From Hypomesus transpacificus (taxonomy: Eukaryota; Chordata; Actinopteri; Osmeriformes; Osmeridae), in the NCBI RefSeq assembly GCF_021917145.1, contig NC_061063.1:9972763-10036762 (forward strand): a stretch of DNA of 64,000 bases. Reading direction: 5' to 3'. The translations under genes and the position numbers were made by a program. Positions 1 to 64,000 of this stretch are shown here, one piece after another (position 1 is the stretch's first letter; every line of letters starts with the position of its first letter). The notes beneath the pieces are model-generated. The model saw nothing but the letters and a program-made list of their open reading frames with translations, had not been told where the DNA came from and did no database searches.

Positions 1-138
1 TACAACCACACACACACACACACCACACACATACACACACACACACACACCACACACACACCATACACACACACACCATACACACACCATACACACACAC
101 ACCATACACACACCACACACACACCACACACACACACA

Positions 139-171
<33 letters not shown>

Positions 172-290
172 CACACACATACAACCACACACACACACAC
201 CATACACACACACCACACACACACCACACACACACACACACCATACACATACAACCACACACACCACACACATACACACACATACAGAGA
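1..290. repeat. CA-rich microsatellite block
   Basis: Almost pure alternating CA with interspersed CATACA and CCACACA variants, running from the window edge. No coding content. Confidence 0.95.
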
Positions 291-394
291 TCTGGTGGTA
301 TCCAGTTCAGATGGATCACCTTCTAGGTCTGTTTAGTAATAACATACTGGAGGCCTCCATGTCTGAAGACCCTCTGCTCCAGAAGGTCACCAGC

Positions 395-483
395 CTCACA
401 CACACCCCAGCCCTCACACACACACACACACACACACAGCCCTCACACACACACACACACACACAGAACACACATACCCCAGC

Positions 484-517
<34 letters not shown>

Positions 518-577
518 CACACACACCCCAGCACACACACTCACACAGAACACACACACCCCAGCCCTCACACACAT
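395..577. repeat. CA-rich compound microsatellite
   Basis: Alternating (CA)n tracts separated by short CCCCAGCC and CAGAACA interruptions. The open frames through it are repeat artefacts. The interval 578-735 is plain AT-rich sequence with nothing recognisable. Confidence 0.9.
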
Positions 578-735
578 GGAGTCATGCTAATTAACATCTG
601 TCACACAGATTCACATTGATTTAACATCTTTATCAGATACATAAGTAGTTCTACTGTGTGGTCCTGGGTTCTATAAGAACCAAGTAGTGCTGCTGGTGTA
701 CAGAACTCCTCATATGATGCTAGAGCCTTCTACAG

Positions 736-915
736 CAGTGGTTCTCAACCCTGGTCCTCAAGGTTCCAACACACCTGATTCAAATGAATGGTTGTTAGCA
801 GGCTGCTGCATAACTAGATAACGACCCAATCATTTGAATCAGGTGTGTTGGAGCAGGGAAACATCTAAAACATGCAGGACAGTGGGTACTTGAGGACCAG
901 GGTTGAGAACCACTG
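736..915. mobile_element. hAT-type MITE with 8-bp target duplication
   Basis: A 180-bp non-autonomous DNA transposon. Its ends are inverted repeats starting CAGTGGTTCTCAACCCTGG; most of the element is self-complementary, for example the CACACCTGATTCAAATGA segment against its inverse. It is flanked by a perfect 8-bp duplication TTCTACAG (728-735 and 916-923), the length expected of hAT transposases. It carries no coding sequence and must have been moved in trans. It lies downstream of the minus-strand exon at 1309-1381, so inside that gene's first intron. Confidence 0.9.
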
Positions 916-1308
916 TTCTACAGCATCGGTTCTATTCCTAAAGGTTCCCAGTGAGCCCTGACTGGGGCTACAGTTAGCCATATCCACATCTGATCCGTCC
1001 ATACCAGACAGCTGTGTCAGACCACGGGATGTTTCCTGTTGGTTAGAACGACGCCTTCACCCTGTAGAGTCTACAGAGTAGACTGACGGTGAACACCCAC
1101 GACTCTCTCGCAGCATCGTTCATTACATAAGGCGCTATCTGGACCCTGTTATCCTGTCAACGCATGAGCCGCAAACACAACTCGGTGTTTAAAGCGTGTG
1201 ACTTGCTTGTTCACACATGGTGCTAAAGGAGAGATTTAACTGGATCATTCAGTGACAGAGAAAGTGCATCTTATCGATCTCGATTGGCATCACTACATTA
1301 AAACTCAC

Positions 1309-1381
1309 CAGCGTAAACGGATGAGACCGTGAGATAGCCCAGCACCAGAAATGCCGCCGCAGAAAACCCTTTTTTTCCCAT
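1309..1381 (-). CDS. First coding exon of a secreted or membrane protein (signal peptide), gene continues off the left edge
   Basis: On the minus strand an ATG (1381-1379) opens 24 codons plus one base and stops exactly at a consensus donor GTGAGT (1308-1303). The peptide is a textbook signal sequence: short basic start (MGKKGF), hydrophobic core (SAAAFLVLGYL), then TVSSVYA followed by Gly as a plausible signal-peptidase site. An in-frame TAA lies 18 bases upstream (1399-1397), so the start is well fixed. The sequence behind it is GC- and CpG-rich, as expected of a promoter and 5' UTR. I do not recognise the gene; downstream exons lie outside the window. The call is inference from signal-peptide shape, donor and upstream stop, not homology. 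Confidence 0.6.
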
Positions 1382-1760
1382 CCTCCAAACGATAGTTTAC
1401 ATCCTGCACAGGGAACCGAATATCCCATTTACTTGCGTTAACGGGAGGAACACCTTGATCGGCGGCAGAGTTGTTAGCATTCACGGCCCTGAGACCCGTT
1501 CCTCCCCCGCTCGTCGTGTGTCCGTCTCATTAAATCGCTGCTGGAGCTAAAGTTGGTCGTTGCCGCAGAAACGCCAGACCTTTCTGGAGGAGCAGACACC
1601 GCGCCGCCGCTTCAGCAGGAGGGACAATGCGACAGTCTGCTTGTTGCTACTAACATGTTAGATTCTCCAACTACAGAAAAGCCTCCATGAACGAACACTG
1701 ATGCGCTCGATCCGGCTGCGCGCGCTCAATAAAACATTTGAAAAGAGGAACGCGCGCGCG
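1382..1760 (-). promoter_or_regulatory. Probable 5' UTR and promoter of the minus-strand signal-peptide gene
   Basis: GC- and CpG-richer than the surrounding repeats, including CGCGCGCGCG near 1751 and several CCGCCG runs, directly upstream of the exon at 1309-1381. No TATA box stands out and the transcription start cannot be placed from sequence. Confidence 0.4.
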
Positions 1761-1792
1761 CACGAGGGCTTCAGATAGTACTGCAGAATGAA

Positions 1793-1939
1793 ATCTCTCT
1801 CTCTGTCTCTCTCTCTGTCTCTCTCTCTCTCTGTCTCTCTCTCTGTCTCTCTCTGTCTCTGTCTCTCTCTCTGTCTCTCTCTCTGTCTCTCTCTCTGTCT
1901 CTGTCTCTCTCTCTGTCTCTCTCTCTCTCTCTCTCTCCC
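1793..1939. repeat. CT/CTGT microsatellite
   Basis: Imperfect (TCTC)n with regular TCTGTC interruptions. Low complexity; the Arg/Glu-rich reading frame on the other strand is an artefact. Confidence 0.9.
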
Positions 1940-2340
1940 TCGTCACAATGTTAGTAAATGAGGCCCTCTGTGTCTCTCTACTTCTCCGAGGGAAGTCGGG
2001 GGAACTACAACCCCCTAAGACTGTCCTCCCTGGTGCACGCGCGGCAGTGCCAGCCTGTCAGGTTGCACTTCATCTGATGTAAAAGAGCATGATTTCACCA
2101 GATGTCGCTGAATGCAATTTTAACGAGTTAAAGATATAACTCAGAGATCATGTGGACTGTAGAAGTGACGTAAACTACAGTGTGTGTACAGTAGCCTGTG
2201 TTGTGTTGGGAGGAGAGGAGGAGAAGGAGGAGAGGAGAGGAGGAGATTGAAGGAGAGGAGGGAGGGAGCAGAGTGGCGAAGTGACCACACTTCACTAGAT
2301 GCCAAACTCAATGTAGGACCTCGTCCTCTCCACTGCAATG

Positions 2341-2388
<48 letters not shown>

Positions 2389-2805
2389 GCTTCCCTAAAG
2401 TAGCTGACATCATCACATCTTCTCTCATTCATGAACTTCCTCAGTTCGTCTCTCTACCAACCCTGTGACCTTGGAACCGTAAGAGCGGCCCCATCTCTAT
2501 CCTGACCAGCGGACCTATCTCTATCCTGCACAGAGGCAGCCTTCCCAAAGGAGAAGAGTTGATGGAGAAGAGGGGAGAGGAGGGAAGGAGGAGAGGAGGG
2601 GAGAGGCCCCTCGGATCAAAGCCCCCCTTCCTCCCCTCCTGCCCACCTGAGTATTCGTGAGGGATGGAGGAGGGGCTCTGCAGGTGGAATGAAGGCATTT
2701 TCTAAAGTGGTCTAACTGCAGCATTGGCATCATCTGAGAGGTCGTCCTCCAGAGACAAGCAAAGGTAGAGCACAGGAACTGCTTCTGACGTCAGGTCCTT
2801 TATTT

Positions 2806-2838
<33 letters not shown>

Positions 2839-2865
2839 GTTTCCAGGTGCCCAGTGCTGAGGGTG
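1940..2865. other. Intergenic, no gene seen
   Basis: Contains a purine-rich block (2206-2270), a perfect (CA)n tract (2339-2384), a second GGAGA-rich block (2555-2610) and a short (TC)n (2808-2836). No exon with both splice signals and a recognisable peptide was found. Confidence 0.6.
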
Positions 2866-3165
2866 CAGATCCCTCCCAGCCCTCCCAGCAGACCCTAACC
2901 CTCCCAACAGACGCTAACCCTCCCAACAGACCCTAACCCTCCCAACAGACCCTAACCCTCCCAGCAGACCCTAACCCTCCCAGCAGACCCTAACCCTCCC
3001 AGCAGACCCTAACCCTCCCAGCAGACCCTAACCCTCCCAGCAGACCCTAACCCTCCCAACAGACCCTAACCCTCCCAACAGACCCTAACCCTCCCAACAG
3101 ACCCTAACCCTCCCAGCAGACCCTAACCCTCCCAGCAGACCCTAACCCTCCCAGCAGACCCTAAC
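2866..3165. repeat. 20-bp minisatellite containing CCCTAACCCT
   Basis: Around 15 tandem units of the form CAGACCCTAACCCTCCCARC, alternating AGCAG and AACAG variants. The CCCTAA core resembles telomere repeat but the unit is longer and regular. Confidence 0.9.
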
Positions 3166-3250
3166 CCAGCAAAGGAGAGAAGCAGGTACAGTAGATGAGA
3201 GAGACCCACACACTCATACACACATTTACTCACACACACACACTCACACA

Positions 3251-3332
3251 CAGGAATCGAATTGGCAACCTTCAGATTACTAGCCCGATGCTCTACCCGC
3301 TCAGCCACCTGCTCAGCCACCTGACTCCCCTA
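3251..3332 (-). mobile_element. tRNA-derived SINE head
   Basis: On the minus strand the sequence has a tRNA-like promoter: box A region GTGGCTGAGCGGGTAGAGC and a box B-like GCCAATTCGATTCC about 40 bases later, preceded by GGGGAGTCAG. The box A segment GTGGCTGAGC is locally duplicated. It fades into a CA tract, so only the head is preserved. A true tRNA gene is rejected because no cloverleaf acceptor stem can be paired. Confidence 0.65.
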
Positions 3333-4183
3333 AGAGTACATGTAGAGAGCGTTTGAAACGGCTCATGGTGATGGAGCGAATATCAGCCATTATTCATTAG
3401 CTCCTCCATTGAAACGTTTCAGAATAAACTGCTATCAGAGGGAAAAGAAGATGGTCCTTGTGTTGATTTAGACACACTCAAGGGAGAAGTGGATCAAAAT
3501 TAGGCCCACAACTTGGTTTAAAACCCATTTAGTTTTTTTAGTTTTCAAACTGGAGAGGGATATGAACAGAATGTAGAACAGGTTTGTACACCGTTAAGAT
3601 GTTGTGTTCAACTCATTTAACAGAAGCATCTCTAAGTGAGCAGTGTCTAAGGCTGAGAAAGACTTAACATGTTTATCAGGCATTTCATCAACAAGAACAC
3701 AGATATAAATATGTATGCATATGTGTTTATTTAATGTTATATGAATGTATTAGTCTCATGTCTGTATGTTTTTTTATTTCTTTCATTTTTCATTATCATT
3801 TAATTCCGTTAAGTAAAACTACTGAAGTACTGGTGTGCTCTTTGAGCTCATGAACATGAAGCCAAATGTTCAAATGTCGATTTGGCTTCAGTCACGCAGA
3901 CTGTACACGTGTCTGAAACAGGAAGTGATTGGGAATACGTTCACAGCTGGGCCATCTGTTGCCATGGATCCCTGCTCAGGACTGGAGGACTGAGGGCTCT
4001 CTGGCGGTCATGGTAACATACTGCGCTTAGCAACAGCTGGGGTCCAACACAGACACAGACCACACAGTACAGACACACACACACACCACACACACAACTG
4101 AAACAGACACTTGCAGGCATTAGTTGAAGTATATTTGTCACATCATGCTGGTGTGGATGAATAATCTTCTCTTCATGACAAGC

Positions 4184-4221
<38 letters not shown>

Positions 4222-4682
4222 GGCTTGCGAGCTGTTGGGCTGTTTTAACATAACTTTGTGAAATAGCTGAAGTGAGGCAGATATGTTTCAGATTAATTTG
4301 CCCTCATGTTGGCCTAGAAACCTACCAAACAACAAAACGGACGTTGTTGATTGGATTGTCTCCAGGGGGTATTCCAGAGAGCAGGTTATGCAACATAACC
4401 GGGTAAGTTAACCCACCAGCACACAATGTTGCAGCATCCTACTGGTGAGTGTTGCTGGGTGTCAGCTGGGGAGTTAACTTAACAGGGTATGTCACATGAC
4501 CTGCTTTCGGGAATACCCCCCTGGTGTTTGTGGTGTGTCAGACTATTAACAGTTATGAGTGCAGTATCCACCCTGAACAGCAAGTGGCGATGTTGCACTG
4601 TAGAAAACACCTTCAATCCTCCCAGACTCCAGCAGAGGAAATCCTCTCTCCATGCTGCTCACACCCCGCTTCAGATGGTACT
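3333..4682. other. Intergenic, nothing recognisable
   Basis: Ordinary AT-rich sequence with a (GT)n tract at 4182-4219 and a CA stretch near 4072-4096. No supported exon on either strand. Confidence 0.6.
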
Positions 4683-4701
4683 CTCACACACCCTCACACA
4701 C

Positions 4702-4777
<76 letters not shown>

Positions 4778-4809
4778 ACACACAGAGGAGCAGTCAGGCT
4801 CTCACACAC

Positions 4810-4849
<40 letters not shown>

Positions 4850-4903
4850 ACTGAGACACACAGAGACACACAGAGACACACAGAGGAGCAGTCAGGCTCT
4901 CAC

Positions 4904-4938
<35 letters not shown>

Positions 4939-4990
4939 GAGACACACAGAGACACACAGAGGAGCAGAGTCAGGCTCACACACACACACG
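4683..4990. repeat. Compound CA minisatellite
   Basis: (CA)n tracts alternate with a repeated GAGACACACAGAGGAGCAG segment (three copies, near 4774, 4870 and 4951), a nested higher-order pattern. Long His/Thr frames are artefacts. Confidence 0.9.
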
Positions 4991-5552
4991 GTGCACATGC
5001 ATGTTAAGCTTACCCAGTTTTCCAGATGAGTGGGAGACCATTACCATGGAAACACATGTCATACAGCCCGGTCTTCTGTACCACATATAACGTTTCTCTT
5101 TCTCTCTACCTCTCTCTCTCTACCTCTCTCTCTCTCTCTGGGTGTGGTGGTGGGGGGAGGGGCTAGAGAGTCAGACTGTGTGAAAAGGTGAGTTCGACAT
5201 GGACTGCGTCTGCATGAAACGACCAGCGAGAGTAGCCTCTTGCAGTCGGGCAGGAGTTAAAAACGGCTCTGTGAAGTCGGATATTCCAGCTTCTCGTGGT
5301 TTTCTGTGTTGACGTCAGTCATGGCCGATCAAGCGCTGTTTGCTTATTTTACTTATAAATGTTTTTATTTATATTTAACGCACCTATTGTGATGCCAGTC
5401 TGGATCTGAACAATGCTCATCCCACATCTCAGGCTGAGCCGAAGCCAAGCTCCCCCTCTTCCTCCGCTACAGGGTTAGGGTTAACCCTACAGGTCACAGG
5501 GTTAGGGGTTAACCCTACAGGTCTCAGGGTTAGGGTTAACCCTACAGGTCAC

Positions 5553-6120
5553 TAGCCTGGTCCTAACCAGACTCTCGTACATTTCATTTGTGCAGAGAGT
5601 CTGGCCTCGCTCCATTGACAAGCGTTGACTTCCTTGTAGGCGGGTACTCTGTTGAAGTTTAAAACTATTGGATCTGCCCAGAGCCACTCTGATCTGCCAT
5701 AACCAATCGCTAGCGTTCGCCTTAGCCGATTCCTTTACCACTACTGTAACAGAGCTAGCTGCCGTAGCTGGAAAATCAAACTGTTACCGAAACCCGTGAG
5801 GGGGAGGACCACAACATCATGGCTACCAACAAAACTCAGCAAAACTTGTTCTTGCTCCGGCTTTAGTTTATAGATATTTGGCAGTGTTGCCACAACGGAC
5901 CGAATGGCTTTGCTCGCATCTTTCTCCGCCGCCATTACGGAACTACAACACTAAATAACGCACAACATCAACGTCATCGTTCTCAGCCACTCCCTCTGTT
6001 CGCTGATTCGCCGGTAGAAAATCAACCTTCAAAATCTGACTTACGTACCCAATGGCCAGACATAGTACAGAAGCAAAATCCAAATTGAGCGCAAGTACGT
6101 AGGAGGGCAGAGCCAGGCTA
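5553..6120. mobile_element. MITE carrying a helicase-like fragment, 9-bp flanking duplication
   Basis: Ends are short inverted repeats TAGCCTGG...CCAGGCTA, and the element is bracketed by ACAGGTCAC on both sides (5544-5552, 6121-6129). Part of that duplication could come from the host tandem repeat, so the exact target-site length (8-9 bp) is uncertain. Internally it carries a degenerate helicase-like reading frame on the minus strand. There is no transposase. Confidence 0.75.
5741..5935 (-). pseudogene. RecQ/DEAD-like helicase N-terminal fragment inside a MITE
   Basis: A 64-codon minus-strand frame beginning ATG at 5935. It contains KLKPEQEQVLLSF, like the Q/motif 0 region of RecQ-type helicases, followed by VVVLPLTGFGNSLIFQL, which lines up with a Walker A (usually PTGxGKSL). 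The lysine essential for ATP binding is replaced by Asn and the Pro by Leu, and the frame ends shortly afterwards, so it cannot encode a working helicase. It is probably a captured gene fragment carried by the element. The homology is by motif recognition only. Confidence 0.5.
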
Positions 6121-6190
6121 ACAGGTCACAGGGTTAGGGTTAAATCTACAGGTCACAGGGTTAGGGTTAACCCTACAGGTCACAGTAAAG

Positions 6191-6675
6191 GTCAGCACAA
6201 CCCTCTGGCACCTCTCTTTCATCTACGGTTTCACCAACCCCCCCTCCCCCATTGCCTCCAGCCACGAGCATGTCACACTCACTCCCTCTCTCCTTCATTC
6301 CCTCACTCTTTCTCTCAGTCTCCGACTATTTTGTCGGACCCTTTGAGAGCCTGACAGGTGAAAGCAGGCCATGGTGAAAGGTGAGAGAGATAAAGATTGT
6401 AGACGGAGTGAAAGATGGATAGATAGCATTTTTTACGGAAGAGTTTGGAATCTGTTTCACAAAGTAGCTTCATCATCAAACATCATGACCACATCTGTGA
6501 TCCATGCTCTGCAGGCTAATCAGCGGAGTCTGATGGAATGGATTAGCTCGTCAGGAATGCATGACTAAGACCCCGGAGGATTGAGACCCGATTGGAAGAT
6601 CGATTAGTTGTGTCTGTGAGGAGTTGCAGCAAGGCTGATAACCCTGTCATCAGTTATCTTGGAGCTAAACTCTGT
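6191..6675. other. Intergenic, no gene seen
   Basis: A 65-codon open frame at 6371-6568 has no recognisable domain and no clear splice context. The last 40 bases (from about 6636) are a near copy of sequence on the far side of the next element. Confidence 0.5.
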
Positions 6676-9600
6676 GGGCCTCATGTACGTACATTTGCAA
6701 ACGTAGCGTTATTAGTGCCATGGCCAACACGCAGAAAGCGCACGCTGTGATACTTCAGTCAAAGAACTTATATTGACAAGCAGTGAAAGCCAATAGAACG
6801 CTCCATTGCAACACCAGTGCCCAGTAGCAGCGCTACGTTTCTGAAAGTTTGGGGTGAAATCGACTTAGCAGTCCACTAGCTTGCTGTCGCTTTTTGCTTT
6901 TTTTTTTTTTCTGTCGATATTTTGGCAATATCTGCGGCTCTGTAAAAAATTAATGATGACAACACAGAATAACAAAATCACTAGACTAGTGATCATCAAA
7001 TCCCTTTAACAGTTTATTTCACAAGTCTTCAACGTCAAAGTCTTCCACTTTTTTTCCACAAAAAAAGTTTGGTTTGAAATTCTTTAAAGGGGTCTTTTTT
7101 TGGGGGGTATTTCACACTGTTCCTTAAGGTGTCCGAATAGGGTACATAACATTGGTTGGGCTGAAAATGGTCTGGGTGCTGTTCTATGACCTCTGGTAAT
7201 TCCTCTGAAATTTTCCCGGGAAAAAACGCTAGGTTTTCTCTTTTAACGGTCATTAATATTTAGATGAGCTGCGCACTGGTTTTCACTGAGTGAAGCTGCG
7301 GAGGAGGAACGCAACACGGCCTACAGCACTCGCTGAAACACCGAAGGTGTAGACGGAGACTTGAAATAAAAACGTACAAATAAATGTATTGTGTCTACAT
7401 AACACTGTTTTTAACAGTTTGACTAGATATCATTTGAAATGATAACGTTGGTTGTTTCCCACTTCCAGGGGGCGGTTCTACACGGGGGCCTATAGGGGCC
7501 AGTGACTCTGTAAAAATGGCCCTGCCCCCCCTGTGGCCCCTTGAGCTGACATTAAAACCATGTAAAGAACGTTTTTTTCTTTTTTTCTTTTTTACACATT
7601 TTTCTTCTTCTAGTAGTCTAGTAGAGAAACATATCAAGCTGAGGAGCTGGAAGAGGGAGAGCCAGAGCCTTCTTTTGTCAAAGCAAACTGGGTCGACTTA
7701 TGTGGGTAGAACGTTACAGCTTAGCAACCAAACTATATCATAATTAAACTCAGATTCAGTTAGCTAGATATCTTGCTGAAAAATAACCTGACAAAGATCT
7801 GGACAAACATGCATCGTGAATTGTAGATTTACATGTAACACGGGTTATTTATTCGAATGAAACACATGAACATGAAATAACGCGTTAGCCCCATTGCCAA
7901 TAAACGAAATCATCACACATTCTACCTAGACTATGCTCTTGCGTTAGCAAGCTAAGCTAGTTTACATGCCTAACGCTACAGTCTAGGTGTTTTCGCTATG
8001 TAGCTGTTCTTGCATTCGTTGCCCAACGCTACAGTCTAGGTGTTTTCGCTATCTAGTTAGCTGTGCTTGGATTCCTTGCAAATCAGCGTTAATAAAAAGC
8101 AGATGAGCTAGAGTCTTGCTAACAACGATTCGACGGGCATGGCTGATGTATGCCGTAGCTCTAGCGTAGAAGATTCCTGAGCAGTTCGACCCTCAATTAC
8201 ATATTTGCTCGAACCATTTCACCAAGGACGGTTTTGAAAACCGTAAATTTAAAGCAGGATTTGCTATGAAGCTGTTGCTCAAAAAAGAGGTGCATTCCGA
8301 CCTTATGTTCATCACAACCGCAACAGTTATTAGCAATGCTAACGTATCCTGTATCTTGCACCTGCCTTTCTCCAGTTCTTTCAAATAGATAATCTAGACA
8401 GGCGTTAGCAATAGGCTAGACTGCTATTCGGTTTCAGACAATTTTTTCGGAAGCTTCCCTTCTCATGCTGACTACAGCTAGTCTAGCTAGAGTCATTTGC
8501 TAAGTAAGGTACGCTATGTTGATGTGTTTTGAAACATATTTCGCATTCTACCTATGCTAGATACAGGAGACGTTAGTATTGCTAATAGGCTACTGTTAGC
8601 GACAATGGGGGTAACTCCAGTTGGAATATTCACCCCCAAAATGGCGGCCGCACTACCGAAGCGCCACTTAATGGCTGTTACCAAAAAAGCATCAGAGTTT
8701 CGCCTCTAGTTCTTTATACTCTTTGCTTCAGTTTACGTCGTATGAACCTGCAGAGCCGGAGACCCGGAGAGCTGCAGTTTCAGGACCGCAGTTCTAGGAC
8801 CCTCGTTATGACGTGTCACTAGAGTACCTGACAGCCTACTTGAATGGTTTGGGAGAGGCAAGAAACAAGGAAAAATGGGAAATTTGATAATTCAGAAATG
8901 TATATATTTATTATATATACACAATAACAAACGATAACAATTGCGGTATCACATCCACCCACCCCTCCACCAAATACACCTGCATCGCTCCATCCAACTC
9001 TTCATCATTCCCTCTACCCCATCAACAAGTCTTGAGAGCAACATTTTTAAGGATTTCTAGATTTTTGCGACCACCAAAAGACCAAAAAGAGTGCGACCAA
9101 AGCAGTATTTCCCTATTCTGGCTGCCAGCCGAACTTAGCCCCGCCCACAAGACAATTTGGTCGGGAAGTTCGGTCCGGAGTTGCGCGGTCCGGGAAAAAC
9201 TAATGCCCGAACAAGAGCTGTTCGGAACATTTCAATTGTCTGGGCGGGCTTTATACATGATGGACAGATGATCAACAGTAACGTAATCAACCACGTCACC
9301 AAACAACGCTTGGGTTTAATTCGTTTTCAACAAACAACATATTACGCTGCTCTGATTGGTTGTAGGTTTATCCAATTTAGCAAAGAGGCATTTTTTTCCG
9401 GGTTAGGTTGAAACACGCCCCATACTCACAGCCCAACGGACCGGTTTCAGACTCATTCTGACTGGAATTATCAGTATGACAATGTCAGGCTAGTATTCTC
9501 CACTGACAGTACTTTCTGTCTTGAACTTGGTTGTATGTTTGGCAATCAGTGTAGCTCAGAGGTAAAAGTAGCTAATGTGAATCAAGTGAACCACTCCGGT

Positions 9601-9991
9601 GTTGTGATATGATTTTGACAGCAAAGTTTAAGTTAGCTAGCTAATGTTAACTTTATTGTCCAATTCAAGACACCAGAATTGTTTTATACATAACCACACG
9701 TGACTCAAATTAGCTACTTAAACTCTGATTCTCGTCCATCTTGTTTTGAAACAAGCTAGTCTACATCACCTTCTCTTATTCTTCTTGTTATAATTTAATG
9801 TCAAGCCATAACCTCCATTCACTACTGCAGGAAAATATGGATTATCTTGTTCCGGTCCATGGTTACGCCAGATAAAACAAGGGTCCTGAAACTGCAGCTC
9901 TACGGCTCTGCAGGTACATGCTACTCCGTACTTACGAAACCTGCAGGTCATCGGGTAATCAGCGGCTTTCTACGCCCACTACATGAGGCCC
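6676..9991. mobile_element. Interval bounded by PIF/Harbinger-like terminal repeats, coding capacity lost
   Basis: Begins GGGCCTCATGTA and ends with the exact inverse TACATGAGGCCC (12-bp perfect terminal repeats), with TGT directly outside both ends (6673-6675, 9992-9994), fitting the 3-bp duplications of PIF/Harbinger elements. The same TACATGAGGCCCTGTGT end occurs at 16186-16202. No transposase frame survives; the longest internal frame is 80 codons with no domain. The inside is patchy: a 36-bp tandem duplication near 7968-8062, a CpG-rich ATGGCGGCCGC patch near 8641, and the end of another dispersed repeat (AATGTCAGGCTAG at 9481-9493). It may be one decayed element with nested insertions or two MITEs whose outer ends face each other. 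Confidence 0.45.
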
Positions 9992-11064
9992 TGTGTCTCT
10001 ATTCTGATAACTCTGTCATCAGTTATCTTGGAGCTGATGGTGCCGATAATGGATGACTCGGTAGGCACCTTCCTGCCAAAGTAAATTCCTTGTCTGTTCA
10101 AACGTACATGATTAAAAACCCATTTTGATTAAACCCATTCTGAACTCTGTGTCTCTATTCTGATAACTCAGAATAGAGACACAGTCATCAGTTATCTGTG
10201 TGTAGCAGGGCTGCTATATGTAGCAGGGCTGCTGTGTGAAGGGGGAGCAAAAGCATTCCTCCGCCTGTCGTCTCCTGGGTAACGCTGCCCAGCAGGACCC
10301 TGGTCTCCTGGGTAACGCTGCCCAGCAGGACCTGAGTTAGCATAGAAACCTGACGGGGTAAAACGTGACGCAACAAGTTTCACACCAATCTGGGTCATGG
10401 AGACTGTGTGCACTGTTTATGTGTGTGTGTCCGCCATCTGTCCTGACAAGATTACTGGAGTCAGACAAGAAATCCACAGGGCCAGATTAGATGTGAATAT
10501 AGAGCAGGAGGGAGACAAGGGTGAGGAAGCAGGGAGGAAGACTGAGTCCAAGAATGAAAGGAGAGAAAGAGGGAGAAGACAGAGAGAGAGAGAAAGAAGA
10601 GAGAGAGAGAGATAGAGAGGAAACACAGTCACCTCATGCCCCCCTTTTCTCTCCTAAACACAGTCACCTCATAACCCCCTCCTCTCTCCTAAACACAGTC
10701 ACCTCATTCCCCCCTCCTCTCTCCTAAACACAGTCACCTCATAACCCCCTCCTCTCTCCTAAACAGTCAGAGGAGAGAAACCACTCATCTCTTTTTCTTT
10801 CTTTTGTTAACAGAAAATATAGGCTTTATATGTATATCTGTCAAAAAACACACATGCTGTCTCATTTGGCCTGGGCGTGTGCATGTGTGTGCGTGCTTGC
10901 GTGTGTGTGCGTGTGATGAAGGTAGACTCAAACGTTCACAGCCCTCCTGGGGCTTCAAATGAAAGTCGATTGCATCGCCATGGCAACTGGTTTCCTCTTC
11001 CTCACCCCTGGTTACCTGGGTTGAGTGGCGGCTCCTTTGATCCACACTCAGACTCACGCTCACT

Positions 11065-11106
<42 letters not shown>

Positions 11107-11182
11107 CAGAAACACATGCACACCCACACACACAGTCACACACACACACACACTCACACTAACCTTTTTCTCCACCTTGTCA
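9992..11182. other. Intergenic, short duplications and microsatellites
   Basis: Contains the palindrome at 10147-10184, a 31-bp tandem duplication of CTCCTGGGTAACGCTGCCCA (10270-10332), four copies of an AAACACAGTCACCTCAT unit (10621-10763) and (CA)n at 11068-11102. No supported gene. Confidence 0.6.
10147..10184. repeat. Perfect 16-bp inverted repeat with 6-base loop
   Basis: CTGTGTCTCTATTCTG followed by ATAACT and the exact inverse. The related sequence at 9991-10034 has the left arm but lacks the inverted arm. Confidence 0.9.
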
Positions 11183-11340
11183 GGTGACATTCTCTTTAAG
11201 TCTCCAAAGCTGTTGCCCGGCAACCGTGGAGAACCTTCCCCGGTCCCCATGACAACCACTGATGCACATCCGGGAAGGAAGACGGATTCTTATTTAGACG
11301 CGTTGCCAAGGAGACGAGGAGGACAGAAGCAGAAAGACAG
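11183..11340 (+). other. Candidate exon of an unknown gene
   Basis: A pyrimidine-rich acceptor (CTCCACCTTGTCAG, ending 11182) precedes about 158 bases open in one frame (DILFKSPKLLPGNRGEPSP and on). These end at GACAG before GTGGAG, a weak donor. The composition is unlike the repeats around it, which is why I list it. No family is recognised and no neighbouring exons were found, so it may equally be chance. Confidence 0.2.
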
Positions 11341-11461
11341 GTGGAGCACCTACACCTCACTCTACCTGACATCACCCTGCACCTGTAACCCGTGTGAATC
11401 AGGGAAACTCACTCCTCAGGTATGTAATGGGCTACCCGCGTCAATGAATAACTAGCTTTTC

Positions 11462-11530
11462 TTTGGCGTAGCTGGTAGTGGTTGCGCTTGGAAGTCAAGA
11501 GGTGACAGGTTCGAATCCCTGTGGGGGTGA
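11462..11530 (+). mobile_element. tRNA-derived SINE head
   Basis: TGGCGTAGCTGGTAGTGG resembles a polymerase III box A and GGTTCGAATCC (11509-11519) is a perfect box B, with tRNA-like spacing of about 45 bases. The following 160 bases (to about 11690) are unique here and probably the SINE body. A GAAACTCACTCC segment occurs on both sides (near 11408 and 11679), possibly a terminal duplication. There is no acceptor stem, so it is not a functional tRNA. Confidence 0.6.
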
Positions 11531-11705
11531 ACATTGGCCGGATACCTCTGACGGTGCTAGCAAGACCACATCCGTTACATACCCGTTACATTGGTGCCGT
11601 GACCCAGATCTCACGAGGTTAGCATCGGCTAACCGCCGGAGTGAGTTTCAGAGGGGTGAATATAACAAGTGTGAATTGATGAAACTCACTCCGTTACATA
11701 CCCGT

Positions 11706-12233
11706 TACACACCTACACCTCACTGACACCACCCTGCACCTACACCTCACTGACACCACCCTGCACCTACACCTCACTGACACCACCCTGCACCTACACC
11801 TCACTGACACCACCCTGCTCCTGCACCTCACTGACACCACCCTGCACCTACACCTCACTGACACCACCCTGCAGCTACACCTCACTGACACCACCCTGCA
11901 CCTACACCTCACTGACACCACCCTGCACCTACACCTCACTGACACCACCCTGCAGCTACACCTCATTGACACCACCCTTCAGCTACACCTCACTGACACC
12001 ACCCTGCACCTACACCTCACTGACACCACCCTGCTTCTACACCTCACTGACACCACCCTGCTCCTACACCTCACTGACACCACCCTGCAGCTACACCTCA
12101 CTGACACCACCCTGCTCCTACACCTCACTGACACCACCCTGCAGCTACACCTCACTGACACCACCCTGCACCTACACCTCACTGACACCACCCTGCACCT
12201 ACACCTCACTGACACCGCCCTGCACCTACACCA
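11706..12233. repeat. 27-bp minisatellite, about 19 units
   Basis: Units of CACCTACACCTCACTGACACCACCCTG with C/G/T variants at one or two positions. Because 27 is a multiple of three, frames stay open on both strands, giving false proteins. Confidence 0.95.
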
Positions 12234-12544
12234 CCCTGCTCAGTCAGAAGCCCTGGTCTCACCAGGAGAGACTCCTGTTAGGGACGATGAGAGCAGCTGG
12301 AGATCCACACAGTGTACAGACACACACACACACAGCACACACACACCCACACACACACGCGCGCGCAGCCTTCTCTCCTACTGGAACTGATGATGAGTGT
12401 CCCTGACAGATCCACCTTCCGGGACAGCAACACATACAGACACATGCATCACCTTTAACACACATGCGCAAACATTCACCTGACACGTTTGAAAATGTCA
12501 CACTTTCCTCAAATCAGCAAAGCCCCTCCACCTCTGATTCTCTC

Positions 12545-13135
12545 CAGAGTTGGGTAACGTTACTTTTTAAAGTAACTAATTACAGTTACTAGTTACATTT
12601 ATTGTAAAGTAACTAGATACGTTACTTAGTTACTTGCTGTAGAGAGTAAGGCGTTAAGTAGCAAAATGGTGTTCATTTCACTGAACCAGACTTTACTTAC
12701 TGTAATATAATCCTAAAACCGCTGCAACAATACAGCGACGCATTACACAAGATTGAGTTCAAATACATTATTTAATGTGTCATTACGTAGGCCTACTGTA
12801 GATGCAAGTCTTAAATAACTATTTAGCTGGTCGGCTCCATGACGCCGGGTAAGTTGGGCTTGTGAGACTGCTCACCAAATGAACGAAGGGGAACCCACTT
12901 ATCTAGCTTTTTTGTCGGTACCTAGGTTAGCAAAAAGTAGCCTCAACTTTCCTAGACTTTTAGCTACATGCTGAGGGCTCGCGACCAAAAGACTAACTTG
13001 AGTAACGCGTTACTTTTTTGAACAAGGAACTAGTAACGGATTCATCCAATTAAATAGGTAACGTGTTAAGTTACTTGTTACCTAACAAAAGTAGTCAGTT
13101 GTTTGTAACGCACATTGTAACGCGTTACACCCATT
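12545..13135. mobile_element. GTAAC-rich dispersed element with inverted ends
   Basis: Begins TTGGGTAACGTTACTTTTTAAAG and ends GTAACGCGTTACACCCA, roughly inverted, with many internal GTTAC/GTAAC half-palindromes. This pattern is typical of a fish MITE family. No coding sequence and no clear target duplication. Confidence 0.45.
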
Positions 13136-13691
13136 ACTGGTCCTCACTGATGGAGGACAGAGAGGAGGGAGATAGAGGGGGAGAGAGGGATGGAGAGGAA
13201 AGAGAGGACAGAGAGGTACGGATATTTATTAAAAATAAACAACAAACTCCAAAGGGCAGACTGCAATAAATGTCACTCAACATCAGGGGGAGAGAGATGA
13301 GGGGGAAGAGAGGTAGGGGGGAGAGGGGGAGGGGGACGGGGGGTGAGAGACAGGGAGGGGGGGAGAATTAAAGTGGGAGACACTTGTGTGCGTGTGGCTG
13401 ATCTGTGCGCAGCCTCGATACAGAGACAGACAGGCAGGACTCCACAAAGCTGCTTTTCAGACTGCAGCCTTAGTTTCCACATGTCCCAGAGTGCTGTTCA
13501 TCTGGTCCACAAAAAGGAAAGGAGAGCAGAACGATGGAGAAACAGAGAGGGGAAAGGGATAGAAAGAGAAAAAGAGACTAGCACGAGCACTACGCTTGAG
13601 CAAGCGATGCCTAGTTGTCATGGCAGCGGTGTCTCTCTGGTCTCCGTAGGAACGAGTGAATCCTGTTGCAGCTCGACTTTGCCCCCAGGCG

Positions 13692-13734
<43 letters not shown>

Positions 13735-14315
13735 AGCCCAGGGCACCAGGGCTGACCTGGAAAACACTATCTGTCTGTTTATCTGTCTATCTGTCAATCA
13801 TTCCCTTACTTCTTACTCCTTAAACTGAACAGAATGTCAGTGTGTATGTGTGTGTGCTTCAGTACTTGTGTTTGGTGGTATTCATCACACCCCACACACA
13901 CACACACATACACACACATACACACAAACACCAGTCAGAGCTTACATGTATTAGCTGGCCAAACTAGCCAAGAAAACAGAGGATCTGTGTTGACAGAACA
14001 GCCATTGTTCTGACCAAGAAGAAACAATGTTGTTGTGTCCTAAAGATATTGCACCAGCCAGCAGGCCTCATCTCTGAACACCACTGGTTCAGAATGATGA
14101 CAAGCTGGCTGTTTGGAGTTCAGATCATTCATAGAAACAGCTACTATGACTGCAAGAGTTTCCATTGTAGATTAGGATTTGTGGACAGGATTTTACAGTA
14201 TTAGGAAATACAATAATTCAGCTGGGGCAGGGCTTGATTTTGCAATATTTTCCATTGGCATTGACCTGGTATTTGGTATGAAATTAGGTATTAGACCTTA
14301 GCTTTCTCTGTCTTT

Positions 14316-14352
<37 letters not shown>

Positions 14353-15089
14353 TGTCTCTCTGTCTCTCTCTGTCTTTCTCTGTCTCTCCCTCTCTCTCCT
14401 TCTCTCTCTGCGTTCATGCGTCCTCTCTGTGTCTGACACCGTTAGGCATGGTCAGATGGTCACACAAACATTTAGCTATGAGCAGTCATTGTGACTTGTG
14501 TGTGTGTGTGAGCAGTCATTGTTTCTAGTCTGTTTGTCTCTCTGTCCATGTCCTGGAAGAGCTGGTGGGGTGTGTTCAGTCACTAAGTGTGTGTGTGTGT
14601 GTGTTCAGTCACTAAGTGTGTGTGTGTGTGTGTGTTCTCAGTCTTCTTCCTGGCCTGGTACTGGGTCAGGCCATCCTCCTCCTCTCCAGGATTACTCTCC
14701 TTCTCTCTCCTCCATTCCTTCCTCTCCCCTTCCTCTCTACCTGGCTCCTCTGTTCATTCTCACCCCTCTGGGTATATCTGTAGACAAGTCATTTTCAAGT
14801 TCACACACACACACACACACACACACAGCACACAGTTACGCACTCACACACACAAACACACACTCACACAAACCAGGGCTGGCTCCATTATCAGGGCTAG
14901 ATTCTGAATGTTTCATCATCCTTCTCTGAGTAGAAACCATTAATTTTTCACACAGAGGGGGCGAGGTGGGGGGGAGTGGCGTGAAGGAGGGGGTAGGTGG
15001 GGGGGTAGGTGGGGTGGTAGGTGTGACCAGTTTTGAGGAAATGAATGCTTCCAGATCCTTCAATGATGTAAAACCAGAAGGAGGTGGAG
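13136..15089. other. Intergenic, low-complexity tracts only
   Basis: Purine-rich block 13147-13210 and 13285-13365, (GA)n 13689-13731, CA tracts near 13891-13925, (CT)n 14325-14400, CA/TG tracts 14586-14640 and 14802-14870. No recognisable exon. Confidence 0.6.
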
Positions 15090-15225
15090 GAGAGGTGTTT
15101 AGAAGGATGTGGAGGAGAGGTGTGGAGAAGGAGGTGGAGGAGAGGTGTTTAGAAGGAGGTGGAGAAGAGGTGTCGAGAAGGAGGTGGAGGAGAGGTGTTT
15201 AGAAGGAGGTGGAGGAGAGGGGATG
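15090..15225. repeat. 24-bp purine-rich minisatellite
   Basis: About five units of AGAAGGAGGTGGAGGAGAGG with GTGTTT or GTGTCG spacers. Confidence 0.85.
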
Positions 15226-15329
15226 AAACTAGGGTGTTGATTTAGATGTCATGTGTCCCTGATGGGTTAGGGGTTAGCTAACCCTAACCCTGATGGGATG
15301 ATCAATATACATTTCTCTCTATCCCTAAC

Positions 15330-15355
15330 ACACACACACACACACACACACACAG

Positions 15356-15390
<35 letters not shown>

Positions 15391-15471
15391 TACACACACA
15401 CACACACACACACACACAGATACACACACACACACACACACAGATACACACACACACACACACACACACAG

Positions 15472-15514
<43 letters not shown>

Positions 15515-15516
15515 TA

Positions 15517-15556
<40 letters not shown>

Positions 15557-15578
15557 TACACACATACACACACACACA

Positions 15579-15612
<34 letters not shown>
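15330..15612. repeat. Long (CA)n with regular GATA interruptions
   Basis: About 280 bp of CA repeat punctuated by CAGATACACA at intervals of 20-45 bases, suggesting expansion of a CA tract that had acquired a GATA variant. Confidence 0.95.
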
Positions 15613-15617
<5 letters not shown>

Positions 15618-15867
15618 TCTATTGTCAGCTGGACATAATAGGCCGTATTGACTGAGTCTGGGTTTGGATATTAGCTGCGAATAAATGGACAAACATCCTG
15701 ATAGCACACACACACTCACACACACACTCACTCTGTTCCCTAGGTTCCTGACCTGATGATGAGCCTCTGTCCTTCTCTGCTCCAGTCTGTACCAGCATGT
15801 TTCATGCAACAATTGCTGGAATGAAATGTGAACACTGAGTCGGAGATTCGATGTAATCTTGTTTACG

Positions 15868-16202
15868 CCTGCTTTTAACAGGCGGAGAATTTTCACCGCA
15901 AAATAGAGTCGCGCTTTCACAGGCGGTTTTTGTACATACCGTCGAATACATAATTAGGCACACTTTACGCATCCCCTCCCATCTCTTTATGGGAACTCCC
16001 ACTTTCCCCTTGACCCTCCCGTGAATGCATATGCATGACACGGAAAAGCGCAATTTGCCATTTTCAGTTCCCGCGACAGGCAGTCTGCGTTTTTACCTCA
16101 GTGCGGCATGTTTGTACATACCTCGCCATGTTTTACGCTTAAATTGCGAAACAAATACGCCTGAAGTGGGCGCAAAAGCGGTAGTACATGAGGCCCTGTG
16201 TT
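15868..16202. mobile_element. Decayed dispersed element, copy A
   Basis: Shares diverged but collinear sequence with 18325-18545, including the motif GGAACTCCCACTTTCCCC and the following GCATAT...GCGCAA segment. It ends TACATGAGGCCCTGTGT, matching the right end of the Harbinger-like interval at 9980. No coding capacity. Confidence 0.5.
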
Positions 16203-16249
16203 TAGTCTGCTGAGGAACAGGAAGGCTGTTGTGCTCCTGACCCCGCACG

Positions 16250-16889
16250 TCCAGGGTCCAGACGTCCAGGGTCCAGACGTCCAGGGTCCAGACGTCCAGG
16301 GTCCAGACGTCCAGGCGTCCAGGGTCCAGACGTCCAGGGTCCAGACGTCCAGGCGTCCAGACGTCCAGGCGTCCAGGGTCCAGGCGTCCAGGCGTCCAGG
16401 GTCCAGACGTCCAGGCGTCCAGGGTCCAGACGTCCAGGCGTCCAGGGTCCAGACGTCCAGGCGTCCAGGCGTCCAGACGTCCAGGCGTCCAGGGTCCAGA
16501 CGTCCAGGCGTCCAGGGTCCAGACGTCCAGACGTCCAGGGTCCAGACGTCCAGGGTCCAGACGTCCAGGCGTCCAGGGTCCAGACGTCCAGGGTCCAGAC
16601 GTCCAGGCGTCCAGGGTCCAGACGTCCAGGGTCCAGGCGTCCAGGGTCCAGACGTCCAGGGTCCAGACGTCCAGACGTCCAGGCGTCCAGGGTCCAGACG
16701 TCCAGGCGTCCAGGGTCCAGACGTCCAGACGTCCAGGGTCCAGACGTCCAGGGTCCAGACGTCCAGGGTCCAGACGTCCAGGCGTCCAGGGTCCAGACGT
16801 CCAGGGTCCAGACGTCCAGACGTCCAGGCGTCCAGGGTCCAGACGTCCAGGCGTCCAGGGTCCAGACGTCCAGGCGTCCAGGGTCCAGG
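16250..16889. repeat. GACGTC-rich minisatellite
   Basis: About 640 bp built from two short modules, GTCCAG plus ACGTCCAG or GCGTCCAG, arranged in varying order. Each ACGT module creates the palindrome GACGTC. The long frames on both strands are artefacts. Unusually rich in CpG for this region. Confidence 0.95.
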
Positions 16890-17134
16890 GCCCCTCTCTT
16901 GTTCCCTCTCTCTTTCTCTCTCTTCTTCTCTCTTTCACTCTCTAAAAATCGTTATGTTGTGTGCAGTGGTGCAGTAAATGTTGTCTGTCCCCTCTGTAAT
17001 GGATGCCATTAGACAGGCATTTCCATAATGGCCCCATCATCTCAGAAATGGTGTTGGAAAAAGGCATGATGGGTAATGACGGTGGCTTGTTGCTCTGTGA
17101 CCAGTCAGGAGAACACGGCTGGTTGGCTGGATGT

Positions 17135-17605
17135 CTCCCCTCCTCACCTCTCCTCGCTCCTCTCCTCACCTCTCCCCTCCTCACCTCTCCTCTCCTCACC
17201 TCTCCCCTCCTCACCTCTCCTCTCCTCACCTCTCCCCTCCTCACCTCTCCTCTCCTCTCTCCTCACCTCATCCCTCCTCACCTTACTTCACCACTCCTCT
17301 CTCCTCACCTCTCCGCTCTCCTCACATCACCTCACCTCTCCTCTCTCCCCTCCTCATCTCACCTCTCCTCTCCCCTCCTCACCTTACCTCTCCTCTCTCC
17401 TCACCTCTCCCCTCCTCACCTTTCCTCTCCCCTCCTCACTTCTCCTCTCTCTTCACCTCACCTCTCCCCTCCTCACCTCACATCTCCTCTCTCCTCACCT
17501 CTCCCCTCACCTCTCTCCACCCCACCCCACCCCACCTCTCCTCACCACACCTCACCCCTCCCCACCTCTCTTCTCTCCTCACCTCACCTCACCTCTCCTA
17601 GACTA
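17135..17605. repeat. Polypyrimidine minisatellite
   Basis: About 470 bp almost entirely of C and T with CTCACCTCTCC units, a mirror-type homopurine-homopyrimidine tract. Confidence 0.95.
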
Positions 17606-17977
17606 GGAGAATAGGGGTGAGACAGAAACAGAGAGAACTACAGGAAGGGTTAGGGTTTATAGGAAGGTGAAAACAGACATCAACAAATGAAATGGGGTGG
17701 GTGGTGGAGGGTAATGGTGTGTGTGTGTGTTGATTGAGTGGGCCTTCAGGGGGTCTAGCAGTGACCCAGCCCACATGGTGTCCAACCCTAATGGGATCAG
17801 AACCAGGATGTTTGGCCACATTCTTATACCAAAACCATCTGGTCTCTCCCTTCACTATTCACTTAACCCCACACATACCTACACAGAACACATCGATCCA
17901 CCCTCAACTACACTCACAAACACTCAGTCAGTCCAGGGACTGTGGTGTGGGCAGAGGCAGGAGGATGGAGACTGAGG
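17606..17977. other. Intergenic, nothing recognisable
   Basis: No exon, repeat unit or domain identified. Confidence 0.5.
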
Positions 17978-18560
17978 GCTAGATTTACTAACACTGCGCA
18001 GTCTGTTGATGCGAGTTCGATAATAGCGCCCGCTTTGCTTCCTCATTATGCGTAGTATTTATCAAACCTGACACCCATCAGGCAATCAGCGCATACTCCG
18101 CCCTCAAGCGTAATTAGCGCGCCTCTAAAATAACAATGGGCTCGCATGTTTCTAGCATGGATCTTCCTACGGGAAAAAGAAAGCGCAAGCTTAAATTTAG
18201 TGACGTGCATGAAGTAACAGCAAACCTGAACATATTACAGGCCTATGTCTTCGCCTTGCTCGGATCACTGCTGCCATTGAATAAGGTACATGTGTACACA
18301 CAGGAAAACGCGCTCCTGGTTTAAACTTGCTTTTAAGAGGCACGCTCTTACTGGCAGTCTTTGTAAATACAGTAGAATATATAATTAGGGTTAGCGTACT
18401 TTACGGGTATCCTTCCACCGTTTTGGGTGGAACTCCCACTTTCCCCATGACCTTTCCACGAACGCATATTGAAAGCGCAACTTGTCCGTTCCCGCTCATG
18501 TGGCAGGCAATCTGCAATTTTACACAAGTGCGCCCTTTTTGTAACCTAGACTCCTAATTT
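17978..18560. mobile_element. Decayed dispersed element, copy B
   Basis: Homologous in its right half to 15868-16110. An internal frame (18136-18324) encodes KRKRKLKFSDVHEVTANL, which vaguely resembles the start of the Myb/SANT-like protein of fish Harbinger elements. It degenerates quickly. Assignment to Harbinger is inference. Confidence 0.45.
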
Positions 18561-20197
18561 AATGTATGTTTACCAGTTTTGTTTAGAAATGCAGACAGAG
18601 CTACGTGACGCTGTTCTCCAGTAATGTGACTTGAATGCTGCGTTCCAGCTTGAATCTGCCCTCAGCCTGTCTGCATGGACGACTTTTCTTTCTTCATCTC
18701 TTACATAACGCTGATCAACAGGGAGATTTTGTTTATATTTGGCGCCTGTAGCCTTCGTTCCCCAAACCCCCCCATCCCACAACCCTGGGAGAGCGGGTTG
18801 AGAGAGGTAATCCTTGGTAGATTTGTCAGGTGTTGGGAAAGGAGGGCATGTGGTCAGGGTGGCACGGAAGGTCTGCTGGCTGGCAGGACACTCAGACACA
18901 CAGACAGATTACTGCAGCATAGCTGTACTGTACTGTGGTCACAGGGCAGCCCTGTGGACAAAGGCTTCTGTTGTCCCTTTCCACAAGTGTACGTGTGTGT
19001 ATGTGTGTGAACGTGTGTACATGCGTGTGTGTGTGGGGGTAGAAGTGGGATGTTATATTCTATTGTTTTCTGTATTTTGGATTTGTGAAGTATTTATTCC
19101 TTCATGTATTCTCATGCTCATTCTTATCATCACTGACAGTTGCATGTCAAGGTAATGTTTTTATTTGAACTTAACAAATCTACTACTTTCCATTCACACA
19201 GCAGAGAACCACACGCATGGAAATAGTAACAACCGGCCACTTCTGTCTGTGGTGTTGAGGAGAGGAATGTGGAGATGGATCAGACGGGCTGAAAAGAGCC
19301 CACATCTGAGAGGAGGAAGAGGATCTGAACCAGAGTTCAATCTATTCCATCCAACAGGTACGTGAGCACCATGTAAAACACACACACACACACACTGAGA
19401 CACACACACACTGAGACACACACACACTGAGACACACACACAATGGGAGACACACACACACACACACACACTGGGAGACACACACACACTCTCACATCCT
19501 CTGAATACGTGAGCGCCATGTGGAATTCATAACGGTTGTCATGGTGCCCACATAGCAACCAGCTCTGCATGTATGGCTGCTGCTCTGGTGTTGACTCTGA
19601 GAGGGGGGAGGGGAGAGAGGGGGGGAGGGGAGAGAGGGGGGAGGAGAGAGGGGTGAGGAGAGAGAGGGGGGAGGTGCCTGATGGAAAGAGAGAGAAGGAA
19701 AGGGATGAACAACAATGGTTTTGGAAAGATGGAGGGAGAAGGAGAGGAGAGGGTGTAACTGTGCTGTGTTAAAGCCACAGAGGAACAAGGGATGAAACTC
19801 AGACTGAGAAGGTGGTGAAAGGAGAGAGAAAGATGAGAGAGGAGACAGGAAAAAGAGAGAGGAATAGAAAACCAGCAGGTAGCCCTGGCTGTTCCCTCAG
19901 GTCACATGTTCCAGCAGCAAGAAGAACAGTCCTAAGGTGTCTTTCAAAATGGCCTTCTGTCAACACGGTACTCTGATGTTGTAGTCCTTCTCCAGCTGCT
20001 TCTGAGCATGTGCAGAGAGGGGGCTCATGGGTAATTGATGCGGAGGGTCTTATTTTGGGAGGAAGTCCAAATGACAATAATTCCAGTAGAAACAACACAT
20101 GTACACAAGGTCATCTCCCTCTCTCCATCACTCCCTCTCCCTCTCTCTCTCTACCACACAAGCAGCCGTTCACACAGAATTAGGTCAACCTCTCTCG

Positions 20198-20228
<31 letters not shown>

Positions 20229-20448
20229 GCTCTCTCGCTCTCTCTATCTCTCCCACTCTCTCCCTTGCAGGTCTCCATCCAGAGTGAGGCAGCTTTCTGA
20301 GACACAGGCACACACATGAATATTTCAGTTTGTTTCAAAACGTGAAATCCCCCACTCCCCTCAGCACAGACCCTGCAACGGAGGACAAGTGGGAGAGAAA
20401 TGGGAAAGAGAGACAGAGATAAAGAGAGAGAGAGAGACAGAAAGATAT
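18561..20448. other. Intergenic; one candidate exon at 19203-19360
   Basis: At 19203-19360 an acceptor-like TTCCATTCACACAG and a strong donor CAACAG/GTACGTG enclose about 158 bases with no recognisable peptide, possibly an untranslated or lncRNA exon. The rest holds CA tracts (19378-19490), a GGGAGA-rich tract (19598-19678) and (CT)n. Confidence 0.3.
20149..20252. repeat. Dispersed 40-bp segment leading into (CT)n, copy 1
   Basis: TACCACACAAGCAGCCGTTC plus the next 25 bases and a CT tract recur almost exactly at 24940-25030. Confidence 0.85.
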
Positions 20449-20449
20449 A

Positions 20450-22110
20450 CAGTGCCCTCCAAAAGTATTGGAACAGTGAGGCCAATTCCTTTATTTTTGC
20501 TGTAGACTGAAAACATTTGGGCTTGACATCAAACGATGAATGTGAAACCAGAGATCAACGTTTCAGCTTTTATTTCCAGGTATTTACATCAGGATCTGAT
20601 GCACAAATTAGAAAATATCACCTTTTTGTTCGAACCCACCCATTTGTCACGTGAGCAAAAGTATTGGAACATATGACTGACAGGTGTGTTTTGTTGCCCA
20701 GGTGTGTCCTATTACATACATTATTCAATCAATAAATACCACTGAATGTCTACACTCAGGTTCAGATTGGGTAAGATAGGTTTTGTCTATGCAGACTGTA
20801 TTCAGAGGTGAAAACAACATGAAAACCGGAGCGCTGTCTTTGGGTGAAAAACAAGCAATTGTGAGTCTTAGAGAAGATGGAAAATCAATCAGAGCCATTG
20901 CAGAAACATTGGCCATAGCCAGTACAACCATTTGGAATGTCCTGAAGAAGAAGAAAACTACTGGTGTACTAAGTAACAGACGTCGAACAGGTAGACCAAG
21001 GAAAACATCAGCAGTTGATGACAGAAACATTGTGAGAGCTGTAAAGAAAGACCCTAAAACAACTGTTAGTGAGATCAGCAACAACCTCCAGATGGCAGGA
21101 GTGAAGGTATCACTATCTACTGTTCGCAGAAGACTTCATGAACAAAAGTACAAGGGCTACACCAGAAGATGCAAACCACTCATTAGCAAGAAGAATAGGA
21201 AGGCCAGGCTGGAATTTGCCAAAAAGTACAGAGATGAACCTCAAAAATTCTGGGACAAAGTTTTATAGACTGATGAGACAAAGATTAACTTTTACCAAAG
21301 TGATGGAAAGGCTAAAGTTTGGAGAAAGAAAGGAACTGCTCATGATCCCAAACACACAAGCTCATCTGTGAAACACGGTGGAGGTAATGTCATGGCTTGG
21401 GCTTGCATGGCTTCTTCTAGGACGGGCTCATTAATCTTCATTGAGGATGTAACACATGATGGCAGCAGCAAAATGAACTCGGAAGTCTACAGAAACATTT
21501 TGTCTGCCAATTTAAGGAAAGATGCAACCAAACTGATTGGCAGAGCCTTCATCATGCAGCAAGATAACGACCCAAAACACACTGCCAAAACAACAAAGGA
21601 GTTCATCAGGGGCAAGAAATGGAAGGTATTAGACTGGCCAAGTCAATCTCCAGACTTAAACCCTATAGAGCATGCATTTTACCTGCTTAAGAGGAGACTG
21701 AAGGGAGGAACCCCACAAAACAAACAACAACTGAAAGAGGCTGCAGTGAAAGCCTGGGAAAGCATCAAAAAGGAAGAATGCAAAAGTTTGGTGACGTCAA
21801 TGGGTCACAGACTTGCTGCAGTTATTGAAAGCAAAGGATTTGCAACTAAATATTAAGTCTTATTCACTTAAATATGTTTTAAGTATATCTGTTCCAATAC
21901 TTTTGCTCACATGACAAATGGGTGGATTCAAACAAAATGTGATATTTTCTTAGTTGTGCATCAGATCCTGATGTAAATACCTGGAAATAAAAGCTGAAAC
22001 GTTGATCTCTGGTCTCACGTTCATTATTTGATGTCAAGCCCAAATGTTTTCAGTCTACAGCAAAAATAAAGGAATTCGCCTCACTGTTCCAATACTTTTG
22101 GAGGGCACTG
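20450..22110 (+). mobile_element. Tc1/mariner element, near complete, IR/DR type
   Basis: A 1661-bp element bounded by TA dinucleotides (20448-20449, 22111-22112) with inverted repeats of about 222 bp (20450-20671 and 21889-22110). Each inverted repeat carries an outer and an inner copy of the direct repeat CAAAAGTATTGGAACA, the IR/DR arrangement known from Sleeping Beauty-like elements. The two ends differ at few positions and the transposase frame has one stop, so the insertion looks young compared with the other elements here. Confidence 0.95.
20819..21856 (+). pseudogene. Tc1-family transposase with a single premature stop
   Basis: A frame of about 345 codons starting MKTGALSLGEKQAIV. 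It has the N-terminal paired-like helix-turn-helix (roughly residues 1-60), a GRPRK AT-hook-like linker (RRTGRPRKTS), a second HTH, then the DD34E catalytic core: TDET, QQDNDPKHTAK and the PSQSPDLNPIEH segment with the Glu. The frame is continuous except for an in-frame TAG at 21266-21268, directly before TDET where the family normally has Trp. Tc1 transposases are about 340 aa, so nothing else appears missing. Product: cut-and-paste integrase acting on the terminal repeats in the nucleus; truncated before all catalytic residues here. Confidence 0.92.
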
Positions 22111-22112
22111 TA

Positions 22113-23600
22113 TAAAGAGAGACAGAGAGGGAGACAGACAGACACAGGGAGGGACAGAGAGATATGAGAAAGGGGGTATGTGATGCAACCAACTGAAAAT
22201 GTGTAGGCTCCAGAACTGACAGTTCCAGTCTCTCTGAGATCCAGTCTCTCTGAGGTCTCTCTGGTGTCCAGTCTTTCTAAGGTCCACTTTCTGAGGTCCC
22301 GACCTCTGAGGTTTAAGCTCTCTGAGGTCTAGTCTCTCTGAGGTCCAGTCTTTCTGAGGTCCACAGAGATTTCAGGTTCAAAACCTCCTGTTATGTCTGT
22401 TGTTTTGGATAAAAGCATCAAAATATGTAGTTTTGTATTAATACATAATTTTTATATAACTACATGATCCTCTCATCCTCTCTCTGTCTTCTCTCTCTCA
22501 ATGTGTCACTCCCAGAAACACACACCCCCTTATGCTGGTGTTAATCTCTCAGTTCATTTGCACTCTTCAGTAGATAACAGCATCATTAGCACATATGAGC
22601 ACTTCTCTGTCATCATCCCCCATGTGGGTGTGTGTGTGTGTGGCTTGTGAATGGTTTGAAGCATGAATGAGACCTTTCAGCAGAGCCGGTTGGTTTTACA
22701 GGTGAGAGGGAGGGGTGAAGTTCCAAGAGACATCAGCAGTTGTAATTAGGTCTGATCAAATCAGAAGAAAAACAATTCCATATTTTGTGAATACGTATCT
22801 TTGGATTTAAGTCTGCTAGATGACAATTTAGGTATATTAAACAAGCCCAGCCTCAGCCCCATCCTCAGCTCCAGCCCCAGCCTCTGCCCCAGCTGCAGCC
22901 TCAGCCCCTGCCCCAGCCTCTGCCCCTCAGCTCCAGCCCCATCCTCAGCCCCAGATGCAGCCCCTGCCCCAGCCCCTGCCCCAGCCTCTGCCCCAGGAAG
23001 TGATCCCAGCCTGGAGCGTCTGTAGATGAGGTGAGCTGTAGATGAGGTGAGCTGCAGAATCGGGGGACCAGGAAGCTGGACAGCTGTGTCTGGGAGTACA
23101 CACACTGTCTCAGACACACACACACACAAGGACTTAGTCCATACCTGGACAGAGCAGGGACAATAAACAAATAAGTCAAAAAGGTTTTTAATGTCAACAA
23201 CAAGCAAGCAAACCAGACAGCATCAGAAACCCACCAGGCGGCTCTAATCAGAAACACACCGCTTCTTAACTGCTTCAACGACCCAGACAACTGCAGTCAC
23301 CATCAATCACTGACAACTGGCCCCAGAAGGTGGTGATGTATGTCCAGTAATCTCCCTCCACACCCTTTTTCCTCACCCTCTCTGAATCAACCCCCCCCCC
23401 CCCCCCCCGACCTGGTGCTGGTTGCCCCCAGAGCCAGGCGGGTGGCCCCAAGAGCCAGGCGGGTGGTGTCCAGAGCCAGGCGGGTTGCGTCCAGAGCCAG
23501 GCGGGTGGTGTCCAGAGCCAGGCGGGTGTCCATTCAAAGCTGCCCTCTGTAGGTCACCTCAGGCTGGCCCCCTAATCCAGATCAAGCCTGTCTAGACCTC
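22113..23600. other. Intergenic with short repeats
   Basis: GTCTCTCTGAGGTCCA repeats (22225-22365), a CAGCCTCAGCCCCTGCCCC minisatellite (22848-22998), a C-run (23391-23408) and five copies of GAGCCAGGCGGGTGG units (23431-23528). No gene supported. Confidence 0.6.
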
Positions 23601-23615
23601 TCATTACTGCTTCAT

Positions 23616-23795
23616 CAGGGGAGAGGGGGAGGGAGGGAGGGAGGGAGGGAGGGAGGGAGGGGAAACCCATGACTGGAATTCAAGAGAGCAAGATAGAGAG
23701 AAGACTCCCAAAACCCTAGAGGGAGAGAGGGAGAGAGGGAGAGAGGGAGAGAGGGAGAGAGGGAGAGAGGGAGAGAGGGAGAGAGGGAGAGGGGA
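23616..23795. repeat. GGGA and GAGAGGGA tandem repeats
   Basis: (GGGA)n at 23626-23662 followed by about ten GAGAGGGA units at 23718-23794. Homopurine. Confidence 0.9.
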
Positions 23796-24335
23796 GAATG
23801 AGGGCCGACATGACGACATGACACACACACACACACCCACACAAACACACCCACACACTCCACACACACACACACACACAAACCAGTGCTCAGTGGAGTG
23901 TGACGGCTGGGATTAGAGAACAAGAGTCACTGGGATGAATGATACTGTACTCAGAGTAACGGTCCAGCAAGTTCTTCTGATGGACGAGAGACAACAGAGA
24001 TGAACCGGAAGGATGTACCGGAAGGGAGAGGGAGAGGGAAGAGGAGAGAGAGGAGATGAGTATTAACAATAATCTGATCAATTGCACAATTTACATGTTC
24101 CCAGATTCTGAACTAAATATACAACAGCGAGATTTAGCATGGAGCTAAAAGCACCTTCTTCCACATGGGCTGGCAAGCGCACACACACACACACACACAG
24201 GATCCAATGCCCACACCTGACAGGATTTGACACGTGGGAAGTGGGTGTCACACAGGATTCTGTCACAGACAAAGCTGGGATGACAAGTAGGTGGGGAGAG
24301 AGGGAAGGAAGGAAGGAAGGAAAAGAGGAAGGACT

Positions 24336-24706
24336 GACTTGTCTCCCCACCTTCAAGAAACGGCTCAAGACGCACTTGTTCCGGGAGTACAACGGCACTT
24401 AGGAATGATGGGCTGGACCTGATGTTAGTTTCCTCCAGGATCACAATGACTCTTATTGAGAGACTTGTTGCTCTTGTTAGTTAGTTGTAACGGATTTAAA
24501 TTCTTGTACTCGCTGTGAAATATTTTTTACTGTTGATTGATTTTTCTACAAGTACACTCTTGCACTTTTTGAGTCTCGTTTAATTGTAACTTGTTTAACT
24601 GCTTGCTCTTATGGTTCTTCCCCTTGGGACTTATTTGGTTGTCACCAAATAAGTTGTTTTTTGTTGTTGTTCTGTGTACCTGACAAATAAAAGACTTGAA
24701 CTTGAA
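24336..24706 (+). mobile_element. Dispersed retroelement-like repeat, copy 1 (plus)
   Basis: Contains CTCCCCACCTTCAAGAAACGG, then CTCCAGGATCACAATGACTC, and ends in AATAAAAGACTTGAACTTGAAC, a tail like the 3' end of a non-LTR retroelement or SINE. The central 170 bases match the inverse of 42005-42170. Family name not assigned. Confidence 0.6.
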
Positions 24707-24852
24707 CACACAAACACTGTGTGCTTTGCATGCAGAAAGTCCATGCTAAACCTTGAGCCTGATGCAAAGTGTGTGTGTTACTGTAGAAAGGTCCTTGGAG
24801 GCATTCAACCTGAAACATACTCACACACACACTCACACACACACTCTACACA

Positions 24853-24887
<35 letters not shown>

Positions 24888-24939
24888 GCTTGGCAGGAGT
24901 ACACACTCTCAGTATAAAATATCCAGAGACAGAGACAGT

Positions 24940-24976
24940 CTACCACACAAGCAGCCGTTCACACAGAATTAGGTCA

Positions 24977-25034
<58 letters not shown>

Positions 25035-25039
25035 CTCTC
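24940..25039. repeat. Dispersed 40-bp segment leading into (CT)n, copy 2
   Basis: Near-exact second copy of the segment at 20149-20252, including its CT tract. Confidence 0.85.
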
Positions 25040-25317
25040 TCTCTCTCTTCCTCTTTTTTGTCTCATCTGTTGGTGTGGGGGGAGGGGCAGCATGGAAGAT
25101 GAAGGGTGTGTGTGTGTTGCTGATACCAGAGTTGAATTGGTCAGTCTGAGCATAGCTGGGTCAAAAACAGGCAGGGGGAGGGGGGAGCTAATTAAGGTTA
25201 AGGCACTGGAGTCATTTTAAAGGATTGGAGTGACAGTCAATCATTTGAATATACAAACAGAACCGCAGCTCATGTGAGGAGGCCTGCAGAGCTGTTCCCA
25301 GCAGGGAGAAATCCTCC

Positions 25318-26071
25318 CAGAGCAGGCTCAGGAGAACCACCTTAGAGCAGGCTCAGGAGAACCACCCCAGAGCAGGCTCAGGAGAACCACCTTAGAGCAG
25401 GCTCAGGAGAACCACCCCAGAGCAGGCTCAGGAGAACCACCTTAGAGCAGGCTCAGGAGAACCACCCCAGAGCAGGCTCAGGAGAACCACCCCAGAGCAG
25501 GCTCAGGAGAACCACCTTAGAGCAGGCTCAGGAGAACCACCCCAGAGCAGGCTCAGGAGAACCACCACAGAGCAGGCTCGCTCAGGAGAACCACCCTAGA
25601 GCAGGCTCAGGAGAACCACCCCAGAGCAGGCTCGCTCAGGAGAACCACCCCAGAGCAGGCTCAGGAGAACCACCCCAGAGCAGGCTCGCTCAGGAGAACC
25701 ACCCCAGAGCAGGCTCAGGAGAACCACCCCAGAGCAGGCTCGCTCAGGAGAACCACCCCAGAGCAGGCTCAGGAGAACCACCCTAGAGCAGGCTCGCTCA
25801 GGAGAACCACCTTAGAGCAGGCTCAGGAGAACCACCCCAGAGCAGGCTCGCTCAGGAGAACCACCTTAGAGCAGGCTCAGGAGAACCACCCCAGAGCAGG
25901 CTCGCTCAGGAGAACCACCTTAGAGCAGGCTCAGGAGAACCACCCCAGAGCAGGCTCAGGAGAACCACCCTAGAGCAGACTCAGGAGAACCACCCTAGAG
26001 CAGGCTCAGGAGAACCACCTTAGAGCAGGCTCAGGAGAACCACCTTAGAGCAGGCTCGCTCAGGAGAACCC
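25318..26071. repeat. 25/29-bp minisatellite AGCAGGCTCAGGAGAACCAC
   Basis: About 29 tandem units. Two sources of variation: a CCAG/TTAG/CTAG junction and a 4-base insertion GCTC giving GGCTCGCTCAGG. The inserted form appears only in the second half and alternates with the plain form, a sign of two-unit block expansion. Confidence 0.95.
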
Positions 26072-27177
26072 CTTAGGAGGACAGACAAGGAGCATTCTTC
26101 TTCAATGCTGAATATAAATGTAGATGCGGCGTCTACTCTTTATTATGTCTATGGTTTAAACAGTGTAAAGCCTTGCGTGTTAATCCAGAAATGTCACCAA
26201 TTGACAAAATGCCTCCAGCCGGAGGCCCCAGAAAGCTTCATAAGATACTGATCTCCACACCACACCATTGTTGAGCTTTGATCTCATTAGCAGACCTAAC
26301 AGAACTCCAAACCAAACCTAACTGAGTTTAACTCACATCTGTCCCACATCTGTGACTGAGGCTGACAAAGGAGCTGCGCTTTCTACTGTGGTGGCCCACT
26401 GGAAAATAAGCTACTTTACCAAATCTGTTTAATAAAGCTCATTAGGCCTTGAGAGAGAATTTGTGATTGGTTCCAATGGATCAGGATGTAAGCCCCACAA
26501 GAGGACAATATGAAGAAGTGATTTATGTTTTTATAAAACAGTATGTAGACTCTTGCTGACTGGTAACAAAGAGAGCAACGTTGTTCCCTAGTTTCTCATC
26601 GGAACTCCAGTAACTCCACCAGTGCTGTGGTTAGCATGTGGTTAGCATGTGGTTAGCATGATGATTGCTCCATCACCACCTCCACATCATCACACACAGG
26701 CCCATAGAGATTACCCCTGCAGCCCCCGCACCGCGGGGGGGGCTCACAGGGATGGGGGGCCTTGCGTGTTTTTTTAATCCAATTTGAATACATGGGATGC
26801 ACACTATGGTCTTATTGTCTTGTTTGTGTTTCCAGAGTTGATATAAAAATAAAGAAAAGTATATTTAATTGTGCTTTCCTTGTTAGCAAGGTAAGTGACG
26901 TGACGAAATAGGTCAGATGGTCACACAGACCGGCGAGCCCGCAGCAAATAGGTAGCTAACTGTAGAGTAGCTCGGATCCTGCTACGCGGACTGGTGTTAT
27001 TGTTGGGCCGAGGTGTATTCTGGGAAAACTACACCGCAGCTGTTAACCTGTCAGAAGAATATGTGTTGCGATATATTCATTTGTTATGTGTGTGGTCTAT
27101 GTAGGAACCTTCCTGTTTTGTTATAATGTGGTTTGTACATATAACTAGAAGTGCCACCATGTTGATCCTGTGATTAT
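26072..27177. other. Intergenic, nothing recognisable
   Basis: Mostly unique AT-rich sequence with a triplicated GTGGTTAGCAT (26629-26660). No splice-bounded exon identified. Confidence 0.5.
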
Positions 27178-27507
27178 AATCTACTGTATTTAACCCTAAC
27201 CCTATAATCTACTGTATTTAACCCTAACCCTATAATCTACTGTATTTAACCCTAACCCTAACCCTATAATCTACTGTATTTAACCCTAACCCTAACCCTA
27301 TAATCTACTGTATTTAACCCTAACCCTATAATCTACTGTATTTAACCCTAACCCTAACCCTATAATCTACTGTATTTAACCCTAACCCTAACCCTATAAT
27401 CTACTGTATTTAACCCTAACCCTAACCCTATAATCTACTGTATTTAACCCTAACCCTATAATCTACTGTATTTAACCCTAACCCTAACCCTATAATCTAC
27501 TGTATTT
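27178..27507. repeat. Telomere-like minisatellite
   Basis: Units of TATAATCTACTGTATTTAA followed by two or three CCCTAA hexamers, about ten units. Length alternates 28 and 34 bp by gain or loss of one CCCTAA. Confidence 0.95.
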
Positions 27508-27897
27508 ACAGTTGATATTTGTCTGAAAATTGTTTGAGAGCTCGACAACAGTAAAGAGAATCCGTCATCGACTCAAGATCATTCTTTATTTCGTCACTCA
27601 GTAACGTTCACACTGATTTCTCTACTCTTTTTCTCAGGGTTATTCTGTCGGGGGGGGGGGCCCATGTGTTTCCGTTACGGAACTGACCACACAGCTTCCT
27701 GTCTCCATCACCTCATCACCACACAGCTTCCTGTATCCATCACCACATCACCACACAGCTTCCTGTCTCAATTATTATTGGCACTGAGAAGATTCTAATA
27801 ATAATCTGGAGTCAGATTAGTCAGATGAGGATGTGAAACCAACCTATTTTGTGACATTTCCTCTTTTGACTGTTTCAAACTGTCTCTACTTTCCCTA

Positions 27898-28664
27898 TCT
27901 CTGCTCTTCCTGTCTCTGCTCTGCCTGTCTCTCCTCTGCCTGTCTCTTCTCTGCCTGTCTCTCTGCCTGTCTCTCTGCCTGTCTCTCTGCCTGTCTCTCT
28001 GCCTGTCTCTTCTCTTTCTGTCTCTCCTCTGCCTGTCTCTCCTCTGCCTGTCTCTCCTCTGCCTGTCTCTCCTCTGCATGTCTCTCTGCCTGTCTCTCCT
28101 CTGCCTGTCTCTGCTCTGCCTGTCTCTCTGCCTGTCTCTCCTCTGCCAGTCTCTGCTCTGCCTGTCTCTCCTCTGCCTGTCTCTCCTCTGCCTGTCTCTC
28201 CTCTGCTTGTCTCTCCTCTGCCTGTCTCTCTCTCTGTCTATCTGCCTGTCTCTCCAATGCCTGTCTCTCCTCTGCCTCTGTCCTCTGCCTGTCTGTCCTA
28301 TGCATGTCTCTCTGCCTGTCTCTCCTCTGCCACTCTCCTCTGCCTGTCTGTCCTCTGCATATCTCTCTGCCTGTCTCTCCTCTGCCTGTCTCTCCTCTGC
28401 CTGTCTCTCCAATGCCTGTCTCTCCTCTGCCTCTGTCCTCTGCCTGTCTGTCCTATGCATGTCTCTCTGCCTGTCTCTCCTCTGCCACTCTCCTCTGCCT
28501 GTCTGTCCTCTGCATATCTCTCTGCCTGTCTCTCCTCTGCCTGTCTCTCCTCTGCCTGTCTGCTCTGCTTGTCTCTCCTCTGCCTGTCTCTCCTCTGCCT
28601 GTCTCTGCTCTGCCTGTCTCTGCTCTGCCTGTCTCTGCTCTGCCTGTCTCTGCTCTGCCTGCTG
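27898..28664. repeat. GCCTGTCTCTCCTCT minisatellite
   Basis: About 770 bp of 11-16-bp pyrimidine-rich units. A larger block containing AATGCCTGTCTCTCC, CTCTGTCCTC and TGCATATCTC recurs twice (about 28255-28380 and 28410-28535), a 155-bp internal duplication. Cys/Leu/Ser frames are artefacts. Confidence 0.93.
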
Positions 28665-29560
28665 GTAGCCTCCAGCTGTACAGTATCAGAAACACAACAG
28701 CACAACTGCAGACAAACACACTAACACTAGGCTGATGACAGAGCTGTTCTTCATTGGTCGTGTGTAGTGGAGGAGATGTCAACCGAAGAAAAAAATTACT
28801 TTAAAAGGAAGATTGAGTTTGATTCAATGTGTGTGTAGATGTGCAAGAACTTCTGTATGTGTATGTATTAGTCTGTCTGTATCTTTGTATGTGCTTGTGT
28901 GTGTGTGTGTGTGCAGCCACTGGCAGTACAGCTGCAGAGATATTGGGTCAGTGTGCCATCAAACCATCTATACACATTGCTCCCTTAGTTATTTCTCAGT
29001 CTCTCTTTTTCGCTCTCTTTTTCCCTTTCTTTTGCAGTCGCTCTCTAAATATCACTCTCTCTCTCTCTTTTTCATATTTCTCTCTCATCCTTTACTTCCC
29101 ATCTCTAGCCCTCTCGTCAACATCCATATTACACACACACCGTGGACATCAGAAAGAGGTGTTTGAAACAGACAACCAGGTCTCTGAAATATCTACATCT
29201 GTCGCCATGTCGCTGTTTCTGTCAGCTAACACGTTTTTTGAAGACTTGGTGTAAGAAAGGATGGAGGGGGAGGGGGGATATTCAGTTCTGCTGAACGCAA
29301 TCACATGTATGAAAGGAGAAGCGTTTATTTTGGGGCTAGCGTGTGGGCGTACTCACACTAATTTGACACACTCTTGGAACACACATTTGAAAGCCCGTGT
29401 TGAGAAGTGAGAAGATTCTGGAAGGAAATGAGCCTGAATAAAACTCAGAACCAAGACTAAGTATCTGTCAGTCTGTAGAGGATTAATACCATTCCTCTTG
29501 AATAAAAATGTACTGCTGTACAATTTGTATTGTCAGCACACGTGCAAACATGTACACACT

Positions 29561-29621
<61 letters not shown>

Positions 29622-29762
29622 TTGGCCAAGTGGTGTCATGTTGTGTCAGAGTTGCCATAATTCTAGTATCCCATAGAAATCTGTTGTCATGGCAATGAGG
29701 TCAATGGCTTGCTCATATGTCACAAGGAATTTATACTGAGGTGACACCATTATTTCTAACAC

Positions 29763-29799
<37 letters not shown>

Positions 29800-30016
29800 G
29801 TGTGTGCATGTTAGAACAAGAGATGTCAGAAGGAAAAACAGAGAAGAATGCCAAAAATCTTGGTGTGGTGTGCTTGGTAGTGTGGCCTTGATCTGCTCAA
29901 GCCTGCTGGCGTGACCTGGAAAAGGGTTAGTGACCCTAACCCTAACCCTGGAAAAGAGAATGTGTCCCAAGCAGCAGTCTGGCTTGTTTGGAGCCAAAGT
30001 TCTGCTCATCTGTGAT
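28665..30016. other. Intergenic, microsatellites only
   Basis: TG tract 28895-28913, (CA)n 29570-29619, (GT)n plus (AT)n 29763-29800, and CCCTAACCCTAACCC near 29933. No exon supported. Confidence 0.6.
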
Positions 30017-33000
30017 TCCAGACTAACAGAACAACAGGACTGGCTGATCAGAACAGCAGTGCTCAGTCTAGTCATGCCAGACTAACAGAACAACAGGACT
30101 GGCTGATCAGAACAGCAGTGCTCAGTCTAGTCATGCCAGACTAACAGAACAACAGGACTAGCTGATCAGAACAGCAGTGCTCAGTCTAGTCATGCCAGAC
30201 TAACAGAACAACAGGACTGGCTGATCAGAACAGCAGTGCTCAGTCTAGTCATGCCAGACTAGCAGAACAACAGGACTAGCTGATCAGAACAGCAGTGCTC
30301 AGTCTAGTCATGCCAGACTAACAGAACAACAGAACTGGCTGATCCGAACAGCAGTGCTCAGTCTAGTCATGCCAGACTAACAGAACAACAGGACTAGCTG
30401 ATCAGAACAGCAGTGCTCAGTCTAGTCATGCCAGACTAACAGAACAACAGGACTGGCTGATCAGAACAGCAGTGCTCAGTCTAGTCATGCCAGACTAACA
30501 GAACAACAGGACTGGCTGATCAGAACAGCAGTGCTCAGTCTAGTCATGCCAGACTAACAGAACAACAGGACTGGCTGATCAGAACAGCAGTGCTCAGTCT
30601 AGTCATGCCAGACTAACAGAACAACAGGACTGGCTGATCAGAACAGCAGTGCTCAGTCTAGTCATGCCAGACTAACAGAACAACAGGACTAGCTGATCAG
30701 AACAGCAGTGCTCAGTCTAGTCATGCCAGACTAACAGAACAACAGGACTGGCTGATCAGAACAGCAGTGCTCAGTCTAGTCATGCCAGACTAACAGAACA
30801 ACAGGACTGGCTGATCAGAACAGCAGTGCTCAGTCTAGTCATGCCAGACTAACAGAACAACAGGACTGGCTGATCAGAACAGCAGTGCTCAGTCTAGTCA
30901 TGCCAGACTAACAGAACAACAAGACTGGCTGATCAGAACAGCAGTGCTCAGTCTATTCATGCCAGACTAACAGAACAACAGGACTGGCTGATCAGAACAG
31001 CAGTGCTCAGTCTAGTCATGCCAGACTAACAGAACAACAGGACTGGCTGATCAGAACAGCAGTGCTCAGTCTATTCATGCCAGACTAACAGAACAACAGG
31101 ACTGGCTGATCAGAACAGCAGTGCTCAGTCTAGTCATGCCAGACTAACAGAACAACAGGACTGGCTGATCAGAACAGCAGTGCTCAGTCTAGTCATGCCA
31201 GACTAACAGAACAACAGGACTAGCTGATCAGAACAGCAGTGCTCAGTCTAGTCATGCCAGACTAACAGAACAACAGGACTGGCTGATCAGAACAGCAGTG
31301 CTCAGTCTAGTCATGCCAGACTAACAGAACAACAGGACTAGCTGATCAGAACAGCAGTGCTCAGTCTAGTCATGCCAGACTAACAGAACAACAGGACTGG
31401 CTGATCAGAACAGCAGTGCTCAGTCTAGTCATGCCAGACTAACAGAACAACAGGACTGGCTGATCAGAACAGCAGTGCTCAGTCTAGTCATGCCAGACTA
31501 ACAGAACAACAGGACTGGCTGATCAGAACAGCAGTGCTCAGTCTAGTCATGCCAGACTAACAGAACAACAGGACTAGCTGATCAGAACAGCAGTGCTCAG
31601 TCTAGTCATGCCAGACTAACAGAACAACAGGACTAGCTGATCAGAACAGCAGTGCTCAGTCTAGTCATGCCAGACTAACAGAACAACAGGACTGGCTGAT
31701 CAGAACAGCAGTGCTCAGTCTAGTCATGCCAGACTAACAGAACAACAGGACTGGCTGATCAGAACAGCAGTGCTCAGTCTATTCATGCCAGACTAACAGA
31801 ACAATAGGACTGGCTGATCAGAACAGCAGTGCTCAGTCTAGTCATGCCAGACTAACAGAACAACAGGACTGGCTGATCAGAACAGCAGTGCTCAGTCTAG
31901 TCATGCCAGACTAACAGAACAACAGGACTAGCTGATCAGAACAGCAGTGCTCAGTCTAGTCATGCCAGACTAACAGAACAACAGGACTGGCTGATCAGAA
32001 CAGCAGTGCTCAGTCTAGTCATGCCAGACTAACAGAACAACAGGACTAGCTGATCAGAACAGCAGTGCTCAGTCTAGTCATGCCAGACTAACAGAACAAC
32101 AGGACTGGCTGATCAGAACAGCAGTGCTCAGTCTAGTCATGCCAGACTAACAGAACAACAGGACTAGCTGATCAGAACAGCAGTGCTCAGTCTAGTCATG
32201 CCAGACTAACAGAACAACAGGACTGGCTGATCAGAACAGCAGTGCTCAGTCTAGTCATGCCAGACTAACAGAACAACAGGACTGGCTGATCAGAACAGCA
32301 GTGCTCAGTCTAGTCATGCCAGACTAACAGAACAACAGGACTGGCTGATCAGAACAGCAGTGCTCAGTCTAGTCATGCCAGACTAACAGAACAACAGGAC
32401 TAGCTGATCAGAACAGCAGTGCTCAGTCTAGTCATGCCAGACTAACAGAACAACAGGACTAGCTGATCAGAACAGCAGTGCTCAGTCTAGTCATGCCAGA
32501 CTAACAGAACAACAGGACTGGCTGATCAGAACAGCAGTGCTCAGTCTAGTCATGCCAGACTAACAGAACAACAGGACTGGCTGATCAGAACAGCAGTGCT
32601 CAGTCTATTCATGCCAGACTAACAGAACAATAGGACTGGCTGATCAGAACAGCAGTGCTCAGTCTAGTCATGCCAGACTAACAGAACAACAGGACTGGCT
32701 GATCAGAACAGCAGTGCTCAGTCTAGTCATGCCAGACTAACAGAACAACAGGACTAGCTGATCAGAACAGCAGTGCTCAGTCTAGTCATGCCAGACTAAC
32801 AGAACAACAGGACTGGCTGATCAGAACAGCAGTGCTCAGTCTAGTCATGCCAGACTAACAGAACAACAGGACTAGCTGATCAGAACAGCAGTGCTCAGTC
32901 TAGTCATGCCAGACTAACAGAACAACAGGACTGGCTGATCAGAACAGCAGTGCTCAGTCTAGTCATGCCAGACTAACAGAACAACAGGACTGGCTGATCA

Positions 33001-33143
33001 GAACAGCAGTGCTCAGTCTATTCATGCCAGACTAACAGAACAACAGGACTGGCTGATCAGAACAGCAGTGCTCAGTCTAGTCATGCCAGACTAACAGAAC
33101 AACAGGACTGGCTGATCAGAACAGCAGTGCTCAGTCTAGTCAT
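30017..33143. repeat. 59-bp satellite array, 53 units, with 14-unit higher-order repeat
   Basis: Fifty-three head-to-tail units of exactly 59 bp (53 x 59 = 3127 bp) with no length variants. Each unit has GCCAGACTAACAGAACAACA, then GGACTRGCTGATCAGAACAG and a CAGTGCTCAGTCTAGTCAT end, and contains the palindrome CTGATCAG (some units read GGCTGATCAG, some AGCTGATCAG). Variants include G/A in ACTRGCTG, G/T in CTAKTCAT and CAACAGG/CAATAGG. Units 21-34 (31197-32022) and 35-48 (32023-32848) carry the same variants in the same order, so an 826-bp block is tandemly duplicated. No reading frame of interest. Confidence 0.98.
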
Positions 33144-34850
33144 GCCTAGGTGGGATTCTGACGTTGTTTTGTCGCTGCTGTTTGTTTGCCCCCATCTCTC
33201 TGGTATCCTTCATCTTATCTTCTTCCCTCTCATGTCCACACAGGGAGATGTGGTGTATGGTTTTTGGTCTAATGGAGGTAGACATCCAGGAACATTCAAA
33301 ACCCTATGAAGTATATGAAGCTACCATGGAGAAAGGCAAAAAGAAAATTCAAAAAAGATTTCGAAAAAATCATATTCTCTCCTTTCACTGTGTGAAAAAT
33401 GATTGAGAAAAAAAAGTTTTGAATGGTTGAAAAAAACATCTAACAGAAAAAGAACATCTAAAAGAACATCTCAAAAGTAAAAACTAAATACGTTTTCTAC
33501 TGTACTGTACTCTACTGTACTCTACTGTACTGTACTGTACTGTACTCTACTGTACTCTACTGTACTTTACTATGTTTTTGGCTTCTCTGTTCTCCTCTCT
33601 CCTTTCACTGTGTGTGGAAAAAAAGTTTTGAAAGGTTGAAAACATATTTTGGAAAAAAGTTACATTATAGATAAGACCGAGGGAGTTAGCGATGTCGACA
33701 TGACTGAAATTAGACACATTCCTGATCACCCATGGCCATATATGAGGGAGATGTTGGAAATTGTCAGAATGGTCAGTAAAATAGGTAGTAGTAATGTCTA
33801 CTCTTTACTTACATATTCTGTATGTCATTCTTCTTTACTTTACTGTAACTTAGTGAAAAAGTGCAGTCAGTACTTCACCTTTTAGTGAATCTTTTTAAAC
33901 CTGAGTATCTGTACCTCTACTTGAGTGAAGGATGTGTGTACTTTTGCCATCTTTGTCTATTAGACACACATGGGCCATGAGAAGGGTATGGGCAAATAAG
34001 GAAAGTTTGTGTGTGAGTACTTGTGTATGTGTGGAAAAGGCTTGCTGTATGACAGTGTGTGTGTTGCTCATAAAATAGTATATAGGAGACTTTGTGTGGT
34101 TTTGGAGTTTCTAGATGTCAATACTTAATAACTTCCTAAATCTTCCTGTGCTACTCCACAACTTCCCAGGAATTCCCCTTGAAGGAATCCCCTCTCACGT
34201 GTAACCCCGCCCTCTGTGAAAACAGCGAACCAGATATGGAGAAAGTGAAAGTAAAAAATACATAAAATAAAACAACGTTTGTCTATGATGTCCTACGTTG
34301 CTTTTATCTAGCCCCATGGTCCTGGAGGAGCGTGGTCTCGTTGCTGTGTACTGTACCAACTTTATATGGTTGAACGACAAATAAAAACCTACTACAACTA
34401 CTAAACACCAGGCCATCTGCACTTCTGTTCCGGGTTGAAGGATTAAAGGTGTTTACATGTGGACTGCCCCTGAATCTCTGATGTACACCTTCTGTTTTCA
34501 CTTTCCTTCTCTCTCAACTGACAAATTACATCAGACAACATTTACTGGAAAAGAGAAAATAAACCCGGTTTTCCTTGGAACTCTTTTGCAGTTCCAAGGA
34601 AACACAGTCCTAACAGGCTGAATCTGTATTTAATAGTTTTGCCCTGGACACACACACATGCTCTGAGTTAAACAGGTTCCCAAACTCGTTATTGTCGGTC
34701 TAGATGAGTAACTTGACCCACAGTTGATTAGTCCTCTGCTTAGCCATGTGATCAAGGTTGAATGGACAGGGTCAGGGCAGAGCAACCTGGTGAGCTCTCA
34801 CACAAACGGCCTGTTCAGAGAGGAGGTGTGACAGAAAGATGGGAGCCATC
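33144..34850. other. Intergenic, no gene seen
   Basis: Contains a TACTGTACTCTACTG repeat (33496-33568) and AT-rich unique sequence. A CTTTCACTGTGTGKGAAAAA segment occurs twice (near 33382 and 33602). No supported exon. Confidence 0.55.
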
Positions 34851-35033
34851 CTGGAGGTTAGGGTCAGGGTGGAGGTTTGGTCAGGGTGGAGGTTAGGGTC
34901 AGGGTGGAGGTTAGGTCAGGGTGGAGGTTAGGTCAGGGTGGAGGTTAGGATCAGGGTGGAGGTTAGGTCAGGGTGGAGGTTTGGTCAGGGTGGAGGTTAG
35001 GTCAGGGTGGAGGTTAGGGTCAGGGTGGAGGTG
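34851..35033. repeat. GGTGGAGGTTAGGGTCAGG minisatellite
   Basis: About ten 17-19-bp units differing by presence of GG in TTAGG(G)TCAGGG. Confidence 0.93.
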
Positions 35034-35409
35034 TCCTCCATGCTGTCTGGGTGGTGTTCCCAGCTGTTTGGGTCCACACAGGAACTCACAGTTCAACATG
35101 ATTTTGTGATGTTTTTCCCAGGTTTGACATCAGGTGAGTTAGTCCTGTCTGTGGAAAGTACCGTTGATGTGTCATCAGCCTGTATCCCAAGTCATGGGCA
35201 GGGCTGTTCTCTGGAAACCCAGGTGAATTCCAGTCACACAGTGTGGAGGGTTGGTGTGTGGGCTGAGGCATCAGTCTCTCTCTCTCTCCAACCTCCCCCG
35301 CTTTACTTATCAAAGAATGAAAACAACGTTTGATGATACTGACATTAACAACTCTAACATAGAGCACCACCATGAATCTGAACTCTGTCAGATACAGAGA
35401 ACTCACAAC

Positions 35410-36462
35410 TGATGCTACAGGACACAGGGTCTACAGGGGTCTACAGGACACAGGGTCTACAGGACACAGGGTCTACAGGGGTCTACAGGACACAGGGTCT
35501 ACAGGACACAGGGTCTACAGGACACAGGGGTCTACAGGACACAGGGTCTACAGGGGTCTACAGGACACAGGGTCTACAGGACACAGGGTCTACAGGGGTC
35601 TACAGGACACAGGGTCTACAGGACACAGGGTCTACAGGGGTCTACAGGACACAGGGGTCTACAGGACACAGGGTCTACAGGGGTCTACAGGACACAGTGT
35701 CTACAGGACACAGTGTCTACAGGACACAGGGTCTACAGGACACAGTGTCTACAGGACACAGGGGTCTACAGGACACAGGGTCTACAGGGGTCTACAGGAC
35801 ACAGTGTCTACAGGACACAGTGTCTACAGGACACAGGGTCTACAGGACACAGTGTCTACAGGACACAGGGTCTACAGGACACAGTGTCTACAGGGGTCTA
35901 CAGGACACAGTGTCTACAGGACACAGGGTCTACAGGGGTCTACAGGACACAGGGTCTACAGGGGTCTACAGGACACAGGGTCTACAGGACACAGGGTCTA
36001 CAGGGGTCTACAGGACACAGGGGTCTACAGGGGTCTACAGGACACAGTGTCTACAGGACACAGGGTCTACAGGACACAGTGTCTACAGGACACAGGGTCT
36101 ACAGGGGTCTACAGGACACAGTGTCTACAGGACACAGGGTCTACAGGGGTCTACAGGACACAGTGTCTACAGGACACAGGGGTCTACAGGACACAGGGTC
36201 TACAGGGGTCTACAGGACACAGTGTCTACAGGACACAGGGTCTACAGGACACAGTGTCTACAGGACACAGTGTCTACAGGACACAGGGTCTACAGGGGTC
36301 TACAGGACACAGGGGTCTACAGGGGTCTACAGGACGCAAGGTCTACAGGGGTCTACAGGACACAGGGTCTACAGGGGTCTACGGGACAGAGGGTCTACAG
36401 GACACAGGGTCTACAGGGGTCTACAGGACACAGGGTCTACAGGACACAGGGGTCTACAGGAC
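35410..36462. repeat. GGTCTACAGGACACAG minisatellite, over 1 kb
   Basis: Built from two modules, GGGTCTACAG and GACACAG(T/G), in varied order. Three plus-strand frames stay open for 250-377 codons simultaneously, which shows that openness is a repeat property, not coding. A unique 40-base lead-in supplies an ATG at 35372 but no gene context. Confidence 0.95.
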
Positions 36463-38160
<1,698 letters not shown>

Positions 38161-38317
38161 AACTAACAGTTAGCTAGCCACTCATTCTCTGAGGGGTCAG
38201 AAGCCTCAATTCAGCCTCTTACACCGTTGGATACACACTACACCCGTGGAGCTGGATTAACTTCAAACTACCTTTGCAGTTTTCCTTTTAAATTGTTAAA
38301 ACCCTCAATAAAAGACG

Positions 38318-39986
38318 ATGGGATCCCAGACGTCCAAGGGAGGAGTAGCCGTGGAGGCAAGCGCGGCTGCCGCGGATGCTGCCGCTGTCAAAACTAATGG
38401 ACAGGTATGTTTACGCTCAATTCAATATTTTCTCACTCAAACAGAAAATAATAAGTAGTTTGGTTTTAATTGTGTGTCTGCTAATTTGTTATTATTGAGG
38501 ACATTGTTTACTTTTGTCGGTAAACGCTGAAGTAGCCTAGACGTAGAGGTGTGGGGTTGGTTGGGGTGAGTGATAGCCACGCTATCCGCGAGAGGATTAA
38601 ATCACCTCAAGCGTAGTATTGCGAATCAAATGTGTTGATTATAAATGTTGTAAGTAGTAGATATTTAGTCATGTCGAAGCTAAACAGGATGACGGGCTAG
38701 CCGCTGAGGTGACCACGGTTGAAGTCTCCCCGGGTGCAGAAGCCCCAGACACGCTGGCCAACACGCCGTGAGGAGACAGGTGTCCCCGCTTAAGACCCCG
38801 GACTGATGCACACACAATCATTATGCATTAGAAGTGTCCTATTATGAAATTAGTTTATCATAGTTAGTAATTAAAACGTATTAGACTTCGAATTCAAGCA
38901 AGTGTAGATTGCAGCCACACCCCTTTTTATCCATCGAGTCTAGACAGATGTCTAGTATTGGTAACGCGCTTTTCTCATCACAACCAAGACATGCTTTGTA
39001 TAAACTGATTTTTTATTTAGCCCGTACAGCGGTTGAAAGTTCCCATTTGAAAGTACCGTCGTTTTCATTAAGAATAGTGAAGTAAAGCACAGCTTTGCGT
39101 CGTCGTCTTTGTTGAGAGATCATGATGCTCCGTCTGTCTGGAAGCCGCTTCACACGTGCTCATGTGGCGTGATCGCCGCCTGTCGGTTGACCGTGGTGCT
39201 GCAAGGCGTCACCGTCGAAGGAGACTGTGGTTAATTGATGAGCACGACGATGCTCTGACGGATTTAGATTGATCTAGAGATTCGACTAAAGGCCCAACTG
39301 TATAAAATCAGTGTAGCCTACACTTTGAATGTGAGGAATATTTTTCACCATTCTTATTATTATAACATGTCGACAGTTTGTAATTTGGTGCCATTTTCTC
39401 TCCAACGTTTTCCCAGGAGAACGGCCATGTTAAGACCAATGGAGACGTTTCTGCCAAGCCAGACGGCGACACCGCAGCCACCAACGGCTCTGCCGAGGTG
39501 GCCAAGGAGCCGGAGGCAGGAGCAGGCGGGGACGCCATCGAGCCAGCGCCTGCGGCGGACGGAGAGGCCAAGCCCGAGGAGGTCGCCAAGGAAACCCCAA
39601 AGAAGAAGAAGAAGAAGTTCTCCCTGAAGAAGACTTTCAACTTCAAAGGCCTGAAGAAGAGCAAGAAGTCTGGTGGGGAGGTGAAGGAGGAGAAGGAAGG
39701 GGCGGAGGAGGTGAAGGAGGCGGCTCCTGCTGCTGAAGCTCCCAAGACGGAGGAGGAGCCTGCCAAGGGGGAGGCACCGGCTGCTGTGAAGGAGGAGGTG
39801 AAGGAGGAGGTGAAGGAGGAGGTGAAGGAGGAGGTGAAGGAGGAGGTAAAGGAGGAGGTGAAGGAGGAGGTGAAGGAGGAGGTGAAAGAGGAGGTGAAGG
39901 AGGAGGTGAAGGAGGCCGCCCCAGAGGCCTCAAACCCTAAAGAGGAGAGCAGCTCGACCCCGGCTCCCTCTGAACAGAAGGAGTGA
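38318..39986 (+). CDS. marcksl1: MARCKS-like protein 1
   Basis: Two coding exons, 38318-38404 and 39417-39986 (phase 0 intron, GTATGT/TTTCCCAG), give 218 aa; the family is about 200 aa. It starts MGSQTSKGG, a myristoylation signal with Gly2 and Ser/Lys following. [12 protein letters not shown] at the exon junction is the conserved MH2-type region where the intron lies in this family. The effector domain (about residues 91-113) is [20 protein letters not shown], which binds acidic phospholipids, calmodulin and actin and is phosphorylated by PKC at the Ser/Thr. The rest is acidic, Ala/Pro/Glu-rich and disordered. Oddity: residues 153-192 are ten perfect KEEV repeats. Acts at the inner plasma membrane to control actin. 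The 3' UTR is long and ends near the AATAAA at 40745. Which teleost paralogue it is cannot be told here. Confidence 0.95.
39786..39905 (+). repeat. In-frame 12-bp coding repeat in marcksl1
   Basis: Ten units of GTGAAGGAGGAG (two with single silent changes, GTAAAG and GAAAGAG) encode Val-Lys-Glu-Glu. Near identity at the DNA level indicates recent expansion rather than old selection on the peptide alone. Confidence 0.95.
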
Positions 39987-40744
39987 TGCTCCCTTCAGCT
40001 CACAACAAACTGCCTGAACTGTTTTTCATGAGAGAGTGATAGAGTATATATATATATTTATATATATGTGTATATGTATACATATGTATGGATATATGTA
40101 TATGTACATATATACACGTCATGTGAGACTCCTCAACGTGCCACTTTCGTCATGGTGACAAGACGACAGACTAGATTCACTAGTTCACTTCCCTGGTTAC
40201 ACCTCGACATCTGGACCTTTCGAGTATTATGGGCTGGCCACTGTGGAGCTTGAGTTCAGTGAACGGAGACGGAGGAAATAACAACAGCTTTGGACTGAAT
40301 GATGAATTTAGACCCTAAACATCACATCCACGCGTCTGAACAGAGATAGATAGATCACCACCACCTGAACTGACTGTTAGATTATTTAAAAATCTATCTG
40401 AAATTTAAAAAAGAGACTTGCCAACTTTTTACACTCCTATATTCTAAACCAAATTTGAAGTATTTTGTGGTGTATAATAGAGACCCATCTTAAAGATTCA
40501 GAGAAGCTATGTTTTGTTTGTAAAAAAAAAAAAAAAAAGGCAATGTTTGGTTTTTATCTTGGCTATTAAAAAAGAGAAGTCATGAGCTTGCTACGTTCAC
40601 TGTTGAGGTTTTAAATGAAGTTGTTTGTGTCCTGTCAGCCTCGATCTGCTTCTGGCTCTGTAAATACATTGGACTGATTTTATGTTCATTATTTTGCTAA
40701 TGTTGACAGATGTTACTGGTTTTATTGTAAAGTTGATAATGACA

Positions 40745-40750
40745 AATAAA
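40745..40750 (+). terminator. Poly(A) signal of marcksl1
   Basis: AATAAA followed within about 25 bases by T/G-rich sequence, at the end of an AT-rich 760-base 3' UTR. No other canonical signal lies between the stop and here in plus orientation. Confidence 0.7.
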
Positions 40751-41269
40751 TGTTGGTTACCTGCCTGTTGATGCGTAAATATAGTTATTTACAGAACACC
40801 ACTCAATGATGCACGTGTAACACTATAATACACATTCATATCACCATCACTTTATGGTGTTTAATAAAACTAATACACCGCCACGGTAACACAAGTACTG
40901 CAACCTAGAGTAATTTACTTAAAAAATCAAAGGTATGATAGGAATTATAGATACACATTGAAATTGTGTGATCATGAGTTGTAACATCAAAATGCAAACC
41001 GTTGATACTAAAAAAGTAAATCTGGCGAATGTTCTGTGTAAGATTCTAATGAGCTCAGTCTGCAGTGTCAGTCACAGCAACATAGAGGCTTTCCTTCCAC
41101 AACTCTGGACCATATGACAACGACTGGTGGTTAGAAACAACTTGACCTCAACTCTTTAGGATGATTACATTACAACACTCTTAGGGAGGACAAACTATGA
41201 AAGAGAAGAACATGGAGCACCCCTCTTTATATTATGATGAAACCTGGCCATGTGGCCTCTGGCTTTGCA
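40751..41269. other. Intergenic, nothing recognisable
   Basis: AT-rich unique sequence between the marcksl1 poly(A) region and the following minisatellite. Confidence 0.5.
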
Positions 41270-41612
41270 TGAGTACCCCTCAGATCAGGAATATCTGATC
41301 AGTACCCCCTCAGATCAGGAATATCTGATCAGTACCCCCTCAGATCAGGGATATCTGATCAGTACCCCCTCAGATCAGGAATATCTGATCAGTACCCCTC
41401 AGATCAGGAATATCTGATCTGTACCCCCTCAGATCAGGAATATCTGACCAGTACCCCTCAGATCAGGAATATCTGATCAGTACCCCTCAGATCAGGAATA
41501 TCTGATCAGTACCCCCTCAGATCAGGAATATCTGATCAGTACCCCCTCAGATCAGGAATATCTGATCAGTACCCCCTCAGATCAGGAATATCTGATCAGT
41601 ACCCCCTCAGAT
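41270..41612. repeat. 28-bp minisatellite in which every unit is a hairpin
   Basis: About 12 units of GTACCCC(C)TCA plus GATCAGGAATATCTGATCA. GATCAG and CTGATC flank GAATAT, so each unit contains a 6-bp inverted repeat; adjoining bases allow longer pairing. Variation is mainly 4 versus 5 C. Confidence 0.93.
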
Positions 41613-41771
41613 GAGAACATCTGTGTGTTTATACATCCCAGTTCTCCTGTTCTGGACATGGGGTAATGTTATGTTTATAAAGTTCTCCTGGTACTGTGTA
41701 ATCCAGATCAAGAACAGGCTGATCTGGATGAAATTGAGAAGATGCTTGACCTGGTTCCCATGGTGATACAT

Positions 41772-42170
41772 TACACTACATTTATTCATTTAGCAGACGC
41801 TTTTATCCAAAGCGACTTCCAAGAGAGAGCTTACAAAAGAGCATAGGTCACTGATCATAACAACGAGATAGTCCCAAACATTGCAAGTAGCCAAAACATG
41901 AAGCATACATTGTGAAAAGCTAAACAAGTGCCAAAGGGAAGACCCATAAGAGCATGCAGTTATGCAAGTTACAAATTAAACAACATGAACCACAAAAGTG
42001 CAGGACTGTACCTGTAGAAGAACAATCAACAGTAAAATATTTCACAGCGAGTACAAGACTTAAATTTGTTATATCTAACCTAAAAGAGCAACAAGTCACT
42101 CAATAAGAGTCATTGTGATCCTGGAGGAAACTAACTAACAAGTCCAGCCAAGATACGATCAGTTAAGATC
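41772..42170 (-). mobile_element. Dispersed retroelement-like repeat, copy 2 (minus)
   Basis: The right part (42005-42170) is the inverse of 24400-24560 (CAATAAGAGTCATTGTGATC, CACAGCGAGTACAAGA). The left edge contains CATTTAGCAGACGCTTTTAT and CCAAAGCGACTT, a motif seen very widely in fish repeats. No coding capacity. Confidence 0.6.
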
Positions 42171-42320
42171 AGAGCTGTTTTTAGATTCAGCCTTCAAACA
42201 AGATACATTATTTAAATGAGGCCTGAAGCTCTCGGTTGGGGTTTCTGTATTTCCATTTGCTGCAGATTACAGAGACATTTGTCCAATTTACAGTGTGTGT
42301 TTCTTTTGTGTGTGTGTGTA

Positions 42321-42330
<10 letters not shown>

Positions 42331-42414
<84 letters not shown>

Positions 42415-43090
42415 GAAATGTAATAAAAATGCTCTTTCATATAAAATGCTGAACAATTTTAATGAAATACTAAAAACAAGTACTATCATGTAGACGAAGT
42501 TTTTATCTGTTCATCTCCAAACAGACGGATGAGTCTCTATGAGTGTATATTTATTATGATAAAAACATTTCTAAACATCCCAATATTGTTCAGAGGTGTG
42601 GTGGGTCCAAATGAATCAGACACAATTATGGGATGGGAAATGCGTATGGTCTAATTATTTATTGTTCAAAGGTTAAGTAACCTTCGATGAATAGGTGAGA
42701 TGACATACACGGAATGATTTAGTAAATCACAAATAAATATGTTCCCTGGGTTGATATATGAAGCGAGAGAGCGATGGGTTCACCAAAATAATGCTTTGAT
42801 CGGCACCCAGGGTTGATAATACGAACTATCAAATATGATTACTGCTTTAGTCAATAATTATTACAGCTTAAAAGGTCTATTATGTTTTAGAATGTCTAAC
42901 TAGTTCATTGATTTTCTTAATAAACATCACCCACAGTGATGAATCTCCGCTGATACAATGAGCTTCCCTCGGACTCGGACGGGAGGAATGGATCGCGGTC
43001 TGTGTGAGGTTGAGTTGAGACAAACAGGACTGTGCTTATGTATAAAATGCAGACTGATGTTTCTTACTTAAAGATTAAGTATTGTGAATC

Positions 43091-43141
<51 letters not shown>
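42331..43141. other. Upstream region of hdac1 with (GA)n and (GT)n
   Basis: (GA)n at 42331-42406 and (GT)n at 43096-43141, the latter only about 110 bases before the hdac1 start codon. A G-run and GC-rich leader occupy 43142-43252. Otherwise AT-rich with no gene seen. Confidence 0.6.
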
Positions 43142-43142
<1 letters not shown>

Positions 43143-43252
43143 CAGACCGAGGTGTGCATCGCCAGCCCGGAGCAGATCCCTCGCTGTAGACGGGGGGGGT
43201 GAGTGTGTGTTCCCCATCATGCACGTCCGCAGCAGACGAGGACTGGTTTAAA

Positions 43253-46200
43253 ATGGCGCTGTCTTCTGCTCAAGGAACAAAGAAGAAAGTTTGCTATTAT
43301 TATGATGGTAAGTGATAGACTCGGTAGACTTGCATTTTGGTATCAGATGTATGGTGTATTAGTGCACGTCGTGGGCTCACAACAATTGTATGTATTCTAG
43401 TTTTAAAAGAGGTGTTGAACATGGAAGTTTGGCTAGCACTAACGTTTGCCAGACAGCGGTTAAATACTACTAGCAAGCTAGCTAGTCTAGCAATTCAACT
43501 AACAAGCTAGCAAGCTAGGGTGCAATCAAGAAATGGTTGTCCCGAGTAGTAAGTTAGCTAGGCTAGCAGTTGTGATTATTGCTACAGTCAACATGCATAT
43601 GATCAAGATGTTTCGATATAAATAATAGACTAGTTTTTGCTTCTATATAACGCGGTCTAAGTACATTTTTTTTTTACGATTACTTCACAAGACTAATAGC
43701 AGGATGGCATTAACGTCGTTAGCTAATTTGCTAGGTTAGTTCCACTATCTTGGTGATCTAGTTTCACTAGCACTGCCTGGGTAACGATGGACACAAGTTC
43801 GACTCGTGTGAATCCTGCAGCTGCTGTGATGGTGTGTGTCATCACCTCTGTCCTCCTCATCCAGGAGATGTGGGGAACTACTACTACGGCCAGGGACACC
43901 CTATGAAGCCGCATAGGATTCGCATGACACACAACTTGCTGCTAAACTATGGACTGTATAGAAAGATGGAGATCTACGTGAGTAGACAACAGGAATGGGA
44001 TGGGATTAAATAATGTGTGGTTATATCACTGAGGGAATTGGCGGGATACTGGACTCTTTATTCTGCATAAATGCTGCTAACTCGTCTTCAACCCGTATTT
44101 GTCAAAACCAAGATGTCATCATGTTGTTAGGTAGATTTGTAAACCCAGGTTTAATCTTTCCTCTCCTCCCATTGGCTGTTGCGTGTGTTACCGGGGACTG
44201 CAGAGACCTCACAAGGCCAGTGGAGAGGAGATGACCAAGTACCACAGTGATGACTACATCAAGTTCCTCAGGTCCATCCGGCCAGACAACATGTCCGAGT
44301 ACAGCAAACAGATGCAGAGATGTGAGTTAGATGAGCCCTTCTGGACTCTCATCACTGGACTCCTGTCATGGGACTCATTTGATTGTAGGAATCACAGGGA
44401 CCTCAACAGATCACAGGTCTTTCATACTGGGAGGGTGTTATTGGATGTGTGTGTGTGTGACAGCTACAGTAACATGACTTCTGGGTTGTGACCTCCTCAT
44501 GCTTTCCTCCCTCAGTCAACGTAGGAGAAGACTGCCCTGTGTTTGACGGCCTGTTTGAGTTCTGTCAGCTCTCAACTGGGGGCTCTGTCGGTGAGTGTCT
44601 CTCTCTTTCCCTCTCTCTCCACTCCCGCTTCTTTCTCCCCCACCCTCTTTCTCCCTCTCTCTGTTTCTCTCACTCCCCCTTTTCACTCTCTCCTCCTCAC
44701 CTCTCCTGAGCTGTTAGCCTCAGTAACCGCCCTGTCTCCTGGTCTCTGTCCTGCAGCGGGGGCAGTGAAGCTGAACAAGCAGCAGACTGACATTGCCATC
44801 AACTGGGCCGGAGGACTCCACCATGCCAAGAAGTCGGAGGCATCCGGCTTCTGCTACGTCAACGACATCGTCCTAGCTATCCTGGAGCTTCTCAAGTAAC
44901 AACACTGTCTGTGTATCACCCTGTCTGTCTGTGTTTCTACCTGTCTGTCTGTGTTTTAGCCTGTCTGTCTGACTGTCTGTGTTTTTGCCTGTCTGTGTTT
45001 CAGCCTGTCTGCCTGTCTGTGTTTCAGCCTGTCTGCCTGTCTATATGTGTATCAGCCTGTCTGTCTGTCTATATGTGTTTCAGCCTGTCTGTCTGTCTGT
45101 CTGTGTTTCAACCTGTCTGTCTGTCTGTGTTTCATACTGTCTGTCTGTTTGTGATTCAGCCTGTCAGTCAGTGTTTCAGGCTGTCTGCTAGCCTGTCTTC
45201 CTGACTACCTGTCAGTAGGTCCTACAGTGTATCAGTCTGGTTGAGCATGCTCAGTAGAGGCTGTCCTGCTGTTCCCTGCAGGTACCACCAGAGGGTGCTG
45301 TACATAGACATCGACATTCACCATGGCGACGGGGTAGAGGAGGCCTTCTACACCACAGACAGAGTCATGACGGTGTCCTTCCACAAGTACGGAGAGTATT
45401 TCCCTGGGACAGGAGACCTGCGGGTGAGAGAGAGACAGAGAGAGAGAGAAAGTTTCAGGATATCTGAAGGTGTGTGTGTGTGTTTCAGGATATGTGAAGG
45501 TGTGTGTGTTTCAGGATATCTGAAGGTGTGTGTGTGTTTCAGGATATCTGAAGGTGTGTGTGTTTCAGGATATCTGAAGGTGTGTGTGTTTCAGGATATC
45601 GGAGCAGGGAAGGGGAAGTACTATGCTGTAAACTACCCCCTGAGGGACGGAATCGAAGATGAGTCATACGAAGCCATCTTCAGACCGGTGAGTCTCCCTG
45701 GACCAGCACTGAGTTCCCCCGCCCTTTTGACGCTGGGGGGAGGGGAGGGACCATGTGTCCTAACAAGTTTAGTGAAACATGAACAACATGACCTCGTCAG
45801 GCCCCCAGCAAAGGGGTTAGAATTAGTGAAAAGGTTAGTGTTAGGGTTTAGTGGTTAAATATAACATCATTTTTAATGGTAGTGAATTGTAAGGATCTTT
45901 ATTATAGAGACACAAACCTGTGTGTGTGTGTGTGTCAGATCATGGCTAAGGTGATGGAACCTGTGTGTGTGTCAGATTATGGCTAAAGTGATGGAACCTG
46001 TGTGTGTGTGTCAGATTATGGCTAAAGTGATGGAACCTGTGTGTGTGTCAGATCATGGTTTAAGTGATGGAACCTGTGTGTGTGTCAGATTATGGCTAAA
46101 GTGATGGAACCTGTGTGTGTGTCAGATCATGGTTTAAGTGATGGAACCTGTGTGTGTGTCAGATTATGGCTAAAGTGATGGAACCTGTGTGTGTGTCAGA

Positions 46201-47846
46201 TTATGGCTAAAGTGATGGAACCTGTGTGTGTCAGATCATGGTTAAAGTGATGGAACCTGTGTGTGTGTCAGATTATGGCTAAAGTGATGGAACCTGTGTG
46301 TGTGTGTGTCAGATCATGGCTAAAGTGATGGAACCTGTGTGTGTGTCAGATTATGGCTAAAGTGATGGAACCTGTGTGTGTGTGTCAGATCATGGCTAAG
46401 GTGATGGAACCTGTGTGTGTGTCAGATTATGGCTAAAGTGATGGAACCTGTGTGTGTGTCAGATTATGGCTAAAGTGATGGAACCTGTGTGTGTGTCAGA
46501 TTATGGCTAAAGTGATGGAACCTGTGTGTGTGTCAGATTATGGCTAAAGTGATGGAGATGTACCAGCCCAGTGCCGTAGTGCTGCAGTGTGGAGCAGACT
46601 CTCTCTCTGGGGACAGACTGGGCTGTTTCAACCTCACCATCAAAGGTACTCACACACACACACACACACACACACATGCATTCACACACCTATCTTGCTC
46701 CTTTCAGAACAGTGTTAACGTGTGTGTGTCTGGTGGTGTGTCCAGGCCATGCCAAGTGTGTGGAGTACATGAAGAGCTTCAACCTGCCCCTGCTGATGCT
46801 GGGTGGAGGGGGCTACACCATCAGGAACGTGGCCCGCTGCTGGACCTTTGAGACGGCTGTGGCTCTGGACAGCAGCATCCCTAACGAGCTGCCCTACAAC
46901 GACTACTTTGAGTACTTTGGGCCGGACTTCAAGCTGCACATCAGCCCGTCCAACATGACCAACCAGAACAGCAGCGAGTACCTAGACAAGATCAAGCAGC
47001 GTCTGTTTGAGAACCTGCGCATGCTGCCCCACGCCCCGGGAGTCCAGATGCAACCCGTCCCTGAAGACGCCCCACACCCAGACAGTGGAGATGAGGAGGA
47101 CGACCCCGACACACGCATCTCCAGTACGCACACACACATGCTAGTGTGTCGTCACCAGGCCTAGCCTAGTGTGTCGTCACCAGGCCTAGCCTAGTGTGTC
47201 GTCACCAGGCCTAGTCTAGTGTGACGTCACCAGGCCTAGTCTAGTGTGACGTCACCAGGCCTAGCCTAGTGTGACATCACCAGGCTTAGTGTGACATCAC
47301 CAGGCCTAGTGTGTCGTCACCAGGCCTAGCCTAGTGTGACGTCACCAGGCCTAGCCTAGTGTGTCGTCACCAGGCCTAGCCTAGTGTGACATCACCAGGC
47401 CTAGCCTAGTGTGTCGTCACCAGGCCTAGTGTGACATCACCAGGCCGTTTGTGTTTTCAGTCCGCGCCCACGACAAGAGGATCGCGTGTGACGAGGAATT
47501 CTCAGACTCCGAGGACGAGGGGCAGGGGGGCGGGCGCAGGAACGCAGCCAATCACAAGAAGACCAAACGAGTGAAGAAGGAGGAGGAAGGGGAGAAACAA
47601 GGTGAGGTCTCCACACACACACACACATTCAAGGTAATGGTTCACTGTATGATCACTTGCCTTTGCCAGATGTGAAAGAGGAGGAGGAGGATCAGGAAGA
47701 GGAGAAGATGGATACTTCAGGGTAAGAGAAGCTGCTGACTAGAAAAAGCAACTTAACCTTTGACTCTTCTCACTACGGTGTCTGTGGTCGTGTTCTAACT
47801 GACAGTTCTTTCTGTCAGGCCAAAAGAAGAGGTTAAAACCACCTGA
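43253..47846 (+). CDS. hdac1: Histone deacetylase 1 (class I, Zn-dependent)
   Basis: Twelve coding exons: 43253-43307, 43865-43977, 44204-44321, 44516-44590, 44757-44895, 45282-45423, 45595-45687, 46537-46645, 46746-47123, 47461-47601, 47670-47721, 47819-47846. They total 1443 nt (480 aa) with matching phases and GT-AG borders. Start ATGGCG gives the [15 protein letters not shown] family N-terminus. Catalytic landmarks are present: [15 protein letters not shown] (His dyad about 142/143), [17 protein letters not shown] (Zn-binding Asp and His), [11 protein letters not shown] (third Zn ligand) and GGGGYTIRN (catalytic Tyr about 305). The tail has SGDEEDDPD, the acidic [13 protein letters not shown] with likely CK2 sites, and a Lys/Glu-rich end. 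It removes acetyl groups from histone lysines in Sin3, NuRD and CoREST complexes in the nucleus. Introns 6 and 7 hold decoy-acceptor minisatellites. Confidence 0.98.
45453..45594 (+). repeat. hdac1 intron 6 minisatellite copying the exon 7 acceptor
   Basis: Five units of about 27 bp, each TTTCAG followed by GATATCTGAAGGTGTGTGTG (one reads GATATGTGAAGG), immediately before the true TTTCAG/GATATCGGAGC at 45589-45605. The first six bases of exon 7 are copied; use of four of these decoys would read Asp-Ile-stop. Confidence 0.9.
45928..46536 (+). repeat. hdac1 intron 7 minisatellite copying the exon 8 acceptor and exon start
   Basis: Sixteen tandem units (about 33-45 bp, commonly 37) each made of GTGTGTGTGTCAG plus ATTATGGCTAAAGTGATGGA and ACCT, ending against the real exon 8, which begins with the same 20 bases and then diverges to GATGTACCAG. 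About half carry ATCATGG instead of ATTATGG. Confidence 0.95.
47150..47452. repeat. hdac1 intron 9 minisatellite
   Basis: About 12 units of CCTAGCCTAGTGTGTCGTCAC plus CAGG, with CGTC/CATC and TGTC/TGAC variants, filling nearly the whole intron up to the exon 10 acceptor. Confidence 0.93.
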
Positions 47847-48307
47847 GATACGAGCCAGACGTCTGAAAGGAGGGCTGGTCGGTTCAGACAGATGTGCGAT
47901 GCTTGAGGACTAACTTATTTTCTACTGATGTTCATGTCTAGATTCCTGGATAAAGCTGTGAAGTTAGAGTTCATGTTCCTGTAGCGCCTCAGATAGCCAG
48001 GGTCAGAGGTCAGCCAGACCACAGACACCAGCTCCTTCTTCTGTTTGGTACTTTTTCATTTTTTAAGATGTATGCTCAGATGTTCCCAGTATTTCGGCAC
48101 ACTGAGGAATTGCGCAATGTTTAAATGTTCTTGTGTAAATGGAGATGTTTTTCTGACGTGTGTGCGCTAGGTCAGAGGGTGTCGCTGGGTCAGAGAGACC
48201 TTGTTTTAGACCTGATCTTTTGTACTGTTCTCCGCTGACAGGAGACCACCTCCAGCTGTATGGGAGTGTCAGGTGGTTGTAAATGTGTGTCTAACTTTGG
48301 TTACAAA

Positions 48308-48313
48308 AATAAA
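48308..48313 (+). terminator. Poly(A) signal of hdac1
   Basis: AATAAA about 460 bases after the stop, followed by a T/G-rich stretch (GTTTACTGTCTGC). Confidence 0.75.
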
Positions 48314-48610
48314 GATGTTTACTGTCTGCACTTGCTGTTTTACTGGGTAACTGAAAGTTATTCAATATGTTCCTTCTAACCTGTCTCTGTACAGAATGAA
48401 GGACATCAGGTGCACATGGTTTCTGCAGTGTAGCGTCAGGGCAGCAGATACCATCCTCACTGACGTGCAAGTGTGTCAGGGATTGAAAATGTTTACCTCA
48501 TGAACACAAACCTAAAACTCAATCTGAATTCAAATTCCATTTTATTCAGATTAAATACACTAATCCTTGGGTGTTGAGTTATGTGAGTCATGTAAATTGA
48601 GTACAAAATA

Positions 48611-48616
48611 TTTATT
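48611..48616 (-). terminator. Poly(A) signal of eif3i
   Basis: AATAAA on the minus strand about 260 bases beyond the eif3i stop; a second lies at 48546-48541. The convergent hdac1 signal is about 300 bases away. The interval 48314-48610 shows no other feature. Confidence 0.6.
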
Positions 48617-48872
48617 TCATGCCGTCAAGGGAAAGTGCCACTGTAGAGAAGAACCTTGGTGCAGGGGCCAGTCCACGTGCAGCTCCTCTGGCTAACCCTA
48701 ACCAGGCTCTGGAACACCTGGCAGGTGACGACATGTTCTGTTCAGCTGTGTGTTTAGATCAGAGGAGGACGAGAGCAGGGAGGCTCCTGGGTTGTCAGGG
48801 TTACTGGGTCTGGTGGGTTGTCAGGGTTACTGGGTCTGGTGGTAAGTTGATGTTGGAATGGGACGTTTTTCC

Positions 48873-51800
48873 TCAAGCCTCCAGCTCAAAGTCAAAGTAA
48901 TGTGGGTCGAAGTAGTGAATCCTTGTGTATCCATCCTCTCCCCCACTGCTGTAACTGGAGACATGAACCAGGGAGGGAAGGCAGAGAAAGAATCATGTGA
49001 AGACTTGGTTTCATATAAAAGATGTGTTTTCTAGTTTGTTTGAAGTGTGTCTTTGTATCTGTCATCTCTTACCTTTTGCCATCAGGGTGGAAGGCTACAC
49101 AGTTGATTGGGCCGAAGTGACCTTTGACCCTGCCAAACTCCTCCTCATAGGCCGCGTGGAAGAACCTAGAGGAAGAGTCGGGGGCGTTGGGTCAGAAACT
49201 AACATCTCAGAACATGTTCTAACATCTCCCCTCAGACCATGTACCAACATGTTCTAACATCTCCCCTCAGACCATGTACCAACATGTTCTAACATCTCCC
49301 CTCAGACCATGTACCAACATGTACCAACATGTTCTAACATCTCCCCTCAGACCATGTACCAACATGTTCTAACATCTCCCCTCAGACAATGTACCAACAT
49401 GTTCTAACATCTCCCCTCAGACCATGTACCAACATCTCCCCTCAGACCATGTACCAACATGTTCTAACATCTCCCCTCAGACAATGGCTGAACGAAGGGA
49501 ACACGTACCTTGCTTCAAACTTGCCAATCCTGGTGGAGGTGGTGGTGACCTCCATAGCCTCCTGTCCTCCTCCCATCACCACCTGGAGACACGCGGGGGA
49601 GAAACGTTAGCCAGTGACGAGTACACAGAGAGAGAGAGGAGCATGCACACAGAGAGAGAGAGGAGCATGCACACAGAGAGAGAGAGGAGCATGCACACAG
49701 AGAGAGAGGAGCATGCACACAGAGAGAGAGGAGCATGCACACAGAGAGAGAGAGGAGCATGCACACAGAGAGAGAGGAGCATGCACACAGAGAGAGGAGC
49801 ATGCACAGAGAGAGAGAGAGGAGCATGCACACAGAGGGAGGAGCATGCACACAGAGAGAGAGAGGAGCATGCACACAGAGAGAGAGAGGAGCATGCACAG
49901 AGAGAGAGGAGCATGCACAGAGAGAGAGAGGAGCATGCACACAGAGAGAGAGGAGCATGCACACAGAGAGAGAGAGGAGCATGCACACAGAGAGAGAGAG
50001 GAGCATGCACAGAGAGAGAGAGAAGCATGCACACAGAGAGAGAGGAGCATGCACACAGAGAGAGAGAGGAGCATGCACACAGAGAGAGAGAGGAGCATGC
50101 ACACAGAGGGAGAGAGGAGCATGCACACAGAGAGAGAGAGGAGCATGCACAGAGAGAGAGAGGAGCATGCACAGAGAGAGAGAGGAGCATGCACACAGAG
50201 AGAGAGGAGCATGCACACAGAGAGAGAGAGGAGCATGCACACAGAGAGAGAGAGGAGCATGCACAGAGAGAGAGAGGAGCATGCACACAGAGAGAGAGGA
50301 GCATGCACACAGAGAGAGAGAGGAGCATGCACACAGAGAGAGAGAGGAGCATGCACACAGAGAGAGAGGAGCATGCACAGAGAGAGAGAGAGGAGCATGC
50401 ACAGAGAGAGAGAGAGGAGCATGCACAGGGGCTCTTACGTGGTCCATGATGGGCGAGATGGCAGCAGAGTTCACAGGTCTCTCAGTCTTGAAGGTCTTTA
50501 TGTGATCCAGAGATGTGGAGTCAAACAGCTGTCAGGACACACACACATACGTACATTAAGACCCAGCAGCTGGTGGTTGGTTGACATATAAGTGGTCAGT
50601 AGGTAAGTGAGGGCTGTGGGGCCCCTGCTGGGGGCATGGTTACCTTGGCATGGTTGTCCTTGGAGGCGGTGATGACCATGGTGAGATCCACAGATGTCTG
50701 AATGTCGTTAATCTGCTTGGTGTGCTCCTTCACCTTCTTCAGGACCTCCCCCGACTGCAGGCACATCGCAATACTTTACACCCCAACCTGACCACACCCT
50801 GAACAAGCTAACCATCTACACCACACCCTGAACAAGCTAACCATCTACACCACACCCTGAACAAGCTAACCTGTCCTGTCAGCCTTGTTAGTTCCCTGTG
50901 CTCTGAGAGGTGGCTGGCTGGCATACCTTGGCGCTGAACTGGTTGATCTCTCCGCTCTCATGTCCTGCGATGACGTACTCCCCCAGAGGTCCCCACACGG
51001 CGCTGGTGATCTTGGACTCGCTGCAGGGCACTGTCAGGTAAGGCTGGTTGTCCTCTACAGCACAGGAGGACAAAACACACGTCAGCCAGGCAACAAGAAG
51101 CTTCTAAGGCCCACTCTAGAGCCCTGGTCCACAGGACTGCCTACCTATCTGCTGGGGGTCTCTCAGGTCAAAGTAGTTGAGAAAGCACTGGTAGCCCATC
51201 TGCTTGTCTGTGGAGAACATGATGATGTTGCCGCTGAAGTCGAAGCCACATGTCCTGACAGCAGAACTGGTCTGCAGCAGAGCCAGCTGTTTACCTGGGA
51301 CAGGAAGGGAGATTATGAACCTCTGTTCAACCAGGAGGGGCTCTCAAATAGAAGATATCCTGCCAGTGAGATTGAGATGTAAAGTATGCTAGTGCCTGGG
51401 CTTTCCAGGGGCAGAGAAAGAGAGGGGGGAGAGAGAGGTAACATGGGGTGACGGGCAGCACTGCAGGTATGACCAGACACCCAGTGGGTCTCTAGAATCT
51501 TCTGTGCCCTCACCAGTCTCACAGTCCCACAGTCGACAGCTGTTGTCTGCAGATCCAGTCAACACGTTCTTTGTGTCCCCTGAGAGCAGCGTTAAGGAAA
51601 GAAAAACCCACACACACTCCGTTCCGTGTTCAAGAGACAACATACACTCTGTGTTCAAGAGACAGAACACATCATTGATGTGGTTTGCTATGGGAAGGAT
51701 ACAGTCACAGTCGACGCACCACACAGCCCCCGTGTGGCCATTGTAAGTACCAAGTCTTTCCCCGTTCACCGAGTACCACACATTAGCAACCTGAACGCAA

Positions 51801-52437
51801 ATTAACGAGAACAAGCACATAAACAAAGATTAATATTAACGTGAGTCTTTTAGAAGACATAACTCTCTTCCACGCCACCTATATCACGTCACCTATATCC
51901 GTTTCCCTATAAGCCAATGTAAGATTAATTAGCACTTTACGTGAATGGTGCTTTATATGTAACCAGCATGACAAAGATCCTCTTCATGTACATGCGATAG
52001 TCATATTATCACGTCACTCACTGTGTCTTTGGCGACGGAGAAGAGCAGGTCTCCTTCGCGGTTATATTTGATCTGAGTGATGGATCTCTCGTGGCCCTGC
52101 AGTAAGATGGGTTTCTGAAAAGCACAATCGTCGTTATCTGAAAGGCCCAATGTGTACGCTTGTAACCAGCATACATCCGACAGGATTAATTCATATGTTC
52201 ATAGTCAACTTATAAAAAATGATAGGGTACTATAGTGGACCTACTGAACAAACCTATATTTGCATCACTCCCTTCACGCTAGGCTAAAGGTAAGCTACAT
52301 TAGCCAAGCTTAGCTAGCCAGCTAACGTTAGCCAGCTGGAGCCGGATAGTTGGTTCAGTTACTTAGCAGTTAATTTATTTGTTGTTTTGGCAGAGGAATG
52401 GATATTGCTGATACATCCCAACTAACAGACTTACCAT
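48873..52437 (-). CDS. eif3i: Eukaryotic translation initiation factor 3 subunit I
   Basis: Eleven exons on the minus strand: 52437-52435 (ATG only), 52114-52022, 51790-51703, 51579-51514, 51294-51145, 51054-50927, 50754-50644, 50528-50439, 49582-49509, 49165-49073, 48954-48873. They total 978 nt, giving 325 aa, the length of the human protein. Exon 1 coding consists of the start codon alone, followed at once by GTAAGT. WD40 repeats are clear: [77 protein letters not shown], and [19 protein letters not shown] with [19 protein letters not shown] at the end. It forms a seven-bladed propeller, docks with eIF3b/eIF3g, and helps recruit the 40S subunit in the cytoplasm. Introns 8 and 9 are largely minisatellite. 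Confidence 0.97.
49200..49486. repeat. eif3i intron 9 minisatellite
   Basis: Units of ACATGTTCTAACATCTCCCC plus TCAGACCATGTACCA, about 35 bp, with one GTACCAACAT sub-duplication. Confidence 0.93.
49620..50428. repeat. eif3i intron 8 minisatellite, GAGCATGCACACAGAGAGAG
   Basis: Roughly three dozen units of 18-24 bp, varying in the number of GA and CA dinucleotides, and containing the palindrome GCATGC. The array runs to within about 10 bases of the exon 8 donor (50438). Hundreds of codons are open on both strands as artefacts. Confidence 0.95.
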
Positions 52438-54570
52438 TGTCGAAACTACAGCACTGCCAGTGTATGCCTTTTAATATTTTTCTCCCAAAACGAGAAAGGG
52501 TGTTCACTCGTGTTACGAGGCGCCGGAGTTCAGGAGGAAGAGAAAGATGTATTTCCTGTTTATAGCGATGACTCTGAAACCAAAGCACGCCCTCTGCTGG
52601 CAGAGTGAGCACAGCGCTTCCCCGCAAAAATCCCCAGTCTAGGACGATAACAATGAATACGTTTGAAAAAACAAATCATTTCAAAATCATTTTCATTTAA
52701 TAGTTTATTTAGCAAGAAACCAGTTTACCGGGCCAGAAAAAAAGGCAAACAAAAACCAATAAGAGGACAGAATCTTTGGTTCCCGATCAATTTTGATAAA
52801 TCTCTAAACCCGTCAAGTATTTCAAGATAAAGACTGAGTCTGGCTCTCTGGGGAATAGTGAGAAAAGTTTAACATTTGTGATCCTTGAAAACCTCTGCTG
52901 TTGATCCTGTACAACAGACTAAGACAGAAGTCAAATCGAATGTAAAGGAACATTGTCTACAACACTGGTTCTCAAGCCACTCACAGGTGAGACAGGAACC
53001 AGGAGTGTTACTGTGAGACAAGAACCAGGAGTGTTACTGTGAGACTGGTACAAGTGTAGACATCCATGACAGTATTAACAGAACTGAGGTCCAGTCTCAG
53101 CTGGTCCTCATCCACTGAGACTGGTAGAGTAAGACCACCGAGAGGAAGAGAGGGTAGAGAGAGGGGGGAGAGAGAGAGGGGAGAGAGAAAGCTTTTAAAC
53201 TGAGACTGGTACAGAGACCACTGAGAGAGAGAGAGAGAGAGAGAGGTGGGGAGAGGGGTTGCATAGAAATATATTCAACATTTGATCACCTCACTTGATT
53301 CAAAACTTTAGTCGTACAACTGGGAGGTAATGACAATTGGTTCGCACAATCATGCACATCCACTCTTAGACACATGGATGGAATACTGAATCTCCCCTTG
53401 GCTGTGTCAGTGGCCAGCACACAGCCAGCATGATCCCAAAGAGCTCAGGATAGAAAGAAAGCCAACATGGAAAGAAGTAGCTAGGTGACATGTGTAGAAT
53501 CTAATCTAACACATTTACAGAAATTCAGGAAACACCAAATTTGGTCACAGGAATTTTTTTTGTTGATTTAAGAAAAATAGATTTATATATATAGTGGTGT
53601 TATAGATTTTTATATAGTGGTGGTTTTTTTAGATACTCAAGTGTCCAAATAACTCTTAGATATTTGAAATAAATATTTCCTGCAAAATCAGAAGCATTGT
53701 GCAACAAAACAACACTGTGTTGTGTCATGTAGAGCAGCACATATCATAAATGAACACAACTTTCACCCCCAAAACAGGGTTCACAAGCGTCTGTGCAGGC
53801 TGACAGACTTTGTGGGTCTCAACATTATCAGTATTTATTCTAGTAATTTATCGATGGTCTAGCTGTGTGGTCAGTGGAGTTTGTAATGGAAACAAGGAAT
53901 AAAAGAAAGGAATGCATGAGTATGTCCTGCTGCAGAGGGAGCGGAGTACCAGCCCAGTGTGCTGTGGGAGGAGCTAGCCTGCTGTGGGAGGAGCTAGCCT
54001 GCTGTGGGAGGAGCTAACCGGTTGTGGGAGGAGCTAGCCTGTTGTGGGAGGAGCTTCCATCAACATTCTGGAATGTACTCTGTGGGCAGACTCAGTCTGC
54101 GGTCTCCGGCAGGCTGGGAAGAGATCAGCAGGATACGGCCTCTTGGTACAGCAGAGAAGCTCAGCGTCTCACACAGGAAGATACAGCCATGTTGCGGAGA
54201 CGTTCTAGCACGCAAGTGTACACGTATACGCATCCAGGATAATGTAGAACAGTTTAAAGAACAACGTGAGAAACCAAAAACACTAGAAGAACCTTCTGGA
54301 AGGCACAATCTTCCCATCAACATGATCATGAACCCTCCCAAGAGACCAGACAGAGGGGGAGGCGGTCAGTGCTAACGACAGGTGAAGGATCAGATGCTCG
54401 GAGTAACAGAAGAGGCTAATCTGGTCCTGGATCAGTAATCAGCTCCAACATCCTCCAGCTCTGGAGCCCTCAGACACACTGCAGTAGTAGTGACCTGCAG
54501 GTCGGCTGGTCGGTGGGGTTCAGGGGGGGGTCGGGGGAGCCTGTGAGCAGCACTCCCCAGCTGAGAGGCT
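52438..54570. other. eif3i promoter side and txlna 3' UTR/intergenic
   Basis: The eif3i leader extends from 52438 to perhaps 52560. From about 52700 the sequence is AT-rich and probably the txlna 3' UTR plus spacer; minus-strand AATAAA-type signals occur near 52704 and 53833. A GA-rich patch lies at 53140-53245. No further gene seen. Confidence 0.5.
53956..54056. repeat. Short GCTGTGGGAGGAGCTAGCCT repeat
   Basis: Five or six units of about 20 bp in the txlna 3' region. Confidence 0.9.
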
Positions 54571-59746
<5,176 letters not shown>

Positions 59747-60367
59747 CTGAAATCAGTAGTATGAAAGTATTGCATTAGTGTTACCCTAAGAACCATCTCA
59801 AAACTATTCGTGATTAAACTTTGTCCAAAAGTTAAAATTTCTAGCGAGCTAGATAGCCAACTCCATAGTCCCACCTTTATTAGCAAGTTAGTTAGCAGGC
59901 AAGTTAGCTACATCATGGCAATTTAACGGATACATCCATTACGGCTTTTGTTGGCTAGGTAGCTACATACGATAGCAACGTTAGCTAGACAGTGCTAATA
60001 GTGGTTGAATATTAGTACCAGTTGCCTCGAGCATAGCTTTGAGTGGTAATTTAGCTTCACGTCACACCATTCGACACCCCCCCCCCCCCCCCCCTCAATG
60101 CTAAGGTGAAACAAGTTTTTCCAAAACGGCAGCTAACAAGTGACAATAAAAAGGAAGGAACTTGGGCTAACCATGTTAGCTTCTCCTGTACAGTACCTAG
60201 TGGTTAGCCTTTACGCTCAAGTTAGCTAGAATTTATGCTGGCTGTCAGCTTGCCTTTTAGGGTGCATTGGAGTATCGCCTAAAGAAAATCATCACATACC
60301 ATTCACTCGTTATTCATAAATGTTATCATCTTTACGTCTGTACAGAAAACAAAATATCAGTATTTAC

Positions 60368-60800
60368 CTTTTTTGAACGGATTGAGCACTTGATTATTAT
60401 GTGATGCAGGTTTTCCAACTGACTGTGTCAAGTAGTGTGACGCCAGCCGCAATAAGAAATCTTATTTCCGGTTCATTTCGAAAAAATAAAATAAAGAGCT
60501 AGTCCTCTTTTTGGTCAATATAAATTATACATTTTGAAGGTCTAGCTATACTTTTTTGAACGTTTTATTTTTTATTTTAAATTAACTTCTATAATTTGTA
60601 AATGCTACAACCACCACTCGTCACCACATTACATGATTTGGCACAACTCAGGCTATGCTATTATTCTGAAAGCAAATTTCGCAAAACCGGAAACGCGAAA
60701 GAAGACGATCAAGGATTCAAGTGACGGAAACGGAAATGGTTTCGCCTTGAAAAACGGATGTGATGTGTGTGCTCGATAGAATTAAACTTTCCAACGGGTA
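60368..60800. promoter_or_regulatory. Divergent promoter between txlna and the snoRNA host gene
   Basis: On the minus strand a donor (CAAAAAAG/GTAAATA, ending 60368) marks the txlna non-coding exon, which probably starts near 60475. On the plus strand the host gene starts somewhere near 60740. The space between has ETS-like CCGGAA/TTTCCGG sites (60476, 60687) and no TATA box at the expected place. Starts are estimated. Confidence 0.5.
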
Positions 60801-61329
60801 CGAAGACGAATGTGTTGGACGCAATCAGAAGTAATCTTATGTTTGTATATAGCGTTTAACCGTTGTAATACCTTTCGACAATTTAGTTGTAAATGACATA
60901 TAGTTTCCAGCACATATCGAATTGCTCTACATTCGTATAGTTAATCGCATAATCCAAATAAAGTTTCGTTCTGATTGCAGATTGGAACTTAACGCTGCCG
61001 CGTGGATGCACAGAATCAACGTGATGAAGGTAGGTTTTCACATTTAATTTAAAATGTTGCATTTGGTCAAATGTCACAGTATTTCCCAGTTTTTAAGCAG
61101 TTTTTATATGCCGACAAACACACGTGACAATGAGTGTATCCCATGTGGAGACCGTACAGTAAAATGAAATGATCAATACGTCTTAAAAGATTCAACCAAT
61201 TGTTTTGTTTCTTACTTTAGAAACAAACTGCGCCACTCCTACTGCGACAGGGCAAAAAATTGCGAAATGGAGGATTTACCTGAAGTGGTGTAACTTCATG
61301 AGGTAGGCCCATACCCTTCAGCGTGTGTC

Positions 61330-61462
61330 GTGCAGGCCTGTTCAGCGAGGCAGAGCCTGCAGTGGCTCTGTTCTTTCCTGTAGTGTCTGCTAGAGACCTG
61401 GGGCTGTTTGAGGCCCTGCTGTGCTTCTCCATGGCAGGGTTATAGGTAAACCCCAGACATTT
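61330..61462 (+). ncRNA. H/ACA snoRNA, copy 1
   Basis: Two hairpins: CAGAGCC/GGCTCTG capping the first, then CTGGGG...CCCCAG with an inner CCTGC/GCAGG closing a pocket in the second. The terminal box ACA (61457-61459) sits three bases from the end (ACATTT). The hinge reads TAGAGACC, a weak H box. Target uridine not determined. Confidence 0.8.
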
Positions 61463-61774
61463 TAAACATTTATAACTGCTTTTCACATGGATCCTTACTC
61501 TGCATTCTCTTTAGTATACCAGCTATTACTGAACATATTTTTTGTTGTGTAGCTGTAACCATCTATTGATGTGAGAAACCATGATGAGCTACCTACCCAG
61601 GACTGGAACATCTCTCTAGGAAGTCATCCAAACAATAATGGTATGAACCTTCACTTGTTGTAAAGCCTATGTTCCCTGTTGCTATTACACCCAGAAGATT
61701 CATGTGGGTTTTTCATATACAGTGTGTGTGAATAAATGTGTTAGTGACTGTTAGAATGCGAGTGTGTTAGACAT

Positions 61775-61909
61775 GTGCAGGCCTGTTCAGCGAGGCAGAG
61801 CCTGCAGTGGCTCTGTTCTTTCCTGTAGTGTCTGCTAGAGAGACTTGGGGCTGTTTGAGGCCATGCTGTGCATCTCCATGGCAGGGTTATAGGTAAACCC
61901 CAGACATGT
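61775..61909 (+). ncRNA. H/ACA snoRNA, copy 2
   Basis: Same fold as copies 1 and 3 with hinge CTAGAGAGAC and terminal ACATGT. One stem change (GCCATGC instead of GCCCTGC) unpairs a base in the second hairpin, so this copy may be the weakest. Confidence 0.8.
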
Positions 61910-62685
61910 ATAACCGCTTTTCACATGGATCTTTACTCTGCATTCTATTTAGTATAACAGCTGTTACTGAATCTGTCTTGTTTAGATGAAGCTTACCAGG
62001 GATGCTAGCAAAAGGCCTGCAGTTCCTGATTGTGTGGTGAGACAGGCGCTGATGTTGTCGTGGTGAGACAGGAGCTGTCGTTGTCATGGCTACATGTTCA
62101 TCCTGGAGGTAGGTTCCTAGAACTAAACTAAGTCACATCAGGTGCTAATGCAAGCATGGCTGCAGCCAGCAGTAGTGGGTAGTCAGATATAGACGTGTGT
62201 TAGAGAATGTGCAGGGCTCAAAATTGCAACCATTTTGGTCGTATATTTTCCCAAAATTCGGTGCGACCTAAAAGTATATGTGGGGGCATTTGTGAGCGTG
62301 CAAATACTCATTATGGTGCAACCTGTTTCAATTTCTTTACAAAACACTTGCTAATTGGGCAACTGCACAGTAGTATGTGCCTGCTGTGAGCTGATGGTGA
62401 CCTGTGTACCGGTCTATCCAACATTACATAACCAGTTAAACGTTCTTAACTTTAATGCAGATTTTAGATTGACAGCTAATTTGAACCAGTCACTCCTTGT
62501 CACTGTGCTCTGTTGTCATGTGACAGGGAGCTAGCTAGCGCTCAATTTGAAGAGCCGAAAAGACCATTAAGAACTTTTCAGTGGGTGCTCCTAATCTTTT
62601 ACTGCTGCTCATAGTTTTATATTACATTTTTTTAACTCAGCCCTGTAGTGTTTGCGTGAACACGTGTGTTAGTGTTATTCGACAT

Positions 62686-62820
62686 GTGCAGGCCTGTTCA
62701 GCGAGGCAGAGCCTGCAGTGGCTCTGTTCTTTCCTGTAGTGTCTGCTAGAGAGACCTGGGGCTGTTTGAGGCCCTGCTGTGCTTCTCCATGGCAGGGTTA
62801 TAGGTAAACCCCAGACAAGT
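62686..62820 (+). ncRNA. H/ACA snoRNA, copy 3
   Basis: Hinge AGAGAGAC, intact CTGGGG/CCCCAG lower stem and terminal ACAAGT. About 110 bases upstream of the next acceptor (62933). Confidence 0.8.
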
Positions 62821-63117
62821 CACAGCTTGAGCAACTGTGTATTAGACAGAATTATAAACATTGTTAAATGAGTGCCTTGTTTAAACTGAATTAAAGTATT
62901 ATTTTTCTTAAGCGATTTGTTCTCTTTGCACAGATCTCTTGCCTGTTCTGGGAATGACACCATAAAGGAGTTCCAGGGAGTGAAACATCTCTACTTGTGG
63001 CCGAGCTTTCTTGTGCGAGTGGTGTTGTGGTATTTTCTACTAGCTAGCTACTGCTGTTTGTGTATTACAACACCTACCATTTTGTACATTTGTTGACCTC
63101 TCAAGAAATTATTCTGA

Positions 63118-63123
63118 AATAAA
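63118..63123 (+). terminator. Poly(A) signal of the snoRNA host gene
   Basis: AATAAA about 185 bases into the terminal exon, followed by T-rich sequence (TTCACTCTTTATTG). Confidence 0.65.
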
Positions 63124-63393
63124 TGACCAATGAAGTCCAAGTTCACTCTTTATTGACTGACCTTTTGTAATCCAACTTTTGCTTTGTGTAACAACGCCCA
63201 CAACATTGAACATGTTTATGTCCGTTATTTGTTTTGGTTAAATATATGTTGGACAACTGTCCAACAAAATGTAAAACTTTCAAGTACTTCCTTTGTAGGT
63301 ATGTTCATGCACATTTATACAACGGATACTACGCAGATAATGTTGCGGTGACTTGCATGCAGAACCACGCGGTGGACTTTTAAACCAAGTCTC

Positions 63394-63403
63394 TTTCACT
63401 TTC
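63394..63403 (+). promoter_or_regulatory. ISRE-like site
   Basis: TTTCACTTTC is a perfect match to the GAAANNGAAA interferon-stimulated response element (inverse strand). It lies about 340 bases before the first coding exon of an NMI/RBM43-type gene, whose mammalian relatives are interferon-induced. Confidence 0.55.
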
Positions 63404-63740
63404 GATATTGACGAAATGCGAAGGAATATTGAAGCTGAAATAAAGTAAAGGTCGAATAAAGTGAAGGGTAGGCATTTAACCAGTGTTGCATTTCAAGAAC
63501 TATAATCTGAAGTTTGGTTGTTTTAAATTGTAAGGTAATAGAACGCGTACCTTTACTCGTCGGTGGTGGGATACTAAGTTTAAGATTCTGTGAAGGAGTG
63601 GAAAGTATCTTCGTTAACCTACAACTGAAAATGTACTTAATTTAGTTCAGTTTTCGTTGACCATGCTGCTTTTATTGTTCTATGCTATGGCAAATCTCTC
63701 CCAGAATATTGCTATGTGAGAACGAGTTTTCCTCCCTCAG

Positions 63741-63939
63741 CGTCTGGCAATACCAGGGGTCATGTCTGGAACGTCTGTTGAGGTAACAGGAGTCCCAAAC
63801 ATCCTCTCTGATGACCGGATGGAAGATAAACTCACAATACACTTTCTTCGACCAAGAAACGGAGGTGGAGAGGTGAAGAGGGTGCTTTTCCCGTCCTACC
63901 GTCCAGGACAGGCATTTGTCATATTCGAGGAAGCAGCGG
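63741..63939 (+). CDS. NMI/IFI35/RBM43-family protein, first coding exon (gene continues off the right edge)
   Basis: The exon runs from an acceptor TTTTCCTCCCTCAG (ending 63740) to a donor GCGG/GTAAGA (63940); ATG is at 63762-63764, giving 59 codons plus one base. The peptide VEVTGVPNILSDDRMEDKLT followed by IHFLRPRNGGGEVKRVLF and GQAFVIFEEA matches the RRM-like NID domain: a beta strand, DKL-x-IHF-x-(K/R)P helix region, the GGGEV turn and an A(F/Y)VIFEE strand. In mammals NMI, IFI35 and RBM43 are interferon-linked. Whether it is rbm43, nmi or a fish-specific relative cannot be decided from one exon. Upstream ISRE supports interferon control. Confidence 0.75.
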
Positions 63940-64000
63940 GTAAGAATAAGTTATACTTTTTTACGTCAGATTTATTTACTAAACAAACTTTCAAGTTGTT

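Follow-up and report, generated by a model that had tools for sequence, protein, structure and literature searches.

The end of hdac1 intron 7 and the start of exon 8 form a tandem array of acceptor copies in the 64-kb window (the whole stretch of DNA that was analysed). The explanation that best covers the whole, to which we give a probability of roughly three in four, is a mirage-type minisatellite tolerated by splicing of exon 7 to its last copy. Arrays of this kind are already known from amphioxus mirages, and the present one is found in a fish. The motif CAG followed by AT[TC]ATGG occurs in 17 copies across the intron end and the exon start, with exon-side starts at 45939, 45976, 46015, 46052, 46089, 46126, 46163, 46200, and 46235 (copies 1–9) and at 46272, 46313, 46350, 46389, 46426, 46463, 46500, and 46537 (copies 10–17). 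The last of these is the true exon 8, preceded by sixteen decoys as the sequence-only reading had counted. TRF placed 16.9 copies of this minisatellite at 45925–46556 on the forward strand, with a unit of mostly 37 bp and an end reaching 20 bases into exon 8. The 16 decoy units, each taken from the exon-side base of a decoy acceptor to the next CAG (45939–46536, forward strand), are 37 bp (n = 12), 39 bp (n = 2), 35 bp (n = 1), or 41 bp (n = 1) long. The true exon 8 (46537–46645, forward strand; 109 bases, phase 0), whose first 20 bases are the last array copy, was placed by tblastn and by spliced alignment to human HDAC1. Directly after its donor lies a (CA)13 tract (46651–46676, forward strand; TRF), complementary to the array's own (GT)n tracts.

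Each unit contains a (GT)n tract, the CAG, and 20 bases copied from the start of exon 8, and a TG tract of 9–17 bases stands ahead of each of the 17 acceptors. CAG is intact in all 16 decoys, and the 20 coding bases are identical to those of the exon in 10 of them. The units had earlier been described as exon-derived, with the CAG acceptor and these 20 bases, and an alignment showing no exon-derived sequence had been named as the finding that would speak against this; on checking, exon sequence was present in the units and the description holds. The acceptor 23-mer (−20 to +3) is identical to that of the true exon 8 in 9/16 decoys, and 17 such near-identical acceptors amount to a natural experiment on 3′ splice site choice by the spliceosome where the local sequence gives no basis for the decision. 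A 16-mer over the true acceptor, searched with up to 3 mismatches on both strands of the 64 kb, matched the 17 array copies and no others, which excludes a chance origin of the array.

Such arrays were published from amphioxus as “mirages”, and the globin and Adh3 data in the available parts of that work suggest that regular splicing goes on undisturbed (PMC3087553). The Adh and TnC mirages are said, in the sections at hand, to yield no aberrant mRNAs (PMC3902484). For amphioxus mirages these excerpts also report normal splicing, array lengths that differ between haplotypes, and somatic instability, and splice signals (AG or GT) kept in many but not all copies. The hdac1 array agrees with the accounts given there (PMC3902484) in its boundary-spanning tandem copies, retained splice signals, homogenised units, and left-out boundary copy: its unit spans the intron/exon boundary of a real gene, the copies keep their splice signals, and the 5′-most copy, together with decoy 13, keeps the sequence of an array-free relative. 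Homogenisation with a left-out boundary copy is reported in amphioxus and is not strictly defining for mirages. The differences, as far as the amphioxus excerpts go, are the host, here a fish; the number of copies, 16 decoys against 6 and 3 units in two BflGb6 haplotypes; the unit, 37 bp against 150–160 bp in BflGb6 and 10–72 bp in Adh3; and the sites, only acceptors among those tested in the fish, whereas both boundaries are affected in amphioxus. A literature search by titles and abstract starts returned no vertebrate mirage among the papers listed, which is no proof of absence, and the available passages of two fish papers (PMC3045353, PMC3151243) describe none. Polymorphic minisatellites do occur in fish introns, for example in the sea bream growth hormone gene (PMC3045353), a likewise intronic case for which the passages at hand mention no boundary-spanning copies.

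Two related loci of the same genome, one hdac1-like (L002) and one hdac2-like (L003), match the start of hdac1 exon 8 almost exactly, and TRF detected no tandem array at either (3.1 kb per locus). Since the near-identical exon start exists there without an array, the exon is the older part. The L002 exon starts with ATC ATG GCT AAG GTG, and decoys 1 (the 5′-most) and 13 equal L002 across all 20 bases. The true exon 8 and 10 of the 16 decoys have ATT and AAA in common, two silent changes against L002 that are recognisable because array-free relatives were compared. ATC as the ancestral codon is read from a single relative. These two shared changes suggest that array and exon have exchanged sequence, and they show that minisatellite evolution can pull in a conserved coding exon. 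Either order of events, from array into exon or from exon into array through repeated new duplication, is compatible with them. In both relatives an intron also lies at the position of hdac1 intron 7. Intron gain by tandem duplication was considered and rejected, since the copies sit in the old intron 7, whose place the relatives share. In 2007, Zhuo et al. reportedly traced human introns to tandem arrays. Human genes changed by internal tandem repeats (PMC2812944) likewise gained extra splice sites, according to the portion available, but these cases concern new introns or exon growth, whereas the hdac1 array implies no new intron.

The sequence-only reading had treated the array as singular. 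This does not stand, as at least three more such arrays lie within 264 kb (the window and the 200 kb before it; 673 candidate reading frames), in three genes in all (hdac1, txlna, and macoilin), and amphioxus mirages are described in the accessible parts of PMC3087553. The second array (45452–45600, forward strand; TRF) covers the hdac1 intron 6 acceptor and the first 6 bases of exon 7 (true exon at 45595–45687, forward strand, by spliced alignment); it has 5 decoys spaced 26–30 bp apart, each reading Asp-Ile/Met-stop. The third (56418–56580, reverse strand, 5′ limit approximate) covers a txlna acceptor and exon start with 4 decoys and a unit of 34 bp, the true exon lying at 56314–56433 (reverse strand, spliced alignment). 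The fourth belongs to a macoilin gene, 26 kb upstream; its exon was matched by Pfam and had no match in a PDB search. Filtering of the candidates gave one list of 124 rows and another of 56; both were inspected by eye and yielded the macoilin array, and the first filter (≥9 pyrimidines) misses both hdac1 arrays, so the array count is a lower bound. Periods of 26–37 occur in 49 of the 274 distinct arrays in the 264 kb, so the four arrays do not stand out by their periods. Within the three modelled genes, arrays were found at 3/25 acceptors and 0/25 donors, numbers too few for a call (Fisher two-sided 0.23). That scan passed over windows with the first three bases all mismatched; rescanning the three array acceptors with such windows included gave the same result. 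TRF arrays in these genes cover 42 of 3,090 coding bases and 3,416 of 6,901 intron bases; they reach into no exons but the three array exons, at their starts. The presence of four arrays within 264 kb suggests that they arise again and again in a vertebrate genome, which opens their fate (silent, harmful through lost transcripts, or a source of output variation) to study by copy number.

Use of a decoy had been expected to run into the TAA of the next unit. A premature stop is indeed reached from all 16 exon 8 decoys, as predicted, but the predicted place is right for eight only: two of the others meet TAA in their own unit, one meets it two units on, and five end at TGA (CTAAAGTGA). Across the four arrays, 28/28 decoys end in a stop. 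The idea that the stops are a sign of design was rejected, since 130 of 146 control intronic YAG sites lead to a stop as well. When decoy use occurs, it would give a stop codon and, we infer, probably decay of the message. Overall, the earlier interpretation is partly supported.

Judged from the DNA, the last acceptor is most likely the one used, because the whole exon and its own donor follow only that copy, while each decoy would offer 20 exon bases and then the next tract. Local sequence does not favour the last copy, since AG scanning would favour the first AG after the branch point in use and a candidate branch point is present in every unit. For exon 8 the candidate is CTAAA (46507–46511, forward strand), in the copied coding bases of the last decoy, 27 bases before the exon. 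The search took the best score within −15 to −50, and in all four arrays the best candidate falls in the part of the unit that derives from the exon or forms the junction (CTAAA at −27, CTGAA at −18, GTAAC at −17, and, for macoilin, CTGAC at −20 on the repeated unit). This placement would fit a self-contained acceptor unit, in which each branch point comes from the coding bases copied into the preceding unit and the true exon now depends on the last decoy. We regard this as possible but doubtful, because the same score is attained by 9.8%, 6.9%, 63%, and 10% of shuffled units, which puts the pattern near chance, and because the matrix was not a trained one. In 1986, Reed and Maniatis reportedly made beta-globin constructs in which the 3′ splice site was doubled. 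In such constructs, an upstream acceptor copy with an exon piece (14, 55, or 205 bases) likewise competed with a downstream full copy, and the sections at hand report exclusively distal, very inefficient splicing (PMC5389562). The constructs are artificial, with two copies against seventeen in hdac1, and they support splicing to the last site without backing a short exon piece as the reason, since the distal site won at all exon lengths. Exon length is nevertheless reported to matter, as the authors remark in the same excerpt (PMC5389562). Structural marking of the true acceptor was rejected, its predicted openness (mean unpaired probability over −20 to +3) of 0.53 falling within the 0.23–0.56 of the 17 acceptors. 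With the (CA) tract included in the fold, predicted openness falls mainly at decoys 3, 11, and 13, a weak indication.

The array might instead be a working regulator, its decoys binding U2AF or UG-binding proteins (for example TDP-43 or CELF, which bind TG/UG tracts), so that removal of intron 7 is slowed or some transcripts go to decay, with hdac1 output set by copy number. The nine decoy 23-mers identical to the true one, the TG tract before every acceptor, and the stops of all 28 decoys are consistent with such a role. So is the report, in the parts available, that doubled acceptors bind more U2AF35 and that weaker doubled ones are spliced very inefficiently (PMC5389562). Yet most intronic AGs lead to a stop anyway (130/146), and the three other arrays, whose tracts differ (GT or CT) and which bring the genes concerned to three, point to a mutational cause; we consider the regulator unlikely. 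Similarly improbable is a broader scheme in which duplication-prone stretches repeatedly seize acceptor ends, the array rewrites the exon silently and lends it a branch point, and a decoy number varying between individuals sets productive HDAC1 splicing. That the array was inflated or invented by the assembler is very improbable: its units are told apart by substitutions and by the length of their tracts, similar arrays occur in other genes, and an error across 0.6 kb is less likely on an 11.5 Mb contig of an assembly of 437 Mb in 376 contigs (contigs met, 7–17 Mb). Even less credible are decoys that serve as genuine alternative starts of the exon and lengthen the protein by extra residues; their CAGs are intact, but none of the 16 frames stays open to the end of exon 8, and the site is part of the conserved deacetylase domain (Hist_deacetyl in Pfam).

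Under the tolerated mirage-type minisatellite that we prefer, a tandem duplication at a GT-rich tract before exon 8 would have captured the acceptor together with the first 20 coding bases, after which the unit would have grown to 17 copies, the last being the real exon start. Exon 7 would be joined to that last copy, and the array would be tolerated in this way. The expansion would have taken place in a chromosome stretch that is unusually rich in tandem arrays. Tandem repeats cover 27.8% of the window and on average 25% (range 0–83%) of the 200 kb before it, where 19 of 20 stretches exceed 7%, while ten 5-kb control stretches elsewhere have 0–9.9% (mean 2.1%). Fifteen other 2.5-kb samples average 6.7%, and two contig-end samples reach 20% and 23%. 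Repeat-rich stretches occur elsewhere too, not only at the hdac1 locus. On another contig, the txlna relative likewise carries a tandem array directly before its acceptor.

The hdac1 gene lies on the + strand of the window, where the top match in a PDB search is histone deacetylase 1 and the product matches Pfam Hist_deacetyl. Eleven exons, the first and last of them partial, were placed by spliced alignment to human HDAC1. This alignment puts exon 8 at 46537-46645 (+, phase 0), and directly before it, at 45939-46536 on the same strand, 16 tandem decoy units are present, confirming the number claimed in the sequence-only reading. The units are 37 (twelve), 39 (two), 35 (one) or 41 bases (one) long, each beginning with 20 bases that equal or closely resemble the exon start, followed by ACC, a (TG)n tract and a CAG, the acceptor of the copy that follows. 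The claim that they derive from the exon, carrying its acceptor and first 20 coding bases, also held: 10 of the 16 decoys reproduce the 20 coding bases of the true exon without a change, 9 are identical to the true site from -20 to +3, and the 37-mer spanning -17 to +20 is present in ten copies, counting the true site. Outside this array, the 64 kb contains no match to the 16-mer across the true acceptor with up to three mismatches. Just past the exon 8 donor, a (CA)13 tract at 46646-46676 is complementary to the array's (GT)n tracts, and decoys 3, 11 and 13 were predicted to be less open when this tract was included in folding.

Amphioxus minisatellites whose unit spans an intron/exon boundary are named mirages. 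As in these, the hdac1 units span the boundary, retain splice signals in the copies and are homogenised with a lagging edge copy (decoy 13 lags as well), and all sequence-testable features of amphioxus mirages are thus present. Length polymorphism and normal splicing are reported for the amphioxus mirages, whereas the hdac1 array is known from the sequence of one assembly. We found no vertebrate mirage in the literature searched, which was judged mostly by title and abstract opening and covered subscription journals thinly. The hdac1 array belongs to a known kind, to which it adds a large case in a fish.

The most notable feature of the array is the silent changes common to exon and copies. 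Searching the same genome with exon 8 returned two more genes, L002 and L003, which we take to be hdac1-like and hdac2-like by similarity; TRF detected no array at either 3.1 kb locus. Exon 8 starts with ATCATGGCTAAGGTGATGGAGATGTAC in L002 and GTGATGGCTAAGGTGATGGAGATGTAT in L003. The true exon 8 of the window carries ATT and AAA, as do 10 decoys, while decoys 1 and 13 carry ATC and AAG, exactly like L002. Since both array-free relatives have AAG and one has ATC, these would be the older codons, AAG by two relatives and ATC by one. The same two silent changes are thus common to the true exon 8 and most of the array. The sequence fits both spread from the array into the exon and spread from the exon into the copies.

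To survey other arrays of this kind, gene models were built for hdac1 (+), eif3i (-) and a portion of txlna (-), all within the window, with human queries for the latter two. When their 25 acceptors and 25 donors were examined for same-strand copies no more than 1,500 bases away, copies were found at three acceptors, those of hdac1 exon 8 (16 copies, +), hdac1 exon 7 (five copies, +, unit GTTTCAGGATATCTGAAGGTGTGTGT) and txlna (56433, four copies, -, CACATAAACAAGGTGTAACCTCTCTCTCCCCCAG), and at none of the donors. Only 42 of 3,090 coding bases of the three genes lie within TRF arrays, limited to the three exons with arrays, against 3,416 of 6,901 intron bases. In txlna, three inner decoys read ATAAAC and the exon and outermost decoy ATAGAC, a difference that would alter the protein. 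A txlna relative (L050, C12:5636221-5636600) carries an independent tandem array ending just ahead of the same acceptor, with no exon-start copy in the 380 bases examined, so the exon is not necessarily drawn into an array that stands at its acceptor. In hdac1 intron 5, an array of TGTGTTTCAGCCTGTC-like units (44905-45169) is acceptor-like, and its source is not exon 6.

Scanning the 200 kb ahead of the window, with filtered lists inspected by eye, gave at least one further case, a macoilin array 26 kb upstream of the window (L021:3421-3523) in which three copies precede an exon with a match to Pfam Macoilin (E 1.3e-9), and for which the donor, phase and stops of the copies were worked out. 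In the last decoy and the exon, the acceptor almost abuts a strong donor-like sequence, CCCAGAGGTGAGTG, and the first two decoys have CCCAGGGGTGAGTG at the corresponding place; these copies look like recursive-splicing (ratchet) sites.

The last hdac1 exon 8 decoy agrees with the true site over 99 bases upstream and 20 downstream, so local sequence does not decide acceptor choice. The contrast lies downstream, where the full exon and donor follow the last copy and only 20 exon bases follow each decoy. For beta-globin constructs carrying two copies of the 3' splice site, one report describes exclusive, very inefficient use of the distal site, more bound U2AF35, and the same distal use with 14, 55 and 205 exon bases behind the upstream copy (PMC5389562). 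Because the distal site won at all three lengths alike, this result supports splicing at the last site but gives no support to the short exon piece as the reason for it. Regular splicing is likewise described as intact in the amphioxus mirage reports (PMC3087553; PMC3902484). Given these constructs and mirages, we expect splicing at 46537, with possibly slow removal of intron 7. The best branch-point candidate falls inside exon-derived or junction sequence of the unit in all four arrays (CTAAA at -27, CTGAA at -18, GTAAC at -17, and CTGAC at -20 for macoilin); shuffled units equal the score in 9.8, 6.9, 63 and 10% of cases, and a branch point within the copied part is therefore a lead only.

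Read in the exon 7 frame, all 16 exon 8 decoys meet a stop. The sequence-only reading had predicted the TAA of the next unit, which is correct for eight (45 bases in); the others stop at their own TAA (two), TGA (five) or a TAA two units on (one). Decoys of hdac1 exon 7 add two residues before a stop, and txlna decoys reach theirs at codon six. As a control, every YAG up to 620 bases upstream of the 22 array-free modelled acceptors and no closer than 40 bases to the donor was read, and 130 of 146 sites gave a stop. Decay of decoy transcripts is thus expected, yet is no special property of the array.

The window (C4:9,972,763-10,036,762 in an assembly of 437 Mb) has 27.8% tandem-repeat cover, and the twenty 10 kb stretches ahead of it range from 0 to 83% (mean 25%); over the 264 kb taken together, 23% lies in 274 distinct arrays of period at least 10. 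Ten 5 kb stretches elsewhere had 0-9.9% (mean 2.1%). Sixteen more of 2.5 kb were sampled, and fifteen were counted, L049 being N, with a mean of 6.7%. Of these, nine came from the 5-11.4 Mb part of C4 and had 0-13% (0% at 10.3 Mb, past the window), and six near contig ends had 20-23% (two) or 0-1% (four). Since sampled stretches were mostly low and some at contig ends reached 20-23%, the region is unusually minisatellite-rich, yet other such places exist. Within the window, a 59-bp minisatellite at 30003-33146 has 53 copies with 98% matches. Where the unit preserves frame, tandem growth here also hits a long open frame, as 12-bp coding repeats at 39786-39915 lie inside a reading frame that we take to be MARCKS-like. 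A pair of adjoining frames at 20780-21856 resembles a transposase, presumably of the Tc1/mariner type.
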